DNA from: Actinomycetes bacterium
GTDB taxonomy: Bacteria > Actinomycetota > Acidimicrobiia > Acidimicrobiales > Palsa-688
Length of the DNA: 64,000 bases
NCBI GenBank assembly: GCA_021787365.1
Contig: JAJYMB010000059.1
Span: forward strand, 1 to 64,000
Direction of reading: 5' to 3'
Within the stretch, counting starts at the first letter, position 1. The number at the start of each line of letters is the position of its first letter. This document shows positions 1 through 64,000 of the stretch, piece after piece. Below the pieces are notes generated by a model, which was not told the origin of the DNA, ran no database searches, and saw only the letters and a list, made by a program, of their open reading frames with translations. The position numbers and the translations under genes were made by a program.

Positions 1-122
1 CCCAAAGGCAGCGTAACCATGTCAAGAAGACCGTCGGTAAGCCGTATGCGGGAAAACCGCACGTACGGATTGAAAGGGGGATGGGGAACCGGGCTCGCAA
101 GAGCACCGCGCCCCTGACTACC
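1..122 (+). mobile_element. 3' end of a group II intron (domains V and VI)
   Basis: Domain V is visible at about 39-71. The helix CCGTA (42-46) pairs with TACGG (64-68). A two-base CG bulge (62-63) follows. Then TGCGG (47-51) pairs with CCGCA (57-61) around a GAAA-type loop. This is the standard bacterial group II domain V layout. Domain VI follows at about 76-118, with the hairpin GCTC-gcaa-GAGC (93-104) inside a GGGG/CCCC stem, and the tail CTGACTACC fits a 3' splice site near 120-122. The base of domain V has a G/A mismatch where families normally have G/U, so the copy may be decayed. The rest of the intron and any reverse transcriptase lie left of the window. Confidence 0.75.
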
Positions 123-123
123 A

Positions 124-1041
124 ATGACTGAAAGCGACGGCCAGGGGAGCACAACTTCGAGCCCGCGCACGACTGGTACGGGGATGGTGAAGCGGGGCCT
201 CGCTACCCAGCTGCGCGGCGGGGTGATCATGGACGTGGTCACTCCCGAACAGGCCAAGGTCGCCGAAGACGCCGGTGCCGTCGCGGTAATGGCGCTCGAG
301 CGGGTCCCTGCCGACATCCGTCGCGATGGTGGCGTCGCCCGGATGAGCGACCCTGCCCTCATCGAGGCCATCATGGCGGCGGTAAGTGTCCCGGTGATGG
401 CCAAGGCCCGGATCGGCCACTATTCAGAGGCAAAAGTGCTGGAGGCGCTCGGGGTCGACTACATCGACGAGAGCGAGGTGCTGACGCCGGCGGACGACGA
501 GCACCACATCGACAAATGGCGCTTCACGATCCCCTTTGTTTGCGGGGCCAACGACCTCGGTGAGGCGCTCCGGCGGATCTCCGAGGGCGCGGCCATGATC
601 AGGAGCAAAGGCGAAGCCGGCACCGGCGATGTCAAAGAGGCCGTGCGCCACTTGCGCCACATCCTGGGCGACATCCGCAAGATCGGGCAGTGCGAGTCCT
701 CCGAGCTCTACTCCTGGGCGAAGGAGCTGCGCGCCCCTGTCGAGCTCGTGAGGGAAATAGCCGAGACGGGCGAGCTGCCGGTGCCGCTCTTTTGTGCCGG
801 CGGCATCGCCACACCCGCGGACGCGGCGCTGGTGATGGAGATCGGCGCGCAGGCCGTCTTCGTTGGCTCCGGGATATTCAAGAGCACCGACCCGCCACGT
901 TTTGCCCGGGCGATCGTCGAGGCAACCACGCACTATTCCGACTACTCGATAGTGTCGAAAGTGAGCCGCGGCCTCGGCGGGGCCATGAGGGGCGAGGAAG
1001 CGGGATCTGTGGCGACGAAGCTCTCCGAGCGAGGCTGGTAG
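124..1041 (+). CDS. pdxS: Pyridoxal 5'-phosphate synthase subunit PdxS
   Basis: PdxS (305 aa) builds pyridoxal 5'-phosphate from ribose 5-phosphate, glyceraldehyde 3-phosphate and ammonia in the DXP-independent route. It forms the 12-subunit core decorated by PdxT. The TIM-barrel hallmarks are present: MDVV with Asp37, the Schiff-base lysine in VMAKARIGH (Lys94), and the second lysine in [10 protein letters not shown] (Lys162). The length fits the family. The first 20 residues are a Ser/Thr/Gly-rich leader like that of other actinobacterial PdxS. The ATG at 124 was chosen although it follows the intron 3' end directly; an ATG at 184 is the alternative. The natural 5' UTR must lie left of the intron, so expression may depend on splicing or on a ribosome site inside the intron. 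pdxT follows after 31 bases. Confidence 0.96.
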
Positions 1042-1072
1042 GGCGCCAGGACAATGGGAAAGGTGCCCCCAG

Positions 1073-1810
1073 GTGGTAAGGCCTGGCCCCACCGGAGAGG
1101 TAGGGCCGGTTGGGGTACTCGCGCTCCAAGGTGATTTCCGCGAGCACCTGAGCCTGTTGGCGTCGCTCGGCGTGGCCGCCATCCCGGTGCGGCTGCCGTC
1201 GCAACTCGAGCAGGTGAGCGCGCTCGTGGTCCCCGGCGGGGAGTCGACGACCATATCGCTCCTGCTGGAGAGCTCGGGCCTCCTCGGGCCCCTGCGGGAA
1301 CGCCTGCGCCTCGGCCTGCCCACGTTAGGCACGTGCGCCGGCATGATCCTCTTGGCCGAGGAGGTCCTCGACGGGAGGCCGGACCAGCACTGCCTCGGGG
1401 CTATCGACATCTCCGTGCGCCGCAACGCTTTTGGCCGTCAACGTGAGTCGTTCGAAGCCGATCTCGCCGTGGACGGGCTACGTGCGCCCTTGCATGCCGT
1501 GTTTATCCGCGCCCCGGTCGTGGAGCGGGTGGGAGACGGCGTAGAGGTGCTGGCGAGCGTCGTCCTGCCAGACGGCGGGGAGAAGCCGGTCGTGTGCAGG
1601 CAGGGGAACGTGCTCGTCTGCTCGTTCCACCCCGAGCTGGCGGGCGACCCCCGCCTGCACGAAGCGTTCCTCGGCCTAGTGCCAGAAAAACTAAGCGCAG
1701 ACAAGGAAACCGCAGAAAAGCTAAGCGCAGACAAGGAAAGGCCAGACAAGGAAAGGCCGGACAAGGAAAGGCCAGACAAGGAAAGGACAGGCAATGTCAG
1801 GGCACTCTAA
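1073..1810 (+). CDS. pdxT: Pyridoxal 5'-phosphate synthase glutaminase subunit PdxT, with repeat-encoded tail
   Basis: PdxT is the glutaminase that feeds ammonia to PdxS. The start GTG follows GGGAAAGG with an 8-9 base spacing. The class I-type glutamine amidotransferase triad is visible: nucleophile Cys88 in LGTCAGM, and His186 and Glu188 in SFHPELAGD. The family core ends near residue 203. After that comes an acidic/basic tail of about 40 residues (EKLSADKE and RPDKE units) encoded by 30-bp and 15-bp DNA repeats. Such a tail is absent from ordinary PdxT proteins of about 190-205 residues. The reading frame runs 17 bases into yebC, so translation is probably coupled. Confidence 0.95.
1683..1787 (+). 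repeat. Tandem repeats encoding the PdxT tail and carrying yebC ribosome-binding sites
   Basis: Two 30-bp units (1683-1712 and 1713-1742) are followed by three 15-bp units of the type CAGACAAGGAAAGGC (1743-1757, 1758-1772, 1773-1787). Both lengths are multiples of three, so copy-number change would keep the pdxT frame. Every unit carries AAGGAAA, and the last one (AAGGAAAGG, 1778-1786) sits 7 bases before the yebC ATG as its Shine-Dalgarno. Confidence 0.9.
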
Positions 1811-2549
1811 GTGGGCGACGACCAAGCACAAGAAAGGTGCCTTGGACGCAGCTCGCGGGAAACTCTTCGCCAAGCTGATACGCCAGGTCGAGGTGGCGGC
1901 GCGCGAGGGCGGGGCGGACCTCGACGGCAACCCCACGCTACGCACGATGTTCCAAAAGGCTCGTGACGCTTCGGTGCCCATGGACACGATCGAGCGCGCC
2001 ATCAAGAGAGGTACCGGAGAACTCGAGGGCGTACACTACGAACCCGTCGTCTACGAGGGCTACGCTCCGTGCGGGGTCGCGGTCATCGTGGAGTGCCTGA
2101 CGGACAACCGAAACCGGGCGAGCGCCGAGATCCGTTCTGTGTTCACGAAAAACGGGGGGTCCATGGCCGAACCTGGCTCTGTCTCCTGGCAGTTCGAGCG
2201 AAAAGGGGTCGTCAACGTGGCCAAGGACGGGGGTGTCGACGAGGACGAGCTCACGCTCGCGGTCGCAGACGCCGGTGCCGAGGACGTGCGCGACGAGGGC
2301 GACACGTGGGAGGTACTGACGCCGCCGACGGCAGTTGCCGCCGTGCGTTCGGCGGTCGAGGCCAAAGGTTGGCACGTCGCCAGCGCCGAATTGACCATGC
2401 AGCCGTCGCAGGTGGTGCCGGTCCAAAGCGAGGGGGACGCACGCAAGGTCCTGCGCCTCATCGACCTCCTAGACGAGCATGACGACGTGCAGAACGTATA
2501 TGCCAACTTCGATATCCCCGATTCGGTGATGGAGCTCGTCACCGTATAG
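1794..2549 (+). CDS. yebC: YebC/PmpR-family protein (TACO1 family)
   Basis: This 251-residue protein is a full-length member of the YebC/TACO1 family, cytosolic proteins linked to transcription regulation and to relieving ribosome stalling. The N-terminal signature [21 protein letters not shown] and the following [15 protein letters not shown], together with the central [10 protein letters not shown] and KNGG segments, are diagnostic. The ATG at 1794 is fixed by the Shine-Dalgarno in the repeat upstream. The gene overlaps pdxT and precedes ruvC by 50 bases. The yebC-ruvC-ruvA-ruvB order is common in many bacterial phyla. The biochemical role in this organism cannot be read from sequence. Confidence 0.95.
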
Positions 2550-2599
2550 GCCCGGGGATCCACCATTCGCGCCACGGTCAGTGCTAGAGTCACGAACTA

Positions 2600-3178
2600 A
2601 TGTTCGTGCTCGGCATCGACCCCGGCCTTTCCCGCTGCGGGTACGGCGCCGTGCGCCAGGAGGGCGCGCAACCTGTCGCCGTCGTTTCCGGCGTCCTTAC
2701 TACGCCCGTCGCCAACCCGCTCGAGGGGCGTCTGGCCCAGCTGCACCGGGAGCTCTGCCAGTTGCTGGCCCGGCTGTCGCCCGATGTCGTCGTCGTGGAG
2801 CGGCTTCTCTTCCAAGCCAACGCCAAGACGGCGATGTCGGTCGGGCAAGCGAGCGGGCTCGCTCTCGCCGCCGCCGGGGAGGCGGGGGTGCCGGTCGTCC
2901 AGTACAGCCCCAACGAGGTGAAGCAGGCGGTTACGGGTTGGGGCAACGCGGGTAAGGCGCAGGTGCAGCGGATGGTGCAAGCGCTGCTCGACCTGCCCGA
3001 GACACCCTCGCCTCCCGACAAGGCGGACGCGCTCGCGCTGGCGCTCTGCCACTTGGCGAGCGCACCCCTGGCCCGGGCGGCCGCGGCGGCCGAGCACCGA
3101 GGGCCTCGGCTCGGCGGGACGGTCGAGAGAAGCGGGGCGCCTGCAGGCCGTGGCGGGGCGGCGGAGGTGAAGCGGTGA
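2600..3178 (+). CDS. ruvC: Holliday junction resolvase RuvC
   Basis: RuvC is the endonuclease that resolves Holliday junctions with RuvAB. All four acidic active-site residues are present: Asp7 in GIDPGL, Glu67 in VVVERL, and Asp140 and Asp143 in PPDKADALALA. The 192-residue length includes about 20 extra Gly/Ala/Arg residues at the C-terminus. A -10-like TAGAGT (2585-2590) lies 9 bases before the ATG and there is no clear Shine-Dalgarno, so the transcript may be nearly leaderless. The stop overlaps the ruvA start as GTGA, and ruvCAB form one operon. Confidence 0.97.
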   Translation: MFVLGIDPGLSRCGYGAVRQEGAQPVAVVSGVLTTPVANPLEGRLAQLHRELCQLLARLSPDVVVVERLLFQANAKTAMSVGQASGLALAAAGEAGVPVVQYSPNEVKQAVTGWGNAGKAQVQRMVQALLDLPETPSPPDKADALALALCHLASAPLARAAAAAEHRGPRLGGTVERSGAPAGRGGAAEVKR

Positions 3179-3885
3179 TCGGCTCGCTCAGGGGCACCCT
3201 CGTCGAGCGTGTGCTGCGTTCGGACCACCAGGCGGAGCTGCTGCTGGAGGCGGGTGGGGTCGGTTACCGGGTGTTCGTCCCCGGCGGCAGCGTGGCACGG
3301 GCGGGCGAGGTCGGTGGCCCCAGTTTCCTTTGGGTGCACACCCACGTCCGCGAGGACGCCTTGGTCCTCTATGGCTTCCCCTCCCGCGAAGAGCGCGACT
3401 GCTTCGAGCTCCTGCTCGGGGCGCACGGTGTCGGGCCAGCGGTCGCGGTGGCCGTCATGTCGGTGCTCTCGCCGGCGGCGTTGCGCCGGGCCGTCTTGGA
3501 CGGAGACTCGGGCGCACTGACCCTCGTCCCCGGCATCGGCAACAAGACCGCGGCTCGGCTGGTCCTCGAGCTGGCGCCGCGCTTCGAGGCCTCACCGTGG
3601 GTGGGGACCGAAAGCGACGGCAAGGGCCCCGACGGCGCCGGAGGTCGTGGGCCGGCCTCGCCAGGGTCGGGAGAGGCCGCCGGCGGCGAGGCGGACGCCC
3701 CCGGGGCACCCCACGAGGCGAGTGCAGCCGACCGGGCAGCGCGGCGCGAGGAAGTCAAAGTGGCGCTCTCCTCCCTCGGCTACGGTGCGGACGAGGTGCG
3801 CGCCGCCCTGGCCCGCCTCCCCCTCGACGGGCCAGCAGAGGACCTGCTCCGCCACGCGCTCCGAGAGCTCGCAGGTAACCGGTGA
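3175..3885 (+). CDS. ruvA: Holliday junction branch-migration protein RuvA
   Basis: RuvA binds four-way junctions and loads the RuvB motor. The 236-residue product has the N-terminal OB-fold ([13 protein letters not shown]), the two helix-hairpin-helix units ([14 protein letters not shown] and [17 protein letters not shown]), then a Gly/Ala/Asp-rich linker at about residues 142-185. It ends with domain III, the RuvB-contacting three-helix bundle ([19 protein letters not shown]). The linker is longer than in E. coli RuvA (203 aa), as often seen in high-GC actinobacteria. The GTG start overlaps the ruvC stop and the stop overlaps the ruvB start. Confidence 0.97.
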
Positions 3886-4946
3886 GCGCTACCGAGGGCG
3901 GGGAGGCCGGCGCCCGGCTCTTGGCGCCGGCACTAGGCCCTGACGAGGAAGCCGAGGAGATGTCGCTCCGGCCGAGGCGCCTGGCGGAGTTCGTCGGCCA
4001 AGCCCAGCTGAAGGAGCACCTCTCGATCATGCTGGAGGCGGCGCGCCGGCGTGGTGAGCCGGTCGACCACATGCTCTTCGCTGGTCCGCCCGGGCTCGGC
4101 AAGACCTCCTTGGCCGCGATCGTCGCCAAGGAAATGGAGGCGGGCTTCCGGGTCACCTCTGGGCCCGCCCTGGTGCGTGCCGGCGACCTGGCCGCGCTTC
4201 TCACCAACCTGGCCGAAGGGGACGTCCTCTTCGTGGACGAGATCCACCGCCTGGCGCGCCCGGTGGAGGAGATCCTCTATCCCGCCATGGAGGACTTCCA
4301 GCTCGACATCGTCCTCGGCAAAGGTCCGGCGGCCCGGTCGTTGCGCCTCGACTTGCCCCCTTTCACCCTCGTCGGCGCCACGACGCGCACGGGGCTCATA
4401 ACTGGGCCGCTTCGTGACCGCTTCGGTTTCGTGGCCCGTCTCGACTACTACGACCCGGCGGAGCTCGAGCTGATCGTGCGGCGTTCTGCCGGCCTACTCG
4501 GCGCCCGTCTCGACGAGGGGGGTGGGACCGAAATCGCCAAGCGCTCGCGCGGTACCCCCCGCCTCGCCAACCGGCTGCTCAAGCGGGTGCGCGACTACGC
4601 GGAGGTGCGGGGCGACGGCACGATCGACCGGGAGGTGGCCCGGGCCGGCCTCGAGCTGTTCCAGGTGGACAAGCTCGGCCTCGACAAGGTCGACCGTGCC
4701 ATCCTGGAGGCGACCTGCGCCCGCTTCGGCGGCGGGCCCGTCGGGCTCGGCACCCTGGCAGTGGCGGTCGGGGAGTCGCCCGAGACCGTCGAGGACGTCT
4801 ACGAGCCGTTCTTGCTCCAGCTCGGCATGCTGATGCGCACGCCGCGGGGCCGGGTGGCGACGCCGTTCGCCTTCGAGCACCTCGGCCTGCCGGCGCCCGC
4901 CGGCGGGGACGGCGGTGGCGCCGGCCCGCTCAGCCTTTGGGGGTAG
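3882..4946 (+). CDS. ruvB: Holliday junction helicase RuvB
   Basis: RuvB (354 aa) is the AAA+ ATPase that drives branch migration. Walker A is GPPGLGKT (residues 68-75), Walker B is VDEIH (Asp119-Glu120), sensor 1 lies in [11 protein letters not shown], and the winged helix is at the C-terminus ([14 protein letters not shown]). The GTG start overlaps the ruvA stop (GTGA). The last 17 bases overlap the 3' end of glcF on the other strand, so the two operons converge with no spacer and no room for a classical terminator. Confidence 0.97.
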
Positions 4947-6285
4947 GGGGCAAGGCCTGCCCCCTGATCGAGAGGTCGAGGATCTCAGCCAGGTGCAGGG
5001 TGCGCACGGGCCGGCCGGCGTCTTCGGCCGACACCTGGATCTGCATGAGGCAGCCCGGGTTGGTGCTCACGACGACATCGGCGCGGGTGGCAGCGAGCGC
5101 CGCCGCCTTGCGTGCCCCGAGCGCTCGGGCGGGGCCAGGCTGGAGAAGGTTGTAGACGCCGGCCGAGCCGCAGCAGGTGTCGTCGCCCACCTCGCGGAGC
5201 TCGAGCCCGGGGATCTGGTGTAGCAGCTGGCGCGGCTTGGAGCGAATGCCCTGGGCGTGCGCCAGGTGGCAGGCGTCGTGGAAGGCAGCCACGAGCGGGA
5301 GCGGGTGGCGTTCTGCCCGAGGCTCGGTCCCGGCGAGCAGTTCGGAGAGGTCGCGCGTGTGGTCCGCCAGCCACGACGCCGGCGCCTCGTAGAGGGGGTC
5401 GCCGGCGAAGAGCCGACCGTAGTCCTTCATGGCCGACCCGCACCCAGCGGCGTTGGCCACGACCAGCTCGACGCCGGCCCGCTCGAACGCCGTGACCGTG
5501 CGTTTGGCGAGGCGCGCCGCTTCGGACCTACGGCCGGCGTGGAGCGAGAGGGCGCCGCAGCAACCCTGGCCCTCTGCCACCACGACATCGAAGCCCTCGG
5601 CGGAAAGCACCCGGGCCGTGGCGGCATTTACACGAGAGAAAAAGACGCTCTGTACGCAACCGGCGACCAGGCCGACCACGCCTCGGGGCTCACCCTGGGC
5701 CGGCACGCGGCGTGCCAGCCGTTCGACCGGTGCCGCCGCCGGGGCCAGGCGCTCCATGGCCGCCAGCGGGGCCAGCGGTGCAGGCAGCCGGGCTTCCACA
5801 GAGGGCTTGTGCAGGGCGCGGCGCAGTCCCGCGGCTTCGGCCGCCACGAGCAGGAGCCGCGCCGCCCGGAGGCGGCGTGGGTAAGGAAAGAGGGCGAAGA
5901 TGGCCTCACGCGTGAGGCGGTCCCCGAGGCCCCGCCGCGAGGTTGGCTCGGTCCAGGCCCGCGCCTCTTCGATGATCTCGCCGTAGCGCACGCCCGACGG
6001 GCAGGCGCTCACGCAGGCCAGGCAGGACAAGCACCGGTCGAGGTGTTGGAGGGCCGCGCCCTCGGGCGGGGCGCCCGCCAGTATTTGGCCCACGATGTGG
6101 ATGCGGCCCCGCGGCGAGTCCGCTTCCTCTCCCCAGAGCTGGTAGGTGGGGCAGGCAGGCAGGCAGAAGCCGCAGTGGACGCAGTCGCCGAGGAGTCCCT
6201 GCAGGTGGGAGGTGCCGGCCGGTGCCCCAGGGCCGTGGGCAGGCACTGGCCGGTTGCCGGCCATGGCGCGGACTTCGGCTGCCAT
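4930..6285 (-). CDS. glcF: Glycolate oxidase iron-sulfur subunit GlcF
   Basis: This is the electron-transfer subunit of the membrane-associated glycolate oxidase GlcDEF, about 451 residues. Two 4Fe-4S ferredoxin motifs lie near the N-terminus ([14 protein letters not shown] and [14 protein letters not shown]). Two CCG domains follow, with [18 protein letters not shown] and CCGSAGVYN. The ATG at 6285 overlaps the glcE stop as ATGA; the open frame continues upstream but only as a shadow of glcE. It is the last gene of the leftward malic enzyme-glcDEF unit and its end overlaps ruvB. Related lactate-oxidising Fe-S proteins exist, but the GlcE partner favours glycolate. Confidence 0.9.
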
Positions 6286-7520
6286 CAGATACCGCCCACG
6301 AAGCGGCCAGGGGCGAGGAGCCGGCCGGGGTCGAAGCGTTCCTTCACCCGGTGCATGAGCTCGAGGCCGGGCACCGGCCCCCAGATGTCGAGACCAGCCT
6401 TGGTGGCGGCAGGAGCCCGGAGGAGCGTGGCGTGGCCCTCGGCAGCCGTGACGGCTCGGCGGAGCTCGGCGAGCAGGGTGGCGATCGCCCCCCGCTCGGT
6501 CTCCGCCGGTAGCCCCAGGTAGAGCACCCCCACGCCGGCGCTCCCCCGGAGGGTGCCCGTGAGGCCGAGGGCGGCGCAGGCCTCGCTCGCCTGTGCCGCT
6601 AGGTCGGGGATGGCTGAGAGCACCGTTGTCAGTTTGACCGTGACAGGCCCGGGGAGGCACCCCCACCAGGAAGGGGCCGAGGGGCTCACTTCGCCCCCCG
6701 ACAAGGCAGCCGCCACGGTTGCGGCCCTGGCTTCGGCGGGCCCTTGCCGGCCCTCGACGAGGGCGCAGAGCTCGACCCGGCCGTCGGGGAGCGTCCGAGA
6801 GAGCTCGAGGGCCTCGGGCGCCGCCTGCGAACGCAGCAGCGCCGAAAGCACCGGCCCCACCTCCGCCGTGCCGGGGTAGGGGGCGGAGACGAAGAGCCGT
6901 GCCGCGGGCAAGGGGGCAAGCTTGAAGATGAGCTCGGTCAAGACGCCGAGCGTCCCGTAGGAACCGGTGAAGAGCTTGGCGAGGTCGTAGCCAGCTACGT
7001 TTTTCACGACCTTGCTGCCGGCGCGGGCGACGACGCCATCGGGGCGCACCACGGTCATGCCGAGCACGCGGTCGCGCACCGCTCCGTAGGCGTGGCGCAG
7101 CGGGCCGCAGGCGCCCGTGGCCACGGCCCCGCCGGCCGTGGAACCCGGCACCACCTCGTCGATGGCGAGCCGCTGCCCCGCTCCGGAGAGCCGCTCGGCC
7201 AGGTCGGACAGGGGAGTCCCCGCCTTCACGCGCACAACGAGGTCGTCGCTCGTGTACTCGATCACGCCGCTCATGTGGGACAGGTCGAGCACGAGGCCGG
7301 CCCGTTCCGGTGGGTAGCCCCAGTCGAGCTTGGTGCCGGCGCCCCGTGCCACCACCGCCAGGGCGTGGCGCGCGGCCACGGCCAACGCGGCCGCCACTTC
7401 GGGCGCACTGCGGGGATAGGCGACGAGTTCCACGTCCACGCCATCTACCCGATCGGCTTCGCCGGCCGGGCGAGCGCCGGCGGGGCAGGCTGCCTCGAGC
7501 TCGACGAGCGTTCCGCTCAA
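6285..7520 (-). CDS. glcE: Glycolate oxidase FAD-binding subunit GlcE
   Basis: GlcE (411 aa) is a FAD-binding PCMH-type protein paired with GlcD and GlcF. Visible FAD-site elements are VVARGAGTKLDWG, the block ending PGSTAGGAVATGACGP, and KNVAGYDLAKLFTGSYGTLG. The C-terminal half is divergent, as usual for GlcE. The gene begins 62 bases after the glcD stop and its TGA overlaps the glcF ATG, which indicates translational coupling. Presence of all three subunits supports oxidation of glycolate to glyoxylate with electrons passed to the quinone pool rather than to oxygen. Confidence 0.88.
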   Translation of the reverse strand: MSGTLVELEAACPAGARPAGEADRVDGVDVELVAYPRSAPEVAAALAVAARHALAVVARGAGTKLDWGYPPERAGLVLDLSHMSGVIEYTSDDLVVRVKAGTPLSDLAERLSGAGQRLAIDEVVPGSTAGGAVATGACGPLRHAYGAVRDRVLGMTVVRPDGVVARAGSKVVKNVAGYDLAKLFTGSYGTLGVLTELIFKLAPLPAARLFVSAPYPGTAEVGPVLSALLRSQAAPEALELSRTLPDGRVELCALVEGRQGPAEARAATVAAALSGGEVSPSAPSWWGCLPGPVTVKLTTVLSAIPDLAAQASEACAALGLTGTLRGSAGVGVLYLGLPAETERGAIATLLAELRRAVTAAEGHATLLRAPAATKAGLDIWGPVPGLELMHRVKERFDPGRLLAPGRFVGGI

Positions 7521-7582
7521 CGAAGCCTCACGCCCTGCGACGCCGACGCGCCGGCCCGGAGGCAGGTCCGGGCTGGGCAGCT

Positions 7583-9097
7583 TCAGAAGATCTCACCGAC
7601 CCCTGCCTCTTGGAGAGGGTGCGCGCCATGGCGCGGGCGGGGCGGCTCGCCGCACAAGCGTGGGGCGGGCACGGCCTTCCCGGGGTTGCAGATGCCGTCG
7701 GGGTCGAAGGCGCTGCGCAGCAACAGCATCGTGGCGAGGTCATCGGCGCTGAACATCTTTTCCATGGCTGCCAGCTTGTGGAGCCCCACGCCGTGCTCGC
7801 CGGTCACCGAGCCGCCCCGGGCGATGCAGAGCCCGAGGATCGCCTCCGCGAGCTCCTCGGCGCGCGGCTCTTCCCCTTCGGCTTGGTCGTCGAAGAGCAC
7901 GAGCGGGTGCAGGTTCCCGTCGCCGGCGTGGAACACGTTGGCCACCTTTATGCCGGCCTGTTCCGAAAGCGCAGCGACGTCGTGCAGCACCTCGGCCAGC
8001 GAGCTGCGGGGCACCACCCCGTCTTGGACTATGTAGGAGGGGCTCAGCCTGCCCATGGCGGCGAAAGCCGCCTTGCGGCCGCGCCAGATCGCTGCCCTCT
8101 CGGCGTCGCCGGCTGCCACCCGGACCTCGAAAGCGCCTTCCTCCTCGCATATCCGGCGCGCCTCGGCGAGGCCAGGCTCCACTTCGCCCCGCGGGCCGTC
8201 CAGCTCCACGATGAGCACCGCCCCGGCGCCGGCCGGGTACCCGCAGCGCACCGCTTTTTCGACGGCAGAGATCGCCAGCGCGTCCATCATCTCGATGGCC
8301 GAAGGGACGAGGCCGGCCGCGATCACCGCCGACACCGCCCGGCCGGCACTGTCCATGTCGGCGAAGGCGGCCAGCATGGTCTGGACAGCCTCTGGCAGTG
8401 GGAGGAGCCGGACCGTGACCCTCGTGGCCACCCCGAGGGTGCCCTCCGAGCCGACGAACGCCCCGACCAAGTCGTAGCCAGGCGTGTCGGGAGCCATGCC
8501 GCCGAGCTCGACCCGCTCGCCCTCCGGAGTCACCACCTCGAGGCCGGTGACGTGGTTGGTCGTGAAGCCGTACTTCAAGCAGTGGGCACCACCGGAGTTC
8601 TCTGCGACGTTGCCCCCGACAGAACAGACCTGCTGGCTCGAGGGGTCGGGTGCGTAGAAAAGGCCGTAGGGGGCGGCGGCGCGGCTGACGTCGATGTTGG
8701 TCACCCCCGGCTCGACCACGGCGCGCCGGTCGTCGGGCCGGACCGAGAGCACCGAGCGCATCTTCGCGGTGACGACCAGCACGCCGTCAGAGACAGGTAC
8801 GGCGCCGCCCGACAGGCCCGTGCCCGAACCCCTGGCCACGAAGGGCACCCCGAGGCGGGCGCAGACGCGGACCGTGGTTTCGACCTCCTCGGCCGAACGG
8901 GCGAGCACGGCGACGGCAGGGCGCGCCCGGAAGTTGGTGAGGCCGTCGCATTCGTAGGTCGCCAGCTCGACCGGGTCGGTCACGAGAGCACCTGGCCCGA
9001 GCAAGGAGCGGAGACTGGCGGTGGCTTCGCCCACACGGGAGCGCGATGACGGGCCGGGTTGGGGCAGTGGCGTCACGGGAGCTCGAACGTTGGTCAA
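7583..9097 (-). CDS. glcD: Glycolate oxidase catalytic subunit GlcD
   Basis: GlcD (about 504 aa) is the flavin subunit that oxidises glycolate, and possibly D-lactate, to the 2-oxoacid. The FAD-binding domain carries PFVARGSGTGLSGGAVP, PDPSSQQVCSVGGNVAENSGG and GYDLVGAFVGSEGTLGV. The C-terminal FAD-oxidase domain carries VFHAGDGNLHPLV and GGSVTGEHGVG, whose histidines ligate metal and substrate in this family. The start is uncertain: the TTG at 9097 gives the longest frame but has no Shine-Dalgarno, and a GTG at 9076 is an alternative. It lies 76 bases after the malic enzyme gene with short tandem repeats between, and the two are probably co-transcribed. Confidence 0.88.
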   Translation of the reverse strand: MTNVRAPVTPLPQPGPSSRSRVGEATASLRSLLGPGALVTDPVELATYECDGLTNFRARPAVAVLARSAEEVETTVRVCARLGVPFVARGSGTGLSGGAVPVSDGVLVVTAKMRSVLSVRPDDRRAVVEPGVTNIDVSRAAAPYGLFYAPDPSSQQVCSVGGNVAENSGGAHCLKYGFTTNHVTGLEVVTPEGERVELGGMAPDTPGYDLVGAFVGSEGTLGVATRVTVRLLPLPEAVQTMLAAFADMDSAGRAVSAVIAAGLVPSAIEMMDALAISAVEKAVRCGYPAGAGAVLIVELDGPRGEVEPGLAEARRICEEEGAFEVRVAAGDAERAAIWRGRKAAFAAMGRLSPSYIVQDGVVPRSSLAEVLHDVAALSEQAGIKVANVFHAGDGNLHPLVLFDDQAEGEEPRAEELAEAILGLCIARGGSVTGEHGVGLHKLAAMEKMFSADDLATMLLLRSAFDPDGICNPGKAVPAPRLCGEPPRPRHGAHPLQEAGVGEIF

Positions 9098-9134
9098 AGT
9101 ACCAGAAGGCCCCTTACGACCTGGCCAGCTGCCT

Positions 9135-9182
9135 GTCTCAGGGCCAGTCTCAGGGCCGGTCTCAGGGCCGGTCTCAGGGCTG
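9135..9182. repeat. 12-bp tandem repeat at the malic enzyme stop codon
   Basis: Four consecutive units of GTCTCAGGGCCR occupy 9135-9146, 9147-9158, 9159-9170 and 9171-9182, the last one degenerate. The malic enzyme stop (TGA on the minus strand, 9174-9176) lies inside the fourth unit. The rest fills most of the gap to glcD. Confidence 0.9.
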
Positions 9183-10607
9183 CGAGCGCTGTTTGGGCGA
9201 ACTTGTACTTGGCCTTTGCGAGGTCGCCGTTGCTGCGGCGCTCACGGCTGCTGCCACCGCGGGGGCGACCGCGGCGTCGAACACGCTCGGGACGATGTAG
9301 TCCGCGTTGAGCTCTTCGGGGCCTACGGCGTCCGCTATGGCCTGGGCGGCGGCCAGGCCCATTTCCTCGGTGAACTCTTTCGCGCCAGCGTCGAGCAGGC
9401 CCCGGAAGACGCCGGGGAAGGCCAAGACGTTGTTGATCTGGTTGGGGAAGTCGCTCCGCCCGGTGGCGAGGACCGCCACGCGCTTGCGAGCCTCGAAGGG
9501 GTCGACCTCGGGGTCGGGGTTGGCGAGCGCGAAGACGATCGGGAGCTCCGCCATTCGCGAAAGGTCGTTCGCGGACAGCAGGTTGGCGGCGCTGACTCCG
9601 ATAAAGACATCGGCGCCCACGAGGGCGTCGGCGAGCGTCCCCGAGAGGTTGCTCGCGTTGGTGTGCTCGGCCACCCAACGACGGGCGTCGTCCATAGCTG
9701 GCCGGTCGCGGGTCACGATGCCCTGGCGGTCGCAGGCGACGATGTCGCCCACGCCCTGCTGCCTCAGCAACTTGATGACTGCCGTACCTGCCGCGCCGAC
9801 GCCGGAGATGGCGACGCGGACGTCGGCCAGCTTCTTCCCCACTACGCGGAGCGCGTTGGACAGAGCGGCGAGCACCACGATCGCCGTGCCGTGCTGGTCG
9901 TCGTGGAACACGGGGATGTCGAGCCGTTCGCGCAGCCTCTCTTCGATCTCGAAGCAGCGAGGCGCGGCGATGTCTTCCAAGTTGATGCCGCCGTAGACGG
10001 GCGATATCAGCTCGACGGTGCGCACGATCTCGTCCACGTCGTGGGTGGCGAGGCAGACCGGCCAGGCGTCTACACCGCCGAACTGTTTGAAGAGAGCGGC
10101 CTTGCCCTCCATCACAGGTAGGGCGGCGGCGGGGCCGATGTCGCCGAGCCCGAGCACTGCCGAGCCGTCGGTGACGACGGCCACCGTGTTGCGCTTGATG
10201 GTGAGGCGCCTGGCGTCGGCCGGCTCCTTGGCGATCGCCAGGCAGACCCTGGCGACCCCTGGCGTGTAGGCCCGGGAGAGGTCGTCGCGGTGCTTCAGGG
10301 GGACCTTGGGGACGACCTCCAGTTTCCCGCCCAGGTGGAGCAGGAAGGTCCGGTCGCTCACCTTCAGGACCTTGACGCTGTCGACGCCCTCTACGGCGGC
10401 GACGACGGCGTCGGCGTGGTCGGCGTTGGAGGCGTCGAAGGTGACGTCCACCAACAGGTGGTCGGGACGGGACTCCGCTACGTCGAGGGCCGTGAGGACG
10501 CCGCCGGCCCGGCCGACGGCAACGGCGAGGTCGGGCGTCACGGCGCCAGTCGAAGGCACCTCGACGCGAACAGTGACCGTGTAACCCGGGCTTGGCTGAT
10601 TGGGCAT
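9174..10607 (-). CDS. NAD(P)-dependent malic enzyme with N-terminal ACT domain
   Basis: This 477-residue protein decarboxylates malate to pyruvate. An ACT-type regulatory domain occupies about residues 8-85 ([12 protein letters not shown] to [12 protein letters not shown]). The catalytic core follows with [10 protein letters not shown], the lysine segment [24 protein letters not shown], the metal site FHDDQHGTA and the dinucleotide motif [13 protein letters not shown]-malic enzymes are usually under amino-acid or metabolite control. Cofactor preference cannot be assigned. The gene has a strong promoter (TTGACA-N17-TATTGT) whose -10 lies within an inverted repeat. It heads the leftward glycolate operon, opposite malate synthase, which points to use in glyoxylate assimilation. 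The C-terminus is a short Ala/Ser/Pro-rich tail. Confidence 0.93.
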
Positions 10608-10665
10608 GAACCAGACCCCCGCTCCTCAGAAGTTCGTGACTTCCACGACATGAAAAGACAAGTTT

Positions 10666-10708
10666 GTATTGCGGAATGGACAATACCTGGAAGTGTGAGG
10701 GTTGTCAA
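10666..10708 (-). promoter_or_regulatory. Malic enzyme promoter overlapped by a candidate operator
   Basis: On the minus strand a -35 TTGACA (10703-10708), a 17-base spacer and a -10 TATTGT (10680-10685) form a near-consensus promoter. A perfect inverted repeat GTATTG-N9-CAATAC (10666-10686) covers the -10 and the likely start point. A bound repressor there would block transcription. The IclR-type gene nearby is the obvious candidate, by inference. The leader to the ATG would be about 66 bases. Confidence 0.7.
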
Positions 10709-10780
10709 TGGAGCTCATCGGGAACGCCACCGCCGCTCCCGGTCGTCCCCATCGCCTACACGCCCGGCCCCTTGAAGGAC

Positions 10781-10842
10781 TTGCGGCCAACGACCGCGGC
10801 ACATACAGTAGATGAGTGAAAGTAAGTTTCCGCATAGCGGAA
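10781..10842 (+). promoter_or_regulatory. Malate synthase promoter with palindromic operator
   Basis: TTGCGG (10781-10786), a 17-base spacer and TACAGT (10804-10809) form a good rightward promoter. About 12 bases downstream of the expected start point lies the perfect palindrome TTCCGC-ATA-GCGGAA (10828-10842), just before the Shine-Dalgarno AAAGGGAGAG. TTCCGC/GCGGAA arms resemble operators of several IclR-family repressors; assignment to the local regulator is inference. Confidence 0.7.
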
Positions 10843-10858
10843 GAAAGGGAGAGGCCAG

Positions 10859-12463
10859 TTGGCCCAGCAAGTTGCCGCCGTACCCGGGCTTACCGTCACC
10901 GAGGCCGTGGACGAGCGCTACCGGGAAGTGCTGAACGAGGCCGCGCTGGAACTGCTGGTCGGTCTCGAGCGGCGCTTCCGCGGCCCGCGCCAGGAGTTGC
11001 TGCGCCGGCGGGCAGAGCGCCAAGACGAGATCGACAAGGGGCTCATGTTGGACTTCCTGCCCGAGACCAAGGACGTCCGAGAAGGTGATTGGCGCGTAGC
11101 ACCGCCGGCGGCCGGCCTTGTCGAGCGCAAGGTCGAGATCACGGGCCCGACCGAGCGGAAGATGGCCATCAACGCGCTCAACTCGGGGGCGAGCGTCTGG
11201 CTGGCCGACTTCGAGGACGCGAACGTGCCCACCTGGGACAACATGGTCGGAGGCCAGGTGAACCTCCTCGACGCCGTGCGCCGGGCCATCAGCTTCACGA
11301 GCCCCGAGGGCAAGGAGTACAGGCTCGGCCCGGTCAACCCGACGATAGTGGTCAGGCCACGGGGGTGGCATTTGGACGAGCGCCACCTGTTGGTGGACGG
11401 GCAACCCACTTCGGCGAGCCTGGTCGACTTCGCGCTCTACCTCGCCAATGCGGGCCGCGAGCAGATAAAGGACGGCCTTGGGCCCTACTACTACCTGGCC
11501 AAGCTGGAGGGCCACGTGGAGGCCCGTCTGTGGGACGAGGTCTTCTCCTTTGCCGAAGAGGCGCTGTCGTTGCCCCGCGGCACGGTCCGCGCCACGGTGC
11601 TCATCGAGACCATCACGGCGGCGTTCGAGATGGACGAGATCCTCTTCGAGCTCCGCGACCACGCGTCCGGGCTCAACGCCGGGCGCTGGGACTACCTGTT
11701 CTCGATAATCAAGAAGTTCCGCAACCGCGGTGCCGGCTTCGTGCTGCCGGACCGCAACTCCATAACGATGGACGTCCCGTTCATGCGTGCCTATGCGGAG
11801 CTGCTCGTCTCTACATGCCACCGCCGCGGCGCCCATGCCATAGGCGGCATGGCGGCCTTCATACCGAGCCGCCGGGACCCCCAGGTGAACGCCGTCGCCA
11901 TGGACAAGGTGAGGCAGGACAAACGGCGAGAGGCGGCCCAGGGCTTCGACGGCTCCTGGGTTGCCCACCCCGACCTGGTCCAACTGTGCCGCGAAGAGCT
12001 CGATGCGGTACTGGGCGAGGCGCCGAACCAGCTCGGCCGCAAGGGGGATGCTGGGCGCCTCAACGCGAGTGACTTGCTGGACTTCGCCTCCACGGGGGCA
12101 CGCTGCACCGAGGCGGGGCTGCGCAACAACGTGAGCGTTGCACTGCAGTACCTCGCCGCCTGGCTCGGCGGCAACGGGGCAGTTGCGATTTTCAACTTGA
12201 TGGAGGACGCCGCTACGGCCGAGATCGCCCGTTCGCAGGTCTGGCAATGGATCCATGCCGGCGTGGTGCTGGACGACGGCCAAAGGGTCACGCGCGACTT
12301 GGTAGACCGCGTGCTCGACGAGGAAGCCGCCAAGATAAAGGGTGCCTTCGGAGCCGATTACAACGACAAGTACTTCGTCGAGGCTCGCAAGCTCTTTGTG
12401 CAGGTCGCCTTGGGTGACAACTATTACGAGTTCCTCACTCTGCCTGCCATGGAGAGGCTTTAG
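10859..12463 (+). CDS. aceB: Malate synthase A
   Basis: Malate synthase (534 aa) condenses glyoxylate with acetyl-CoA to malate. Isoform A features are present: ITGPTERKMAINALNSGA, the block WLADFEDANVPTWDN, VNPTIVVRPRGWH, ATVLIETITAAFEMDEIL carrying the metal-binding glutamate, and GGMAAFIP. The TTG start was chosen because AAAGGGAGAG lies just upstream. No isocitrate lyase gene is in the window. Next to glcDEF the source of glyoxylate is more likely glycolate, though isocitrate lyase could be encoded elsewhere. Expression appears controlled by the palindrome in its leader. Confidence 0.96.
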   Translation: MAQQVAAVPGLTVTEAVDERYREVLNEAALELLVGLERRFRGPRQELLRRRAERQDEIDKGLMLDFLPETKDVREGDWRVAPPAAGLVERKVEITGPTERKMAINALNSGASVWLADFEDANVPTWDNMVGGQVNLLDAVRRAISFTSPEGKEYRLGPVNPTIVVRPRGWHLDERHLLVDGQPTSASLVDFALYLANAGREQIKDGLGPYYYLAKLEGHVEARLWDEVFSFAEEALSLPRGTVRATVLIETITAAFEMDEILFELRDHASGLNAGRWDYLFSIIKKFRNRGAGFVLPDRNSITMDVPFMRAYAELLVSTCHRRGAHAIGGMAAFIPSRRDPQVNAVAMDKVRQDKRREAAQGFDGSWVAHPDLVQLCREELDAVLGEAPNQLGRKGDAGRLNASDLLDFASTGARCTEAGLRNNVSVALQYLAAWLGGNGAVAIFNLMEDAATAEIARSQVWQWIHAGVVLDDGQRVTRDLVDRVLDEEAAKIKGAFGADYNDKYFVEARKLFVQVALGDNYYEFLTLPAMERL

Positions 12464-12606
12464 AAGTACGCGGGCCGTGCTCGCCGCCGGGAGCACCTCT
12501 ACGACCGCGCCGAGGTAGTGGGGGTGCGCGGAGGCTGAGCGTTCGAGGGCCTTCGGGCTAGACTTCCACGAGTCGAAGAGCGTGTCGGTACGAGCATCGC
12601 GAGAAG

Positions 12607-13443
12607 ATGAAGGCGCAAAAACTGAAGGCAGCCAAGGAGGAGGACCAGATTTCAACCGAGGGGCTGGACCACGGGCACCGTCCTGGTCACGTGCAGTCGC
12701 TTTCTCGCACCTTCGGGCTACTCGAGGCAATGGCAGACGCGGGCGGGGTCGCCAGCCTCTCCGAGCTTCGCCGCAAGTCAGGCTTGCCGCTTCCTACGAT
12801 CCATCGATTGCTTCAGACCTTGGTGGTGCTCGGTTATGTACGGCAAGTGCCATCGCGCGGGTACGCGCTCGGGCCCCGACTGGCACGGCTGGGGGAAAGC
12901 GCGACCCGGCTGGTGGGCAGGTGGGCCGCGCCTCATCTGCGCGAGCTCGTGGAGCGCGTGGGTGAGACCACTAATTTGGCTGTGCTCGACGCGGACCGCG
13001 TGCTCTATGTGGCACAAGAGCCGGGCCGGCACTCGATGCGGATGTTCACGGAGGTTGGGCGTCGTGCCGGCGTGCACTGCACGGCCGTTGGCAAAGCCAT
13101 GCTGGCTCGCCTGTCGGAGGAGGAGGCGATCGCCGTACTTCAGCGTTCCGGTATGCAAGCTCACACCGCCAACACGATCACATCTCTGCCCGAGATGCTG
13201 GCAGAACTACAAAAGGTGCGGCGGCGAGGCTACGCACTTGACAATGGAGAACAAGAGGATGCTGTGCGGTGCGTCGCGGTCGCTTTGCCAGGCGAGGTGA
13301 GCAGGGCTGCTATTTCAATATCTGGACCAGTGGGCCGTATGGATGACGCCGTGGTGCGTAAAGCAGTGCCGCTTCTTCGTACTGCTGCCGCTCAGGTAGC
13401 GAAGGAGTGGGAGTCCGTCGAAATATCGACCTCAGCGCTTTGA
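12607..13443 (+). CDS. IclR-family transcriptional regulator, probable glyoxylate-module repressor
   Basis: This 278-residue protein has a charged leader of about 28 residues, then the IclR winged helix-turn-helix (residues 30-90; VQSLSRTFGLLEAM, LPTIHRLLQTLVVLGYV). The ligand-binding domain follows, with GRRAGVHCTAVGKAMLA and RGYALDNGEQEDAVRCVAVAL. These last motifs are typical of the glyoxylate/allantoin-responsive branch (AllR/IclR-like). It follows malate synthase in the same direction after 143 bases with its own -10-like TAGACT (12559-12564). By position it should control the divergent malic enzyme/aceB promoters. The effector (glyoxylate, pyruvate or another) cannot be read from sequence. 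Confidence 0.88.
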   Translation: MKAQKLKAAKEEDQISTEGLDHGHRPGHVQSLSRTFGLLEAMADAGGVASLSELRRKSGLPLPTIHRLLQTLVVLGYVRQVPSRGYALGPRLARLGESATRLVGRWAAPHLRELVERVGETTNLAVLDADRVLYVAQEPGRHSMRMFTEVGRRAGVHCTAVGKAMLARLSEEEAIAVLQRSGMQAHTANTITSLPEMLAELQKVRRRGYALDNGEQEDAVRCVAVALPGEVSRAAISISGPVGRMDDAVVRKAVPLLRTAAAQVAKEWESVEISTSAL

Positions 13444-13523
13444 CGGTTTGCGCAGGGCGCCCCGCCTCGTGGCTGGACACGGCGGTTCACGCGAGAACTC
13501 CCGCGGGGGCCATTTGGTGCTTT

Positions 13524-13618
13524 CCAGGAACCTTCGCCCGGTTGCCGGCGACGAGGACGCCGTCTCCCCCGATCAGAAATTGCGGTCGCAACCGGGCGCA
13601 GATTGCCTGTGGTGGTAG
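13524..13618. repeat. Inverted pair of a dispersed intergenic repeat
   Basis: Between the convergent IclR and GH53 genes, TCGCCCGGTTGC (13534-13545) faces GCAACCGGGCG (13588-13598) across about 42 bases. The left copy is preceded by CCAGGAACCT and the right one followed by TTGCCTGTGGTGGTAG. The same sequences with the same flanks recur at 36715-36743 and 56567-56600. The fold could also end transcription for both genes. Confidence 0.7.
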
Positions 13619-13632
13619 GTACTAGCCCGTCG

Positions 13633-15516
13633 TCACGGGATCACGCAGGGGACCTCGTAGGGGTCATAGCTTGTACAGGTGCTTACCGGGTCCTGGAATA
13701 TGGTGATCGAAGGCAGCGCCCTGCCCTGGAAGTCGAAAAGGGTCATGTTGTCGTCCGGAGTGCCGGGAGGGCTGGCGTTGGGCGCCCAGGAGACGCCGGG
13801 GATCCACTCCGGCTCCCACCAAAAGAGGCCGGCGCCCAAGCCGTTGGGGGCGGCGGCGAGGATGGAGAGCTCGTCGTTGATGAAGGAGATCTGGCCGCCG
13901 GGGTTGGCTGGGTAGCCGTCGGTCAAGTTGCTCGGCTGCCAGGTGTCGTTGCCCAGGGCGTCGCCGTTGGCGAGGGTCCAGGCGTACTGCGTCTCGGCGA
14001 TCACGATCGGCTTCTTTATCGTGGTGGCCAGGTTGTCCACTGTCGCCCGCATCCCCGAGAGCGAACCCTGGTACTCAGGGTAGTAAGAAAGGGCTATCAC
14101 ATTGAAGGGGACGCCGTAGGCCTCGAGCTGGGAGTAGAAGTACTGGCTCTTTTCGGTGTCGTTGGCCCCGTAGGGGGTCTCGCCACCGCCGAGGTCGGTG
14201 TGGATGGCGATGAGCAGCTTGTGGCCCGGGGGGTTGGCCGTTTGGGCGCCGGCGATGCCTGCCTTCAACAACTGGGTGAAGTTCGCCCAGCCGGTGGCCG
14301 AGGTGTTGCCGGACCAGTCGAGGTAGCCCCCCTGCCCGGGTGTGCCCTTGCAGCCGAAGTCCACCCAGTTGCCTGCGGCCGCCGAGTCGTAGGACCAGAG
14401 CATCCCGTTTGTGACCTCGTTGCCGATCGACACCATGTCAACTGGCGTCCCCTGTGCAGCAAAGGCCGATACGACCTGCTGGGTGTAGGACTGGACCTTT
14501 TCAGGCAGTGCGGGGAAGGTGTCGGGCCAGCCGGCCGGGATGCACTGCTTCCCGGGGTCGGCCCAAAAGTCGGAGTAGTGGATGTCCAAGAACAGCTTGA
14601 GGCCGGCCTGCTTTATGGTCTTGGCGAGCGCGAGGTCGGTCGCGAGGTCGCTGTAGCCCGAAGGGGGGTTCACCCAGAGGCGCAGGCGGGCCCAGCCGGC
14701 CCCGTGGTCCGCGAGGATGGAGATCGGGTTGGCCGTCACGCCGGCGTCGCTGAAGGTGTTGCCCGCGGCCAGTTCCTGGGCCGTGAAGGACATATCGGCT
14801 CCGAGCATCATGCCGGCGGCGGCCGGGCCCGGGCCCAAGAGCCTGAACTCCCCCACGCAAACCGGGGCACTCCCACTGTCCCAGACCGTGAGTTCCGCGT
14901 AGCGCACCGGTACCACGCCTGGCGAGGCCCCGCCTGTGGGGCCGCCCGGCGTGATGGTGCCGGCACTTTGCCCGGGGAGGCCGCCGCTCGTGCCGGCGGG
15001 TGCGAGCGGGACGTACATGGGGTTGCCCGGGTCGAGGGCGATGCTCTGTGCCGTCGCCACCGGCTGCCACTGCCCCGCCGCGGTGGCAATGGACAAAGAG
15101 GCGCGCGCCGAGGAACTCGAGTTGTCGAGGGTTATGCCGATGCCGTCCAGCTGGCGCACCTGGCCGAGGTCCACCGTCAAAGTGTCGGGCCACGAGGCGG
15201 TACACCAGGAGGTCGCGGCGTCGCCGTCGATCGCGTTGGAGGGCGGGTTGGCGGACTGAGACGCTTCGGCCGTTGCCTGGCCGGAGAGAGCCCAGTCGAT
15301 GGTGGGTGCCTGGGCATCCGACTGCAGGGCCCCGTGGTGCGCCGTGGCGGGTGCCTGCAGTTGAGCCGCCACCGGGGAAGCGAAGAGCGCCACGAGGGCC
15401 GCCGCGCCCGCAGCCGCAGGGCCGGAAAGGTGCCTGCGCCGGCGGGGCCGTGGGCCGTTTCTGGTCGGTGCCACGTTGCTGTCAGAGCGCGTCACGATAC
15501 GAAGCCGTCCTTTCAT
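13633..15516 (-). CDS. Secreted GH53 endo-beta-1,4-galactanase with F5/8-type domain
   Basis: This 627-residue exoenzyme should cleave beta-1,4-galactan side chains of pectic arabinogalactan. The Arg-rich N-terminus and the hydrophobic stretch ending SPVAAQLQAPA form a signal peptide of about 50 residues. A discoidin/F5/8-like carbohydrate-binding domain follows (residues about 75-230; NAIDGDAATSWCTASWPDTLTVDLG and VRYAELTVW). The GH53 barrel has its acid/base glutamate in VSIGNEVTNGMLW and its nucleophile glutamate in PIVIAETQYAW, with GLFWWEPEWIPG near the end. The Shine-Dalgarno GGGGGGACGAG precedes the ATG. No transporter or sugar-degradation gene is adjacent, so it appears as a single secreted enzyme under a CebR-like operator. 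Confidence 0.9.
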   Translation of the reverse strand: MKGRLRIVTRSDSNVAPTRNGPRPRRRRHLSGPAAAGAAALVALFASPVAAQLQAPATAHHGALQSDAQAPTIDWALSGQATAEASQSANPPSNAIDGDAATSWCTASWPDTLTVDLGQVRQLDGIGITLDNSSSSARASLSIATAAGQWQPVATAQSIALDPGNPMYVPLAPAGTSGGLPGQSAGTITPGGPTGGASPGVVPVRYAELTVWDSGSAPVCVGEFRLLGPGPAAAGMMLGADMSFTAQELAAGNTFSDAGVTANPISILADHGAGWARLRLWVNPPSGYSDLATDLALAKTIKQAGLKLFLDIHYSDFWADPGKQCIPAGWPDTFPALPEKVQSYTQQVVSAFAAQGTPVDMVSIGNEVTNGMLWSYDSAAAGNWVDFGCKGTPGQGGYLDWSGNTSATGWANFTQLLKAGIAGAQTANPPGHKLLIAIHTDLGGGETPYGANDTEKSQYFYSQLEAYGVPFNVIALSYYPEYQGSLSGMRATVDNLATTIKKPIVIAETQYAWTLANGDALGNDTWQPSNLTDGYPANPGGQISFINDELSILAAAPNGLGAGLFWWEPEWIPGVSWAPNASPPGTPDDNMTLFDFQGRALPSITIFQDPVSTCTSYDPYEVPCVIP

Positions 15517-15541
15517 CTCGTCCCCCCGTTCTCGCCATGCA

Positions 15542-15596
15542 TGGGAGCGCTCCCAATGCGACTCGAGAAACTAGCAGGGACGTGCAAACGGTGCAA
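15542..15596 (-). promoter_or_regulatory. GH53 promoter with perfect CebR-type operator
   Basis: On the minus strand TTGCAC (15591-15596), a 17-base spacer and TAGTTT (15568-15573) form a promoter. The 14-bp palindrome TGGGAGCGCTCCCA (15542-15555) lies 12 bases downstream of the -10, between the likely start point and the ATG. This is exactly the CebR (LacI-family, cellobiose-responsive) consensus known from Streptomyces. No LacI-family gene is in the window. Confidence 0.85.
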
Positions 15597-15669
15597 GGGG
15601 TTAGCACAGCCTGGTGCGGGGGTCGGCGGAGTCCCTGGTGAAGCCTCTACGCACGAGACGTGCCGGCCA

Positions 15670-15870
15670 GGGGAGAAAGACGGGGACGTGGGTGCCGGCA
15701 CGTGCGCTGGGCCGGGGGAGAAAGACGGGGACGTGGTGCCGGCACGTGCGCTCGGCCAGGCCGTGTGGGGTGGGGTGGGCCGTCTACTGGGTGCGTTTCC
15801 ACGTTCTCGGTGCGGTCCGCGTGCCAAGAGGGCGCCTGACAGTACCAAGAACGTCTGGTCGCACCGAGAA
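15670..15870. repeat. GH53-queA spacer: 45-bp duplication and TTCTCGGTGCG motifs
   Basis: The 460-base gap 15517-15976 holds no gene. Besides the GH53 promoter it contains a tandem duplication of about 45 bases (15670-15714 and 15715-15758, each with GGGGAGAAAGACGGGG and the palindrome GTGCCGGCAC). Two direct copies of a motif follow (CTGGGTGCG near 15786 and TTCTCGGTGCG at 15804-15814), then an inverted copy CGCACCGAGAA at 15860-15870. The motif recurs at 34047-34076 and 37861-37946. Confidence 0.75.
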
Positions 15871-15976
15871 GAGCATGTCCGCCGCAACTGGGCGCGCCTG
15901 GCGTCGGTACGCTCGGCACCGACGGAACGCGCTGCCGGCCCACCCAGGCGCCGGCGAGTGAACGTCAGCCAAGACG

Positions 15977-17047
15977 ATGGACGTCCCCGACTACCCCCTC
16001 CCCACAGAGGCCATTGCCCAGGTCCCGGCCGAACCACGCGACTCGGCGCGGCTCCTGAACGCCCTCCGGGACCCTCCCGAGCACTTGCTGGTGGCCGACC
16101 TGCCGGGGCTTCTCGGCGAGGGCGACGTGGTCGTCGTCAACACCTCACGAGTGGTGCCGGCGCGCCTCGCCCTCCGCAAGCAGACCGGGGGAGCGGCCGA
16201 GGTACTGCTGGTGGAGCCGCTGCCCGGCCCGCCGGGCCGCTTCGAGGCCATGGTCCGCCCGGGCCGGCGCCTGCCCCCCGGGACGATCTTGTGGGCGCAG
16301 CCCGCTCCGGCCGGGGTCGCGCCGGCGGGCGTCGAGGCCGGCGAAGCGGACGCGGGTCGCGCCGCTGGCGAGGTAGTGCCGCTAGTGCCAGTGGTCGAGG
16401 TGGGCGCTCGGCTGCCCAACGGCAACCGAGAGGTCACTGGCCTGGTGGAAGACCTGTCCGCCTACGGGGAGCTGGCCTTGCCTCCCTACATACACGAACC
16501 CCTCTCGGACCCCGAGCGCTACCAGACCGTCTACTCGGAGCGCCCGGGCAGCGTGGCCGCGCCGACGGCGGGCTTGCACCTGACCCCGGGCGTGCTGGCC
16601 GCTTGCCGCCGGCAGGGCGCCCGTATCCTGGCCGTGGACCTCGCGGTCGGCCCAGGGACCTTCAAGCCGATCAAGGCTGGCCGGGTAGAGGAGCACGAGA
16701 TGCACGCCGAGCGCTACTTCGTCCCCGAGGTCACCTGGGAGGCCTGCCAGGAGGCGAGGCGAAATGGGGGCCGGGTGGTGGCGGTCGGCACGACTGCTGT
16801 GCGGGCGTTGGAATCGGCCGGTGCCACCGGGTCACTCCAAGGCAGGACCGAGCTCTACATACGACCGGGCCACCCTTTCTCGGTCGTTGACGTGCTCATG
16901 ACCAATTTCCACCAGCCGAGGAGCACGCTCCTCGTCCTGCTGGAGGCCTTCGCCGGCGAGCGCTGGCGGGACCTCTACGCCCTCGCGCTGGCCGAGGGCT
17001 ACCGGTTTTTGTCTTTCGGTGACGCGATGGTCGTCGGGCGGGGCTAG
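15977..17047 (+). CDS. queA: tRNA preQ1(34) S-adenosylmethionine ribosyltransferase-isomerase QueA
   Basis: QueA (356 aa) transfers and isomerises the ribosyl group of S-adenosylmethionine onto preQ1-modified tRNA to form epoxyqueuosine. Hallmarks are the N-terminal DYPLPTEAIAQVPAEPRDSARLL, VVNTSRVVPARL, the core YQTVYSERPGSVAAPTAGLH, AVGTTAVRALES and LMTNFHQPRSTLL. Residues about 105-130 contain an Ala/Gly-rich insertion (PAPAGVAPAGVEAGEAD). The start has no strong Shine-Dalgarno. tgt follows 4 bases after the stop, so the two queuosine enzymes are co-expressed. Confidence 0.96.
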   Translation: MDVPDYPLPTEAIAQVPAEPRDSARLLNALRDPPEHLLVADLPGLLGEGDVVVVNTSRVVPARLALRKQTGGAAEVLLVEPLPGPPGRFEAMVRPGRRLPPGTILWAQPAPAGVAPAGVEAGEADAGRAAGEVVPLVPVVEVGARLPNGNREVTGLVEDLSAYGELALPPYIHEPLSDPERYQTVYSERPGSVAAPTAGLHLTPGVLAACRRQGARILAVDLAVGPGTFKPIKAGRVEEHEMHAERYFVPEVTWEACQEARRNGGRVVAVGTTAVRALESAGATGSLQGRTELYIRPGHPFSVVDVLMTNFHQPRSTLLVLLEAFAGERWRDLYALALAEGYRFLSFGDAMVVGRG

Positions 17048-17051
17048 AGCG

Positions 17052-18233
17052 GTGGTGTTCGAGCTGGAGGGCACCGACGGGGCGGCCCGGGCGGGCTGGG
17101 TCGTCACTGCTAGGGGCCGGTTCGCGACGCCTTGCTTCATGCCGGTCGGTTCCCGGGGCGCGGTGCGCCTCCTGTCGGCCGAGGACCTCGACGGCCTCGG
17201 GGCCGAGGTCGTGCTGGCGAACACCTACCACCTCATGCTGCGCCCCGGGGCGAAGGTGGTGGCATCCCTCGGGGGGCTGCACGGCTTTACCGGGTGGCCG
17301 GGGCACTTCCTCACCGATTCGGGCGGCTACCAGGTGATGTCTCTCCCGTGTTCGGTGGACGACGAGGGCGTGAAGTTCCGTTCGGCCTACGACGGCTCGT
17401 GGCAGAGGCTCTCGCCCGAAGGGGCGGTCGAGGCGCAGGAGGCGCTCGGTTCTGATATTGCCATGGTGCTGGACGTCTGCCTTTCGCTGCCGGCGCCGCG
17501 CCAGGCCGTGGTGGAGGCGGGGGAGCGCACGCTGGCCTGGGCCGAGCGCTCGCTGGCCGCTCGCAACCGCCCGGACCAGCTCCTGTTCGGGATCGTGCAA
17601 GGTGGCACCGAAGTGGACCTGCGCGAGGAGTACGCGAGACGCCTGGGGGCGATGGGTTTCGACGGCTACGGGATCGGGGGCCTCTCGGTGGGGGAAGCGC
17701 CGGCCGAGACCCTCGCCGCCCTGTCCGCCGCCCTCGGGCCGCTGCCGGCGGGGAGGCCCCGCTACCTGATGGGCGTGGGTGACCCGTTCACGCTGGTGAG
17801 GGCGATAGGCCTCGGGGTCGATATGTTCGACTGCGTGCTCCCCACGCGTCTAGGGCGCCATGGGACAGCGCTCACCAGTGGTGGCAAGCTGGCGGTCAAG
17901 GCGAGCCGCTTCGCCACGGACGGGGGGCCGGTCGATCCCGCGTGCACCTGCCTGGTGTGCAGGCGCTACAGCCGGGGCTACCTGCGCCACCTGTTCAATG
18001 TGGGGGAGCCGAGTGCGGGCCGGCTGCTCAGCCTGCACAACCTGGCCTGGCTGATCCGGCTGGTGAGGCGGGCGCGTGAAGCGGTCCTGGCCGGGTCCCT
18101 CGACGAACTGGCTGCCGAGGTGGCCGAGACCTGGGCTTCCCCGGCCTCCTACGGCGCGCGTCACGGTGCTCGGCCCGAGCCGCTAGGCTGGTGCAAGCTT
18201 ATGTCAGGCTCCCAAGCCAAGGGGCCAAGCTAA
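17052..18233 (+). CDS. tgt: tRNA-guanine transglycosylase
   Basis: Tgt exchanges guanine 34 for preQ1 in GUN-anticodon tRNAs, the step before QueA. The GTG at 17052 was chosen because it follows the queA stop and begins the conserved region; an upstream GTG at 17019 would lie within queA. The base-binding Asp is in LTDSGGYQVMS, the nucleophile Asp in MFDCVLPTRLGRHG, and the zinc site is CTCLVCRRY...H near residue 300. The second guanine-recognition segment reads LDVC where bacterial enzymes usually have DEC, so a conserved Glu is Val. The length (393 aa) is normal. Confidence 0.95.
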   Translation: MVFELEGTDGAARAGWVVTARGRFATPCFMPVGSRGAVRLLSAEDLDGLGAEVVLANTYHLMLRPGAKVVASLGGLHGFTGWPGHFLTDSGGYQVMSLPCSVDDEGVKFRSAYDGSWQRLSPEGAVEAQEALGSDIAMVLDVCLSLPAPRQAVVEAGERTLAWAERSLAARNRPDQLLFGIVQGGTEVDLREEYARRLGAMGFDGYGIGGLSVGEAPAETLAALSAALGPLPAGRPRYLMGVGDPFTLVRAIGLGVDMFDCVLPTRLGRHGTALTSGGKLAVKASRFATDGGPVDPACTCLVCRRYSRGYLRHLFNVGEPSAGRLLSLHNLAWLIRLVRRAREAVLAGSLDELAAEVAETWASPASYGARHGARPEPLGWCKLMSGSQAKGPS

Positions 18234-18264
18234 CTTTGCGGTGCCCGGACGGCACGGAGTTCAC

Positions 18265-18957
18265 ATGCACTTCATAATCGGTTCACCTTCGTTGCTCGCT
18301 GTTGCCAGCGCGGCCAGCAAGACGACAACAACGACAAAGTCCACTTCCTCGGGCAGCGGCTCGGAGTTCCTCCTGGTCATCATCGTGCTGTTCGCCCTCC
18401 TCTACTTCTTCCTGATCCGGCCCAACCAGCGCCGGCGCATGCAGGCCATGCGCCAGAGCCGCACCTTTGGGATCGGGGACGAGGTGGTCGCGGGCGGCAT
18501 GATGGGCCGCGTGTCGCGCCTCGGAGACGACGAGGTGGACGTCGAGGTCTCAGATGGCGTGGTCATCTCGTTCGTGCCCCAGGCCGTGCAGCTGCGTTCG
18601 GCCTACATCGCCAACCAGTCGCGCCGCAGCGGCGGCCTCTTCGGCGGTGGCGCCATGGGCGGGGGAGCGGCTGGCCGGGGGGGCCTCGGGGGGAGCGGCA
18701 TGGGCAGCGGGGCCGCGGGCACCAACGGCAGGGCCTCGGCCAACTCGAGGGCCGGGAGCGCTGCTGACGGCGCGGGCGAGGGCTTTGGCGAAGACCAGGC
18801 CGGCGAGGAGGGGGAGAGCGACGCCTGGGTTTCGGCCGGCGAGGGTACCGAGGAAGACGAGGCCTGGCCACCGGGTAGCGAAGGTGCGGAGGGCACGACC
18901 GACTCTTGGCCTTCCGCGGGCGGTAACGCCGCCGGCGGGAGCAGCAAGGAAGCATAG
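18265..18957 (+). CDS. yajC: Sec translocon auxiliary subunit YajC with long acidic tail
   Basis: YajC works with SecDF at the translocon. The ATG at 18265 is preferred over a GTG at 18241 because CGGAG lies upstream at good spacing. A single membrane helix (FLLVIIVLFALLYFFLI) is followed by the family signature RPNQRRRMQAMR and GDEVVAGGMMGRVSRLGDDEVDVEV. The remaining 110 or so residues are Gly/Ala- and Asp/Glu-rich low complexity, far longer than the usual 90-110 residue protein. secD starts 18 bases downstream. A TAGGCT box (18181-18186) inside the end of tgt could be an extra promoter. Confidence 0.93.
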   Translation: MHFIIGSPSLLAVASAASKTTTTTKSTSSGSGSEFLLVIIVLFALLYFFLIRPNQRRRMQAMRQSRTFGIGDEVVAGGMMGRVSRLGDDEVDVEVSDGVVISFVPQAVQLRSAYIANQSRRSGGLFGGGAMGGGAAGRGGLGGSGMGSGAAGTNGRASANSRAGSAADGAGEGFGEDQAGEEGESDAWVSAGEGTEEDEAWPPGSEGAEGTTDSWPSAGGNAAGGSSKEA

Positions 18958-18975
18958 GCAGGAGCAGCCGGCAAC

Positions 18976-20853
18976 GTGAACCCGAGGACGCTTGTCTGGT
19001 CCCTCTCCACGATCCTGGTCGTCGCCCTCGTCTCGGTGGGCGCCACTTTCCTTTCCGGGAAGGCGCCCCTGCTCGGCCTCGACCTGAAAGGCGGCGTCGA
19101 GGTCGTCCTCCAGCCCCACACCAAAAACACGAACCCGACCACCCTGCAAGAGGCCGTCACCATCATCAACAACCGCGTCAATGGCTACGGCATCTCCAAT
19201 GCCTCGGTGACCAGGCAGGGCAACGACATCGTGATCGAGCTGCCCGGGGCCAAGAACGACACCCAGGTCCTCTCCGAGCTGGGCCAGACGGCGCAGCTCT
19301 TCTTCCGGCCGGTGGTCTGCATCATCGCCCCCTACGTACCCTCGACGACCTCGACCCGGCCGGGGAAGACCACCACAGCCACAACGACCACGACCGCGCC
19401 TGCGAAGGCGAAGAAGCCGGCCACCTCGCCGACACACAAGTCGGCGGCCGAGGCTGGGCCCAGTGCGGCGCGCCTCGACTCGGCCGTGCGCTACCTCGCT
19501 GCCGGCGGCAAGGGCGGGGCTACGACGACCAAGGGGGCCACGTCTAGGGCGGCGACGACCACCGGTAAGGCCACCTCCACAGCCAAGCCTGCCGGCTCCA
19601 AGGCGGCTGCCAAGTCCAGAAGCACCACGACGGCTGTCCCGAGCACGACGGTGCCGAGCACGACGGTGCCGAGCACCACCACGACCACCACCCTCGCCGA
19701 CCACATTTGCAGCCTTTCCCCGACGCAGCAGGAGTCCTACATGCCGCCCCACGGGGACAGCCACGGGCTCACCCCCCCGGCGTGGGACAACAAGAACTCG
19801 ACCGTCGTGCTGCCTTACTACGCCGACTACGCAAAGGGCAAGTACACCCCCGACTCCCGCTACGTGCTCGGCCCGGCCGAGATGACTGGGTCGATCGTGA
19901 AAAACGCCTCTGCCTTCGTCAACACCCAGACGAGCCAGTGGGAGGTAAACCTCAATTTCACTGGCAAGGGCTCGACGCAGTTCAACCAGCACGCCGCCCA
20001 GCACTACGCCTGCTACTTGCAGAACAAGGCCAGACCGCCCTACTGCGCGCTGCAGGCGATCGAGCTCGACGGCGTCGTCGAGTCGGCGCCGGCCATAGAG
20101 GCGAGCTCGTATAACGGGGCGGCTACGATCAACGGGTCGACCGCGAACCCCTTCACGGCGGCGGAGGCCCAGTCCCTGGCCAACGCCCTCAACTACGGCT
20201 CGCTGCCGGTCCGCCTCGTCACCCAGACGATCGACAACGTCTCGCCGACCATTGGCACGCAGTCGCTCCGGGCCGGCGCCATAGCCGGTGCCGTCGCGGT
20301 GCTGCTCGTGATCCTCTACCTGGTCATCTACTACCGGGCGCTCGGGCTCGTGGTAGTGCTCGGCATCTGCATATCGGGAGCACTGCTCTACGCGATCACC
20401 ACGTTGCTGTCGGCCACCTCGGGCCTCGCGCTCACCTTGTCGGGGGTGATCGGGCTGATCGTCTCGGTGGGCGTCACCGCGGACTCGTGCGTCATCTACT
20501 TCGAGCGATTGAAAGAAGACGTCCGTACCGGCCGCACGGTGCGCACCTCGGTCGAAAAGAGCTTCAACAGAGCGTTCCGCACGATCCTCGCCGCCGACTT
20601 CTCCTCCTTTATCGCCGCGCTCATCCTCTACGCCTTGACCGTGGGTGACGTGCGGGGGTTCGCCTTCTTCCTCGGCCTGGCCACGCTGCTCAACATCGTC
20701 ACGACCTACTTCTTCACGAGGCCGCTCGTGATCCTGCTCGGCCGCCGCTCGGTGGGTGAGGGCGGCGCGCTCGGGGTCGGTCGGGGCCTCGGGGCGCGCC
20801 GAGCGTTCGGCACTGGCGCTCTCGGTGCCGGCGGCTCCGGGGGAGGCAGCTGA
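18976..20853 (+). CDS. secD: Protein translocase subunit SecD with Thr-rich insertion
   Basis: SecD (625 aa) uses the proton gradient to help pull secreted proteins outward. Membrane helix 1 (residues about 7-27) is followed by LLGLDLKGGVEVVL, the large extracytoplasmic P1 domain, and five C-terminal helices with IKLIVSVGVTADSCVIYFERLKE-type TM4 signature (GLIVSVGVTADSCVIYFER). The P1 domain is interrupted at about residues 118-240 by a Thr/Ala/Lys/Pro-rich stretch with repeated VPSTT units, encoded by repetitive ACGACG-like DNA. Such inserts occur in actinobacterial SecD but this one is long. The GTG start follows AGGAGCAG. secF begins one base after the stop. Confidence 0.95.
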   Translation: MNPRTLVWSLSTILVVALVSVGATFLSGKAPLLGLDLKGGVEVVLQPHTKNTNPTTLQEAVTIINNRVNGYGISNASVTRQGNDIVIELPGAKNDTQVLSELGQTAQLFFRPVVCIIAPYVPSTTSTRPGKTTTATTTTTAPAKAKKPATSPTHKSAAEAGPSAARLDSAVRYLAAGGKGGATTTKGATSRAATTTGKATSTAKPAGSKAAAKSRSTTTAVPSTTVPSTTVPSTTTTTTLADHICSLSPTQQESYMPPHGDSHGLTPPAWDNKNSTVVLPYYADYAKGKYTPDSRYVLGPAEMTGSIVKNASAFVNTQTSQWEVNLNFTGKGSTQFNQHAAQHYACYLQNKARPPYCALQAIELDGVVESAPAIEASSYNGAATINGSTANPFTAAEAQSLANALNYGSLPVRLVTQTIDNVSPTIGTQSLRAGAIAGAVAVLLVILYLVIYYRALGLVVVLGICISGALLYAITTLLSATSGLALTLSGVIGLIVSVGVTADSCVIYFERLKEDVRTGRTVRTSVEKSFNRAFRTILAADFSSFIAALILYALTVGDVRGFAFFLGLATLLNIVTTYFFTRPLVILLGRRSVGEGGALGVGRGLGARRAFGTGALGAGGSGGGS

Positions 20854-20854
20854 C

Positions 20855-22366
20855 ATGGCGGGCACGAGCGGCCGCACCGTGAGGGCCCGGGCCGGCGCAT
20901 CGCTCCCGAGCTACGAGAAGCCCGAGGGGAGCGCGTTCGCCCGGCTCTACCGGGGCGAGACGACCTTCGACTTCATCAACCGCTGGAGGTACTGGTTCGC
21001 GCTCTCGGGGGCCGTGATCGCCATCGGCCTCGTTGCCCTCGGCGTCAGGGGCCTCAACTTCAGCATCGACTTCAAGGGCGGGATCCAATGGGAGGTCCCG
21101 ACGACAGCCGCCGTCGCGACGGTGAAGACGGATCTCAACGCCATCAGCCCGGTGCTCAACAAGTCCACCATCACCCAGCTCACCAACCGGGCGTCGGGTA
21201 AGACCGAGATCTCGGTCGAGGCACCGTCCTCGCTCACCAGCAACAAGAGCTTGGTGGACAAAGTGACCCACGAGCTGGCCAGTATCGCCCACGTCACGGT
21301 CGACAAGGTCAACTTGACCGCGGTCGGCCCTTCCTGGGGCGGCGTCATTACCAAGAAGGCGGTCGAGGCCGTGGTCGTCTTCCTCGTGCTGATCACGCTC
21401 GCCATCTCGGTTTATTTCGAGGCCAAGATGGCCATTGGCGCCCTGGTCGCCCTCCTGCACGACATGCTCGTGACTGTCGGGATATACGCCCTTTCGGGGT
21501 TCCAGGTGAGCCCCGACACGGTGATCGCCTTCCTGACCGTGCTCGGCTACAGCATCTACGACACGATCGTGGTCTTCGACAAGGTGAAGGAAAACACGCG
21601 CGGCCTTGCCTCTACCAACCGCGTGACCTATACGGACGTCGTCAACCTGTCGATGAACCAGGTCCTAGCTCGCTCGATAAACACCTCGTTCGTCGCTGTC
21701 ATGCCGGTGTTCTGCATCTTGGTCATAGGTTCGTGGGTACTCGGGGCTTCGGCGCTCAACGCCTTCGGCCTCGCCCTTTTCATCGGCCTCATGAGCGGTG
21801 CCTACTCCTCGATATTCATCGCTTCTCCGGTGCTCGCCCTCCTGAAAGAGCGCGAGCCTCGTTACGTCGAGATCCGCCGTCGCCTCGCCGCCTACCCCCA
21901 GGCCCGCCAAGTGCTCACCCCGGCCACAGTCGCGGGAGGTTCGCTGGTCGGCTCGAAGCCCGCGCGGGACCGGGACGCGGTCGTACCTGCCGGTGCTCCC
22001 GCCAAGGCGCCGGGAGCATGGCAGGGGGCAGACAGCGCCCGCGTGCCGGAGACGGCGGCGGTGACGAGCGGGGAGCCGGAGCCCGACCAGCTCTTCCAGC
22101 CAGAGTATGGCGGTGGTGCGGTGACCCCCGACGAGGTGGGCGCGGTAACGACGGTAGGTAGAGGTGTCGGCGCTAACGGCGGCGCCCTCGAGACGACTAG
22201 CGAAAACAGGCCAGGCAGGGGGAGAGCAGGCGGGACCGGTGCCGGCGCAGGGGGGGACGCCGGCGCTGGCTCGCCGTCACCGGCACCGGCCGCAGCCAGG
22301 GCCTCTGGGGGACGGCAGGTGCCCTCTCGGCCTCGCCCGAAGAAGAAGGTCCCGCGCCGGCGTTAG
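20855..22366 (+). CDS. secF: Protein translocase subunit SecF
   Basis: SecF pairs with SecD. The ATG at 20855 directly follows the secD stop (TGAC-ATG); upstream frame is shadow. An N-terminal cytoplasmic segment leads to helix 1, then GLNFSIDFKGGIQW, the short P4 domain and the TM cluster with FQVSPDTVIAFLTVLGYSIYDTIVVFDKVKEN and the following SINTSFVAVMP. The last 140 or so residues (from about 365) are a charged Gly/Ala/Pro-rich tail ending in basic RPRPKKKVPRRR, unusual in length and cytoplasmic by topology. The product has 503 residues. Confidence 0.95.
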   Translation: MAGTSGRTVRARAGASLPSYEKPEGSAFARLYRGETTFDFINRWRYWFALSGAVIAIGLVALGVRGLNFSIDFKGGIQWEVPTTAAVATVKTDLNAISPVLNKSTITQLTNRASGKTEISVEAPSSLTSNKSLVDKVTHELASIAHVTVDKVNLTAVGPSWGGVITKKAVEAVVVFLVLITLAISVYFEAKMAIGALVALLHDMLVTVGIYALSGFQVSPDTVIAFLTVLGYSIYDTIVVFDKVKENTRGLASTNRVTYTDVVNLSMNQVLARSINTSFVAVMPVFCILVIGSWVLGASALNAFGLALFIGLMSGAYSSIFIASPVLALLKEREPRYVEIRRRLAAYPQARQVLTPATVAGGSLVGSKPARDRDAVVPAGAPAKAPGAWQGADSARVPETAAVTSGEPEPDQLFQPEYGGGAVTPDEVGAVTTVGRGVGANGGALETTSENRPGRGRAGGTGAGAGGDAGAGSPSPAPAAARASGGRQVPSRPRPKKKVPRRR

Positions 22367-22388
22367 AGGGCGGTGGGCGGCGGCCCGG

Positions 22389-22420
22389 TGTGCCCAGCCG
22401 GCGGTACCCGCCCGGGCACA
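22389..22420 (+). terminator. Structured hairpin between secF and apt
   Basis: TGTGCCC (22389-22395) pairs with GGGCACA (22414-22420), and an inner stem GGCGG-tac-CCGCC fills the loop. There is no U-run, as usual for actinobacterial terminators. It lies just after secF and before the apt promoter. Confidence 0.55.
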
Positions 22421-22453
22421 GGTCAGCGAGTAGGCCGGTAGTACGCTGGGCCT

Positions 22454-22981
22454 ATGGAGCAGGGCGTAGCGCTGGTCAAGGACCTCATAAGGGACGTACC
22501 GGATTTCCCGCGGCCCGGGGTCGTCTTCAAAGACATAACCCCCCTGCTCGCCGACCCTGCCGGCTTTTCCTATTGCGTGGAAGCACTGGCTCGGCGCTTC
22601 GCCGGCGAGGGGGTTGCCAAGGTCCTGGGCGTCGAGGCCCGAGGTTTCATCATCGCGGCGCCGATCGCCTACCACTTGGGAGCGGGCTTCGTGCCTGTCC
22701 GCAAGAAGGGCAAGCTTCCAGGAGACGTGTACTCCTACACCTATGAGCTCGAGTACGGGACCGACACCCTGGAGGTGCGCAAGGACGCCATCTCGCCCGG
22801 CGAGAAGGTGCTCGTGGTCGATGACGTGCTGGCGACGGGGGGCACCGCGTCGGCGACCGCGAGGCTCGTCGAGCAGTTGGGCGCCCGGCCAGTCGGCTTC
22901 GGCTGCGTGCTCGAGCTCTCCTTCCTGGCTGGACGTGAGAAACTGGCCGGGATCGAGGTCGAGGCCCTGGTGAAGGTGTAG
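22454..22981 (+). CDS. apt: Adenine phosphoribosyltransferase
   Basis: Apt salvages adenine to AMP with PRPP. The 175-residue protein shows DFPRPGVVFKDITPLL, VEARGFIIAAPIA, FVPVRKKGKLP and the PRPP-binding loop VLVVDDVLATGGTASAT. A TACGCT -10 (22442-22447) lies 6 bases before the ATG with no Shine-Dalgarno, so a leaderless transcript is likely. relA starts 4 bases after the stop. The secDF-apt-relA order is a classical actinobacterial arrangement. Confidence 0.96.
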   Translation: MEQGVALVKDLIRDVPDFPRPGVVFKDITPLLADPAGFSYCVEALARRFAGEGVAKVLGVEARGFIIAAPIAYHLGAGFVPVRKKGKLPGDVYSYTYELEYGTDTLEVRKDAISPGEKVLVVDDVLATGGTASATARLVEQLGARPVGFGCVLELSFLAGREKLAGIEVEALVKV

Positions 22982-22985
22982 AGCC

Positions 22986-25289
22986 GTGGACGTGATGACC
23001 GTCACCGAGCGGGGGCCGCGGGCGCGTGCCGCAGCCACAGTCGAGCGGGTGCTGCCTTGGCGCCGGCAGCCGGCCGCTTCCGAAGCGCTCGCCCCGCTCC
23101 TCGCTTCCTACCGGGAGCGGCACCCGAAGGGGGACCCGAGTATCGTCGTGCGCGCCTACGAGGTGGCCGACAAGGCGCACGAGGGTCAGTTCCGCCGTTC
23201 GGGCGAGCCGTTCATATCCCACCCCCTGGCGGTGGCGACGGTACTCGCCGGCCTCGGGATGGACGACGTCACCCTCGCGGCCGCCCTTCTGCACGACGCG
23301 GTGGAGGACACTGCCGTCTCGCTCGAAGACATCGAGACCGGCTTCGGGCCCGTGGTCGCTCAGATCGTGGACGGGGTGACCAAGCTCGAGCGCGTGAGTT
23401 TCGACTCCCGGGCGGCGGCGCAGGCTGCGACCATGCGCAAGATGCTGGTCGCCATGGCCAAGGACCCCCGAGTCATCCTCATAAAGCTGGCCGACCGGCT
23501 CCACAACATGAGGACGCTGGCGGCCATGCCGGAGGCCAGCCAGAAGCGGACCGCGCAGGAAACCCTCGACATCTACGCCCCGCTCGCTCACCGCTTCGGG
23601 ATCGCGGACATCAAGTGGCAGCTCGAGGACCTCGCGTTCGCCACGCTGCACCCGCGCCGGTACGCGCAGATCGAGCAGATGGTGGCTGCCCGCGCCCCGG
23701 AGCGTGAGGTGTACCTGGCCCAGGTGACCGAGCAGGTGGAGGAGCGTCTGTCGGCGGCGCGCATAGAAGCGACCGTGACTGGCCGGCCCAAGCACCTCTA
23801 CTCCATCTACGAGAAGATGGTCTTGAAGAACAAGGAGTTCGACGAGATCTACGACCTCATGGGGGTCAGGGTGATCGTCGGTTCCGTGAAGGACTGCTGG
23901 GCGGCACTCGGCGCCATCCACGGCACCTGGGCGCCCGTGCTCGGGAGGTTCAAGGATTACATAAACACGCCCAAGTTCAACCTCTACCAGTCCCTCCATA
24001 CGACCGTGGTCGGGCCGCAAGGCAAGCCGCTCGAAGTGCAGATCCGCACCTGGGAAATGCACAACCGCGCCGAACGGGGCATCGCTTCGCACTGGGGCTA
24101 CAAGGAAAATGCCTCAGCGTCGGACATCGCTTGGCTCCAGCGGATAGTCGACTGGTCGGTTGAGAGCACCGATCCTGCCGAGTTCTTGGAGGGCCTGAAG
24201 CTGGACCTCGAAAGCGACGAGGTTTTCGTTTTCACCCCCAAGGGCGACGTGGTTGCCCTTCCCGTCGGGGCTACCCCGGTCGACTTCGCCTACTCCATCC
24301 ACACCGAGGTCGGGCACCGTTGCATCGGGGCCAAGGTAAACGGGCGGTTGGTCCCGCTCGACTCCAAGCTCACTTCGGGCGACAGCGTCGAGATCTTCAC
24401 CTCCAAGGTCCCCTCCGCCGGCCCGAGCCGCGACTGGCTGAGCATCGTCGTGACGGCGAGGGCACGCAACAAGATCCGCCAGTGGTTCAGCCGGGAGCGC
24501 CGGGAAGACGCCATGGAGACCGGCCGGGAGGAACTGGTGAAGGCGCTCCGCAAGGAGGGGCTGCCGGCGCAAAAGCTGATGGGGTCCGACGCCATGAAAC
24601 GGGTCGGCGAGTCCCTCCACTACGCCGACCTCGACGCCCTGTGCGCGGCGCTCGGGGAGGGCCACGTCTCGGGCCAGGCGGTCGCCCAGCGCCTCACGCG
24701 GGAACTGCGGGGTGGCGAGCAGGACATGCAGCTGCCCTCTACCGTTCGCCAACCCCGCCGGCCGAGCCAGCAGGGGATCGGCCTGCACGTGGAGGGCCTC
24801 GACGACGTTATGGTGCGCCTCGCCCGTTGCTGCACCCCGGTGCCCGGAGACGAGGTCATCGGCTTCGTGACCCGGGGCCGAGGCGTGAGCGTCCACCGAA
24901 GTGACTGTGCCAACGCGGCGGCTCTGGCAGCGGCCGAGGTCGGCAGGTTGATAGAGGTCGAGTGGGACCGAGACCGCCCGGGCAGCTTCCTGGCGGCGCT
25001 CGAGATAAAGGCGCTCGACCGCACCCGCCTCGGTGTTGACATCTGGAAGGTGCTCTCGGACCACCATCTGAACATCCTCCGCAGCGAGACCCATACCGGG
25101 GCCGACCGGGTGAGCAAGATGCGCTTCGAGTTCGAGTTGGCCGACCCGGCCCACCTGGAGTCCGTGCTCGGCGCTTTGAAGAGGGTGGACAGTGTGTACG
25201 ACGCCTACCGTGCGCTTCCGGGCGCCGGCAACGGCAGCCGCGGTCCGGCGCGCGAGCGCACCGGCGCGGGCCGGCGACCCGCCGGCTGA
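22986..25289 (+). CDS. relA: Bifunctional (p)ppGpp synthetase/hydrolase RelA/SpoT
   Basis: This 767-residue Rel protein makes and degrades the alarmone (p)ppGpp. The N-terminal HD hydrolase domain is complete (ALLHDAVEDT with His103-Asp104, and IKLADRLHNMRTL), so hydrolysis should be active. The synthetase domain contains YSIYEKM, the G-loop region and DYINTPKFNLYQSLHTTV. TGS (VFTPKGDVVALPVGATPVDFAY), helical/zinc-finger (LARCCTPVPGDEVIGFVTRGRGVSVHRSDC) and ACT domains follow. The GTG start at 22986 is 4 bases after apt. The C-terminus carries a short Gly/Arg-rich tail. Confidence 0.96.
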   Translation: MDVMTVTERGPRARAAATVERVLPWRRQPAASEALAPLLASYRERHPKGDPSIVVRAYEVADKAHEGQFRRSGEPFISHPLAVATVLAGLGMDDVTLAAALLHDAVEDTAVSLEDIETGFGPVVAQIVDGVTKLERVSFDSRAAAQAATMRKMLVAMAKDPRVILIKLADRLHNMRTLAAMPEASQKRTAQETLDIYAPLAHRFGIADIKWQLEDLAFATLHPRRYAQIEQMVAARAPEREVYLAQVTEQVEERLSAARIEATVTGRPKHLYSIYEKMVLKNKEFDEIYDLMGVRVIVGSVKDCWAALGAIHGTWAPVLGRFKDYINTPKFNLYQSLHTTVVGPQGKPLEVQIRTWEMHNRAERGIASHWGYKENASASDIAWLQRIVDWSVESTDPAEFLEGLKLDLESDEVFVFTPKGDVVALPVGATPVDFAYSIHTEVGHRCIGAKVNGRLVPLDSKLTSGDSVEIFTSKVPSAGPSRDWLSIVVTARARNKIRQWFSRERREDAMETGREELVKALRKEGLPAQKLMGSDAMKRVGESLHYADLDALCAALGEGHVSGQAVAQRLTRELRGGEQDMQLPSTVRQPRRPSQQGIGLHVEGLDDVMVRLARCCTPVPGDEVIGFVTRGRGVSVHRSDCANAAALAAAEVGRLIEVEWDRDRPGSFLAALEIKALDRTRLGVDIWKVLSDHHLNILRSETHTGADRVSKMRFEFELADPAHLESVLGALKRVDSVYDAYRALPGAGNGSRGPARERTGAGRRPAG

Positions 25290-25320
25290 TACCTGTTGCC
25301 GGTCGCGGTGTTCGAGCGGG

Positions 25321-25338
25321 CGCGAGCCGGCGCTCGCG
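25321..25338 (+). terminator. Hairpin after relA
   Basis: CGCGAGC (25321-25327), loop CGGC, GCTCGCG (25332-25338) form a perfect 7-bp stem with a tetraloop, 32 bases after the relA stop and 24 before rarA. There is no T-run. Confidence 0.5.
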
Positions 25339-25362
25339 TGGCGCAGTCTTGGCTGATGCCGG

Positions 25363-26724
25363 TTGGCGATCTCGGTGGTTGAGCGGGCGGACCTCTTTCA
25401 AGCGGCGCTCGAGCGCCGGTTGGCTGAGCACGGTCCCCTGGCGGCGCGCATGCGGCCGAGGTCGCTCGACGAAATGGTCGGCCAGCGGCACCTGCTCGGG
25501 CCGGGCCGGCCGCTCAGGGCCCTGATCGAAGCCGACCGGCTTTCTTCGGCGGTGCTCTGGGGCCCGCCCGGCTCGGGCAAGACCACGCTCGCCAAGCTCG
25601 TGGCCGGCGCTACCAAGAAGTCGTTCGTTTCCATGTCGGCGGTAGCCGCCGGCGTGAAGGACGTGAGAGAGACGGTCGAGACGGCGAGGAACCTGCTCGC
25701 GGTGGAAGGTCGGGGGACCGTGCTGTTCCTCGACGAAGTGCACCGGTTCAACCGGGCGCAGCAAGACGCGCTCCTGCCCTCGGTCGAGTCCGGAGAACTG
25801 GTTTTCATCGGGGCGACCACCGAGAACCCGTTCTTTTCCGTCAACGGGCCGCTCCTTTCGCGCAGCAGCTTGTTCCGCCTGGATCGGTTGTCGGAGCCGG
25901 ATCTGGTGGTCTTGCTGCGCCGTGCCCTCGAGCGCGAGGATGCCTCGGCCGACGATGACGCCATCACAGCGCTCGCCCGCCTGGCCGAGGGCGACGCCCG
26001 CAGCGCGCTCAACAGCCTCGAGGTCGCGCTGGCCCTGGCCGAGACCGCGGGCCGGTCGGCCGTGAGCGTGGAGGACGTGGAGGCTGCTCGCAGCACGAGG
26101 GTCCTGCGCTACGGGGAGGACGAGCACTACGACGTCGTGAGCGCTTTCATCAAGTCCATCCGCGGGTCGGACCCCGACGCGGGGCTCTACTGGTTGGCGC
26201 GCATGCTCGAGGCTGGCGAGGACGCCCGTTTCATCGCGAGGCGTCTCGTCATATTGGCGAGCGAGGACGTGGGCATGGCGGACCCGCAGGCGCTGGTGGT
26301 GGCGGACGCGGCCGCTCGGGCGGTCGAGTTCGTGGGGCTACCCGAGGCCCAGCTCAACTTGGCCCACGCGGTGGTCCACTTGGCGAACGCCCCCAAGTCC
26401 AACTCGGTGACAGCCGCCCTTGGCAGGGCACGCTCAGACGTGGCCGAGCTTTCCGCCGGCGAGGTTCCCAAACACCTGCGGGACTCGCATTACAAAGGGG
26501 CGGCGCGCCTCGGCCACGGCAAGGGCTATGTGTACCCCCACGGGGAACCCGGAGGCTGGGTGGCGCAGCAGTACCGGCCGCCTCACTTGGAGGGGCGGGT
26601 GTACTGGGAGCCGACCGGCCGGGGTGAGGATGTCCGGCGGGCGGCCGGTGGGCCTGCGGCCGAGGGCGAAGGGGCCGCCCAGGGCGGGCCGGCGGGCCAA
26701 GAAGGTGGCCGGCGAGGCTCGTAG
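25363..26724 (+). CDS. rarA: Replication-associated recombination protein A (RarA/MgsA AAA+ ATPase)
   Basis: RarA acts at stalled replication forks as a clamp-loader-like AAA+ ATPase. The 453-residue product has RMRPRSLDEMVGQRHLLG, Walker A GPPGSGKTTLA, Walker B LFLDEVHRFNRAQQDALLP, sensor 1 FIGATTENP and the MgsA C-terminal region (FIKSIRGSDPDAGLYWLARML, NLAHAVVHLANAPKSN, HYKGAARLGHGKGYVYPH). A TTG start at 25363 is proposed; a GTG five codons further is possible. The C-terminal 35 residues are Gly/Ala-rich. Confidence 0.95.
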   Translation: MAISVVERADLFQAALERRLAEHGPLAARMRPRSLDEMVGQRHLLGPGRPLRALIEADRLSSAVLWGPPGSGKTTLAKLVAGATKKSFVSMSAVAAGVKDVRETVETARNLLAVEGRGTVLFLDEVHRFNRAQQDALLPSVESGELVFIGATTENPFFSVNGPLLSRSSLFRLDRLSEPDLVVLLRRALEREDASADDDAITALARLAEGDARSALNSLEVALALAETAGRSAVSVEDVEAARSTRVLRYGEDEHYDVVSAFIKSIRGSDPDAGLYWLARMLEAGEDARFIARRLVILASEDVGMADPQALVVADAAARAVEFVGLPEAQLNLAHAVVHLANAPKSNSVTAALGRARSDVAELSAGEVPKHLRDSHYKGAARLGHGKGYVYPHGEPGGWVAQQYRPPHLEGRVYWEPTGRGEDVRRAAGGPAAEGEGAAQGGPAGQEGGRRGS

Positions 26725-26811
26725 GCATCAGGCGGGCTTGGACGAGTCCGAGGTGCGGCCCGGTGAAAGCAGCCTGCCCGTCGGCCTGGGTTGCGTGCCG
26801 GCGCTCCGGGC

Positions 26812-27840
26812 CTACTCCGCGATGCGCCGGCAGAGCCAGGCGAGCGACAGCGGGTAGCGGTAGTCGATGCTCATGTGCCCGCCGTCGAAGTACTCGGTGT
26901 GGACCACGTCGTGCCCCAAGCCGATTTCGCTGAGGGCGGAACGGAAAGCCGCTGTACCCAAGTCCAGGTACCATTCATCGTCGGTGCCTGCGTCGAGCCA
27001 GACCGCCCGCAGCGACGCTAGCGCGTCCGCGTACTTGGGGACCATGCGGACCGGGTCCCGGTCGAGCCAGCGCTGCCACACCGCCGGCCGCAGTGCCCCG
27101 GTGGCCGGGTCGAAGGGCAGCGTCACCGAACCGTCCTCGCCGGCGGAAAAGCACGCCGAAACCCCGAGCAGCATGAGGAGGCAATGGTCCTCTTTCTTGG
27201 TAAACGCGGTCCGCGACCTGAAGCCCGCCCACCACTGCCAGATGTCGCCGTCATATTTCCGCAAGTGCCGGGTCGCTTTGGCGAACTCGGGCAAGTAGAG
27301 GTACTCGTAGAGGCAGTCGCCCGCATGGGAGGCGAGGGCGCCGAAGAGGTCGGGCCGCAGCATGGGTGTGACCATGGCCCCGAAACCACCGCTCGAATGG
27401 CCCATGATCGCTCGGTGCTCGGCCGCCACCAGGGTACGGAAGTGCGCGTCGACCCAGGGGACCACCTCCTCGCACAGGTAGGAGTGGTAACGCCCGGTGC
27501 CCGCCGAGTCGACGAACTGGCTCCCCCCGTACGACGTCCAGGCATCTACATAGACCACGACCGCCGGCGGCGCCTCGGCGCGTGCGAACGTGGCGTCGGC
27601 CGTCTCGGGGAAGGGCTGGCGGAACGCAGCGCGGTTCCGCCACATGGCGACATGGCCGGTGTAGCCCTGGAGCACGTAGACAGTTGGGTACCGGCGCCCT
27701 TGGTCGGCGTCGTAGCCGGGCGGCAGGTACACGAGCACCGGGCGCTCGTGCGGGTCGCCGAGCGGGTTGGCGCGGAGCAACTCGCTTTCGATCACGTGCT
27801 CCTCGATCCTTCCCGCCAGCTCAGCAGACCATGGCAGCAT
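26812..27840 (-). CDS. Esterase D/antigen 85-like alpha/beta hydrolase
   Basis: This 342-residue protein belongs to the putative esterase family that includes enterochelin esterase and antigen 85. YLPPGYD...YPTVYVLQGYTGH leads into the fold, the nucleophile serine lies in IMGHSSGGFGAMV, an aspartate in DAGTDDEWYLDLG, and the histidine in YFDGGHMSIDYRYP. The ATG at 27840 follows a strong AAGGAGG; the frame continues 8 codons upstream to a TTG without support. No signal peptide is seen, so it is probably cytosolic. The substrate is unknown. It stands alone, convergent with rarA. Confidence 0.8.
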   Translation of the reverse strand: MLPWSAELAGRIEEHVIESELLRANPLGDPHERPVLVYLPPGYDADQGRRYPTVYVLQGYTGHVAMWRNRAAFRQPFPETADATFARAEAPPAVVVYVDAWTSYGGSQFVDSAGTGRYHSYLCEEVVPWVDAHFRTLVAAEHRAIMGHSSGGFGAMVTPMLRPDLFGALASHAGDCLYEYLYLPEFAKATRHLRKYDGDIWQWWAGFRSRTAFTKKEDHCLLMLLGVSACFSAGEDGSVTLPFDPATGALRPAVWQRWLDRDPVRMVPKYADALASLRAVWLDAGTDDEWYLDLGTAAFRSALSEIGLGHDVVHTEYFDGGHMSIDYRYPLSLAWLCRRIAE

Positions 27841-27970
27841 CCGGGCCTCCTTCCTCCCAGCCAATTAGTGGTTGTAGCCGGGTAGCAGCCTGAAGGGTTT
27901 TCCGGCCAACGTACGCAACCCAGGGTCCCAGTCGCAATCGGGTGAAGGCTCCGGTCCCGGTACGAGATGG

Positions 27971-28417
27971 TCAGGGGACGTGGAGGACCTCCCCCGGCTG
28001 CAAGGTGCCCCCGCCGATCTGGCTTTCGAGCAAGTACTCGAGCGGTCGCGGGTCCTTGGTGCCCGAAAAGCGAACGGCGACGGCCCATATTGTGTCGCCG
28101 GGCCGCGCCACGTAGGTGGTCGTTGCGCAGTTGCTCCCCCAAGGGGCGCTGGCACCTGGTGGGCAGGGGCTCGTGCCTGCATGTGAAGGCGATGCAGACG
28201 CAATGAGCCGCGAAGCGACGCTCGATGCGAGAGCCCCGGCGCCAGCGGCGAGGGCCAGTAGCAGTAAGCGGCGCCAGAGGCAGGCCCGGGCACCTGGCCG
28301 TCCAGGAAGCGCTGGCGCCGTGGGTGCGCCGCCTCGAGCCTGGTCGGCGCTCGGCACGGCGGCGTGCCCCCCTGTCGTGGGCCTGCTGGTGCCTTTGGCG
28401 TGGTCGGATGCAACCAA
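27971..28417 (-). CDS. SOS-linked LysM protein, DivS/YneA/Rv2719c-like position
   Basis: This 148-residue protein has a basic Pro-rich N-terminus, one membrane helix (RLLLLALAAGAGALASSVAS, residues about 50-70) and a C-terminal LysM domain (YVARPGDTIWAVAVRFS to LQPGEVLHVP). LysM binds peptidoglycan. In actinobacteria and Bacillus the gene divergent from lexA encodes an SOS-induced cell-division inhibitor or cell-wall hydrolase of exactly this build (YneA, DivS, Rv2719c). The role here is inferred from architecture and position. The TTG start is fixed by AAAGGAGG eight bases upstream. Three LexA boxes lie in its promoter region. Confidence 0.82.
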   Translation of the reverse strand: MVASDHAKGTSRPTTGGHAAVPSADQARGGAPTAPALPGRPGARACLWRRLLLLALAAGAGALASSVASRLIASASPSHAGTSPCPPGASAPWGSNCATTTYVARPGDTIWAVAVRFSGTKDPRPLEYLLESQIGGGTLQPGEVLHVP

Positions 28418-28452
28418 TTGCGTGCCTCCTTTGGGGAGTGCTGAAGGGGTAG

Positions 28453-28518
28453 CAAACGTACGTTCCTAGCCTACTCGAACTTACGTTCAACCGGCGAAAT
28501 TTCAGGAACGTATGTTTG
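28453..28518. promoter_or_regulatory. Three LexA (SOS) boxes in the divergent promoter
   Basis: Three matches to the actinobacterial/Bacillus SOS box CGAACRNRYGTTYC are present: CAAACGTACGTTCC (28453-28466), CGAACTTACGTTCA (28476-28489) and GGAACGTATGTTTG (28505-28518). Box 3 overlaps the lexA -35. Boxes 1 and 2 cover a leftward TTGAAC-N16-TAGGAA that could drive the LysM gene. Confidence 0.9.
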
Positions 28519-28544
28519 ACCTTCGGGCCCAAAACCGCTACGAT
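28516..28544 (+). promoter_or_regulatory. lexA promoter
   Basis: TTGACC (28516-28521), 17 bases and TACGAT (28539-28544) form a good rightward promoter overlapped at its -35 by SOS box 3, as expected for autorepression. Confidence 0.7.
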
Positions 28545-28626
28545 GATCAGTAATGGCGTTGCCAGGGACGGCGGCCGGGAGCTATCAGGCAGCGGCCGCG
28601 GGCCGCGGCCAGAACGGAGGGCAACC

Positions 28627-29259
28627 TTGACCGAAGTCGCATTGACAGACAAGCGCCGGGAGATACTCGAGTTCATCGCCGCCCAGGTGCGGGAGCACGG
28701 CTACCCGCCTTCTGTGCGCGAGATCGGCGCCGCCGTCGGGCTCGCGTCCACCTCGACGGTACAGGCACACCTTAACACGCTGCAGCGCCAGGGTTACTTG
28801 CGGCGGGACCCGACCAAGCCGCGAGCGCTGGAGGTGCGTTACGAGGCCGGGTCGGGCGCCCCGATCGAGTGCCGGCCGACGAGGCAGGTGCCCCTGGTCG
28901 GGGACATCGCCGCTGGTACCAACGTCCTCGCTTCAGAGAACATCGAGGAGCTACTGCCCTTGCCACAGGACTTCACGGGTAGCGGCAACCTCTTCATGCT
29001 CCGGGTCAGGGGCGACTCGATGGTCGACGCGGGCATCCTCGACGGCGACTTCGTCGTCGTCCGCCAACAGCCCGACGCCGAGCCGGGCGAGATCGTCGCC
29101 GCCGGGCTCCCGGGAGGCGAGGCCACCGTCAAGCGGTTTTCGCGCGAAGGTGACAACATTGTGTTGCTGCCCGCCAACGAGCACATGTCTCCGCTCGTGT
29201 ACCCAGCGTCCGAAGTCCAGCTCTACGGCAAGGTCGTGACGGTCATGCGCCGGCTGTAG
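28627..29259 (+). CDS. lexA: SOS repressor LexA
   Basis: LexA represses DNA-damage genes and cleaves itself on RecA filaments. The TTG at 28627 is preferred because CGGAGGG precedes it; the open frame extends 37 codons upstream into the promoter and is not credible. The 210-residue product has the winged helix (residues 8-65; YPPSVREIGAAVGLASTSTVQAHLNTL), the cleavage site Ala96-Gly97 in DIAAGTN, catalytic Ser131 in RGDSMVDAG and Lys169 in EATVKRF. All functional residues are in place. Confidence 0.97.
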   Translation: MTEVALTDKRREILEFIAAQVREHGYPPSVREIGAAVGLASTSTVQAHLNTLQRQGYLRRDPTKPRALEVRYEAGSGAPIECRPTRQVPLVGDIAAGTNVLASENIEELLPLPQDFTGSGNLFMLRVRGDSMVDAGILDGDFVVVRQQPDAEPGEIVAAGLPGGEATVKRFSREGDNIVLLPANEHMSPLVYPASEVQLYGKVVTVMRRL

Positions 29260-29270
29260 GCCGGCGTTGT

Positions 29271-29291
29271 CGGGGCCGGTCAGGGGCCCCG
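29271..29291. terminator. Hairpin between lexA and manA
   Basis: CGGGGCC (29271-29277) and GGCCCCG (29285-29291) form a 7-bp stem with a 7-base loop in the convergent gap, usable from both sides. Confidence 0.5.
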
Positions 29292-29342
29292 CCGGCAGCG
29301 TGCCGGGCCCGGGAAGCTCGCTCCCTCCTGGTCAGGCCGTCG

Positions 29343-30416
29343 CTAATGACCGGTGGCGGCCCCCGGGTCGTCACGCTTGGCGTCTGCGGGGAGCGGCGGC
29401 AGGCACCTGAGGAGTTCCACGTCGCCGCTTGCCGTGGTGGCACCCGCTCCCCAAGGGAGGACCCAGGTCTGCCCCGCTGAGATGCTTGCGTCCCACCCGT
29501 CACCTGCGAGAGAGCCTGCGCCGGCGAGGACGACGATCACCGCGAACGACGGCTCGAGCCGGGCCTCGCCGTCACCGGGGCGTACACGCTGTGCCCGGAA
29601 GTAGGGTGCCGCCGGCTCAGCCAAAGCATCCTCCACAGTCGGCCCGGCACCCGGCCCGGTGGTCGTGCGCCCAGTGGCGCGGCGGACCAGTTGGTCGAGG
29701 CCGCCGTCGCCGATGGCGTCGTGGCGGACGCAGGAGATGGCCAGGTCGCGCCCGAGGCCAAGCTCGCCGGAGCTGGGGTCGAGGTCGAAGCCCTCGAGTT
29801 CGAGCATGACAGAGAAATCGGTCGGCTCTTGCAGCTCGACGCAAAATACTCCCTCGCCGATGGCGTGCGGGGTCCCCGCGGGCACCAAGACGGCGTCGCC
29901 GGGTGCGACCACCAACCGGTTCAGGTTGGCGAGCATTGCCCTGGTGTCCTGCTCCGCCACCCAGCGGGCCAGCTCGCCGGCTGCGAGGTCGCGCACCCAA
30001 CCGAGGTACACCACTGGTTCGGCTCCTTTGGTGCCGACGATCACCCAGTTTTCCGTCTTACCGTGACGGGAGCCAAGGTGGGCACGGGCAAAGGACCTGG
30101 GAGGGTGGGCGTGGACGGGCAAGCGCTCGCCGGCGTCCAGGAGCTTGACCAGGAGGGCAGGAGAGGCACCGAAGTAGGCCACGTGCTCGGGCCCGAGCCA
30201 GGCCTCTGGGTCGCGCTCCACGGCGTCTCGGACATAGCCGTCTCCGGGCAGCATCGACAGGCCGTCCTCGAGCATGCCGAAGCGGGGGGTGGTCGACGCC
30301 ACCCAGTCCTCGGGGCGGAAGGGGTCTTCGCTGGCGGTCCCCCTGAAGGCGGCGATGGCGGCGCCGCCCCGGTAAAACTGCCGGGGTTGGTTGGAGCCGA
30401 GCTTTACGGGTTGCAC
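29343..30416 (-). CDS. manA: Mannose-6-phosphate isomerase, class I
   Basis: The protein interconverts mannose 6-phosphate and fructose 6-phosphate with a zinc centre. In the cupin fold LLDAGERLPVHAHPPRSFARAHLGSRHGKTENW supplies zinc ligands, and VLVPAGTPHAIGEGVFCVELQEPTDFSV is the second conserved block. The GTG at 30416 is chosen since sequence upstream is low complexity and a TAGCGT box (30425-30430) lies 8 bases away, a leaderless layout. At about 357 residues it is of normal size. It is divergent from a PfkB sugar kinase, which suggests a hexose-entry pair. Confidence 0.88.
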   Translation of the reverse strand: MQPVKLGSNQPRQFYRGGAAIAAFRGTASEDPFRPEDWVASTTPRFGMLEDGLSMLPGDGYVRDAVERDPEAWLGPEHVAYFGASPALLVKLLDAGERLPVHAHPPRSFARAHLGSRHGKTENWVIVGTKGAEPVVYLGWVRDLAAGELARWVAEQDTRAMLANLNRLVVAPGDAVLVPAGTPHAIGEGVFCVELQEPTDFSVMLELEGFDLDPSSGELGLGRDLAISCVRHDAIGDGGLDQLVRRATGRTTTGPGAGPTVEDALAEPAAPYFRAQRVRPGDGEARLEPSFAVIVVLAGAGSLAGDGWDASISAGQTWVLPWGAGATTASGDVELLRCLPPLPADAKRDDPGAATGH

Positions 30417-30574
30417 CGCCCGACACGCTACAGGCCGCACTCCCGGGGTTGCGGACGGTTTGCACGCCTGTGACGTCCTCTGGCGTGGCACCGTGGGTCG
30501 ACGAACTGCCCTCGTGCGCGCCCGTCGAGGACCGCGGTTGCGGCGCCGTCGTGGCCGCGAGGTACTGTCAGCCG

Positions 30575-31558
30575 GTGGCTGACGTCTTTGTGCTGGTAGT
30601 GGGCGAGTGCCTGGTCGACTTGGCACCGGCGGGAGAAGCGCGACAGGGCATCGCCGGCAAGAGCTATGTAGCCCTCCCAGGGGGGAGTCCTGCAAACGTA
30701 GCGGTGGGCCTCGCTCGTCTCGGGGTGCGCACTGGTTTTGCTGGAAGGTTTTCTGCCGAGGGCTTCGGGCCCTGGCTCCGTCAACACCTGTCCTCCAACG
30801 GGGTCGACCTTTCTACTTCCGTAGATGCCACTGAGCCGGCCACGCTGGCGGTCGTGACGCTGGATGCTGCGGGGAGGGCGAGTTACACGTTCTACGGGCC
30901 CGAGACGGCCGACTGGCGGTGGTCGGCGGGCGAACTTCCCGTGCCCCGTGGCTTTGCGGCCGTCCATAGCGGCTCTCTCGCGACCACCTTCGAACCTGGC
31001 GCCTCGGTGCTGGCAAAGTGGCTGGAGGCGGTGCGCGACAGCGGTGACGCCGTCGTCTCGTTCGACCCCAACGTGCGGGCGGGCCTGGTGGCAGACCTGA
31101 CCGCCTACCGCGACCGCCTCGAACGGCTGGTTGCCTGTGCCCACATCGTCAAGGCTTCAGATGATGACCTCGCGGTGGCCTACCCCGGCAGCGCCGTGGA
31201 AAAGGTGGCCGAGTCGTGGCTCTCGGGGGGAGCAGCCCTCGTCGTGGTCACCGAGGGGCCCCGGGGGGCAAGAGCGTTCCACGCATCTGGAGCGCAGGCG
31301 AGTTGCGTTCCGCCGGCGGTCGAGGTGGCGGACACGATCGGTGCTGGAGACACCTTCAGTGCGAGCTTGCTTGCTTACTTGGCGTCCGCGGGGGCCCTCA
31401 CACCAGAAGGCGTCGCCTCCTTGGGCAGCGAGGAATTGGAGCGTGCCATCGGCTATGCGGTCGCCGCTAGCGCCTTCACCTGCACCCGGCCAGGGGCAGA
31501 CCCTCCGACGGCGAGGGAGCTGGCCACCTTTTGCGAGGCAGTTGTGCCACGAAGTTGA
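30575..31558 (+). CDS. PfkB-family carbohydrate kinase (fructokinase-like)
   Basis: This 327-residue ribokinase-family enzyme probably phosphorylates fructose or a related sugar. It has the opening GECLVDLAP, the Gly-rich PFKB signature 1 region LPGGSPANVAVGLARLG, FDPNVRAGL, and signature 2 DTIGAGDTFSASLLAYL with the catalytic aspartate. Start: GTG at 30575, with TACTGT (30563-30568) 6 bases upstream and no Shine-Dalgarno; the frame extends upstream without coding character. Its neighbours manA and pfkA fit a fructose/mannose route into glycolysis. Substrate is inferred. Confidence 0.85.
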   Translation: MADVFVLVVGECLVDLAPAGEARQGIAGKSYVALPGGSPANVAVGLARLGVRTGFAGRFSAEGFGPWLRQHLSSNGVDLSTSVDATEPATLAVVTLDAAGRASYTFYGPETADWRWSAGELPVPRGFAAVHSGSLATTFEPGASVLAKWLEAVRDSGDAVVSFDPNVRAGLVADLTAYRDRLERLVACAHIVKASDDDLAVAYPGSAVEKVAESWLSGGAALVVVTEGPRGARAFHASGAQASCVPPAVEVADTIGAGDTFSASLLAYLASAGALTPEGVASLGSEELERAIGYAVAASAFTCTRPGADPPTARELATFCEAVVPRS

Positions 31559-31695
31559 GGGCGGGCCTCGACCCGAACTGGGACTTGCGTGTTGGCGAGG
31601 CGGAGCGACGCATGCCGTGGTGGCGACGAGACTTGCGCTGGGGCCTCCAAATTTTGTGAAGGAGAAGGCGGTCCAGCGCCGCCCCCACTGTTTAG

Positions 31696-31710
31696 GGGGC
31701 AAGTTGCCCC
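31696..31710. promoter_or_regulatory. Palindrome upstream of pfkA
   Basis: GGGGCAA-G-TTGCCCC is a perfect 15-base palindrome 51 bases before the pfkA start. It has the form of an operator, but a terminator for the PfkB gene is possible too. No cognate regulator is identified. Confidence 0.45.
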
Positions 31711-31761
31711 TTGATAAGTTGGGGCCGGCCAGGAAGGCCAAGCGAGGAAAAGGAGCGTGCC

Positions 31762-32793
31762 ATGCGAGTCGGTGTTCTTACTGGTGGGGGGGACTGCCCA
31801 GGGCTCAACGCAGTCATCAGGGCTGCCGTCTTGAAGGGCGAGAAGCGTTACGGGGACAGCTTCATCGGTTTCCTGGACGGCTGGCTCGGCGTGATCGAGG
31901 ACAGGACGGCGCCACTGGGCTCGGCGCGCTGCCGTGACATCCTTGACAAGGGCGGCACGATCCTGGGGACGAGCCGGACCAACCCTTACAAGGAGCGAGG
32001 CGGTGCCGAGCGGGTACGGGCCACGCTGGCGGCCGAGGGCGTGGACGCGCTCATGGCGATCGGGGGCGACGACACATTGGGCGTGGCGAGCAAGCTGGCC
32101 GGCGAGGGGGTGACGGTGGTCGGCGTCCCGAAGACGATCGACAACGACCTGTCGGCGACAGAAGTCACATTCGGTTTCCACACGGCCGTTCAGATCGCGA
32201 CGGAGGCCATCGACCGCTTGCGGACCACGTCGGAGTCGCACGGGCGCGTCATCGTCTGCGAAGTGATGGGCAGGCACGCGGGGTGGATCTCGATGTACGC
32301 GGGCATCGCGGGGGGCGCGGTCGACGTGCTCGTGCCCGAGCAGCCCTTCGACGTGGCCGAAGTGTGCGAACTGCTGAAGGCGCACCGTGCGCTAGGCCGG
32401 GTCGCCTCCGTCGTCGTGGTGGCCGAAGGAGCAGTTCCCAAGGAGGGCTCGCTCTCGGTGACATCGGGCGAGGTCGACCAGTTCGGGCACGTCCGACTAG
32501 GCGGGATTGCCAACGTGCTCGCCAAGGAGATCGAGGAGCGGACCGGCTTCGAAACCCGGGCGACGGTCCTCGGCCATATCCAGCGGGGTGGCACCCCGAC
32601 CGCGTACGACAGGGTACTGGCGACCAGGTTTGGGATCGACGCGATCGACGCTCTGCACGATGGTGGGGCGGGCACGATGGTCGCCCTCCAAGCGGACAAG
32701 ATCGTGCGCGTGCCGCTGTCCGACGCTGTTTCGGAACCGAAGCTCGTGCCGAACGAGCTCTATGAGACGGTGGCCCGGCCCCTGTTCGGTTAG
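31762..32793 (+). CDS. 6-phosphofructokinase, probably diphosphate-dependent
   Basis: The enzyme converts fructose 6-phosphate to the 1,6-bisphosphate. The ATG at 31762 follows AAAAGGAG. The 343-residue length matches the actinobacterial group III PFKs. The phosphoryl-donor loop reads AIGGDDTLG with Asp103-Asp104, where ATP-dependent enzymes carry Gly at the second position; together with Lys123 in VPKTIDND this is the signature of PPi-dependent enzymes. Asp126 and Asp128 are the catalytic residues, and CEVMGRHAGW and HIQRGGTPTAYDR complete the active site. Donor specificity is inferred from this residue pattern. If correct, the step is reversible. Confidence 0.9.
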   Translation: MRVGVLTGGGDCPGLNAVIRAAVLKGEKRYGDSFIGFLDGWLGVIEDRTAPLGSARCRDILDKGGTILGTSRTNPYKERGGAERVRATLAAEGVDALMAIGGDDTLGVASKLAGEGVTVVGVPKTIDNDLSATEVTFGFHTAVQIATEAIDRLRTTSESHGRVIVCEVMGRHAGWISMYAGIAGGAVDVLVPEQPFDVAEVCELLKAHRALGRVASVVVVAEGAVPKEGSLSVTSGEVDQFGHVRLGGIANVLAKEIEERTGFETRATVLGHIQRGGTPTAYDRVLATRFGIDAIDALHDGGAGTMVALQADKIVRVPLSDAVSEPKLVPNELYETVARPLFG

Positions 32794-32811
32794 GGGCGGG
32801 GTGCGGGCGCT

Positions 32812-32847
32812 GGTGTTGGTGCCGGTGCCGGTGCCGGTGCCGGTGCC
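32812..32847. repeat. GGTGCC hexanucleotide repeat
   Basis: One GGTGTT and five GGTGCC units lie in the short convergent gap between pfkA and the inositol-phosphatase gene. No coding role is seen. Confidence 0.9.
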
Positions 32848-32871
32848 ATTGTTGTGCCCGGTCCGGGTGAC

Positions 32872-33696
32872 CTAGCTGCTGTGCAGTGACCGTCGTGGTG
32901 ACTTGCGTGGCGTGCCTGTGAGGAGCTCCGAGAGGGGCTCGCAGAGCGTGGGTGTCGTGGCCAGGAGGATCTCCCCGGCGAGCCTCACCACCTCGCCGCC
33001 GGCCTCGGTGCAGATGAGGGAGCCTGCGGCCCAGTCCCAATCGTTCAAGTGGGACTCGTAGTAGGCGTCGAAGCGCCCACCGGCCACCCAGCACAGGTCG
33101 AGCGCCGCCGAGCCGCACCTGCGGATGTCGCGGACTGCAGGCAGTAGCCGAGGCAGGAGGGCGGCCTGCTCGGCCCGGCGCTCGCGGCCGTAACCAAAAC
33201 CGGTTGCCACGAGGGCCGTGGCAAGTTCGCTGCGGCCAGCGGCGACGTGGCAGGGCGAACCGTTGCACTGGGCACAGCGCCCGATTGCTGCGGACCAGGT
33301 CTCGTCTCTGCTGGGGTCGACGACGACTCCGACGACACTGCGGCCGTCCACCGCGGCGGCCAGGGAGACCGCATAGGCAGGGACGCCAAAGAAAAAGTTG
33401 GTCGTACCGTCCAGGGGGTCGGCAACCCACGACACGCCGGAGCTGCCCTGGTGAGAGGCACCCTCCTCCCCGCGGAACGAGTCCTCGGGCCTCGAGCGGC
33501 GCAATTCGGCCAGGATGTACGACTCCGAGGCGCGGTCTGCCTCGGAGACGAGGTCGGTGGGCGAGGACTTGGTCTCGACCTGCTGCAAGCTCCTGGTCGA
33601 GTACGAGGCGAGCACCCCGGCGGCGCCGGTGGCCACCCTGAGGGCGACCTCGTACAGTTCGTCTAGCAGGCCGGCGGAAAGTTCCTGTGGTCCCAT
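32872..33696 (-). CDS. Inositol monophosphatase-family phosphatase
   Basis: This 274-residue member of the inositol monophosphatase/HisN/CysQ superfamily has the metal sites SPTDLVSEADRASE, FRGEEGASH and WVADPLDGTTNF, and the distal LNDWDWAAGSLICTEAGG. The ATG at 33696 is chosen; upstream the frame runs into a GC-rich tandem array and is not coding. Substrates in the family include inositol phosphate, histidinol phosphate and 3'-phosphoadenosine phosphate, and the sequence does not decide among them. A CxxC pair in GRCAQCNGSPC is unusual. Confidence 0.82.
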   Translation of the reverse strand: MGPQELSAGLLDELYEVALRVATGAAGVLASYSTRSLQQVETKSSPTDLVSEADRASESYILAELRRSRPEDSFRGEEGASHQGSSGVSWVADPLDGTTNFFFGVPAYAVSLAAAVDGRSVVGVVVDPSRDETWSAAIGRCAQCNGSPCHVAAGRSELATALVATGFGYGRERRAEQAALLPRLLPAVRDIRRCGSAALDLCWVAGGRFDAYYESHLNDWDWAAGSLICTEAGGEVVRLAGEILLATTPTLCEPLSELLTGTPRKSPRRSLHSS

Positions 33697-33803
33697 GGGC
33701 CCAGTCTGCCTGCCCCGCCGCCGGCGACGGGACGATGGGCGGCCGAAGCCCCTTGCACTGTGGCGGAGGGGTGGGTATTGTGCCGGCGCCTGTCTGCCCT
33801 GGT

Positions 33804-34017
33804 TGCCGGCGCCGGCGCCGCCCGTTCCTGCCGGCGCCGCCCGTTCCTGCCGGCGCCGCCCCGCCCTTGCCTGCCGGCGCTGCCCGTTCCTGCCGGCGCC
33901 GCCCGCCTTGCCTGCCGGCGCTGCCCCGCCTTGCCTGCCGGCGCTGCCCGTTCCTGCCGGCGCCGCCCGCCTTGCCTGCCGGCGCTGCCCCGCCTTGCCT
34001 GCCGGCGCCGGCGCTGC
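33804..34017. repeat. GC-rich tandem array in a 543-bp gene-free spacer
   Basis: The gap 33697-34239 contains no gene. About ten units beginning TGCCGGCGCYGCCC occur with two kinds of spacer, CGTTCC (19-bp units) and GCCTTGCC (22-23 bp units). A block of three units (19+22+23, 64 bp) is present twice, which shows amplification at two levels. After the array come the motif copies at 34047-34076 and a stretch with CCCGGTTGAGGATGCCGGCG. Open frames through the array are products of its composition. Confidence 0.85.
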
Positions 34018-34046
34018 AATTGGCCCCGCCGGCGTCACCCCCGTCC

Positions 34047-34076
34047 TTCTCGGTGCGCTCTGACTTTCTCGGTGCG
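34047..34076 (+). repeat. Two direct copies of TTCTCGGTGCGCTC
   Basis: TTCTCGGTGCGCTC starts at 34047 and again at 34066, a 19-base period, upstream of the CHAP-domain gene. The same core occurs at 15804-15870 and 37861-37946, always beside a tandem array. Confidence 0.75.
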
Positions 34077-34239
34077 CTCGGCTGTCGTCCCGGGACGCGG
34101 AGCGCGCCCGGTAGGGCTTTTTGCACCCGGTTGAGGATGCCGGCGACGATCCAGGTGCGCCAGCCGCTGTTTTGCCCGAAATGCCGGAATTGTCCCCCAG
34201 CCTTTCGCTGCTGGCGACAGCCTGCTAAGAAGTGACCCC

Positions 34240-35757
34240 GTGCAGGGCTCTCCATCGGGCCGTGGCGGGCACCCAGGTGGGGTGAGGGTGGTCCTCGTAG
34301 GGTTGTCCGCGCTAGTGTCAGCGCTTTGCATTGCTAGGGGCGCCGGCGCGGTGACGCCGGAGGCAGCCCAGACGGCAGTTGCCCAGACGGCAGTTGCCCA
34401 GCCGGTAGCGTCTCCGCCGGCTGGGGCCGCTTCGGCCGCCGGCCTGGCCTCGACAACGAGGCGTACCCCCGGGGAGGCCCTCTTGGAGCAAGAGGAACAT
34501 TCCGGGATTTACAAAGACGGAGGAGTGCTCGGCTACGGGGCGGCGAGGTTCTTCGGCAGCCCGGTCGGGGTCAAGCTGGCCGCCCCCGTGGTCGCCATGG
34601 CCGCCGCTCCCGCCGGCGGGGGCTACTGGCTGGCGAGCGCCGACGGTGCCGTGTACGCCTACGGCGATGCCCGCTACTACGGAGGGCTCGCTGCTCAGAA
34701 GCTCTATGCCCCGATTGTCGCCATGGCCGCGACCCCAGACGGTGGTGGGTACTGGCTGGTGGGGGCCAACGGCGCGGTGTACTCGTTCGGGGATGCCCAC
34801 TACCACGGGTCGCCGGCTACGGCCGGTGGCGTGCCCGACCCTGTGGTCGGTTTCGCCACTACTCCGGACGGCAACGGCTACTGGCTTGTCACGAGCCACG
34901 GTGCCGTGTACGCCTACGGCAATGCCCACTACTACGGTTCCCTCGGTGCCACCAACCTCCACAACATCCCCGTCGTTGCGATCGCATCTTCGGCTGATGG
35001 GAACGGCTACTGGCTCGTGCAGGGCGGAGGCGAGGTGGTCCCGTACGGTGACGCGCCGAGGCTCGGGAGCATGAGGGGCCACCCACCCGTGGTTGGGATA
35101 GCTGTGACGCCAGATGGTCACGGCTACTGGCTCGCCTGCAATGACGGGCAGGTGGACGCGTTCGGCGACGCCCGCTACTTCGGAGGGGACAACCACGCAA
35201 ACCCGAGGCCGCCGATATCAAGCATCGTCGCCGATGCCTCCGGGGACGGCTATTGGCTCCTCAACCGGGCCGCGTTCGAGGTGAGCCTGGACCAACCCGA
35301 CCCGGGAGCAGGGGCGCACATAGTGGCCATAGCGGCAAGCCAGCTCGGGCCGAGCCCCGACGGAGGTGGCTACTGCAACCCGTATGGGCCGTGTGAGGAG
35401 TGGTGTTCGCTCTTCGCCACTTGGGTCTGGGAACGCGCTGGTGTACCCATACCGCGCTATGCGTTCGTTGGCAATGTCTACGCCTGGGCTGTCAGGCACA
35501 CGAAGGTGTTGCGTGCGAAACAGAAGCCGGCGCCAGGAGACCTGGTGCTGTACGGTACAGGGCCGGAAAACGTCCGGGCTTCGCCGCATATCGGCATAGT
35601 CGCCCAAGTGTGGCCGGACGGCGAGATCGACACGGTCGAAGGCGATGCCGGCCCCGGCCGGGGGAAGTGGACGGCTGTCTTGGTGAACGGCCCGTTCCTG
35701 CCAAAACAGTCCTTTTTTGCCAACGGGTTCCCTATTTATGGCTTTGCCGTCCCCTGA
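34240..35757 (+). CDS. Secreted repeat protein with C-terminal CHAP-type domain
   Basis: This 505-residue protein has a signal peptide or anchor (VVLVGLSALVSALCIARGAGA) and an Ala-rich stretch with a TAVAQTAVAQ duplication encoded by a 15-bp DNA repeat. Residues about 85-345 hold five to six repeats of 45-50 residues of the form YWL..DG.VYAYGDA.YYGS, probably a beta-propeller-like or beta-helical binding region common in Acidimicrobiia exoproteins. The C-terminal domain (about 355-505) has EEWCSLFATWVWERAG with the cysteine and SPHIGIVAQVWPDGEIDTVEG with the histidine, as in CHAP amidases/peptidases. Cell-wall remodelling is a reasonable inference. The GTG start is supported by AAGAAGTG upstream. 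Its end overlaps the next gene by 20 bases. Confidence 0.82.
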   Translation: MQGSPSGRGGHPGGVRVVLVGLSALVSALCIARGAGAVTPEAAQTAVAQTAVAQPVASPPAGAASAAGLASTTRRTPGEALLEQEEHSGIYKDGGVLGYGAARFFGSPVGVKLAAPVVAMAAAPAGGGYWLASADGAVYAYGDARYYGGLAAQKLYAPIVAMAATPDGGGYWLVGANGAVYSFGDAHYHGSPATAGGVPDPVVGFATTPDGNGYWLVTSHGAVYAYGNAHYYGSLGATNLHNIPVVAIASSADGNGYWLVQGGGEVVPYGDAPRLGSMRGHPPVVGIAVTPDGHGYWLACNDGQVDAFGDARYFGGDNHANPRPPISSIVADASGDGYWLLNRAAFEVSLDQPDPGAGAHIVAIAASQLGPSPDGGGYCNPYGPCEEWCSLFATWVWERAGVPIPRYAFVGNVYAWAVRHTKVLRAKQKPAPGDLVLYGTGPENVRASPHIGIVAQVWPDGEIDTVEGDAGPGRGKWTAVLVNGPFLPKQSFFANGFPIYGFAVP

Positions 35758-36712
35758 GGCTGCCGTGCCGCCGTCATGTAGCGAATGGGCGCGCAGCCAG
35801 GGCTTGGACCCAGCTGGCAGCGCGGGCCACTACAGGGGCTTTGTCTTGGTAGAGCAACGGCTGCCCTGGCCGGCGGATGCTTCTTTGGTCACTGAACTCG
35901 CTGAAGTGAGCAAGGTCGCTGCCGAGGCTGGCTTCCGGCTGCAACTGATCGCTCCCGTGAAAGGGGCCGGGCTGGCCGACGAGGGCGAGTCTGCGCCGGC
36001 AGGGCGGGCTAACGGTCAACGAAAGGTCGTGTGTTATCGACCGTCGCGCGAGGGTTGGGCGGGCGAGTTGGTGCGCTCGGAACTCACTGCCCCGACATCA
36101 GGATTGGCCGCCGCTGTAGCCGACCTCATTTCCGACGGGGTGCGGCCAGCACCGGCTCCAGGGGGCACCGTCGTGGACGTCTTGGTGTGCGCCCATGGGC
36201 GGCGCGACGCTTGTTGTGGTTCGAGGGGTACGCGGTTCGCTAATGAACTCGTGGAACAGACGCTCAACGCGAAAGACCGGGTGGTGCGGCTGTGGCGGAC
36301 CAGCCACACCGGCGGCCACCGTTTCTCCCCGACGGCCGTCGTGCTCCCGGCAGCCACGCTCTGGGCATACGCTGACCGCGAGCTTCTGCAGGCGGCGGTG
36401 GGCGCCGGGACCGGCCCCGCCGGCCGTGCCGCCGACCACTACAGAGGGTGCGCCACGCTCGGCCCACCCGCCGCGCAGGCCCTGGAGAGGGCGGTGTTCG
36501 CCGAGGTGGGGTGGCGGCTTCTCGCAGAGGAGCGACGCACCATGGGAACAGGCGGTGGGCGCCTGCGGCTCGAGACACAGAACTGCGGCACCTGGGAGGG
36601 GACCGTCAAGGAGGGCCGGCGGGTGCCCCAACCCGAATGTCGCACAGACCCGGCGGCGGCCAAGAAGTACGGTGTCGAGTGGGCAGTCGCTGATCTGCAC
36701 CGGCTCTCGTAG
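35738..36712 (+). CDS. Sucrase/ferredoxin-like family protein
   Basis: This 325-residue protein matches the sucrase/ferredoxin-like (Suc_Fer) family, a thioredoxin-like [2Fe-2S] fold. The diagnostic segments are VLVCAHGRRDACCGSRGTRFA and RTSHTGGHRFSPTAVVLP, carrying the conserved Cys-Cys and His residues. The ATG at 35738 lies inside the 3' end of the CHAP gene, so the two are translationally coupled. The biochemical role of the family is not established; the sucrase part of the name reflects an early yeast annotation. Confidence 0.82.
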   Translation: MALPSPEAAVPPSCSEWARSQGLDPAGSAGHYRGFVLVEQRLPWPADASLVTELAEVSKVAAEAGFRLQLIAPVKGAGLADEGESAPAGRANGQRKVVCYRPSREGWAGELVRSELTAPTSGLAAAVADLISDGVRPAPAPGGTVVDVLVCAHGRRDACCGSRGTRFANELVEQTLNAKDRVVRLWRTSHTGGHRFSPTAVVLPAATLWAYADRELLQAAVGAGTGPAGRAADHYRGCATLGPPAAQALERAVFAEVGWRLLAEERRTMGTGGGRLRLETQNCGTWEGTVKEGRRVPQPECRTDPAAAKKYGVEWAVADLHRLS

Positions 36713-36714
36713 CT

Positions 36715-36743
36715 GGTGCGTCCAGGAACCTCGCCCGGTTGCG
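36715..36743 (+). repeat. Dispersed intergenic repeat copy
   Basis: GGTGCGTCCAGGAACC followed by TCGCCCGGTTGCGACCGG lies in the convergent gap before the DUF559 gene. It matches the 13524-13545 copy almost base for base, flanks included. Confidence 0.7.
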
Positions 36744-36850
36744 ACCGGGGTCCCGTGGGGACCAAGGAGCTTTCTTCCGGCGCGGCGACCGGGCGAAGGC
36801 TTCCGGCCCGTGCCGCCGGGCGGCGCGAGCGGCGGGTTCGGGCGCAGGGA

Positions 36851-37783
36851 TCAGCGTGCTGTGGCCATTTTTGCTGCTGCCATGGCACCCAGTACTTCGG
36901 AGAGGACGCGGCGCCCGTCGTACACGACATCGCGCCAGGTGTACACGAGAACCCGGGTCCCGGCCAGGAACAGGCGGTTGCGCCGGCGGGCGTCTTCGGC
37001 CATCTGCTCGGCACTGTGGTGGTACGCGTAGCCGTCGACCTCCATCGCCAGGCCGGGGTAGAGCAGGATGTCTATCCTGTAGTTGAGCCCTGGTCCCGGC
37101 TTCACCTCGACGGCGGCAGGCTTTATGCCCGTGCTACGAAGTAAGCGCAGCGTCTTGCTTTCGAGAACGCTCGGCTGGTAGCTGAGCGGGCCGCGCCACA
37201 GGAGCGCCGAGCGCAGGCTTTGCGTGCCGGGCCGGCCCCTGCGCGCGAGCTGGCCGAGGTCAGCGTTCAAGGCGTCGAGGGTTACGAGCTTCGCTGCGAG
37301 CGCCCTGTCGATGGCAGTCTCGAGTTCGTCGAGACCTGCAACAGAGGCCAGGTCCATCAAGGTGCGGGCCGGTGGTGTGCAGGGAATGCGGCGCCGGGAG
37401 GCGGGCTCAGTCGGGAAGTCAAGAGGCCGGTGGACCTCTGCCTCGAGACCTTCGAGGCAACGGCCAGAGCGGTGTCTGGGCACGGTTATTGCGTGGCGGG
37501 CTGGAGGTGCTTCCAGCATCTGCCAGAGCCAGGCCGCCGAGCGATGGGACGAGAGTGCCGCCGGCCCCGCCGCGAGGCAAAGGGCCAACAACTCTTGCTC
37601 GGGAGTGACGGCGGCCGTCGCCAAGCGTACGAGCCTCGTACCAACGCGTTGCCACTCCCCGGTGCACAGGCGATGGCGGAGGGCAGCTTCGCTGACACCA
37701 ACGGCGTACAGCTGATCCCGACTCGTCACGCCGTACTGGTCGCGGAACCTGCGGGCTACCTCTCGGACGACAACTGGCCTCAT
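36851..37783 (-). CDS. DUF559 protein with AbiEi-type N-terminal helix-turn-helix
   Basis: The 310-residue protein starts with a winged-helix region of the AbiEi_4 type (residues 8-55; QYGVTSRDQLYAVGVSEAALRHRL, then GEWQRVGTRLVRL). It ends with a DUF559/Vsr-like nuclease fold (about 205-300): PGLNYRIDILLYPGLAMEVDGYAYH supplies the D...ExD residues of a PD-(D/E)XK site, followed by DARRRNRLFLAGTRVLVYTWRDV. Such proteins are frequent solitary genes in actinobacteria and their function is unknown. No partner toxin is adjacent. Its promoter is the best in the window. Confidence 0.75.
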   Translation of the reverse strand: MRPVVVREVARRFRDQYGVTSRDQLYAVGVSEAALRHRLCTGEWQRVGTRLVRLATAAVTPEQELLALCLAAGPAALSSHRSAAWLWQMLEAPPARHAITVPRHRSGRCLEGLEAEVHRPLDFPTEPASRRRIPCTPPARTLMDLASVAGLDELETAIDRALAAKLVTLDALNADLGQLARRGRPGTQSLRSALLWRGPLSYQPSVLESKTLRLLRSTGIKPAAVEVKPGPGLNYRIDILLYPGLAMEVDGYAYHHSAEQMAEDARRRNRLFLAGTRVLVYTWRDVVYDGRRVLSEVLGAMAAAKMATAR

Positions 37784-37790
37784 GACTGTG

Positions 37791-37819
37791 AGTATATTTC
37801 ATGTATTTCGATATAGCAA
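37791..37819 (-). promoter_or_regulatory. Leaderless promoter of the DUF559 gene
   Basis: On the minus strand TTGCTA (37814-37819), 17 bases, TATACT (37791-37796), then 7 bases to the ATG at 37783. There is no Shine-Dalgarno, so transcription should begin at or next to the start codon. Confidence 0.8.
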
Positions 37820-37860
37820 GATGTTCCCACCAGGCCTCCGTGGGGCGTCGGACCCCCGCA

Positions 37861-37946
37861 TTCTGGGTGCAGTGACGGTTTCCCGGTGCGCTTGACGGCG
37901 GCACAGCAGCGCTGGGTGCACCGAGATGAGCCGACTGCACCGAGAA
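37861..37946. repeat. Cluster of TTCTCGGTGC-like motifs in both orientations
   Basis: The 331-base gap 37784-38114 has no gene. After the DUF559 promoter come TTCTGGGTGC (37861-37870) and TTCCCGGTGCG (37880-37890) on the plus strand, then TGCACCGAGA (37917-37926) and TGCACCGAGAA (37936-37946) in the opposite sense. Each pair has a period of about 19 bases, as at 34047. Confidence 0.7.
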
Positions 37947-38030
37947 GGGCTCTGCCGGGCCGATCTGGGTGCGGCTGGCGCCGGCGGGGCCGCACCGGCC
38001 GGGCATCGCCAGCCATCGGCCGAGCAACGC

Positions 38031-38100
38031 GCCGGCAGGGCCCGCCGGCAGGGCCCGCCGGCAGGGCCCGCCGGCTGGGCCCGCCGGCAGGGCCCGCCGG
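38031..38100. repeat. 13-bp tandem array before pyc
   Basis: Five units of GCCGGCAGGGCCC (the fourth with T for A) fill 38031-38095, followed by a partial unit. The array ends at the pyc -10 box TACGCT (38102-38107), so it occupies the -35 region and upstream. Confidence 0.9.
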
Positions 38101-38114
38101 GTACGCTCGAAGAG

Positions 38115-41100
38115 ATGCGCAAGGTGTTGGTGGCCAACCGGGGCGAGATAGCGATCAGGGCCTTCCGCGCCATCAACGAGCTTGGTTGGACCTCGGTGGC
38201 AGTGTTCCCTTACGAGGACCGTTACTCGCTGCACCGCCAAAAGGCAGATGAGAGCTACGAGATCGGGGAGCGAGGGCACCCCTTGCGCGCCTACCTCGAC
38301 ATCGCAGGGATAGTCGAGGTGGCCCTGCGGTCGGGGGCGGACGCCGTCTACCCAGGCTACGGGTTCTTGTCGGAAAACCCTGAACTCGCCCGCGCTTGCG
38401 CCGATGCCGGCCTCACCTTCGTGGGCCCGCCGGCCGAGGTCCTCGCCCTCGCGGGCAACAAGCCGAGAGCCAAGGAAGCCGCCGCCTCCGCGGGCCTGCC
38501 GGTGCTGAACAGCGCCGGTCCCTTTGCCGCCGGCCCTCTCCCGGGCGGGCCTGGCACCTCTGCCCCGAGGGCTGGCGCCGACGGCCGACCCCTCGGGCCT
38601 TCAACCGCTTCCAGCCGGCAATTGCACGACATCGACGCCCTGGTGCGCGCCGCTGGCTCGGTCGGTTTCCCGCTCTTTGTCAAGGCGGCGTCCGGCGGCG
38701 GGGGCCGGGGCATGCGGCGCGTCGCGCGCGAGGAAGACCTGCGGGAGGCGGCCGAACTCGCCAGCCGTGAGGCGGCGACCGCCTTCGGGGACCCGACGGT
38801 GTTCCTCGAGGAGGCCGTGACCCCGGCGCGCCACGTCGAGGTGCAGGTGCTGGCGGACGGGGCTGGCAACGTGGTGCACCTATTCGAGCGCGACTGCTCG
38901 GTCCAGCGCCGGCACCAAAAAGTCGTCGAGTTGGCGCCGGCGCCCAACCTGGCGCCGACGCTTCGCGAACGACTTTGTGCTGATGCGGTCGCTTTCGCAC
39001 GGGCCGTCGGCTACCGCAACGCGGGGACCGTCGAGTTCCTCGTCGGGCCGGACGGACGGCACGTGTTCATCGAGATGAACCCACGGATCCAGGTCGAGCA
39101 CACCGTCACCGAGGAAGTGACCTCGGTCGACCTCGTGCAGGCGCAACTGCGGGTAGCGGCCGGCGAGACGTTGGCGGATCTCGGCATATCTCAGGAGAAC
39201 ATCGTCGTTCGCGGGGCGGCGCTCCAGTGCCGGATTACGACCGAGGACCCTGGCCAGGGCTTCCGTCCCGACACGGGGCGGATCACGACTTACCGCTCGC
39301 CCGGCGGCCACGGGGTGCGCCTCGACGGCTGCACGTACCTCGGGGCGGATGTGTCGTCCCATTTCGACTCCTTGCTCGTGAAGCTCACTACGAGCGGGCG
39401 CACCTTTGCCGAAGCCACGAGCAGGGCCCGGCGCGCCGTTGCCGAGTTCAGGGTGCGAGGGGTGGCCACCAACATCCCTTTCCTCCAAGGCGTTCTCGAG
39501 GACCCCGACTTCCTGGCCGGCAACCTCACCACTTCGTTTATCGACGAGCGGCCCCACCTGCTCAGCCGGAGGAGCGGGGCCGACCGGGGGACCCGCCTCC
39601 TCGCCTACATCGCCGACGTCACCGTCAACCGGCCCAATGGCTACGCGCCGAGTGGGCCCAGCCCGGTGTCGAAGTTGCCTCCAGTTCCTCGCAAAGCGGC
39701 TCCGGCGCTGGTGCCCGGGACCCGCCAGTTGCTCGAGGAGAGAGGGCCGGAGGGCTTCGCGCGCTGGATGCGCGAGCAGGCAGCGGTGCTCGTAACCGAT
39801 ACGACTTTCCGCGACGCGCACCAGTCGCTCCTAGCCACCCGCTTGCGCACAAAAGACATGCTCGCAGCGGCACCCTATTACGCCCGGGCGCTGCCCGGGC
39901 TCCTGTCGCTCGAGTGCTGGGGAGGTGCCACTTTCGACACGGCGCTGCGTTTTTTGAAGGAGGACCCCTGGGAGCGCCTCGGGAGCATCCGGGAAGCCGT
40001 GCCCAACATATGCCTCCAGATGCTCCTGCGGGGGCGCAACACTGTCGGCTACACGCCCTACCCCGTGGAGGTGGCCAGGTCCTTCATAAAAGAAGCGGCA
40101 AGGACCGGCGTCGACATATTCCGTGTTTTCGACGCGCTGAACGATATCGACCAGATGCTCCCTGCAGTGCACGCGGTCGCCGAGGCGGGCAAGGTGGCCG
40201 AAGGCACGCTGTGCTACACGGGCGACTTGGGCGACCCCTCCGAAAAGCTGTACACCTTGGACTACTACCTGAAAAAGGCCGAACAGCTCGTCGAAGGTGG
40301 CGTCCACGTGCTTTGCATAAAGGACATGGCCGGTTTGCTGCGGGCACCGGCAGCGCGAATATTGGTCCGTGCGCTACGGGAAAACTTCGACCTGCCGGTG
40401 CACCTGCACACCCATGACACCGCAGGCGGGCAGCTCGGGACTTATGTTGCGGCCGTAGAGGCGGGCGTCGACGCCGTAGACGGCGCCATCGGGCCGATGG
40501 CAGGCACTACGAGCCAGCCGTCCCTCGGCGCGGTCGTGGCGGCCACGGCCCATACGGGCCGCGACAGCGGGCTCTCGCTCGCGGCGATAGAGTCCTTCGA
40601 GCCGTACTGGGAAGCCGTGCGGCGCTCCTACCACCCCTTCGACATCGGCCTTCCCGCCCCGACGAGCCGCGTCTACCTTCACGAGATGCCTGGGGGCCAG
40701 ATCTCCAACCTCCGCCAACAGGCCATCGCGCTCGGCCTTGGCGACCGTTACGAAGAGGTGGAGGACCTCTACGCTGTGGCCAACCGGATCCTCGGGAACA
40801 TTGTGAAAGTGACGCCCAGTTCCAAGGTTGTCGGCGACCTTGCCCTGTACCTGTGCGGCGCCGGCGTGGACACCATGGAGTTCGAGCGCAACCCGGCGGC
40901 GTTCGACCTACCAGACAGCGTGCTCGGGTTCCTGGCCGGCGAGCTGGGGGAACCAGCCGGGGGCTGGCCCGAACCCTTCAGGACCAAGGCGCTCGAGGGG
41001 AAAAAGCTGCCGGCGCGCCACCACGACCTCCCTCCCGAGACAAAGCAGGTGCTCGAAGACCCCTCCACGCCGTTCCAGGAACTGCGCAGCCTGCTCAACG

Positions 41101-41618
41101 AGCTCCTCTTCCCCGGCCCGGCGAAGGCGCTCGAGGAGGCCGCCCGCCAGTACGGGGATCTCTCTGTGCTGCCGACGAAGGCCTTCTTTTACGGGCTCAA
41201 CCCGGGCGAAGAGGTCGAGGTGGTGCTCGAGACAGGGGTCTCGTTGTACCTCGCCCTGGACGCGGTGGGGGAGGCGGACGAGCGGGGGTTCCGTTCGGTT
41301 TTCTGCCGTATCAATGGCCAACCTCGTGAAGTGAGGGCCCGGGACCGCTCGGTAAAGGAGCTGCGCCCGAGGGGGGAACGCGCCCAACTCGACAACCCGG
41401 CCCACGTCGCCGCCCCCTTCGCCGGCACGGTGTCGCTCACGGTCGGGCCGAACGATCCCGTAGAGGCGGGCCAGACCGTAGCCACTATCGAGGCCATGAA
41501 GATGGAGGCGCCGATCACGACCTCCCTCGCGGGTAGGGTCGAGCGTCTGGCCGTGCCCAAGGTTGCTTCCGTCGAAGGAGGGGACCTATTGATGGTCATA
41601 TCACCGGGGGTGAGCTGA
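38115..41618 (+). CDS. pyc: Pyruvate carboxylase
   Basis: This 1,167-residue enzyme carboxylates pyruvate to oxaloacetate. The biotin carboxylase domain (about 1-480) has KVLVANRGEIAIRAFRA, the ATP loop KAASGGGGRGMR and FIEMNPRIQVEHTVTEE. The carboxyltransferase domain (about 545-850) has TDTTFRDAHQSLLATRLRT, ECWGGATFD, IKDMAGLL and the metal-binding HLHTHDTAG. The biotinyl domain ends the protein with IEAMKMEAPI. An extra 30 or so Gly/Pro/Ala-rich residues (about 134-165) interrupt the carboxylase domain between the A and B subdomains. The ATG at 38115 lies 7 bases after TACGCT, a leaderless layout. ald follows after one base. Confidence 0.95.
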   Translation: MRKVLVANRGEIAIRAFRAINELGWTSVAVFPYEDRYSLHRQKADESYEIGERGHPLRAYLDIAGIVEVALRSGADAVYPGYGFLSENPELARACADAGLTFVGPPAEVLALAGNKPRAKEAAASAGLPVLNSAGPFAAGPLPGGPGTSAPRAGADGRPLGPSTASSRQLHDIDALVRAAGSVGFPLFVKAASGGGGRGMRRVAREEDLREAAELASREAATAFGDPTVFLEEAVTPARHVEVQVLADGAGNVVHLFERDCSVQRRHQKVVELAPAPNLAPTLRERLCADAVAFARAVGYRNAGTVEFLVGPDGRHVFIEMNPRIQVEHTVTEEVTSVDLVQAQLRVAAGETLADLGISQENIVVRGAALQCRITTEDPGQGFRPDTGRITTYRSPGGHGVRLDGCTYLGADVSSHFDSLLVKLTTSGRTFAEATSRARRAVAEFRVRGVATNIPFLQGVLEDPDFLAGNLTTSFIDERPHLLSRRSGADRGTRLLAYIADVTVNRPNGYAPSGPSPVSKLPPVPRKAAPALVPGTRQLLEERGPEGFARWMREQAAVLVTDTTFRDAHQSLLATRLRTKDMLAAAPYYARALPGLLSLECWGGATFDTALRFLKEDPWERLGSIREAVPNICLQMLLRGRNTVGYTPYPVEVARSFIKEAARTGVDIFRVFDALNDIDQMLPAVHAVAEAGKVAEGTLCYTGDLGDPSEKLYTLDYYLKKAEQLVEGGVHVLCIKDMAGLLRAPAARILVRALRENFDLPVHLHTHDTAGGQLGTYVAAVEAGVDAVDGAIGPMAGTTSQPSLGAVVAATAHTGRDSGLSLAAIESFEPYWEAVRRSYHPFDIGLPAPTSRVYLHEMPGGQISNLRQQAIALGLGDRYEEVEDLYAVANRILGNIVKVTPSSKVVGDLALYLCGAGVDTMEFERNPAAFDLPDSVLGFLAGELGEPAGGWPEPFRTKALEGKKLPARHHDLPPETKQVLEDPSTPFQELRSLLNELLFPGPAKALEEAARQYGDLSVLPTKAFFYGLNPGEEVEVVLETGVSLYLALDAVGEADERGFRSVFCRINGQPREVRARDRSVKELRPRGERAQLDNPAHVAAPFAGTVSLTVGPNDPVEAGQTVATIEAMKMEAPITTSLAGRVERLAVPKVASVEGGDLLMVISPGVS

Positions 41619-41619
41619 T

Positions 41620-42720
41620 TTGCTGATAGGTGTCGTGAAGGAGATAAAGCCCGCCGAGCGGCGGGTGGCCCTCACGCCGGCCGGTACAGAGGAGCTCGTG
41701 GGGGCCGGTCACGCCGTCTTGGTCGAGCGCGGTGCGGGGGACGGCTCGGGTTTCCCCGACGAGGCATACGCGGCCGCGGGGGCGAAGCTGGCGGCCAACG
41801 CGGCGGAGATCTGGGGGGAAGTTGACCTGCTCGTCAAGGTGAAGGAGCCCGTGGGGCCAGAGCTCGCGCTCTTGCGGCAGGGTCTCGTGCTTTTCACCTA
41901 CCTCCACCTGGCTGCCGACCCGGTGTTGACCGACGCCCTTGTCTCGTCTGGTGCTACCGGGGTCGGCTACGAGACGGTCGAGGACGCCGCGGGCCAGTTG
42001 CCGCTCCTCGCCCCCATGAGCGAGATCGCCGGGCGGCTGGCGGGCCAGGTCGTCGCCCACTACCTCACGTCGCCCATGGGAGGAAGAGGCATCCTCGCCG
42101 GCGGGGCGCCGGGGGTCGCTCCCGCCCGGGTGCTCGTCCTCGGCGGGGGGGTGGTCGGCGTCTACGCCGCTCGGGTGGCGAGGGGGTTGGGCGCTGATGT
42201 GACCGTGCTCGAGCGTTCCGACGATCGGCTGCGCTACCTCGACGACCGTTTCGAGGGCTCGGTCCGGTGCCTGATGTCGGACGCGCACAGCGTGGTCGAG
42301 CAGCTCACCTCCAACGACGCCGTGGTGGGCGCGGTGCTCGTGCACGGGGCTGCGGCGCCCAAGCTCATAAAGCGCTCGATGCTCTCTTTCATGCCGCCTC
42401 GCTCGGTCATCGTCGATGTCGCCATCGACCAGGGGGGGTGTGCCGAAACGTCTCGCCCCACCACCCACGAACAACCAACCTTCGTCGTCGACGGCGTCGT
42501 CCACTACTGCGTGGCCAACATGCCGGGCGCGGTGCCGGTGACCTCCACTCGGGCCCTAACCAATGCCACCCTGCCCTACCTGCACCGGCTCGCGGACCTG
42601 GGTCTCGACGAGTACTGCCGACGGGACCCGGGGTTCGCCAAAGGGGTGAACGTGCGCGACCACGAAGTGGTCCACCCCGCCGTGGCTGCGTCTTACCGGG
42701 GGCGAGCCGGCGCGGACTAG
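41620..42720 (+). CDS. ald: Alanine dehydrogenase
   Basis: Ald interconverts L-alanine and pyruvate plus ammonia with NAD. The 366-residue product shows IGVVKEIKPAERRVALTPAG, LLVKVKEP (substrate lysine), YLHLA with the catalytic histidine, the dinucleotide motif VLVLGGGVVGVYAARVA, and the C-terminal ANMPGAVPVTSTRALTNATLPY. The TTG start is one base after the pyc stop, so they form one operon. Pairing with pyc places both at the pyruvate node. Confidence 0.95.
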   Translation: MLIGVVKEIKPAERRVALTPAGTEELVGAGHAVLVERGAGDGSGFPDEAYAAAGAKLAANAAEIWGEVDLLVKVKEPVGPELALLRQGLVLFTYLHLAADPVLTDALVSSGATGVGYETVEDAAGQLPLLAPMSEIAGRLAGQVVAHYLTSPMGGRGILAGGAPGVAPARVLVLGGGVVGVYAARVARGLGADVTVLERSDDRLRYLDDRFEGSVRCLMSDAHSVVEQLTSNDAVVGAVLVHGAAAPKLIKRSMLSFMPPRSVIVDVAIDQGGCAETSRPTTHEQPTFVVDGVVHYCVANMPGAVPVTSTRALTNATLPYLHRLADLGLDEYCRRDPGFAKGVNVRDHEVVHPAVAASYRGRAGAD

Positions 42721-42773
42721 TGCGGCGGCGGCCTGAATGTAACTGGCCGCCCTCGATCGGCCATGCTGGAGGG

Positions 42774-44339
42774 GTGACCAACGCCCAACCCGCAGACCTC
42801 GGTGCTGAGAGCGCCCATGACACCGTTGCCCCCCGTGCGAGAGTAGCCAGCGTGCGCCCGAACATCCCGTCGAGAGAGAAACCCAACCCAGCGCACCGCT
42901 ACCTGTCCGACGGTGGCCGCCGGACCCGTGTTGTGGCCACCATCGGCCCCGCTTCGGACTCTCCGGCCGTGCTATCGGCCATGCAAGAGGCGGGGATGGA
43001 CGTGGCGCGCCTCCCGCTCGCCCACGGTTCGATCGACGAGGCCGTGGCCAGGCTCCGCCGGGTCCGCGAGGCCGCTCCCGACGTGGGCGTGCTTGTCGAC
43101 CTACCTGGGCCCAAGATACGCACCACGCCGTTCCCCGAGGGTGGGGTCACTTTGACACCCGGGAGCGAGGTACTGATATGCCCCCAGGGCCTCGCCCCCA
43201 ACAGCAACGAGGACAAGATCGGCGTGTCCGTGCCTGAGCTCGTGGAGTCACTTCAAGAAGGCGACCGGATCGCCCTCGGCGACGGTGGCGTCTCCATGGT
43301 GGCTGAGAGGCGGGACGGCTATTCGATGGTGTCCAGGGTGCTCTCGGGCGGCAAGGTCCAGGGGCGGCCCGGGGTTACGGCGCCGGCATCGAGGTTGGCG
43401 CTCAAGACGCCGACGCCCGAAGACATCGAGCGCCTCGAGGTCCTTCTCGGGGAAGGGATCGAGAGCGTCGCAGTCTCGTTTGTCCGCACGGCCGCCGACT
43501 TGGAGACGGTGAAGGCGATGGTGGGCGGGAACGTCCTCGTTTGCGCCAAGATGGAGACGCCCGAGGCAGTGGGCGACATGGACAACATCTTGCGGGTGGC
43601 GGACACGGTCATGGTCGCCCGGGGTGACCTCGGGGTGCGCGTGCCCTTCGAGGAAGTCCCTCACATCCAAAAAGCGCTCATACGTTCTTGTATCGCTTGG
43701 GGACGGCCGGTGATAACGGCGACCCAGATGCTCGAGTCCATGGTCAGTTCGCCCGTGCCGACCCGGGCCGAGGTCACCGACGTGGCCAATGCCGTGTTCG
43801 ACGGCACCAGTGCCGTGATGCTGTCCGGAGAGTCGGCAATTGGCGTCGACCCCGTCAACGCGGTAGCGACGATGGCGAGGATCGCTCGTCGAGCCGACCT
43901 CGACTTCGACAGCTACCAGTGGGGCCGCAACCTCCCGGCGCAGCACTTCGCCGCGGAAGGCGCGGCCGGCGCCAAGATCACGGCGGCGATCGGGGCGGCC
44001 GCCTGGCGCGCCTCGGTCGAGGAGAAGGCCTCGGTGATCATCGCCTGCACCAATACTGGCGCTACTGCGCGGGCGATCGCCAGGTACCGGCCGGCGTGCC
44101 CGATCGTTGCGGCCACGCCGTTCAGCTTCACCGCCCGCCAGCTCACGACCAGCTGGGGAATTGACACCGTGCTCGTTCCCGAGGCAAAGAGCACCGACGA
44201 GGCGGTCGACAGCGGCGTCGAGACAGCTCGCAGTGCCGGCTACGTCAAGCCCGGCGACGTCGTCGTCGTCCTCGCCGGCTCGCTCCACGACCCCGCCGCG
44301 CCGGTGACCGACACTCTCCGCCTCGTCCGCATCTACTAG
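42774..44339 (+). CDS. Pyruvate kinase-family protein with altered N-site motif
   Basis: This product of about 521 residues aligns with pyruvate kinase throughout: RTRVVATIGPAS, VLVDLPGPKIRT, KMETPEAVGDMDNI, VARGDLGV, ATQMLESMVSSPVPTRAEVTDVANAVFDGTSAVMLSGESA, and a C-terminal domain with IACTNTGATARAIARYRP. The usual RLNFSHG reads RLPLAHG (Pro81, Ala83, His84), so two residues that help place K+ and ATP phosphates are changed. It may be a divergent paralogue rather than the main enzyme. The GTG at 42774 is the best start by extent, but its Shine-Dalgarno is very close; a GTG at 42852 is an alternative. It follows ald after 53 bases. Confidence 0.85.
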   Translation: MTNAQPADLGAESAHDTVAPRARVASVRPNIPSREKPNPAHRYLSDGGRRTRVVATIGPASDSPAVLSAMQEAGMDVARLPLAHGSIDEAVARLRRVREAAPDVGVLVDLPGPKIRTTPFPEGGVTLTPGSEVLICPQGLAPNSNEDKIGVSVPELVESLQEGDRIALGDGGVSMVAERRDGYSMVSRVLSGGKVQGRPGVTAPASRLALKTPTPEDIERLEVLLGEGIESVAVSFVRTAADLETVKAMVGGNVLVCAKMETPEAVGDMDNILRVADTVMVARGDLGVRVPFEEVPHIQKALIRSCIAWGRPVITATQMLESMVSSPVPTRAEVTDVANAVFDGTSAVMLSGESAIGVDPVNAVATMARIARRADLDFDSYQWGRNLPAQHFAAEGAAGAKITAAIGAAAWRASVEEKASVIIACTNTGATARAIARYRPACPIVAATPFSFTARQLTTSWGIDTVLVPEAKSTDEAVDSGVETARSAGYVKPGDVVVVLAGSLHDPAAPVTDTLRLVRIY

Positions 44340-44350
44340 CCGAGCCGAGC

Positions 44351-44382
44351 CTTCGGCTTCACGGGGCGTCGGGAAGCCGAAG
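44351..44382. terminator. Bidirectional terminator between pyk and the hopanoid operon
   Basis: CTTCGGCTTC (44351-44360) pairs perfectly with GAAGCCGAAG (44373-44382) across a 12-base loop. This 10-bp stem in the convergent gap is the strongest terminator-like structure in the window. Confidence 0.75.
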
Positions 44383-44389
44383 CGCGTGT

Positions 44390-45184
44390 TCAGCCGGAGG
44401 GGAGGCGCTGTATGTGCCAGGGGAAGGTGGCGAGAGCCCGGTAGAGCCCGGGGAGACCGCCGTTCAGGCGGACGGCGAGGCCGAGCCACGCCGGCACGAC
44501 CACGTCCTCTTGGCGCCGGTCGATGGCTCGCACGATCCGCCGGGCCACCTTGGTCACGGGCATGGGGTGCGGCCAGGAGTGGCTGTAGGGCCTGTTGCGC
44601 CGGCTGAAAAACGGGGTAGCCACCGCTCCCGGGCTCACCAGGGTGACGGTTGGGCGGGCTGACGAGGAAGCGCTTGGGTTGCCCTGGCTGGACCATTCGA
44701 TGCGCAGGCCGTCGGCGAGGCCCCGCAGGCCCGCCTTGGCGGTGCCGTAGGCGACCTCCTTGGGCACGCCCACCAGGCCGGCGATCGAGCCCACGAGGAC
44801 GAGTTGGCCTCCCGAAGCGAGCAGGTGGGGAGCCGCGGCATGGGCGAGGTGGAGCGGGGCACGCAGGTTGATGTCCAGCAGGTTGTCGATCTCGGCCGGA
44901 GGCATCGTGGTGAAGGCCCCCTCCCAGCCGGCGCCGGCGCACGAGACCACCACGTCGAGGCCGCCTAGGGTCGCCACCGCCTTTTCGACCACTCCTGCTG
45001 CTGAGCCGGGCTCGGTGAGGTCGGCCACGACGGCCGCCTCGAGGCTGCCGTCCGGTGCGACCGTGAGGCCCTCGGCGCGCCTCCCCGAGCCGACCACGCG
45101 GCAACCCCGTGATGCGAGGAGGACGCTCACTGCCGCGCCGATGCCGCTCGAGGCACCGGTCACGAGCACACGGAGAGCGAACAC
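44390..45184 (-). CDS. Short-chain dehydrogenase/reductase, last gene of hopanoid operon
   Basis: This classical SDR (264 aa) has the nucleotide motif VTGASSGIGAAV, SCAGAG, the catalytic Ser in LVGSIAGLVGVPKEVAYGTAKAG with Tyr and Lys of the YxxxK motif, and LVSPGAVATPF. The C-terminal part holds a hydrophobic/basic stretch typical of SDRs acting on lipids. It begins 21 bases after hpnH in the same direction, so it is probably part of the operon. A role in reducing a hopanoid side-chain intermediate such as ribosylhopane is an inference from position; sterol- or fatty-acid-type substrates are equally compatible with the sequence. Confidence 0.85.
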   Translation of the reverse strand: MFALRVLVTGASSGIGAAVSVLLASRGCRVVGSGRRAEGLTVAPDGSLEAAVVADLTEPGSAAGVVEKAVATLGGLDVVVSCAGAGWEGAFTTMPPAEIDNLLDINLRAPLHLAHAAAPHLLASGGQLVLVGSIAGLVGVPKEVAYGTAKAGLRGLADGLRIEWSSQGNPSASSSARPTVTLVSPGAVATPFFSRRNRPYSHSWPHPMPVTKVARRIVRAIDRRQEDVVVPAWLGLAVRLNGGLPGLYRALATFPWHIQRLPSG

Positions 45185-45205
45185 CTGTCAGCCCCGTTGC
45201 CCTCG

Positions 45206-46210
45206 TCAGCCACTGCTCACGAGGGCCCGCAGCGACTCCCGCACGCTGCCGGTGGTGGCGAGCACGGCGCTCGGCTCGTAGCCGCAGTGGGCCATGCAAT
45301 TGCGGCACCGGGGGTCTCGGCCCCGACCGTACTTGGACCAGTCAGTGGTCTCGATCAGCTCCTTGTACGTCTCGGTGTAGCCGTCTGCCAAGAGGTAGCA
45401 GGGCCGCTGCCAGCCGAACACGCTGTAGGAGGGGATGCCCCAGGGCGTGCACTCGAACTCGACCTTGCCCTCCAAGAAGTCGAGGAAGAGCGGGCTGTGG
45501 TTGAAACGCCAATGCTTGCGCTTGCCAGCGAAGGCTTCTTGGAACACCTTCCGGGACTGGTCGACCGCGAGGAAGTGGACCTGGTCGGGCGCCTTCTCGT
45601 AGGCGTAGCCGGGGGACAGCATCATCTTGTCCACCCCGAGCTCGTCGTTCAGGAAGTCGAGCACCTCGCGTATGGTCTTCGGCGAGTCTGTGTTGAAAAA
45701 CGTGGTGTTCGTCATCACCCGGAAACCCCTCGCCTTTGCTTCCTTTATGGCGGCCACCGCCTTGTCGAACACGCCTTCGCGAGAAACCGAGGAGTCGTGG
45801 CGTTCGCGCAGGCCGTCTATGTGGACCACCCAGGCAAAGGCCGGGTGTGGTTGGAAGCGGTCGAGCTTGCGCTGGAGCAGGATGGCGTTGGTGCAGAGGT
45901 AGACAAAGCGCTTGCGGTCTAGGAGCGCTTCGGTCATCTTTTCGATCTCGGGGTGCAGGAGCGGCTCACCGCCGGCGATCGAGACCATGGGGGCGCCGCT
46001 CTCCTCGATGGCCGCCACCGCCTGGTCGACCGAGAGCCGCTTTCTCAAAATCTCGGTGGGGTACTGGATCTTGCCACAGCCGTTGCATTCCAGGTTGCAG
46101 GCAAAGAGAGGTTCGAGCTCGACTATCAAGGGGAACTTGTCCCGCTTGGCCAGCTTTTGGCGGGCAATGTAAGTGCCTACCCGCATACTCTGGCGCAGAT
46201 CTACGCCCAT
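45206..46210 (-). CDS. hpnH: Adenosyl-hopene transferase HpnH (radical SAM)
   Basis: HpnH joins a 5'-deoxyadenosyl radical to diploptene to form adenosylhopane, the first step of side-chain extension. The 334-residue protein carries the radical SAM cluster motif CNLECNGC (Cys38, Cys42, Cys45), the SAM-binding SIAGGEPLLHPEI, VHIDGLRERHD, and a C-terminal Cys-rich end (CRNCMAHCGYEPSAV) characteristic of the family. It starts one base after the hpnG-ispH stop and is followed by the SDR. Confidence 0.93.
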   Translation of the reverse strand: MGVDLRQSMRVGTYIARQKLAKRDKFPLIVELEPLFACNLECNGCGKIQYPTEILRKRLSVDQAVAAIEESGAPMVSIAGGEPLLHPEIEKMTEALLDRKRFVYLCTNAILLQRKLDRFQPHPAFAWVVHIDGLRERHDSSVSREGVFDKAVAAIKEAKARGFRVMTNTTFFNTDSPKTIREVLDFLNDELGVDKMMLSPGYAYEKAPDQVHFLAVDQSRKVFQEAFAGKRKHWRFNHSPLFLDFLEGKVEFECTPWGIPSYSVFGWQRPCYLLADGYTETYKELIETTDWSKYGRGRDPRCRNCMAHCGYEPSAVLATTGSVRESLRALVSSG

Positions 46211-46211
46211 G

Positions 46212-47747
46212 TCATCGTACCTCCAATGGTAGGGGGAAATTTACGTGCTCGTTGGCGCCCACGCGCGCGCTGACCTCTGTTGGGCCGAGCCCCGACAAGC
46301 ACGCCACGAGTTCCGAGACGAGCTGGTCGGGGGCGCTCGCGCCGGCCGTGATGCCGATGCGCCTTTTGCCCGCGAGCCAGGTCAAGCGGACTTCGGAACT
46401 GTCCTCCACCAGGTGGGCATCAGTCCCGCAGCGCCTCGCGACCTCGGCGAGGCGGTTGGAGTTGGAGGAGTTGGCCGAGCCGACCACGATCACGAGGTCG
46501 CAATCCGGGGCGAGGGCGCGCACCGCTTCCTGGCGGTTTTGGCTCGCGTAGCAGATATCCGACGCGGACGGCTTGGCGAGGTCGGTAAAGCCCCCCTCCA
46601 GGGCGTCGAGGACGACTTTCACCTCGTCTGTGGCGAGGGTCGTCTGGGTGACGACCGCGGTCGGTGCGGAGCGGTCGAGTTCGAGCGCCTCGACGTCTGC
46701 CGGCGTGCTCACGAGCACCGACCCCGGGACCGAGCCGAGCGTGCCCTCTACTTCGTCGTGGCCGGCGTGGCCGACCAGCACGACCTGGCGACCTGCGGAG
46801 GCGAAACGGCGGGCCTCCGTGTGGACTTTGCTCACCAGGGGGCACGTGGCGTCGATGACGGACATGGCGCGTCGCTCTGCTTCCTCGCGCACGGCCGTGC
46901 CCACCCCGTGGGCGGAGAAGACCACCGTCGCACCGTCGGGCACTTCGCTCAGTTCCTCGACGAATACTGCGCCCGCGGCCTCGAGGGCCGAGACCACGTG
47001 GGAATTGTGCACGATCTGGCGGCGTACGTAGACGGGCGCACCGTAACGCTCGATCGCCCGCTCGACCGTGTCGATCGCCCGCTCCACGCCAGCGCAGAAC
47101 GAACGCGGTTCCGCCAAGAGGACTTCTCGCGCCCCGGATGCCGCAGCCCAGCAGGCGAGGGTGGGCCGTGAGGCACGTAGGGTGCGGAGCGCCTTCCAAA
47201 TGCCGGCGAGGCCAGCGGGAGAGAACAGTTCGACCTCGGCCGTGTCGGATATGGCCCGCAGGACGGCAAAGGGCCGCTTTTTACCCATGATCTCGGGGGC
47301 CACCACCGTGGACTCCATGTCGACCGCGAGGGCGCCGAGCCCGGCCAGCCGGCTACGTTCTCTCCCGGTGACGATGTGGTCGGCGCTGGCCACCGTCCCT
47401 GTGCGCGCCGGGAGGCCGGCCCGGCGCAGTTCGCCGGCCAGCAGCGGCGCCGAAGCGAGGAGGGCCACCTCCTTGCCTTCCGCGTCGACCAGGCGGTCCG
47501 CCACGACGATGTCCCCAGGACTGAGCCCGGGGGCGAGGCCACCGCCCAAGCCCGCCACTACGACTGCGTCGGCCTGCCCGGCTTCCCCCGCCAGGCGCCG
47601 GGCCGAGGCGCCGGCTTTGGCCAGGCCCATCCCGAGCCGGCGGACCACCAATGTGGCCGCGCCCACCTGCGCACGCGTGGGGCCGAGGGCCAGAGCCTCG
47701 ATCCCGAGGGGCGCGAGCACGAGCAGGCGGGGGCGTCCCTCACTCAT
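46212..47747 (-). CDS. Fusion of HpnG nucleosidase/phosphorylase and IspH reductase
   Basis: This single 511-residue frame joins two enzymes. Residues 1-200 are a nucleoside phosphorylase of the HpnG type (ADAVVVAGLGGGLAPGLSPGDIVV, ADHIV, and VDMESTVVA with Asp143/Glu145), which removes adenine from adenosylhopane. Residues about 206-505 are a complete IspH, the 4Fe-4S enzyme making IPP and DMAPP in the MEP pathway. Its cluster cysteines are Cys218 (RSFCAGVERA), Cys302 (DATCPLV) and Cys399 (SDICYASQNRQ), with HGVG and TQTTLA motifs also present. No stop or frameshift separates them. The ATG overlaps the shc stop by 8 bases. An isoprenoid-supply enzyme fused to a hopanoid side-chain enzyme is unusual. 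Confidence 0.92.
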   Translation of the reverse strand: MSEGRPRLLVLAPLGIEALALGPTRAQVGAATLVVRRLGMGLAKAGASARRLAGEAGQADAVVVAGLGGGLAPGLSPGDIVVADRLVDAEGKEVALLASAPLLAGELRRAGLPARTGTVASADHIVTGRERSRLAGLGALAVDMESTVVAPEIMGKKRPFAVLRAISDTAEVELFSPAGLAGIWKALRTLRASRPTLACWAAASGAREVLLAEPRSFCAGVERAIDTVERAIERYGAPVYVRRQIVHNSHVVSALEAAGAVFVEELSEVPDGATVVFSAHGVGTAVREEAERRAMSVIDATCPLVSKVHTEARRFASAGRQVVLVGHAGHDEVEGTLGSVPGSVLVSTPADVEALELDRSAPTAVVTQTTLATDEVKVVLDALEGGFTDLAKPSASDICYASQNRQEAVRALAPDCDLVIVVGSANSSNSNRLAEVARRCGTDAHLVEDSSEVRLTWLAGKRRIGITAGASAPDQLVSELVACLSGLGPTEVSARVGANEHVNFPLPLEVR

Positions 47748-49671
47748 GGCGTCGGCCAGTCCGCTTTAGGTAGCGGCCCAGGGCAGAGAGCGGGAACACG
47801 TGGCGGTAGAGGTGGTAGTTGAGCGAGAAGTCCCACGGGAACCCCGTGCCCGTGAACCACGGCTCGTCCCAGGTGCCCTCGGCGTTTTGGTTGGCGACGA
47901 GCCACTCCACCCCCCGCCCGGTGGCTCGGTGGCTTTCCTCGCCTGCGGCCAGCAGGGCGAGGAGCGCCCACGCCGTCTGAGACGCGGTCGAAGTACCATG
48001 CCCCCGCCAGCTCGGCTCGACGTACGAACGCAGGTCCTCGCCCCAGCCGCCGTCGTCGTTTTGGTGGTCCACGAGCCAGCGGACGGCTCGCGCGACGCGC
48101 GGGTCGCTCGCGGGGACGCCGGCGGCGACCAGCGCGGGCACGACCGCTCCCGTCCCGTACACGTAGTTGACCCCCCAGCGGCCCCAGTACGAACCGTCCG
48201 GCTGCTGCTTGGCTGAGAGCCATTCGACGCCCCGGCGGAGCGCCGCCTCGTGGCGGCCATGCCCCGTCTCGCCGCAGAACATCTCGACCACGTGCGCGGT
48301 CACGTCCTCGCTCGGCGGGTCCGTGACGGCGCCGAAGTCGAAGAAGGGAAGCTGGTTGGGGAGCGTGGCGTCGTTGTCCGCGTCGAAGGCACCCCAGCCT
48401 CCGTCGCGCGACTGCATGCCGGCGACCCACGCGAGGGCCCGTTGGCAGGCGGCTTCGCTGGCTTCGGTCGGCGCAGCCCGCCGGAGCGCCAGCACGACTT
48501 CGGCCGTGTCGTCGATGTCTGGGTAATGGACGTTACAAAACTCGAACGCCCAGCCGCCCGGGGCCAGCCCGGGCCTCTGCACTGCCCAGTCGCCGCTAAC
48601 GGTCACCTCGTTTTCCAAAAGCCAGTCCCGGGCTGACGAGATCGCGGGGTCGTCTGGCGCCACCCCGGCGTCGGCGAGCGCTATCACCGCCAGTGCGGTG
48701 TCCCATACCGGGGACTGGCAGGCCTCGATGCGCCGGCCCACCTCGTCTTGCAAGGTGAAGGCGGAAAGGCCGGACAACGCTTTCGCGACGACAGGGTGGT
48801 CCATCGGGTAGCCCTGGAGCACCAGGGCGATCGTCGAGTAGACCATCGGCGGCTGGATGCCGCCCCAGGAGCCGTCGGCTTCCTGGCGGGCGACGACCCA
48901 GCGCTCTGCCTCGTGCAACGCGGGTGGGCGGAGCCACCTCTTCGGCCAGGAACGCTCCGGCAGGTGCTCGTAAAAGTGGAGCGCCTTGTCCAGGAGGGTA
49001 AAGGAGCGGCCGGCCAGGCGGGCAGGCTTCTGGCGAGGCGGGCGGCCGGAGAACAGCTCGTCCACCCGGAACGGCAGTGGCCGGACGGGCCGGTGGGAAG
49101 AAATGACCGAGAGGGCGACGATCGTCTGGCGCGCCCAGCAGGCGAAGGAATAGATGGAAAGTGGCCACCTGGCTGGCAGGTAGACGAGCTCTGGGGGGAT
49201 CACGGGGAGCTGGTCCCAGTCCCAGCACCCGACCATGGCCAGCCATATGCGGGTAAAGACGCGGGAAGCCTCGATGCCCCCGTGCTCTCGCGCCCACCCC
49301 GCCGCCTTGGCCATGTGCTCAGCCTGAGGGGGGTCGCCGGCGAGGCGGAGGGTGACGTAGGCCTCGACGGTGGCGGAAAGCTCGCCGGGGCCTTGGTAAA
49401 ACGTGGCCCAGGCCCCGTCGGGGCGCTGCTGCGAGCGTACCCGGGAGGCCGCAGCCCGGAGAGTGGGCTGGTCGAGGATCCCGAGGAAATGGCGCAGCAG
49501 CACGTCTTCTGCGTCCATCGTCACGTTGGTCTCGAGCTCGCCCTTCCAGAAGCCCTCGGGCGCCTGGGCCCGCTTCAGCCAACGGGCTGCCCGTTCGGTG
49601 GCGAGGACGGCCGAAGCCTGCGTGCTCGAAGAAGTGTCGCGGTGGAGCTCGAGCAGCGGAGCCACTTTCAC
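47740..49671 (-). CDS. shc: Squalene-hopene cyclase
   Basis: Shc cyclises squalene to hopene/hopanol at the membrane. The GTG at 49671 overlaps the stop of the prenyl synthase gene (GTGA); the frame upstream is shadow. The 643-residue product has the catalytic acid motif DIDDTA (Asp385, Asp387, Asp388), several QW repeats (QQRPDGAWATFYQGPGEL, QEADGSWGG, QSRDGGWGAFDADND, QQPDGSYWGRWG, QNDDGGWGED) and FEFCNVHYPD. Length and motifs match bacterial cyclases. The C-terminus continues into hpnG-ispH by overlap. Confidence 0.96.
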   Translation of the reverse strand: MKVAPLLELHRDTSSSTQASAVLATERAARWLKRAQAPEGFWKGELETNVTMDAEDVLLRHFLGILDQPTLRAAASRVRSQQRPDGAWATFYQGPGELSATVEAYVTLRLAGDPPQAEHMAKAAGWAREHGGIEASRVFTRIWLAMVGCWDWDQLPVIPPELVYLPARWPLSIYSFACWARQTIVALSVISSHRPVRPLPFRVDELFSGRPPRQKPARLAGRSFTLLDKALHFYEHLPERSWPKRWLRPPALHEAERWVVARQEADGSWGGIQPPMVYSTIALVLQGYPMDHPVVAKALSGLSAFTLQDEVGRRIEACQSPVWDTALAVIALADAGVAPDDPAISSARDWLLENEVTVSGDWAVQRPGLAPGGWAFEFCNVHYPDIDDTAEVVLALRRAAPTEASEAACQRALAWVAGMQSRDGGWGAFDADNDATLPNQLPFFDFGAVTDPPSEDVTAHVVEMFCGETGHGRHEAALRRGVEWLSAKQQPDGSYWGRWGVNYVYGTGAVVPALVAAGVPASDPRVARAVRWLVDHQNDDGGWGEDLRSYVEPSWRGHGTSTASQTAWALLALLAAGEESHRATGRGVEWLVANQNAEGTWDEPWFTGTGFPWDFSLNYHLYRHVFPLSALGRYLKRTGRRHE

Positions 49672-50816
49672 GATTCGCGTTCCACGACATAGACGGCAAG
49701 GTCCGCCAGGGCGCGGCGGGGCAGGGCGGAGAGGCGAGCGCGCTCGAGCGAGCCGAGAGCCGCGTCGAGGTGGGCCTTGGCCCGGGCTGCGGTCCACTCC
49801 CGGCCGCCGCAGCGCTCGACGAGAGAGGCGGCGCGGGCGACCTCGTCCGCGGAGAGCGGCCGGAGTTGGGCCGGTGCCCATTCGGGCGTCGCCAGCTCGA
49901 TGCCCGGCATGCCGGCTTTGCTCACGACGTGGCCGTTGCTCTTCGAGCCGTCGCCCGCCACGGCCTCGCCGGCACTGCCCTTTACATCTTCCCCGAACAA
50001 GAGGGCGTCGAGCTCACGCGACTCGTCGTCGCCGGCGGCCAGGGCGGCCACGATCGGCATGGACTTCTTGCGCTGGCGGATGTCGTTGCCGGCCGGCTTC
50101 CCGGTCGTCGCAGGGTCGCCCCAGATGCCGAGCAAGTCGTCGACGGCTTGGAAGGCGACGCCGAGGTGGCGCCCGAAGCCCTCCAGCGCGCGGGCTGTGG
50201 CCGGCGGGGCGCCGGCCAGTACGGCGCCGATCGAGGCCGCGCACCCGAGGAGGGCACCGGTCTTCGCCGTGGACATGCCCATGCACTCTTCGACGCTCAC
50301 GTTGCGGCGTTGTTCGAAGGCGAGGTCGTCGGCTTGGCCGGCGATCATCTCGGCGGTCGCTCTCGAAAGGGCCGAGGCTGCTGCCGGAGCCTCTGGGGAC
50401 CCGGTCCCGAGCAGGACCTGTACGGACAGGGTGGCCAGGGCGTCGCCCGCCAGCAGGGCGAGCGAGGGGCCCCACAGCGCCCACACGGTCGGGCGGTGGC
50501 GACGTTCGAGGTCACCGTCCATCAAGTCGTCGTGCAGGAGCGAGAAGTTGTGGACAAGTTCGACGGCGACCGCGCCGGGCAATCCGACCTCCGCGTCCGC
50601 CCACGTGGCTTCCGCCGAGAGGATGGCGAGGGCGGCGCGGACGAACTTGCCGCCGCGCTGATGCCTCGGCTGGCCGTCCGCCTCCGTCCAGCCGATGTGG
50701 TAGCTGGCCGCCCGCTGGATGCTGGCTGGTAGTCGCTCGAGCGCTTCGGCGAGGCGCGGCTCTGTCATTTCGCGCGCACGCTTCAGCACGTCGCCTACCG
50801 CGATAGTGGGGGTCAC
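49668..50816 (-). CDS. Polyprenyl diphosphate synthase (farnesyl diphosphate synthase-like)
   Basis: This 382-residue enzyme elongates IPP and allylic diphosphates, most probably to farnesyl diphosphate for squalene. The first Asp-rich motif is HDDLMDGD and the second DDLLGIWGD; GGKFVRAALAIL is the usual KxxR region. Between about residues 250 and 300 there is a non-conserved insertion (GEDVKGSAGEAVAGDGSKSNG). The GTG at 50816 overlaps the hpnE stop, and its own stop overlaps the shc start. Chain length cannot be fixed by eye, but the operon calls for C15. Confidence 0.9.
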   Translation of the reverse strand: MTPTIAVGDVLKRAREMTEPRLAEALERLPASIQRAASYHIGWTEADGQPRHQRGGKFVRAALAILSAEATWADAEVGLPGAVAVELVHNFSLLHDDLMDGDLERRHRPTVWALWGPSLALLAGDALATLSVQVLLGTGSPEAPAAASALSRATAEMIAGQADDLAFEQRRNVSVEECMGMSTAKTGALLGCAASIGAVLAGAPPATARALEGFGRHLGVAFQAVDDLLGIWGDPATTGKPAGNDIRQRKKSMPIVAALAAGDDESRELDALLFGEDVKGSAGEAVAGDGSKSNGHVVSKAGMPGIELATPEWAPAQLRPLSADEVARAASLVERCGGREWTAARAKAHLDAALGSLERARLSALPRRALADLAVYVVERES

Positions 50817-52285
50817 GTAGTCTCCCGTGGTTGTTGTAGCTCCGATAGGTCTTGCAATCTTGCCGGACCGACGACCTTGGGGAGGTGATTGCGCTGGCCG
50901 GCGCCCACCAAGGCGGCGCGCGCGGCAGCCAGGCCGCTCCTTACGGCGCCTTCCATGGTCGGGGGCCACCCAGTAGACGTCCACGCTCCCGCCAGGGTCA
51001 GGCCGGGGAGGCGGGTGCGCGGTGGCGCCCGGTGGGCCGCCGAGCCCGGCGCTGCCCGGAAGGTCGCATTTTGCTCCCTGCTCACGAACGTCCCGAGCAC
51101 CTTTGCCTGCTTGGCCCGGGGGAAGAGCTCGCCGAGAGCCACCACCATCTGGCGCTCCAGCTCCTCCGAGCTCGTGCCGGCGTGGCTGTCGGCGGCCGAG
51201 ACCGACACCGCCAGGTACTGGCCCCGCGGCGCACCCGAAGGACCCGTCCGGTCGAACACCCACTGGGCCGGCGTGCCGAGCCCGGCCACGAAGGGCAGGT
51301 TCGTCACCGGGCGGTCGTAATGGACGTGGACGTTTACGATGGGGGAGCTACCCAGGTGCGCCGGTCGTACGTCCTCGGGCAGGGCTCCCGCCGGCAGCAC
51401 TTGCTCTACCAGGTGATGGGGTAGCGCCACGACAACGGCGTCGGCCTGGAGCTCGCCGCCGGCGATCACCCTGAAGCCGCCTTCGGGGAGCTTCTCGACC
51501 CCCCGCACGGCCGTGCCGAGGTGCAGGCTGGCCCCGGCCTTGCGCAGCGCGGAGGCGCCCCTTTCGCCGTGCAGCACCCCGAGGGGGAGCCGGGCCCAGC
51601 CGATGTCGGCCGCCTTGGCCTCGCTCAGGAGGCCCGTCTGGAACACTTTGGCCGCCATCGCCAGCGAGGCCTCTCGGGCGGGAAGGTTGACCGTGGGCAG
51701 GCAGATCAGGTCCCAGAGCGCTTCTATGGCTTGCGGGCCCTGGAAGTGCCTCTGCAGCCAGTGCTCGAAGTTCTCCTGGTCGAGGGCGGGGTCTTCCAGG
51801 TCCAGCCGGGCGAGGGCGCCGGCGGCGAGGCCGATGCGGGCACGCTGCGCCGCGGGGACGTGGCGGTAGCGCAGGAGGCTGCTGGCGAGGTGAAGGGGGG
51901 CGGGGCCAGGACCGCGCCGGAGCACCGCGCGCTCGGGCGGTCGTCCAGGGCGCGCCCGGAGCACCGTTAGGTCCAAGCGTGGTTGCAAGAAGACGTCGCC
52001 CGCCGACCCGATGCGGTCGAGGAAGTCGAGGTAGGCGGTGCAGCAGCGGAGGAAGACGTGCTGGCCGTTGTCCATGACGAGCCCGTCGTGGGAGAACGAC
52101 CAGGTGAGCCCGCCGAGCCTGCCGCGCTTTTCGAGCAGCGTCACCTTGGCGCCGGCGTCCGCGCAGGCGAGCGCGGCGGCCATGCCGGCGAGGCCGCCGC
52201 CTATGACGGCGACGTGGGGGGCCGCGCTGGTCGCGCCCGCTACGCTCGCCGGCCGGCGAGCGCTCTCAGGGCTCCCGAGGGTCAT
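50813..52285 (-). CDS. hpnE: Hydroxysqualene dehydroxylase HpnE
   Basis: HpnE is the FAD enzyme that reduces hydroxysqualene to squalene, the last step of the HpnCDE route. The 490-residue protein starts with the Rossmann motif VAVIGGGLAGMAAALACADAGAKVTLLEKRGRLGG and has GQHVFLRCCTAYLDFL, a mid-region typical of phytoene desaturase relatives, and the C-terminal FAD contact LAGAWTSTGWPPTMEGAVRSG. The ATG at 52285 begins the conserved part; the long upstream frame overlaps hpnD. It lies 31 bases after hpnD and overlaps the prenyl synthase gene by four bases. Confidence 0.92.
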   Translation of the reverse strand: MTLGSPESARRPASVAGATSAAPHVAVIGGGLAGMAAALACADAGAKVTLLEKRGRLGGLTWSFSHDGLVMDNGQHVFLRCCTAYLDFLDRIGSAGDVFLQPRLDLTVLRARPGRPPERAVLRRGPGPAPLHLASSLLRYRHVPAAQRARIGLAAGALARLDLEDPALDQENFEHWLQRHFQGPQAIEALWDLICLPTVNLPAREASLAMAAKVFQTGLLSEAKAADIGWARLPLGVLHGERGASALRKAGASLHLGTAVRGVEKLPEGGFRVIAGGELQADAVVVALPHHLVEQVLPAGALPEDVRPAHLGSSPIVNVHVHYDRPVTNLPFVAGLGTPAQWVFDRTGPSGAPRGQYLAVSVSAADSHAGTSSEELERQMVVALGELFPRAKQAKVLGTFVSREQNATFRAAPGSAAHRAPPRTRLPGLTLAGAWTSTGWPPTMEGAVRSGLAAARAALVGAGQRNHLPKVVGPARLQDLSELQQPRETT

Positions 52286-52316
52286 GGAGCAGCTCCCAGC
52301 GAAGGATTGCCCGGGG

Positions 52317-53207
52317 TCACGGGGCCCCTCGGAGCAACGCTCGGGCGGTGACCGCCACTTTCTGGCTCGGGGCGAGCGAGAGGCGCCCTCGGAGGACGCT
52401 GGCAGGTGAGGTCCTGATCTGGTCGAGGAGATGCCGGTAGATGCCCGCCATGGCCGCCGTGCAGGCCCTACTGCGCCGGTCCAAGAGCTCGAGCAGGGGC
52501 AGGCCCCGCTCGTACCATTCGGCCGCCCGGCCGGTTTCGTAGCAAACCAGCGCGACAAGGTCCTCGTCGTCACCTTTCAGGCCCGGCCCGATGCCGAAGC
52601 GTGCGAGGTCGCACTCGGGCAGGTACACCCGCCCGTAGACGTCGCGGTCCTCGACGAGGTCACGCAGGATGTTGGTGAGCTGCAGGGCGACACCCAGGGC
52701 ATCTGCCAGGGCCTCGGCGCGCTCCCCACCCTGGCTGCCGAAGATGGCGAGCGAGAGCCTCCCGATCGTCCCCGCCACCCGCCGGCAGTACTCGACCAGC
52801 TCGTCGAAGGTGGCGTAACGCTTGCCGGAAAGGTCCCACTCACACCCTTGCACGAGCTCTTCCAGGGCGTTGATCGGCAGTGGGTAGCGCCGGGCGACGT
52901 CTGCCAGGGCCATCAGGACGGGGTCGCCCGGAGGGGGCGCCGGCCCCCCCGCCGCGGCTTTGGTGAGCAAGCCGAGCGAGGTGCGCACCGACGCGAGCGC
53001 CTGAGCCGATGTCTCGCTGCCGCCCTGCTTTCCACCGCTCGCGTCGTCGCCGATGTCGTCGATCCGGCGGGCCATCGCATAAAGGGCGCACATGGCCGCC
53101 CGTTTGCTCGGCGGCAGCAGGCGGATGCCGTAGTAGAAGTTGCGGGCGCGCGAGCGCGTGATCCGCTCGCAGTGCTTGTAGGCGAGGGCGACAGCGGCGT
53201 CGTTCAC
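52317..53207 (-). CDS. hpnD: Presqualene diphosphate synthase HpnD
   Basis: HpnD condenses two farnesyl diphosphates to presqualene diphosphate. The GTG at 53207 overlaps the hpnC stop as GTGA. The 296-residue product has FYYGIRLLPPSKRAAMCALYA, the first aspartate motif RRIDDIGDD, and the second LTNILRDLVEDRDVYGRVYLP. A Lys/Gly/Ser-rich insert follows the first motif (ASGGKQGGSETS). It resembles phytoene/squalene synthases, and the neighbours hpnC and hpnE settle the hopanoid assignment. Confidence 0.93.
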   Translation of the reverse strand: MNDAAVALAYKHCERITRSRARNFYYGIRLLPPSKRAAMCALYAMARRIDDIGDDASGGKQGGSETSAQALASVRTSLGLLTKAAAGGPAPPPGDPVLMALADVARRYPLPINALEELVQGCEWDLSGKRYATFDELVEYCRRVAGTIGRLSLAIFGSQGGERAEALADALGVALQLTNILRDLVEDRDVYGRVYLPECDLARFGIGPGLKGDDEDLVALVCYETGRAAEWYERGLPLLELLDRRSRACTAAMAGIYRHLLDQIRTSPASVLRGRLSLAPSQKVAVTARALLRGAP

Positions 53208-54175
53208 GCTTGGGCCCCCAACGTGTTTGCCGTGGCATCGGCCGCCTCCGGGACGCCCCCGCCGGCGTAGGCGCCAGCGAGCAGCCTCGCCAGCTGCCAG
53301 GCGAATCGGCGCGGCCTCGGGCGGGCCCACTCCGCGTAGATGTCGAAGCCCGCCGCGGCCAGGGCGTCGAGGGCGGCGTGGCCCCCGGCCACGAAGCCGG
53401 CGACTGCCACCCTCAGCCGGCCCCGTAGGCTGACCACTAACGGCGACCCCTCTTCGAGCATGCGCCTGGCGCGGGCGACCTCGAAGGCCATCAGGGCAGC
53501 GCGGCGCTCTCGCGCCCGTGCTCGTTCGCTGCCTCGGGAAGGGCTCCCGTAGTAGCCGGCTGGGGGCGGCAACAGGTCGTCCGCTCTGACCTCGAAGCGG
53601 CGGAGGTCCTCTTGGGGCAGGTAGACGCGGCCCACGACGGCGTCCTCGGCTACGTCCTGCCAATGCTCGACGAGTTGCAGGGCGGTGCAGATCTTGTCCG
53701 ACCACCCCACCCGTTGGGGCGTGGAGGCGCCGAACACGCCGAGCACGAGCCGCCCGACCGGGTTGGCCGAGAGCTGGCAGTAGCCGACCAAGTCGGCGAA
53801 AGTCTCGTAGCGGTTGACACGCTGGTCTTGGCGGTTGGCCTCGACAAGGTCGAAGAGCGGTTGGACCGGCAGGTCGCGCCGGCGGACCATGCCCGCCACC
53901 CGCGCGACCAGGGCGTGCAGGTCGCCGCCCTCCGGGCCGGCCAGCGCGGAGCGAAGTTGGCGCTCCACCTCGTCGAGGGCGGCGAGGCGGTCGCCGGCGT
54001 AGTTGTCGCCCAGTTCGTCAACGAGGCGCGCCCAGCCGTAGACCGCCATCAGGTCGGCCCGCAGAGGCCGAGGGAGCAGGCGCGAGGCAACAGGGAAGTT
54101 TTCGGTGGTCGCTCTCCCGATTACGAGGTAATCGGGGGGCAGTTCGGGAGGAGCAGGTGCAACCTCGCTGACCAC
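53204..54175 (-). CDS. hpnC: Hydroxysqualene synthase HpnC, first gene of the hopanoid operon
   Basis: HpnC converts presqualene diphosphate to hydroxysqualene. The 323-residue protein is a trans-isoprenyl diphosphate synthase-like member with ENFPVASRLLPRPLRADLMAVYGWARLVDELGD and LQLVEHWQDVAEDAVVGRVYLP, in which the second aspartate motif is the HpnC variant. The GTG start lies 6 bases after a TAAGAT -10 box with no Shine-Dalgarno. It heads eight tightly packed genes. Confidence 0.92.
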   Translation of the reverse strand: MVSEVAPAPPELPPDYLVIGRATTENFPVASRLLPRPLRADLMAVYGWARLVDELGDNYAGDRLAALDEVERQLRSALAGPEGGDLHALVARVAGMVRRRDLPVQPLFDLVEANRQDQRVNRYETFADLVGYCQLSANPVGRLVLGVFGASTPQRVGWSDKICTALQLVEHWQDVAEDAVVGRVYLPQEDLRRFEVRADDLLPPPAGYYGSPSRGSERARARERRAALMAFEVARARRMLEEGSPLVVSLRGRLRVAVAGFVAGGHAALDALAAAGFDIYAEWARPRPRRFAWQLARLLAGAYAGGGVPEAADATANTLGAQA

Positions 54176-54212
54176 GCGGTCATCTTAGACACCATGAGGC
54201 ACGGTGGGGCAA
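54176..54212 (-). promoter_or_regulatory. Candidate promoter of the hopanoid operon
   Basis: On the minus strand TTGCCC (54207-54212), 19 bases, TAAGAT (54182-54187), then 6 bases to the hpnC GTG. The -10 is good, the -35 and its spacing are weak. The preceding MerR-TetR gene may be the regulator. Confidence 0.55.
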
Positions 54213-54231
54213 CTATCGAGCGCTCCTGGTG

Positions 54232-55053
54232 CTAGCTGCCCGCTCGGACGAGGCGGCTCTCGGGTGCCCAGTCGGGCCCGACGGCCCACTGCAGCACGGT
54301 GGCGAAGGCTGCCTCTATCACTTGGAGGCCGGCCGGGATCGGGTTGCCCGAGAGGGGACGGCCGGCAGCCTCCGCGAGCGTGCGCAAGACACGCGCCGCG
54401 AGCACCTGGCTCGGCCCGTCGCCCCGTGCCGCGCGTGCGCCGAGCTCGAGCAGGATCGGCATGGCACGTGCGATCTGGCGCCCGAAGACCAGCGCGGTCT
54501 TCCCCGGGTCGCTCGCCAACCCCTCCGCCCCTCCGAGGTCGGACACGGCCTGGGCGAAGCTGTCCGCTGTTTCCTGGCAGAGGTTTTCGACCACGGCGGT
54601 GAACAGTGCTTCCTTGGAGGGGAAGTACCTGTACACGCTGCCCTTGGCGACGCCAGCGGCGGCTGCGATCTCGCTCACTGCGACCGAGGCGTAGCCCCGA
54701 GGCTCGGAGAACAACCGGAACGCCGCTTCTATGAGGCGCGCCTCGGGCCCCTCCGTACTCGCGAGAGGGAGGAGCGGCTGCTTGCCTTCGAGCAGGCCAG
54801 GGAGCACGGACTTGATCTGGCGAAGGGAAAGGCCCCGCTGTTCGCGCAGCTCCCGGATCAGGCGCAAGGCGCGGACGTGGACCTCCCGGTAGCTGAAGCG
54901 GCCCCGGCCTACCGGCTTGGGGCGGGGCAGGAGGCCGAGGCGCCGGTAATGGTGGACCGTGCTGGCCGGCACGCCCGAGAGCGCGACGACCCGCCCGAGG
55001 GTCATGCCCTCGGCCGAGCTTTCCCGTTCAAGCACTTCGGCGCTGCTCGTCAC
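54232..55053 (-). CDS. Chimeric regulator: MerR helix-turn-helix plus TetR domain
   Basis: The 273-residue protein joins two DNA-binding modules. Residues about 17-85 are a MerR winged helix (TLGRVVALSGVPASTVHHYRRLGLLPRPKPVGRGRFSYREVHV, RGLSLRQIKSVL). Residues about 103-150 are a TetR helix-turn-helix (RLIEAAFRLFSEPRGYASVAVSEIAAAAGVAKGSVYRYFPSKEALF), followed by a TetR-type ligand/dimer domain to the end. It sits immediately upstream of the hopanoid operon and 9 bases after the aldehyde dehydrogenase, all leftward. Control of one or both is likely but inferred. Confidence 0.85.
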   Translation of the reverse strand: MTSSAEVLERESSAEGMTLGRVVALSGVPASTVHHYRRLGLLPRPKPVGRGRFSYREVHVRALRLIRELREQRGLSLRQIKSVLPGLLEGKQPLLPLASTEGPEARLIEAAFRLFSEPRGYASVAVSEIAAAAGVAKGSVYRYFPSKEALFTAVVENLCQETADSFAQAVSDLGGAEGLASDPGKTALVFGRQIARAMPILLELGARAARGDGPSQVLAARVLRTLAEAAGRPLSGNPIPAGLQVIEAAFATVLQWAVGPDWAPESRLVRAGS

Positions 55054-55062
55054 CTGTCACCA

Positions 55063-56448
55063 TTAGACCACCTTGTGCAAGACCCATTGCTTAACCCGAC
55101 CGTAGGGAGGGTACACGAGCGGGGCCTCGGCCCGCGCCGGGCGGCGGAGCACCGCCTTTCGGTGGCTGAAGGTGTCGAACCCGGTCCTGCCGTGGTAGGC
55201 GCCCATGCCGCTCGCCCCGACCCCGCCGAAGGGGAGCTCAGGCACCCCTAGCTGCACGGCATTGTGGTTGACGCAGACCCCGCCCGAGGAAGTCTCGGCC
55301 AGCACCCTCTCCTCCAGGCGGGTGTCCCGGGCGTAGAGGTAGATGGCGAGGGGCTTCTCGCGCCCGCGGACGTGCTCCAGCACGTCGCTCATCTCGTCGT
55401 AGGCGAGCACGGGCAGGACCGGGCCGAAGATCTCTTCCTCCATGACTGGGTCGTCCCAGGACAGCCCGGCGAGGACGGTCGGGGCGAGGTAGCGCTCTTC
55501 GGGCAGAGCGGTGCCGCCGGTTATGGTGCGGCCCTTCGTCGTCCCGAGGAGGGCGGTGAGCCTGGCCATGTGGGCGTCGTTCAGGACGCGCCCGAAGTCT
55601 CGAGAAAGGTGCGGGCTCTTTCCGTAGAAGCGGGCCAGCCATCGCACCAGCTCCTCGAGCAGGGCCTCTTCAGCCTCGCGCTCCACGACGACGTAGTCGG
55701 GGGCTACGCAGGTCTGGCCGGCGTTCATGAACTTCGCCCAGGCGATGCGCTTGGCCGCCGTGCGGATGTCCGCGCTCTTGGCGACGATGGCGGGGTTCTT
55801 GCCCCCGAGCTCCAGGGTCACGGGGGTGAGGTGGCGTGCTGCTGCTGCCATCACGAGGCGCCCGACGCGGCTGCCACCGGTGAAGAAGATGTGGTCCCAA
55901 CGCTGCTCGAGCAGCGACTGGGCCACGTCGGGGCCCCCGAGGCACAGCCTGGTCGCCTTGGGGTCGAGGTACTCGCCGGCCAGCCGTGCCAGCTCGGCGG
56001 CCGTGGCGGGCGCAAGCTCGGAGGGCTTGGCCGCGACCGTGTCGCCAGCTGCTAGCGCGAAGGCCACCGGGAGCAAGAGGGCACGGACCGGGTAGTTCCA
56101 AGGTCCCAGCACGAGCACGGCGCCGAGGGGCTCCGGCCGTACTTCGGCCCGCCCCGGCCACAGCTGCCAGGGGACGCGTACGCGCCGCGGCGCCGCCCAC
56201 CGGGCGAGGTCACGGGCAATGGCTTCGACATCTCTCCTGACCGCGGCCACGTCGGTCAGCCAGGCCTCTGTGGCGGGCCTTGACATGTCTTCGCCCATGG
56301 CCCCGACCAGGGCGTCGGCGCCGTCGCGTAGCATCCTCGCCAGCGCGGACAGCTGCTCGTGCCTCCACTCGAGCGGGCGGGTGAGCCCGGTCGCGTGCGT
56401 AGCCCGGAGCGCTGCTGCCAAACCGTTGGCTGGCGCCAGGTCCTCCAT
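55063..56448 (-). CDS. Aldehyde dehydrogenase, class 3 type
   Basis: This 461-residue NAD(P)-dependent aldehyde dehydrogenase shows GAVLVLGPWNYPVRALLLPVAFALAAGDTVAAKPSELAP, FFTGGSRVGRLVMAAAA, the general base region LELGGKNPAIV and the nucleophile cysteine in FMNAGQTCVAPDYV. The absence of the long N-terminus and the C-terminal LPFGGVGASGMGAYHG place it with class 3/coniferyl- or fatty-aldehyde enzymes. The ATG at 56448 begins homology; upstream frame is non-coding. It may serve lipid-derived aldehydes, consistent with its position beside hopanoid genes, but the substrate is unknown. Confidence 0.9.
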   Translation of the reverse strand: MEDLAPANGLAAALRATHATGLTRPLEWRHEQLSALARMLRDGADALVGAMGEDMSRPATEAWLTDVAAVRRDVEAIARDLARWAAPRRVRVPWQLWPGRAEVRPEPLGAVLVLGPWNYPVRALLLPVAFALAAGDTVAAKPSELAPATAAELARLAGEYLDPKATRLCLGGPDVAQSLLEQRWDHIFFTGGSRVGRLVMAAAARHLTPVTLELGGKNPAIVAKSADIRTAAKRIAWAKFMNAGQTCVAPDYVVVEREAEEALLEELVRWLARFYGKSPHLSRDFGRVLNDAHMARLTALLGTTKGRTITGGTALPEERYLAPTVLAGLSWDDPVMEEEIFGPVLPVLAYDEMSDVLEHVRGREKPLAIYLYARDTRLEERVLAETSSGGVCVNHNAVQLGVPELPFGGVGASGMGAYHGRTGFDTFSHRKAVLRRPARAEAPLVYPPYGRVKQWVLHKVV

Positions 56449-56566
56449 CCGGGTTACCGTACCGCCGGCCGCACCTCGCGACCGGCGCGAGGGCTGGTCG
56501 CGCCTCGGGGAACCCTCGCCTCGTTGGCGTGCGGGGCGCCCTTTTGCACATCGGGGGGCCCCAGCC

Positions 56567-56600
56567 GCAACCGGGCGAGGGTTGCCTGTGGTGGCACTAG
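56567..56600 (-). repeat. Dispersed intergenic repeat copy
   Basis: GCAACCGGGCGAGGG followed by TTGCCTGTGGTGGCACTAG matches the right-hand copy at 13588-13618, flanks included. It lies between the BldD-like and aldehyde dehydrogenase genes, read in the opposite sense to them. Confidence 0.7.
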
Positions 56601-57103
56601 TGGCGGATCCCCAGCTCCTCGATGCGGGTGCGCATGGAACCCTCGTCGCGCTCGAACACACGAGCGAGGGCGCGCACATCTTCGGACCTGATAGTTATGA
56701 GGCGCCCGTTGAAATCGCCTCGCTGGATTTGGATCTGCCCTATGTACTTCCTGATCACGTCGCGTTCGGGTGCCTCGAGGCGTTCTAGGCGGGAGAGGTC
56801 GATCGTTATCGACCCCGAGGCCGGCGCGGGCGCACGGCTTTCCGTCCCGTAGTCAGGATCGGGCGACACCTTGGGCAAGAGCTGGTCTACTGGCACCCCG
56901 TAGAGGTTGGCCAGGCGCTGGAGGCGCAGGACCGAGATGATCCGTTCCCCCCGTTCGTAGGCGCCGAGCACAGATGCCTTGAACTCCCGGTTCGACTGTT
57001 CTTCCACTGCCTGCAGGGACAGGCCCTGCTGGCGGCGGATGTTGCGCAACCTTTCGCCCACTTGGCGGGCGTAGGCCGGAGTCATCTCCTCGGCCATCGT
57101 CAT
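56597..57103 (-). CDS. BldD-like c-di-GMP-responsive transcriptional regulator
   Basis: This 168-residue protein matches BldD in layout. The N-terminal Cro-type helix-turn-helix (residues 10-75) reads YARQVGERLRNIRRQQGLSLQAVEEQS, then YERGERIISVLRLQRLANLYGVP. The C-terminal domain contains R128-G-D130-X8-R139-S-E-D142, exactly the RGD-X8-RxxD c-di-GMP signature of Streptomyces BldD. The ATG at 57103 follows GGAAG with 7-base spacing; a GTG at 57155-57157 gives a longer frame without support. A TACTCT -10 lies at 57160-57165, and TAC-N5-GTA (57179-57189) upstream could be an autoregulatory site. Confidence 0.88.
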   Translation of the reverse strand: MTMAEEMTPAYARQVGERLRNIRRQQGLSLQAVEEQSNREFKASVLGAYERGERIISVLRLQRLANLYGVPVDQLLPKVSPDPDYGTESRAPAPASGSITIDLSRLERLEAPERDVIRKYIGQIQIQRGDFNGRLITIRSEDVRALARVFERDEGSMRTRIEELGIRH

Positions 57104-57209
57104 CGTCGCACTTCCATCTGGTTGAAGCCCCTCACTGGGGCCGGGTTGGTACAACACTTAGAGTAGCCAAACTGCGGTTACGCAAAGTAGGGGGCCGGCC
57201 ATGTCGGCA

Positions 57210-59384
<2,175 letters not shown>

Positions 59385-59449
59385 TGACCGAAGGCTAATT
59401 TGCCCGGCGGCGCGCGCCGCTCATCGTGGCCGGCCGGGTGAAGGAGCGG

Positions 59450-60622
59450 CTACCCCCACCAGAAGGCAGAGGCAATGATGACGTAGAGGGCAACCAGCGA
59501 GATCCCCTCCAGCCAGGAGTACTCCCCGTCGTAAATGACGATGCCAACGGCCAGGGTGGCAATGGCGACGGCTGCCACCAATAGAGGCTGGAAGACGAGC
59601 AGAAGGTGGGTGGGCCCGAGCGCCGGGCTGATCAAGACGAGCATCGGAGTGAGCAACAGGGCGATCTGGAGGGGGCTGTTCAAGATGGTGCTGATCGCGT
59701 AGTCGGGCCTGCCTTTCCAGGCGAGCCAGACGCCGGCGGCGTGCTCGACCGCGTTGGACGCGACGGCCACGATGACCAGGCCGGCGAACACCGGCGATAT
59801 GCCAAGGGCGCGCGTGGCCGGCTCGAGCGCTGTCACGAACCAGTCGGAGACGGGGGCCGAGGCAGCGGTGGCGGCGACGAGAAGGGCAAGGGTGAGCGGT
59901 AACGGCCACGGCCCACGGTTGTTGCCCACCAGGTGCGCAGGTTGTGTGCGCACGCCGGAGGGACCGGTCTGGGGCTGAGGCGGCCCGCCGGCGAACCAAA
60001 AGGGGATGCTGGCAACGTAGACGACGAGCAGGACGATCGATGCAGCGTCGGACAAACCTGCCGCATGGCTGAGCGCCGGCGTGTGCAGCTTTACCGCCAG
60101 CGTTGGGACTGCCATCGAGGCGATCGCAAGTGTCAGCAGCGCCACAGACATCCTCGGCCCCTCGGGCTCGAACTTCTGGGTCCCGAGGCGTGCCGCGCCG
60201 CTCACGATGGCGAGGCCGAGTACCAGCAGCAGGTTCCCGAGCACGGAGCCGATCAGAGCGGCTTGGACCACTCGAACGAGGCCTGCTCGGAGCGCGAACA
60301 CCGCGAAGAGGAGTTCGGGGAGGTTGCCGAGGCTGGCCTGGAGCAGCCCGGTGGGCCCGGGCCGCATGCGCTGGCCGAGCTGGTCGAGCGACTCGCCGAC
60401 CAACGCGGCGAGGGCGGCGAGGGCGAGAGCAGAGACGGCGAAGCGGGGCACCTCAGGCGCGCTGCTCGCGTTGAGGGACCCGCTGGCAGCGACGAGGGCC
60501 GCGCTAATGAGTATCGCCATGCGTTGCCAACGGGTGAGTGCGCGAAGTTTTCTTGCCGAGCGGGACCGGGGGACGCCGGTGCCGGCGGTTCCGGGTGTCG
60601 GCTGTGTGGGAGGCGGCGGCAT
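59450..60622 (-). CDS. CaCA-family calcium/cation antiporter
   Basis: This 390-residue membrane protein has about ten to eleven hydrophobic helices and the two inverted alpha-repeats of Ca2+:cation antiporters (CAX/ChaA type). They are GNLPELLFAVFALRAGLVRVVQAALIGSVLGNLLLVLG and ASNAVEHAAGVWLAWKGRPDYAISTILNSPLQIALL, each with the central acidic residue. Calcium or sodium export in exchange for protons is expected. The ATG is preceded by a -10-like TAAGGT about 18 bases upstream. A Pro/Arg-rich cytoplasmic N-terminus of about 30 residues precedes helix 1. Confidence 0.87.
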   Translation of the reverse strand: MPPPPTQPTPGTAGTGVPRSRSARKLRALTRWQRMAILISAALVAASGSLNASSAPEVPRFAVSALALAALAALVGESLDQLGQRMRPGPTGLLQASLGNLPELLFAVFALRAGLVRVVQAALIGSVLGNLLLVLGLAIVSGAARLGTQKFEPEGPRMSVALLTLAIASMAVPTLAVKLHTPALSHAAGLSDAASIVLLVVYVASIPFWFAGGPPQPQTGPSGVRTQPAHLVGNNRGPWPLPLTLALLVAATAASAPVSDWFVTALEPATRALGISPVFAGLVIVAVASNAVEHAAGVWLAWKGRPDYAISTILNSPLQIALLLTPMLVLISPALGPTHLLLVFQPLLVAAVAIATLAVGIVIYDGEYSWLEGISLVALYVIIASAFWWG

Positions 60623-60850
60623 GGGCGGGACCAGCGCCGACCTTACAGCCCCTACTGTCCGCGTCTCGGGCTCAACCGGCTCTCGCCGGCGCGGTTTGCG
60701 TCAGCCGGGGGAGCAGGCAAGTGCGCCCGGAAGGCTCTTTCGCGCCTGGTAAGGCCACTTCTGGCGGAGATGGGGTACCTCTGGCGTCGGAAGCCTCCCA
60801 GGGGCTAGCTGGGCGGCCGTGTACACTGCTAGTCGCAGTCGCAGCACCGA

Positions 60851-60925
60851 GGCGGCGTGGCCGAGTGGTCCAGGCAAGGGCCTGCAAAGCCCTCTACAGC
60901 GGTTCGATTCCGCTCGCCGCCTCCA
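60851..60925 (+). tRNA. tRNA-Cys (anticodon GCA)
   Basis: The acceptor stem GGCGGCG (60851-60857) pairs with CGCCGCC (60915-60921), discriminator T, with CCA encoded (60923-60925). The anticodon stem AGGGC/GCCCT encloses CTGCAAA, so the anticodon is GCA. The T arm is AGCGG-TTCGATT-CCGCT. A TACACT box at 60822-60827 is a plausible -10. An integrase-like remnant lies about 520 bases downstream. Confidence 0.97.
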
Positions 60926-60961
60926 GGCTCTGTTACCGCTAGACTGCAGGTCAGAGGCCAT

Positions 60962-61501
60962 TCACCGGGCGCCCGGGCCTGCCCGCCAGCGACCGCTCGT
61001 GACACGCTTGCGACCCCCATTTCGCGCATCGTGGAAGCCGAGCGCCACGGCTGGCTCTTCGTCGCCGTGGAGGACCTCGGGAGCGAGGTCAAGCCCTTTG
61101 GGCCAAACCACTGTTCCCGCTTCGGGGCCCACACTGACGCGGGCGAAGTAGTCGGGGTCTCGTAGCGGCTCCAACAAGGGCCCAAGCGCCCCGGGCGGCT
61201 CCCCAGAGGCTGCGAGCTCCCAAGCCTGCGGGAGCTCCCCCCGGTGCAGATCCACCCACTCGCGGACCAGAGCGGCCTGACGAGGTTGGAGAGAGCCCGC
61301 CAACAGCACTCCGGTTGCCAATTCGACCGACGCAACGTCGTCGCCATACCTGGCATGGACATGGGGCACGCCGTGGTCGCGGATGTACATGTAGACCACG
61401 ATGCCGTAGGAGGCGCTGAGACGTCCCGCGACGAGGCTCGCGCGACGCCGCGTGTCCCCAAGCGGGAGATGGTCTTCCTCGACTGGGGGCTGGACCGCCA
61501 C
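60962..61501 (-). CDS. DUF4160-DUF2442 fused protein
   Basis: The conserved part starts with YGIVVYMYIRDHGVPHVHARYGDDVASVEL and runs through LQPRQAALVREWVDLHRGELPQAW, a DUF4160 domain. It continues without stop into a DUF2442 domain (LEPLRDPDYFARVSVGPEAGTVVWPKGLDLAPEVLH). These families usually occur as two adjacent small genes and have been proposed as toxin-antitoxin-like pairs; function is unproven. The start is uncertain: GTG at 61501 is the nearest upstream codon, but its first 30 residues overlap an integrase-like fragment on the other strand. The true N-terminus may therefore be lost. The last 25 residues are not conserved in type. Confidence 0.6.
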   Translation of the reverse strand: MAVQPPVEEDHLPLGDTRRRASLVAGRLSASYGIVVYMYIRDHGVPHVHARYGDDVASVELATGVLLAGSLQPRQAALVREWVDLHRGELPQAWELAASGEPPGALGPLLEPLRDPDYFARVSVGPEAGTVVWPKGLDLAPEVLHGDEEPAVALGFHDARNGGRKRVTSGRWRAGPGAR

Positions 61502-61609
61502 TTTGAGCGGTTCGCCTCGCCAGGTCCAGACGGACTGGTTTTTCCCAACCCGGCGGGGAACCCCCTCGCCGCGGCGAGCTTCTGGAACAACCACTGTGAC
61601 GGAAAGTAA
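61445..61609 (+). pseudogene. Tyrosine recombinase (phage integrase) fragment
   Basis: The frame reads VPKREMVFLDWGLDRHFERF, then SPGPDGLVFPNPAGNPLAAA. This matches the segment of actinobacterial phage integrases just before the catalytic HDLRHT box (typical form VPLP..L...L..HL..F...PD.LVF....G.PLR). The frame stops at 61609 and neither the N-terminal part nor the catalytic Arg/His/Tyr boxes are found nearby. With tRNA-Cys close by, it looks like the scar of an integrated element. The call rests on a short match. Confidence 0.5.
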
Positions 61610-61679
61610 AAGCAGTCTGCGCTCTGCTGTAAGCGGCAGCTGTGGGCGGCTGAAGGGCAAGGCTCGCAGCCGCCGGCGG

Positions 61680-62723
61680 TCAGCCGACCCTGACCGTGGC
61701 GCCGACGCGGCTGGCCGTGACCACGGCGTCGAGCACCTCGAGCACGCGCCGCCCATCGGCAGCGGTGATGGACGGCGGGCGGCCTTCGGCTATAGCAGTG
61801 GCGAACTCGTCAAGTTCGGGGACGAGCATCATCGTTATGTGGTCGCGGTCGATGTGGGGGCGGATGACGGTGGGGTCTGCATACGCGGGCCCCTTCGTGC
61901 TGCGCACCTCGACTTCGTACTCGAGGAAGTTCCACCCGCGCAAAGTCACCCGCCCGGCGCGCCCGTGGACGTCCACAGTGTAGAAAAACGTTGACGCGGC
62001 TTGGGTCACCAGGCACTGAGCCAGGGCACCGCGGGCGAACTGAACCAGGAACGCCGAGGTGTCGTCGGCCCCGGTGTCGTCCCGCCGGCGGACGTGGGCG
62101 GAAACCTCCACGGGGTCGTCGCCGGCGAACCACAGGACCATGTCGACCAGATGCGAGCCGAGGAAGAGCAGCGGGCCGCCCCCGGTCTCGGGGGACGCCA
62201 ACCACCCCCTGTCCAGGCGCTCGCAGCCGAACTGGGCGGTGATGGCTTGGACCTCGCCGGTCAGGCCGGCAGCAATGAGGTCGTGGACATGGCGAGCCAA
62301 GGAGAACCGGCACGAATAGCCGGCCATGTAGGTCACACCCGCCCGGGCCGCCTCGCTCTCGGCGGCGGCGGCCTCTTCTGCGTTGAGCCCTATGGGTTTT
62401 TCCACCAGCACGTGCTTGCCTGCCCGGATAGCAGCCAGGGAGACAGGGTACAGGGCCTGGCTTGGCGTGGCGACAAGGACGGCGTCGACGGCCGCCTCGT
62501 CCAGCAGCGCGTCGACCGACGAGTAGGTGCTTACGGCCGGCCCCACGGCGGCGACGCTGCGCAATGCGGCTGTGTCGGGGTCCGCGTAGGCGACGAGGTC
62601 CACCGTGGACGTGCGTGCCGCGGCGGTGGCCAGGCACTTGCCTTCATAGCCGCAGCCGACGAGCCCTACCCGGAGCGGCGCCTGGGCCGGCGCCGCCGGC
62701 ACCCTAGCAGATTGTTGGCTCAT
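61680..62723 (-). CDS. Gfo/Idh/MocA-family oxidoreductase
   Basis: This 347-residue NAD(P)-dependent dehydrogenase has the N-terminal Rossmann motif RVGLVGCGYEGKCLATAAA, then VLVATPSQALYPVSLAAIRAGKHVLVEKPIGL, whose EKP lysine is part of the active site. The C-terminal domain follows with GGGPLLFLGSHLVDMVLWFAGDDP, including the conserved Asp/His region. Substrates in the family are sugars, inositols and related compounds; none can be assigned. A TATTTT -10 (62731-62736) lies 7 bases before the ATG, a leaderless layout. It is divergent from the SARP-cyclase gene. Confidence 0.88.
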   Translation of the reverse strand: MSQQSARVPAAPAQAPLRVGLVGCGYEGKCLATAAARTSTVDLVAYADPDTAALRSVAAVGPAVSTYSSVDALLDEAAVDAVLVATPSQALYPVSLAAIRAGKHVLVEKPIGLNAEEAAAAESEAARAGVTYMAGYSCRFSLARHVHDLIAAGLTGEVQAITAQFGCERLDRGWLASPETGGGPLLFLGSHLVDMVLWFAGDDPVEVSAHVRRRDDTGADDTSAFLVQFARGALAQCLVTQAASTFFYTVDVHGRAGRVTLRGWNFLEYEVEVRSTKGPAYADPTVIRPHIDRDHITMMLVPELDEFATAIAEGRPPSITAADGRRVLEVLDAVVTASRVGATVRVG

Positions 62724-62787
62724 CAGCTCGAAAATACTCGGTCGCCGGAGCCGCCGCCGCGAAGCAGTGAGTGAGATACTTACGTAC

Positions 62788-64000
62788 GTGCCTGCTCAGG
62801 CCAGCGACCCCAGGGGCAACGGCGCAGAACTTTTGCGCGTGAACCTGCTGGGCCCGTTCTCCATAAGCCTCGGGAGCAGAACTACCGGCCGCTGGGAACG
62901 CCCCCCTGCCAAACGGCTCTGCCAACTGTTGCTGGTGAGCCCGGGCCGGCGCCTGAGCCGGGAGGCAGCCCGTGAGGCCCTTTTCCCCGACCTCGCCCCC
63001 GAGGCTGCGTCTGCCGCTTTGTCCAAAGCCCTTTCGAACGGCCGCGCTGCCCTGCGGGAGCTGGGTCCTCGGGGGAGCGCCATACTGCGGGGCAACCGCA
63101 GCCACGTTTGGGCGGACCTGGGCAGCCCAGCCGAGGTCGACGTCGATGTCCACGAGCGACAGTTGCGCGCCGCGCTCGAGGTCGCGCCCGGGCCCGAGCG
63201 CGACGACCTCTTGACGCTGGCCCTGGCAGAGGAGGGGATCCTGCTCGAAGACGAGCCCTATGCGAGTTGGGCCGTGCGCCCGCGAGAGCACCTCGACTGG
63301 GCACGCCAAGACGCCCGGTTGGTGTTGGCCCGGGACCGGGCGCAGGGGACGGGCCGGGCCACGCCGAAGAGCGTCGTCAGTGCCTGGGAAAGTTGTCTGG
63401 CCCACGACCCGACGTGCGAGGAAGCGGCGTCGGCGCTCATGAGGCTCTACCGGTCGCAACGAAGGCACGCACTAGTGGAGAGCACCTACAAGCGGTGCCG
63501 CACCGCTCTGGAGGAGCTCCGGCTGCGGACCTCCCCAGCCCTGGAAGAGGTGCATGGGTCTACCGCGGTGGCGTCCCCTTTCGAACAGCCCGCCCCCCGG
63601 GCGGCACCGCAGTACCCCGAGGACCGCCGGCTGGTGAGCGTGTTGTTTGCCGAACTGTCCGGCCCCCCGGGGGGTGGCCAGAGGATGGGACCCGAAGAAG
63701 TCCGCGAGCTTGTGGGGGGCGCGCTGGCACAAGTCGTCGCCGACGTAGAGGCGTTCGGGGGGATGGTCACCTCGGTCTCGGGGGCTGGCCTCGTGGCCCT
63801 CTTTGGTGCTCCGGAGGCCCACGAGGACGACCCCGAACGGGCGCTCCGGGCGGCCTTCCGCGCCGTTACCGCAGCTGGTTGGAGCGCGTCGGGGCTAACA
63901 TTGCGGGCCGGGGTAGAGACGGGCCCGGCGGTGGTCGGGCCGATCGGCGCCTATGCCATGGCCCAGTACGGGGCGGTGGGCGAGGTGGTGCGCGCTGCCG
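62788..64000 (+). CDS. SARP/BTAD regulator with adenylate/guanylate cyclase domain, 5' part
   Basis: An uninterrupted frame runs from GTG 62788 to the window edge, 404 codons so far. Residues about 15-110 form an OmpR-type winged helix as in SARP regulators (LLRVNLLGPFSISLGSRT, LCQLLLVSPGRRLSREAAREALFPD). Residues about 115-250 form the BTAD helical domain (EVDVDVHERQLRAAL, CEEAASALMRLYRSQRRHALVESTYKRCRTALEELRL). From about 285 a class III cyclase-like domain starts (EDRRLVSVLFAELSG, where active enzymes have FADLVGFT). The likely metal aspartate is Glu here, so activity is doubtful. Related proteins continue into an AAA ATPase and TPR repeats. GATACT (62775-62780) lies 7 bases before the GTG. 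Confidence 0.82.
   Translation, partial: MPAQASDPRGNGAELLRVNLLGPFSISLGSRTTGRWERPPAKRLCQLLLVSPGRRLSREAAREALFPDLAPEAASAALSKALSNGRAALRELGPRGSAILRGNRSHVWADLGSPAEVDVDVHERQLRAALEVAPGPERDDLLTLALAEEGILLEDEPYASWAVRPREHLDWARQDARLVLARDRAQGTGRATPKSVVSAWESCLAHDPTCEEAASALMRLYRSQRRHALVESTYKRCRTALEELRLRTSPALEEVHGSTAVASPFEQPAPRAAPQYPEDRRLVSVLFAELSGPPGGGQRMGPEEVRELVGGALAQVVADVEAFGGMVTSVSGAGLVALFGAPEAHEDDPERALRAAFRAVTAAGWSASGLTLRAGVETGPAVVGPIGAYAMAQYGAVGEVVRAA

What the first reader, a model, noticed from the sequence alone, without database searches (positions are those of the whole stretch)
1..123. Group II intron 3' end abutting the pdxS start codon
Domain V and VI folds are clear, and the expected 3' splice site lies within 0-4 bases of the pdxS ATG. 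The promoter and ribosome site of pdxS must therefore be upstream of the intron or inside it. Expression of vitamin B6 synthesis would depend on splicing, or on intron sequence such as AGGGGGATGGGG acting as Shine-Dalgarno. A mismatch at the base of domain V hints at decay.
Basis: partly seen in the sequence, partly recalled or inferred. Interest (0 to 1): 0.6.

Follow-up and report, generated by a model that had tools for sequence, protein, structure and literature searches.

The report
Intron that targets gene start codons
A self-splicing mobile RNA element in these bacteria inserts almost always right behind the start codon of genes whose promoter abuts that codon, and it ends in a start codon of its own, so even essential genes can be invaded.

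Summary
The window begins at an assembly break inside a multi-copy group II intron: its first 127 bases are shared by four contigs of this Acidimicrobiaceae MAG. Domains V and VI are real. The 'pdxS ATG' (124-126) is most likely the intron's own last three bases; pdxS's own ATG lies across the gap on contig C137 (by synteny).

Relatives reveal a start-codon-targeting lineage. Of 59 distinct 5' junctions, 56 end in ATG/GTG and 52 have a -10-like TANNNT 6-8 nt before that codon (background 30 of 4,986 ATG/GTG). EBS1 is CAU(G), complementary to the start codon and covarying with the base before it. Insertion lies between start codon and codon 2, and the usual 3' end regenerates ATG/GTG. An intragenic copy restores a 1,708-codon frame only if exactly one of the two codons is removed.

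Splicing is untested, and whether the RNP or RNA polymerase selects the site is open. I found no report of this specificity in the papers searched.

The parts
1..127 (+). Terminal sequence of contig C62 shared 100% with the ends of C106, C147 and C132: the overlap of a collapsed repeat, where the assembly breaks
1..126 (+). 3' end of a group II intron: tail of domain IV, domain V, domain VI and the terminal CCAATG; the rest of the intron is not in the window
   Evidence: alignment to full-length relatives L082/L083 (95-96% identity over these bases)
37..72 (+). Domain V; the G.A mismatch near its base is a family feature
   Evidence: alignment
76..122 (+). Domain VI hairpin with lower stem GGGG/CU-A-CC
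   Evidence: fold
120..120 (+). Predicted branch-point A, bulged in domain VI, six bases before the proposed 3' splice site
   Evidence: fold; position by analogy with domain VI of outgroup introns (read by eye)
124..126 (+). ATG: proposed last three bases of the intron, an intron-borne start codon in frame with pdxS; proposed 3' splice site after 126
127..1041 (+). pdxS from codon 2 on (with 124-126 a 305-codon frame); PdxS equivalog match

Best explanation
The feature is the 3' end of a mobile group II intron of a lineage specialised on the start codons of leaderless genes. Target: a -10-like hexamer TANNNT, 6-8 nt, then (C)RTG, with insertion directly after the RTG, between codon 1 and codon 2 (shown by comparison). 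The intron reads the codon with EBS1 = CAU(G), the triplet also carried by initiator tRNA (pairing shown by covariation; the tRNA comparison is general knowledge). The usual form ends in CCA-RTG, so insertion leaves a second start codon in frame with the gene (shown). Inferred: the native promoter transcribes the intron from about the start codon; splicing rejoins the gene's own start codon to codon 2; if splicing fails or the intron is partly deleted, translation can begin at the intron's terminal AUG. This would make insertions nearly harmless and would explain copies before essential genes. What reads the TANNNT is not settled.
For: 59 distinct 5' junctions: last three bases ATG 38, GTG 18, other 3; strict TANNNT 6-8 nt upstream in 52 (spacer 6: 36, 7: 12, 8: 4), against 30 of 4,986 RTG in 96 kb of this genome (binomial 1e-107, which ignores relatedness). 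Own genome: 8 of 10 strict, the other two TAGGCC and TAGACG. Within the nine same-type own copies the hexamer's middle bases vary while T, A and mostly T stay, so the hexamer is not read by RNA pairing along its length. Shine-Dalgarno-like tetramers in only 3 of 59. Empty site: pdxS of the same-genus G299 is TACGAT-GGTTGC-ATG with a single ATG; the own 5' partner is contig C137, syntenic with G299 upstream of pdxS. EBS1 loop vs exon: positions -3, -2, -1 pair in 20, 21 and 21 of 21, position -4 in 18 of 21 (permutation p 0.0007); by eye the same hairpin matches the 5' exon in several outgroup introns with other sequences, though not in all. Of 12 full-length copies with EBS1 and both codons readable, the 3' codon is Watson-Crick complementary to the intron's own EBS1 in 12 of 12 (CAU/ATG 11, CAC/GTG 1), while the 5' codon is GTG opposite CAU in 3. 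Arachnia copy: removing core plus one RTG restores a 1,708-codon frame, keeping both gives a stop. Hybrid copies without a 3' RTG still have RTG|GTGCG at the 5' side. 34 of 41 3' junctions start an ORF of 60 codons or more exactly at the RTG; hosts include pdxS, serA, rmlA, queA, proS, polA-like and ribF.
Against: No RNA data: leaderless transcription, splicing and initiation at the intron AUG are inferred. The interior of the own intron is not in the bin. At the 3' side the motif alone nearly predicts ORF starts (22 of 30 motif sites have an ORF of 60 codons or more, against 34 of 41 insertions). 7 of 41 3' sites do not start such an ORF, among them an intragenic copy (L122) and one upstream of a leadered gene (L097). 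A 3-nt 5' exon, if transcription truly starts at the codon, would be unusually short for group II splicing. A 3' end in UG departs from the usual AY (recalled). GTG/GTG pairs (2 of 5 sites with 5' GTG, 3' GTG in 0 of 13 with 5' ATG; Fisher p 0.065) leave some room for target-derived 3' codons.
Confidence: 0.78

Rival explanations
1. The intron RNP itself (probably its protein) reads the TANNNT hexamer, as sister introns seem to read another hexamer at about the same distance; promoters are hit only because TANNNT-N6-8-CRTG mostly occurs at leaderless starts.
For: Sister lineages have lineage-specific hexamers at -15 to -9: CANTGA (Streptomyces and kin), TAGCCT (Nocardia, Rhodococcus, Gordonia, Nonomuraea turkmeniaca), TAGTAC. 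Motif sites alone are already enriched at ORF starts. One copy lies inside a gene yet still has TACAGT 8 nt before ATG.
Against: The spacer varies (6, 7, 8) with a mode equal to the usual -10 to +1 distance, and the conserved letters are just those of a minimal -10 element (recalled); in the sister groups the spacing looks fixed.
Confidence: 0.45
2. RNA polymerase selects the site: the RNP, which lacks an endonuclease domain, reverse-splices into the melted non-template strand of an open promoter complex at +3 of a leaderless transcription start.
For: The hexamer fits a -10 element; 36 of 52 spacers are 6 nt, which puts the codon at +1 to +3; only RVT_1 and GIIM domains in the protein; insertion needs only about 4 bp of EBS1 pairing.
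Against: Sister lineages use non-promoter-like hexamers in the same register; an intragenic copy exists; no direct evidence on melting.
Confidence: 0.35
3. No special targeting: insertions at any CRTG occur, and only those behind a start codon with a strong promoter survive because they are harmless and expressed.
For: Copies precede essential genes intact; the intron-borne AUG limits harm.
Against: 8 of 10 own-genome copies, mostly identical at the ends and so probably young, have the rare strict motif; harmless intergenic sites without TANNNT would be expected among 59 and are nearly absent; the intragenic copy also has the motif.
Confidence: 0.1
4. The start codon is a target-site duplication and both copies stay in the mRNA after splicing.
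For: Both codons are present at every copy with both ends readable (18 of 18 pairs are RTG/RTG).
Against: Keeping both gives a stop in the Arachnia gene; 5' GTG with 3' ATG in 3 of 18; the hybrid copies lack the 3' codon.
Confidence: 0.07

Closest known systems
Bacterial group IIC introns (insert after transcription terminators; Robart, Seo and Zimmerly 2007, seen only as a reference-list entry in PMC12350094)
   Same: Short EBS1 pairing, RT/maturase without endonuclease domain, a transcription signal beside the target; the best solved relative by sequence is GsI-IIC RT
   Different: Target is a -10-like element plus start codon instead of a terminator; intron ends in its own start codon
Actinobacterial group II introns of Streptomyces, Nocardia and Rhodococcus (sister rows; perhaps class g1 as named in PMC8919778 passages, class not tested here)
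   Same: Same EBS1 hairpin GCCGAGC...GYGAAGG, same protein family, a hexamer at -15 to -9
   Different: Other EBS1 and hexamer sequences; no ATG at the 3' end; not at start codons
Thermosynechococcus TeI3 introns inserted between two start codons of intron ORFs (PMC2882425, passages read)
   Same: Group II introns placed next to start codons
   Different: One conserved site inside another intron's ORF (twintron), not a rule over many unrelated genes
Clostridium tetani and Bacillus anthracis introns with alternative splicing (PMC3919590, listing and abstract start; PMC4424553, passages)
   Same: Group II introns whose splice-site choice matters to host protein reading
   Different: No start-codon targeting described in what I saw

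Membership tests
Group II intron | Domain V/VI structure | tested here: met
   RF00029 37.9 bits at window 37-118 (gathering score is 40); the C147 copy 44.2 bits
Group II intron | Domains I-IV upstream | tested here: met
   Not in the window (assembly gap); in relative L121 group-II-D1D4-4 97.5 bits, gathering 49
Group II intron | 5' end GUGYG | tested here: met
   GTGCG in the own-genome junctions; many relatives have TTGCG, a departure
Group II intron | 3' end in AY | tested here: not met
   The proposed splice site leaves ...AUG; site inferred from domain VI, not from RNA
Group II intron | RT/maturase protein | tested here: met
   RVT_1 and GIIM in relatives L082/L083; group_II_RT_mat 416.6 bits in L082; own copy not recovered
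Group II intron | EBS1-IBS1 pairing | tested here: met
Group II intron | Self-splicing and retrohoming | not testable with these tools
   needs RNA and mobility assays; multiple identical ends and the restored frame fit both
Group IIC intron | Insertion behind an intrinsic terminator hairpin | tested here: not met
   Sites are TANNNT + start codon in 52 of 59; hairpins were not scanned as such
Group IIC intron | IIC RNA/protein subclass | tested here: inconclusive
   GsI-IIC is the best solved relative, but no IIC-specific model was run
Leaderless gene (host side) | Transcription starts at the start codon | tested here: inconclusive
   -10-like spacing in 22 of 24 pdxS relatives and 52 of 59 insertion sites; no transcript data

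The most novel reading that the evidence does not exclude
A group II intron lineage that lands on RNA polymerase open complexes at leaderless promoters: an EBS1 loop with the initiator anticodon triplet CAU reads the start codon in the melted non-template strand, the intron inserts at +3, captures the promoter, is transcribed with a three-base 5' exon, and hands the gene back a start codon of its own.
Probability: 0.33. Interest if true: 0.92.

Novelty: new variant of a known kind. Interest (0 to 1): 0.82.

Why it matters
Group II introns usually avoid harm by splicing and by landing in safe places such as behind terminators. This lineage does the opposite: it sits at the most sensitive point of a gene and seems to make that harmless by reading the start codon and regenerating it. 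It offers a natural, programmable-looking tool for start-codon tagging, a way to find leaderless genes from DNA alone, and a test case for splicing with an extremely short 5' exon.

Tried and rejected
Decay of the intron: rejected as a reading of the domain V mismatch, which is a family trait. Target-site duplication kept in mRNA: rejected for L122. Ancestral 3' splice site at CUAC: would put the gene out of frame with its start codon; rejected by reasoning and by domain VI geometry. Stop-codon targeting in sister lineages: the open frames before their TGA/TAG are mostly short, so not supported. Own-genome RT of this lineage: the RT search found only C98 and C21, which I took to be other types because neither lies beside this lineage's ends. 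Start codons of the empty sites for L115 and L239: no usable ortholog site. Viral contigs: no relative found. Kutzneria L194 (TAGAAT-GGGGGT-ATG with loop CAUAC) lies in another clade and no 3' end was found for it; left open. Shine-Dalgarno role of AAAGGGGG in domain VI: similar runs remain in the deleted copies, but G runs are also seen there in unrelated introns, so undecided. Rows dropped: before the 59-junction count six loci were dropped, five as second fetches of the same copy (L120, L121, L128, L105, L116) and L102 because only 3 nt lie upstream; before the 41-junction count's 46 rows, L098, L101, L102 and L105 (no RTG at the projected end) and L232 (contig end); L088 and L089 (same gene in two genomes) were both kept. 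The pdxS count uses the 24 loci in which the anchor motif was found; the other fetched pdxS loci gave no anchor and were not counted. Papers: searches showed no report of start-codon or leaderless-promoter targeting as a rule; I read passages of PMC2882425, PMC8919778, PMC3073962, PMC4424553 and PMC4028801 and outline plus passages of PMC12350094; all others only as listings. Subscription literature was not searchable.

Full report
WHAT THE WINDOW SHOWS. The window is bases 1-64000 of contig C62 of a 4.56-Mb, 154-contig MAG. Its family also holds Acidiferrimicrobium sp. IK: the same-family genome G234 has contig C4 of the same length as record NZ_JAIMCB010000012.1. Bases 37-118 are group II intron domains V-VI (RF00029, 37.9 bits, E 1.1e-5). 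The segment 33-123 folds better than shuffled sequence (z -2.5) and the fold has the bulged A of domain VI at 120. The first 127 bases are identical at the ends of C62, C106, C147 and C132. This is the signature of a collapsed repeat with an overlap of about 127 bases, so the absence of the intron body left of pdxS is an assembly matter. In all four contigs the shared sequence is followed at once by an ATG reading frame: pdxS, serA (phosphoglycerate dehydrogenase), a 77-aa antitoxin-like ORF (named by eye; no Pfam match) and rmlA.

THE OTHER SIDE OF THE INTRON. Searching the own genome with the 5' end of a relative's intron gave ten 5' junctions (13 matches in all, three of them weak). Each reads promoter-like hexamer, about six to nine bases, ATG or GTG, then GTGCGTCC. 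One of them, the end of contig C137, is syntenic over 1.5 kb with the region upstream of pdxS in the same-genus genome G299 (74% identity). The pdxS locus is therefore most likely C137 - intron - C62, with TAGGAT-GGTGGC-ATG before the intron. G299 has no intron there and has TACGAT-GGTTGC-ATG-ACT with one ATG. Among 24 readable pdxS relatives, 22 have an in-frame start codon preceded by TANNNT at 6-8 nt.

A LINEAGE, NOT A SINGLE CASE. The 3' end was found in 19 of 298 sampled genomes of the order and the 5' end in 34 of 397 (only two candidates per genome were scored, so these are lower bounds on copies). A protein-profile scan of named genomes gave 80 loci. Close relatives with the same arrangement come from Acidimicrobiia, an Arachnia genome, Conexibacter sp. 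S30A1 (complete genome) and MAGs labelled Polyangia, Acidobacteriota, Desulfomonile, Alphaproteobacteria and Elusimicrobia. Mis-binning of some MAG contigs cannot be excluded. In a tree of 47 proteins the start-codon introns fall on one side of a 97/96-supported branch, apart from Kutzneria L194; L134, whose 5' junction is not readable, falls among them (midpoint root, long branches flagged for L126 and L199).

TARGET SITE. I collected 59 distinct 5' junctions. The last three exon bases are ATG in 38, GTG in 18, and CTG, ATC and AGG once each. A strict TANNNT lies 6 (36), 7 (12) or 8 (4) nt before this codon in 52 of 59; most of the others have near matches. In 96 kb of this genome, 30 of 4,986 ATG/GTG have that motif (one of the 30 is itself an intron junction). 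Shine-Dalgarno-like tetramers are seen in 3 of 59. In the own genome eight of ten sites are strict; the hexamer's inner bases differ from copy to copy although nine of the ten intron ends are the same, so the hexamer cannot be read by RNA pairing along its length. The base before the codon is C in 43 of 59.

HOW THE START CODON IS READ. A 12-sequence alignment of the first 370-410 bases gives a domain I structure with 44 of 83 pairs showing changes on both sides. One hairpin, GAGCCG-CUCAUGUCA-CGGCGAAGG, carries CAU in its loop. In outgroup introns the corresponding loop differs and, by eye, is complementary to the end of the 5' exon in several (GAAA/TTTC in L142, CUGAG/CTCAG in L168, UCUG/CAGA in L137, CAUAC/GTATG in L194), though not in all (L136, L152 and L187 do not fit well). 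In 21 distinct start-codon copies the loop tetramer pairs with exon positions -4, -3, -2 and -1 in 18, 20, 21 and 21 (permutation p 0.0007 for position -4, which ignores relatedness). Twenty loops have CAU; the single CAC is in Acidiferrimicrobium, where both flanking codons are GTG. I therefore take this loop as EBS1.

WHERE THE INTRON ENDS. In the 18 copies with both ends readable the two codons are ATG/ATG 13, GTG/ATG 3 and GTG/GTG 2 (5'/3'). Of 12 full-length copies with EBS1 readable, the 3' codon is the Watson-Crick complement of the intron's own EBS1 in 12, while the 5' codon varies. With the domain VI geometry (branch A plus six bases, as in outgroup introns that end in CUAC, by eye) this says that the 3' codon belongs to the intron and the 5' codon to the gene. 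Two natural tests agree. In Arachnia the intron lies inside a gene: removing the core plus one codon restores a 1,708-codon frame, while leaving both codons gives a stop. Three hybrid copies of about 885 nt with a different domain VI have the same RTG|GTGCG 5' junction but no 3' codon; in one of them (L102) ATG plus the following sequence would start an RHH-type antitoxin frame (family by eye). So the intron sits between start codon and codon 2, and the common form ends in a start codon.

CONSEQUENCE FOR HOST GENES. 34 of 41 3' junctions open an ORF of at least 60 codons exactly at the RTG. For comparison, motif sites in 96 kb of background do so in 22 of 30, so this count alone does not prove a preference for start codons beyond the motif. 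Hosts recognised by profile include PdxS, phosphoglycerate dehydrogenase, RmlA, QueA, ProS, a polA-like 5'-3' exonuclease protein, RibF and methylmalonyl-CoA mutase. Five internally deleted copies (cores of 101, 143, 270, 311 and 608 nt) keep both ends; the 101-nt and 143-nt ones lack most of the ribozyme, yet ribF (L103) and a 194-codon gene (L259) follow intact. There translation presumably starts at the intron's AUG. That is inference.

MECHANISM. Shown by comparison: target motif, EBS1 triplet, insertion point, intron-borne codon. Inferred: leaderless transcription of the hosts, splicing, fallback initiation. Open: whether the RNP reads TANNNT itself or RNA polymerase presents the site. 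For the former, sister lineages have other hexamers at about the same distance (CANTGA, TAGCCT, TAGTAC). For the latter, the letters and the spacer mode are those of a -10 element and its start (recalled), the spacer varies, and the protein shows no endonuclease domain. PMC12350094 (passage) notes that introns without this domain rely on single-stranded DNA at replication.

NOVELTY. Literature searches in open PMC papers gave no description of group II introns that target start codons or leaderless promoters as a rule. The nearest is the T. elongatus TeI3 site between two start codons of an intron ORF (PMC2882425, passages). I rate it a new variant of a known kind.

LIMITS. No RNA data; MAG contigs; the copies were found by similarity, so they are not independent; the p-values ignore ancestry; the own intron's interior was not recovered; gene starts were judged by ORF and profile match only.

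Noticed in passing
L102, L230, L234 (G031, G083, G299): Hybrid ORF-less introns of about 885 nt: domain I of the start-codon lineage joined to a different domain V/VI, 88-91% alike in three genomes, with RTG|GTGCG at the 5' side and no 3' start codon.
   Followed up: partly
L140-L149, L167, L175-L182 (Streptomyces and kin); L142, L143, L155, L189; L152, L190, L191: Sister intron groups each show their own conserved hexamer 9-15 nt before the insertion point (CANTGA, TAGCCT, TAGTAC).
   Followed up: partly
L194, about 3941 (Kutzneria sp. 744): An intron of another clade also lies at TAGAAT-GGGGGT-ATG with a loop CAUAC complementary to GTATG: perhaps an independent switch to start codons.
   Followed up: partly
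G000 C98:16522-18172, C85:1984-2067, C74:16044-16115, C21:3442-3909: Other group II intron ends or reverse transcriptases in the same genome.
   Followed up: no
L081 (G083, another family): A 3' end 98% identical to the window's intron in a genome of a different family, which suggests recent horizontal transfer.
   Followed up: no
window 1680-1790: In-frame repeats (ADKETAEKL..., RPDKE) at the C-terminus of the pdxT-like frame (1073-1810), just before the next gene.
   Followed up: no

Follow-up and report, generated by a model that had tools for sequence, protein, structure and literature searches.

A conserved MerR–TetR protein beside the hopanoid genes of Acidimicrobiales as a candidate local repressor

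A regulator with one MerR and one TetR DNA-binding domain stands at the head of a hopanoid operon in the genome studied here, and sequence comparison suggests that it is a long-conserved switch beside hopanoid genes. We consider it probable that this protein acts as a dedicated local TetR-type repressor of the hopanoid operon, with the MerR heads adding outer DNA contacts. Several elements of this case are computed: the two domains and their conservation, the linkage to hpnC, the co-occurrence with HpnC, the palindrome that tracks the regulator, and the position of that palindrome relative to the -10 element. All coordinates refer to the window, i.e., the whole stretch of 64,000 nucleotides that was analysed.

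Hopanoids are sterol-like membrane lipids and major molecular fossils. To our knowledge, little is known about how bacteria switch hopanoid synthesis on and off. Our searches of the open-access literature found nothing relevant on MerR-TetR fusions and no dedicated hopanoid regulator in actinobacteria.

Two DNA-binding domains in one protein

The regulator is encoded by a single open frame with a GTG start. The gene and its parts are as follows:

54232..55053, minus strand: MerR-TetR regulator gene, 273 aa (open reading frame, Pfam, structure model)
54799..55005, minus strand: MerR winged-helix domain, residues 17-85 (PF13411; CueR-like fold)
54592..54735, minus strand: TetR_N DNA-binding domain, residues 107-154 (PF00440, E 1.5e-17)
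54274..54591, minus strand: TetR C-terminal core, residues 155-260 (model helices; TetR structures align over 100-259)

The original prediction held that two unrelated helix-turn-helix modules share this 273-residue chain, and both Pfam models and the modelled fold bear this out. MerR_1 (PF13411) matches residues 17-85 with E 2.1e-17 and 63.4 bits (cut-off 21.6), and the TetR_N helix-turn-helix (PF00440) matches residues 107-154 at 63.5 bits, over its curated cut-off of 24. An AlphaFold model (pLDDT 86) shows both folds at high confidence. In VIA-align comparisons, residues 17-91 superpose on CueR (Z 12.1), including the winged helix of the MerR family, while residues 100-259 match the fold of TetR repressors, EthR2 among them (Z 12.7; TetR chains overall Z 12-14). 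The all-helical C-terminal core typical of TetR proteins is present in both the model and the structure alignment; by homology, residues 155-260 would be the dimerisation and ligand region. The TetR part also aligns with PDB 4ich (Saccharomonospora viridis, 311 aa), from about residue 94-102 onward. The long antiparallel coiled-coil helix through which MerR proteins dimerise is absent from the model, where a linker (residues 89-102) leads into TetR helix 1. The regulator was the only two-domain protein of this kind found in the window's genome.

Conservation and distribution of the regulator

Within this GTDB family, 28 of 32 genomes have a homologue of the regulator, a count that takes in the genome of the window. 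Both MerR_1 and TetR_N match all 27 aligned family members (26 intact homologues plus the window), the opposite of a family whose homologues all lack the MerR part. The invariant columns of this alignment include the MerR helix-turn-helix residues V28, P29, S31, H34, Y36, G40, and Y55. In one branch of the family the MerR part is shorter: it has no helix 4 and no linker, and almost nothing separates its winged helix from TetR helix 1.

Across the order, a two-domain homologue is present in 29 of 198 genomes, and all 29 are among the 40 genomes with HpnC (Fisher p 4e-26, for genomes related by ancestry and with no correction for kinship). The remaining 11 HpnC genomes, which have no regulator next to hpnC, were all searched with greater sensitivity, and no two-domain homologue was found anywhere in them. 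No homologue was found in viral contigs. Outside the order, the regulator lies upstream of hpnC in one family, f107. In family f60 (genome G090) a homologue lies away from hpn genes.

MerR-TetR proteins are also found in other actinobacterial families (L190-L214), with 1-6 paralogues each, and in Desulfoluna (L042), with the same domain order; the architecture is therefore widespread. These proteins form a separate branch of the tree with 100/100 support, and the tested actinobacterial genomes that carry them lack HpnC. The hopanoid-linked regulators group on the other side of this branch, together with three sequences for which no adjacency to hpn genes is shown, two of which (L040 and L041) carry the operator described below. 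We used the main split alone because automatic trimming was poor for several sequences (L153, L162, L164, L165, and L229).

Linkage to the hopanoid operon

Downstream of the regulator, on the same strand, the genes run in the order hpnC, hpnD, hpnE, polyprenyl synthase, shc, hpnG-ispH, and hpnH, which confirms the predicted place of the regulator at the head of a hopanoid operon:

53204..54175, minus strand: hpnC, squalene synthase (TIGR03464, 287 bits, over the cut-off of 250); GTG start inside the operator
52317..53160 (start approximate), minus strand: hpnD-like presqualene diphosphate synthase (TIGR03465 best match, 256.5 bits, just under the cut-off of 278.6)
50813..52220 (start approximate), minus strand: hpnE, hydroxysqualene dehydroxylase (TIGR03467, E 8.9e-119, over the cut-off)
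49668..about 50790 (widest 51263; start approximate), minus strand: polyprenyl diphosphate synthase (PF00348; NF041169)
47740..49881, minus strand: shc, squalene-hopene cyclase (TIGR01507, 730 bits, over the cut-off)
46212..47747, minus strand: HpnG-like domain and IspH in one frame (TIGR03468, 75.9 bits, below the cut-off, residues 31-174; ispH residues 207-511)
45206..46210, minus strand: hpnH, adenosyl-hopene transferase (TIGR03470, 519 bits, over the cut-off)

Two of these genes have features of their own. The polyprenyl synthase scores 384 bits against the model for family 2 encapsulin cargo polyprenyl transferases (NF041169), below the cut-off of 450. The 511-aa frame at 46212-47747 carries an HpnG-like phosphorylase region together with IspH, and is possibly a fusion of hopanoid and MEP-pathway steps.

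The regulator stop lies 56 nt from hpnC, and the regulator start lies about 10 nt from the stop of an aldehyde dehydrogenase gene. In nearly all resolved loci, from 12 GTDB families of the order and from f107, the regulator is upstream of hpnC on the same strand; across the 12 families, the distance is usually less than 0.5 kb. Where a gene intervenes, it is often dxs (TIGR00204 over the cut-off in L161, L164, and L232), which encodes the entry enzyme of isoprenoid synthesis. In f31-type loci the regulator is followed by dxs, and in f107 loci by a YjbQ-family gene. The dxs gene lies directly behind the operator in L161, L164, and L232, its start is also seen there in L163 and L040, and on contigs that extend far enough it precedes hpnC. 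The sequences of several families apparently place dxs under the hopanoid switch. One further locus (L149, genome G003) has the regulator and operator immediately before hpnH, on a 12-kb contig without hpnC, hpnD, or shc.

On its upstream side, the regulator has the aldehyde dehydrogenase gene next to it in 12 of 26 same-family loci and at no locus from another family, so this linkage is lineage-specific, and we rejected the suggestion of an aldehyde signal as a general trait. Further upstream, a BldD-like regulator gene (56597-57157, minus strand) is a conserved neighbour in most loci of the window's family.

A palindrome that tracks the regulator

When the sequences that separate the regulator from hpnC were compared across all loci, a palindrome of the form TGACY-N4-RGTCA (TGACC-N4-GGTCA or TGACT-N4-AGTCA) was found just 3' of the -10 element of the operon. 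In the window it is:

54169..54182, minus strand: operator core TGACCGCGTGGTCA (TGACC-N4-GGTCA), a conserved palindrome and, genome-wide, the only exact match that lies at a hopanoid promoter

All 48 resolved loci with the regulator have the palindrome at 9 or more of 10 positions, compared with 1 of the 11 hopanoid loci that lack the regulator (p 1.8e-10); this p-value, like the others, overstates independence because the loci share ancestry. Six of the 48 loci have the palindrome after the regulator rather than directly upstream of hpnC, so that regulator-bearing loci were searched at two places and controls at one. Three loci were not counted: L147, where the contig ends inside the site; L181, where hpnC is off the contig; and L234, where the homologue lies away from hpn genes. 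In most regulator-bearing loci the palindrome stands out from shuffled sequence (p ≤0.03), its GAC....GTC positions do not vary among the 25 representatives compared, and sites of this kind have a background density of 0.17 per kb in these loci.

Loci that depart from the usual arrangement are informative. Where the regulator and hpnC are apart (L170, L176, L177, L178, and L152), the palindrome stays at hpnC; in other separated loci it lies at the start of the operon led by dxs or yjbQ. One locus without the regulator, L225 (G158), belongs to a genus in which sister genomes have both regulator and palindrome, and its aligned site reads GGAGCGCCGAGTCA versus GGACCATTGGGTCA; to judge from this alignment, it looks like an operator copy that decayed after loss of the regulator. 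Another, L222 (G119), has a perfect operator at hpnC, and no two-domain regulator was detected in its genome.

How far does the palindrome reach beyond the hopanoid operon? A scan of the window's genome with the exact pattern gave 7 sites, the same count as for a reversed control pattern, and a global regulon was rejected on this basis. Only the site at 54169-54182 is at a hopanoid promoter (5 others are inside called ORFs), which suggests a single local target. In front of the regulator gene itself, the palindrome occurs in 3 of 50 regions, a background level; autoregulation through this palindrome is therefore unlikely, and was also set aside. Together, the conserved linkage and conserved operator support regulation of hpnC by the regulator, as originally predicted, at the level of sequence.

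Promoter geometry and outer half-sites

The palindrome overlaps the promoter of its putative target, as sites of TetR/AcrR proteins do. The promoter elements and outer words in the window are:

54182..54187, minus strand: -10 element TAAGAT of the hpnC promoter (from sequence); overlaps the operator by one base
54207..54212, minus strand: -35-like element TTGCCC, with a 19-nt spacer (from sequence)
54187..54192, minus strand: putative left outer half-site GTGTCT, a weak match to GTRYAA
54157..54162, plus strand: right outer half-site GTGCAA (TTGCAC on the minus strand), kept in relatives of the window and here within the hpnC frame

In loci with a clear TTGACA box, the operator core begins 3-5 nt after the -10 element and therefore covers the expected transcription start. 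In the window's subclade the -10 element is shifted by 4 nt and touches the operator. The palindrome in the window overlaps the hpnC start codon (GTG at 54175, inside the operator), and so lies mostly outside the interval 54176-54231 proposed earlier for footprinting. This leaves almost no leader, which is compatible with a leaderless hpnC message.

The 19-base spacing that was noted near hpnC is real in the window (TTGCCC-19-TAAGAT), and a 19-nt spacer is found in 5 of 9 loci of its subclade; besides the window, L167, L169, L170, and L172 have a similar arrangement. A clear TTGACA or TTGACG box always goes with a spacer of 17-18 nt, as seen in 13 further loci of this family and in 5 loci from four other families.

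Beyond the core, a GTRYAA-like word recurs 3-8 nt away on both sides across loci. A motif built from the right flanks of half the families scored well above shuffled sequence when applied to both the right and the left flanks of the held-out families, in each of six splits (0-3 of 200 shuffles reached its score), and L232 has a perfect palindrome of 44 bp. The outer half-sites are imperfect and variably spaced: when loci are tested one by one for a dyad in these flanks, most members of the window's family, the window among them, fall short of significance, whereas the pooled and held-out tests reach it. The left outer word also overlaps the -10 element, a region with its own sequence constraint. 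With moderate confidence, we regard the outer half-sites as probable targets of the MerR heads.

Proposed mechanism and alternatives

We propose that the regulator would dimerise through its TetR core, by homology with TetR proteins, and that the two TetR heads would bind TGACC-N4-GGTCA at or a few bases past the -10 element, over the transcription start, where the bound protein would block RNA polymerase. The two MerR heads, tethered to the TetR N-termini, would probably stretch out to the GTRYAA-like half-sites, one of which coincides with the -10 region, and would add affinity and specificity with no twisting of the promoter. Release from DNA would follow when a small molecule occupies the TetR core. 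To judge from the target genes, this putative inducer may be an isoprenoid or a hopanoid intermediate; a membrane-stress signal may also fill this role. Binding itself, repression rather than activation, dimerisation, and the role of the MerR heads are what we infer from the comparisons above. The full scheme, a two-headed repressor on a four-part operator (TetR inside, MerR on the outer GTRYAA words) conserved in the order as a dedicated switch for hopanoid genes, and in some families for dxs, is put forward tentatively, as a proposal nearly as likely to be right as wrong.

One alternative is a MerR-type activator, the idea of the original prediction: the regulator would bind the 19-bp spacer and switch on hpnC by untwisting its promoter, while the TetR part would serve as the sensor. 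The long spacer of the window and its four relatives fits this idea, as do the intact MerR helix-turn-helix and wing. However, untwisting needs a dyad in a long spacer (19-20 bp) and a coiled-coil dimer, and neither was found as a family trait. The conserved dyad lies 3' of the -10 element and not within the spacer, other clear promoters have spacers of 17-18 nt, the long spacer is confined to the window's subclade, and the coiled-coil helix is replaced by a short linker, with helix 4 lost in one branch. We therefore rejected untwisting as a general mechanism and regard this activator as very improbable. Activation through the palindrome itself is a separate matter, since position and linkage alone do not prove the sign of regulation, and some TetR-family proteins act as activators. 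Yet the site spans the region from the -10 element to the transcription start, where binding blocks polymerase, and this reading too is improbable.

The preferred reading, repression with help from the MerR heads, has its nearest competitor in a TetR-only repressor, which differs from it in the role of the MerR part only, as this would be vestigial or a protein-contact module. A TetR dimer fully accounts for the core palindrome, the MerR domain is shortened in one branch, and the outer half-sites are irregular in sequence and spacing. On the other hand, invariant MerR helix-turn-helix residues and a MerR_1 match in every family member are unexpected for a relic, and the outer half-sites reappear in held-out families; we judge the TetR-only version somewhat unlikely. 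Least credible is the idea that the palindrome belongs to another factor, with chance or operon hitch-hiking behind the linkage of the regulator to the hopanoid genes. The perfect operator of L222 speaks for it. Against it stand the near-absence of the palindrome from loci without the regulator, its degraded state in L225, and the fact that palindrome and regulator also travel together before dxs.

If the repressor reading is right, a conserved regulator with a defined candidate operator would make it possible to test directly which signals induce hopanoid production. The protein would also be a naturally occurring repressor that combines two unrelated DNA-binding domains, and the branch with the shortened second domain would make the contribution of each head measurable.

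Comparison with known regulators

The closest likeness is to local repressors of the TetR/AcrR family, such as EthR2, FasR, KstR, and QacR, with which the regulator shares the TetR_N fold, the core helices, a palindrome that overlaps the promoter, and a single adjacent target operon. Unlike these, it has an extra N-terminal MerR winged helix in every member, and its own promoter has no copy of the operator. With the MerR family (CueR, CadR, and PbrR691) it shares the winged helix that superposes on CueR, but it has no antiparallel coiled-coil helix, and its operator lies outside the promoter spacer.

Other proteins have comparable combinations. SCO5550 (PDB 2dg6) of Streptomyces coelicolor is described as a MerR protein with a different dimerisation domain (PMC5045206), and according to the title of a paper cited there, it is an activator of sco5551. 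Like the regulator, it joins a MerR winged helix to a dimerisation part that is not of the MerR type, and its sequence matches the MerR part of the window's regulator with E 5e-5; its described role is that of an activator, whereas we propose a repressor here. Mce3R (PDB 9b7y), a repressor linked to sterol metabolism, has a double TetR motif within a single chain and, by the title of the report, binds a non-palindromic sequence (PMC11667970). Both Mce3R and the regulator would thus place two DNA-binding modules in one TetR-type repressor, two TetR modules in Mce3R and a MerR plus a TetR module here.
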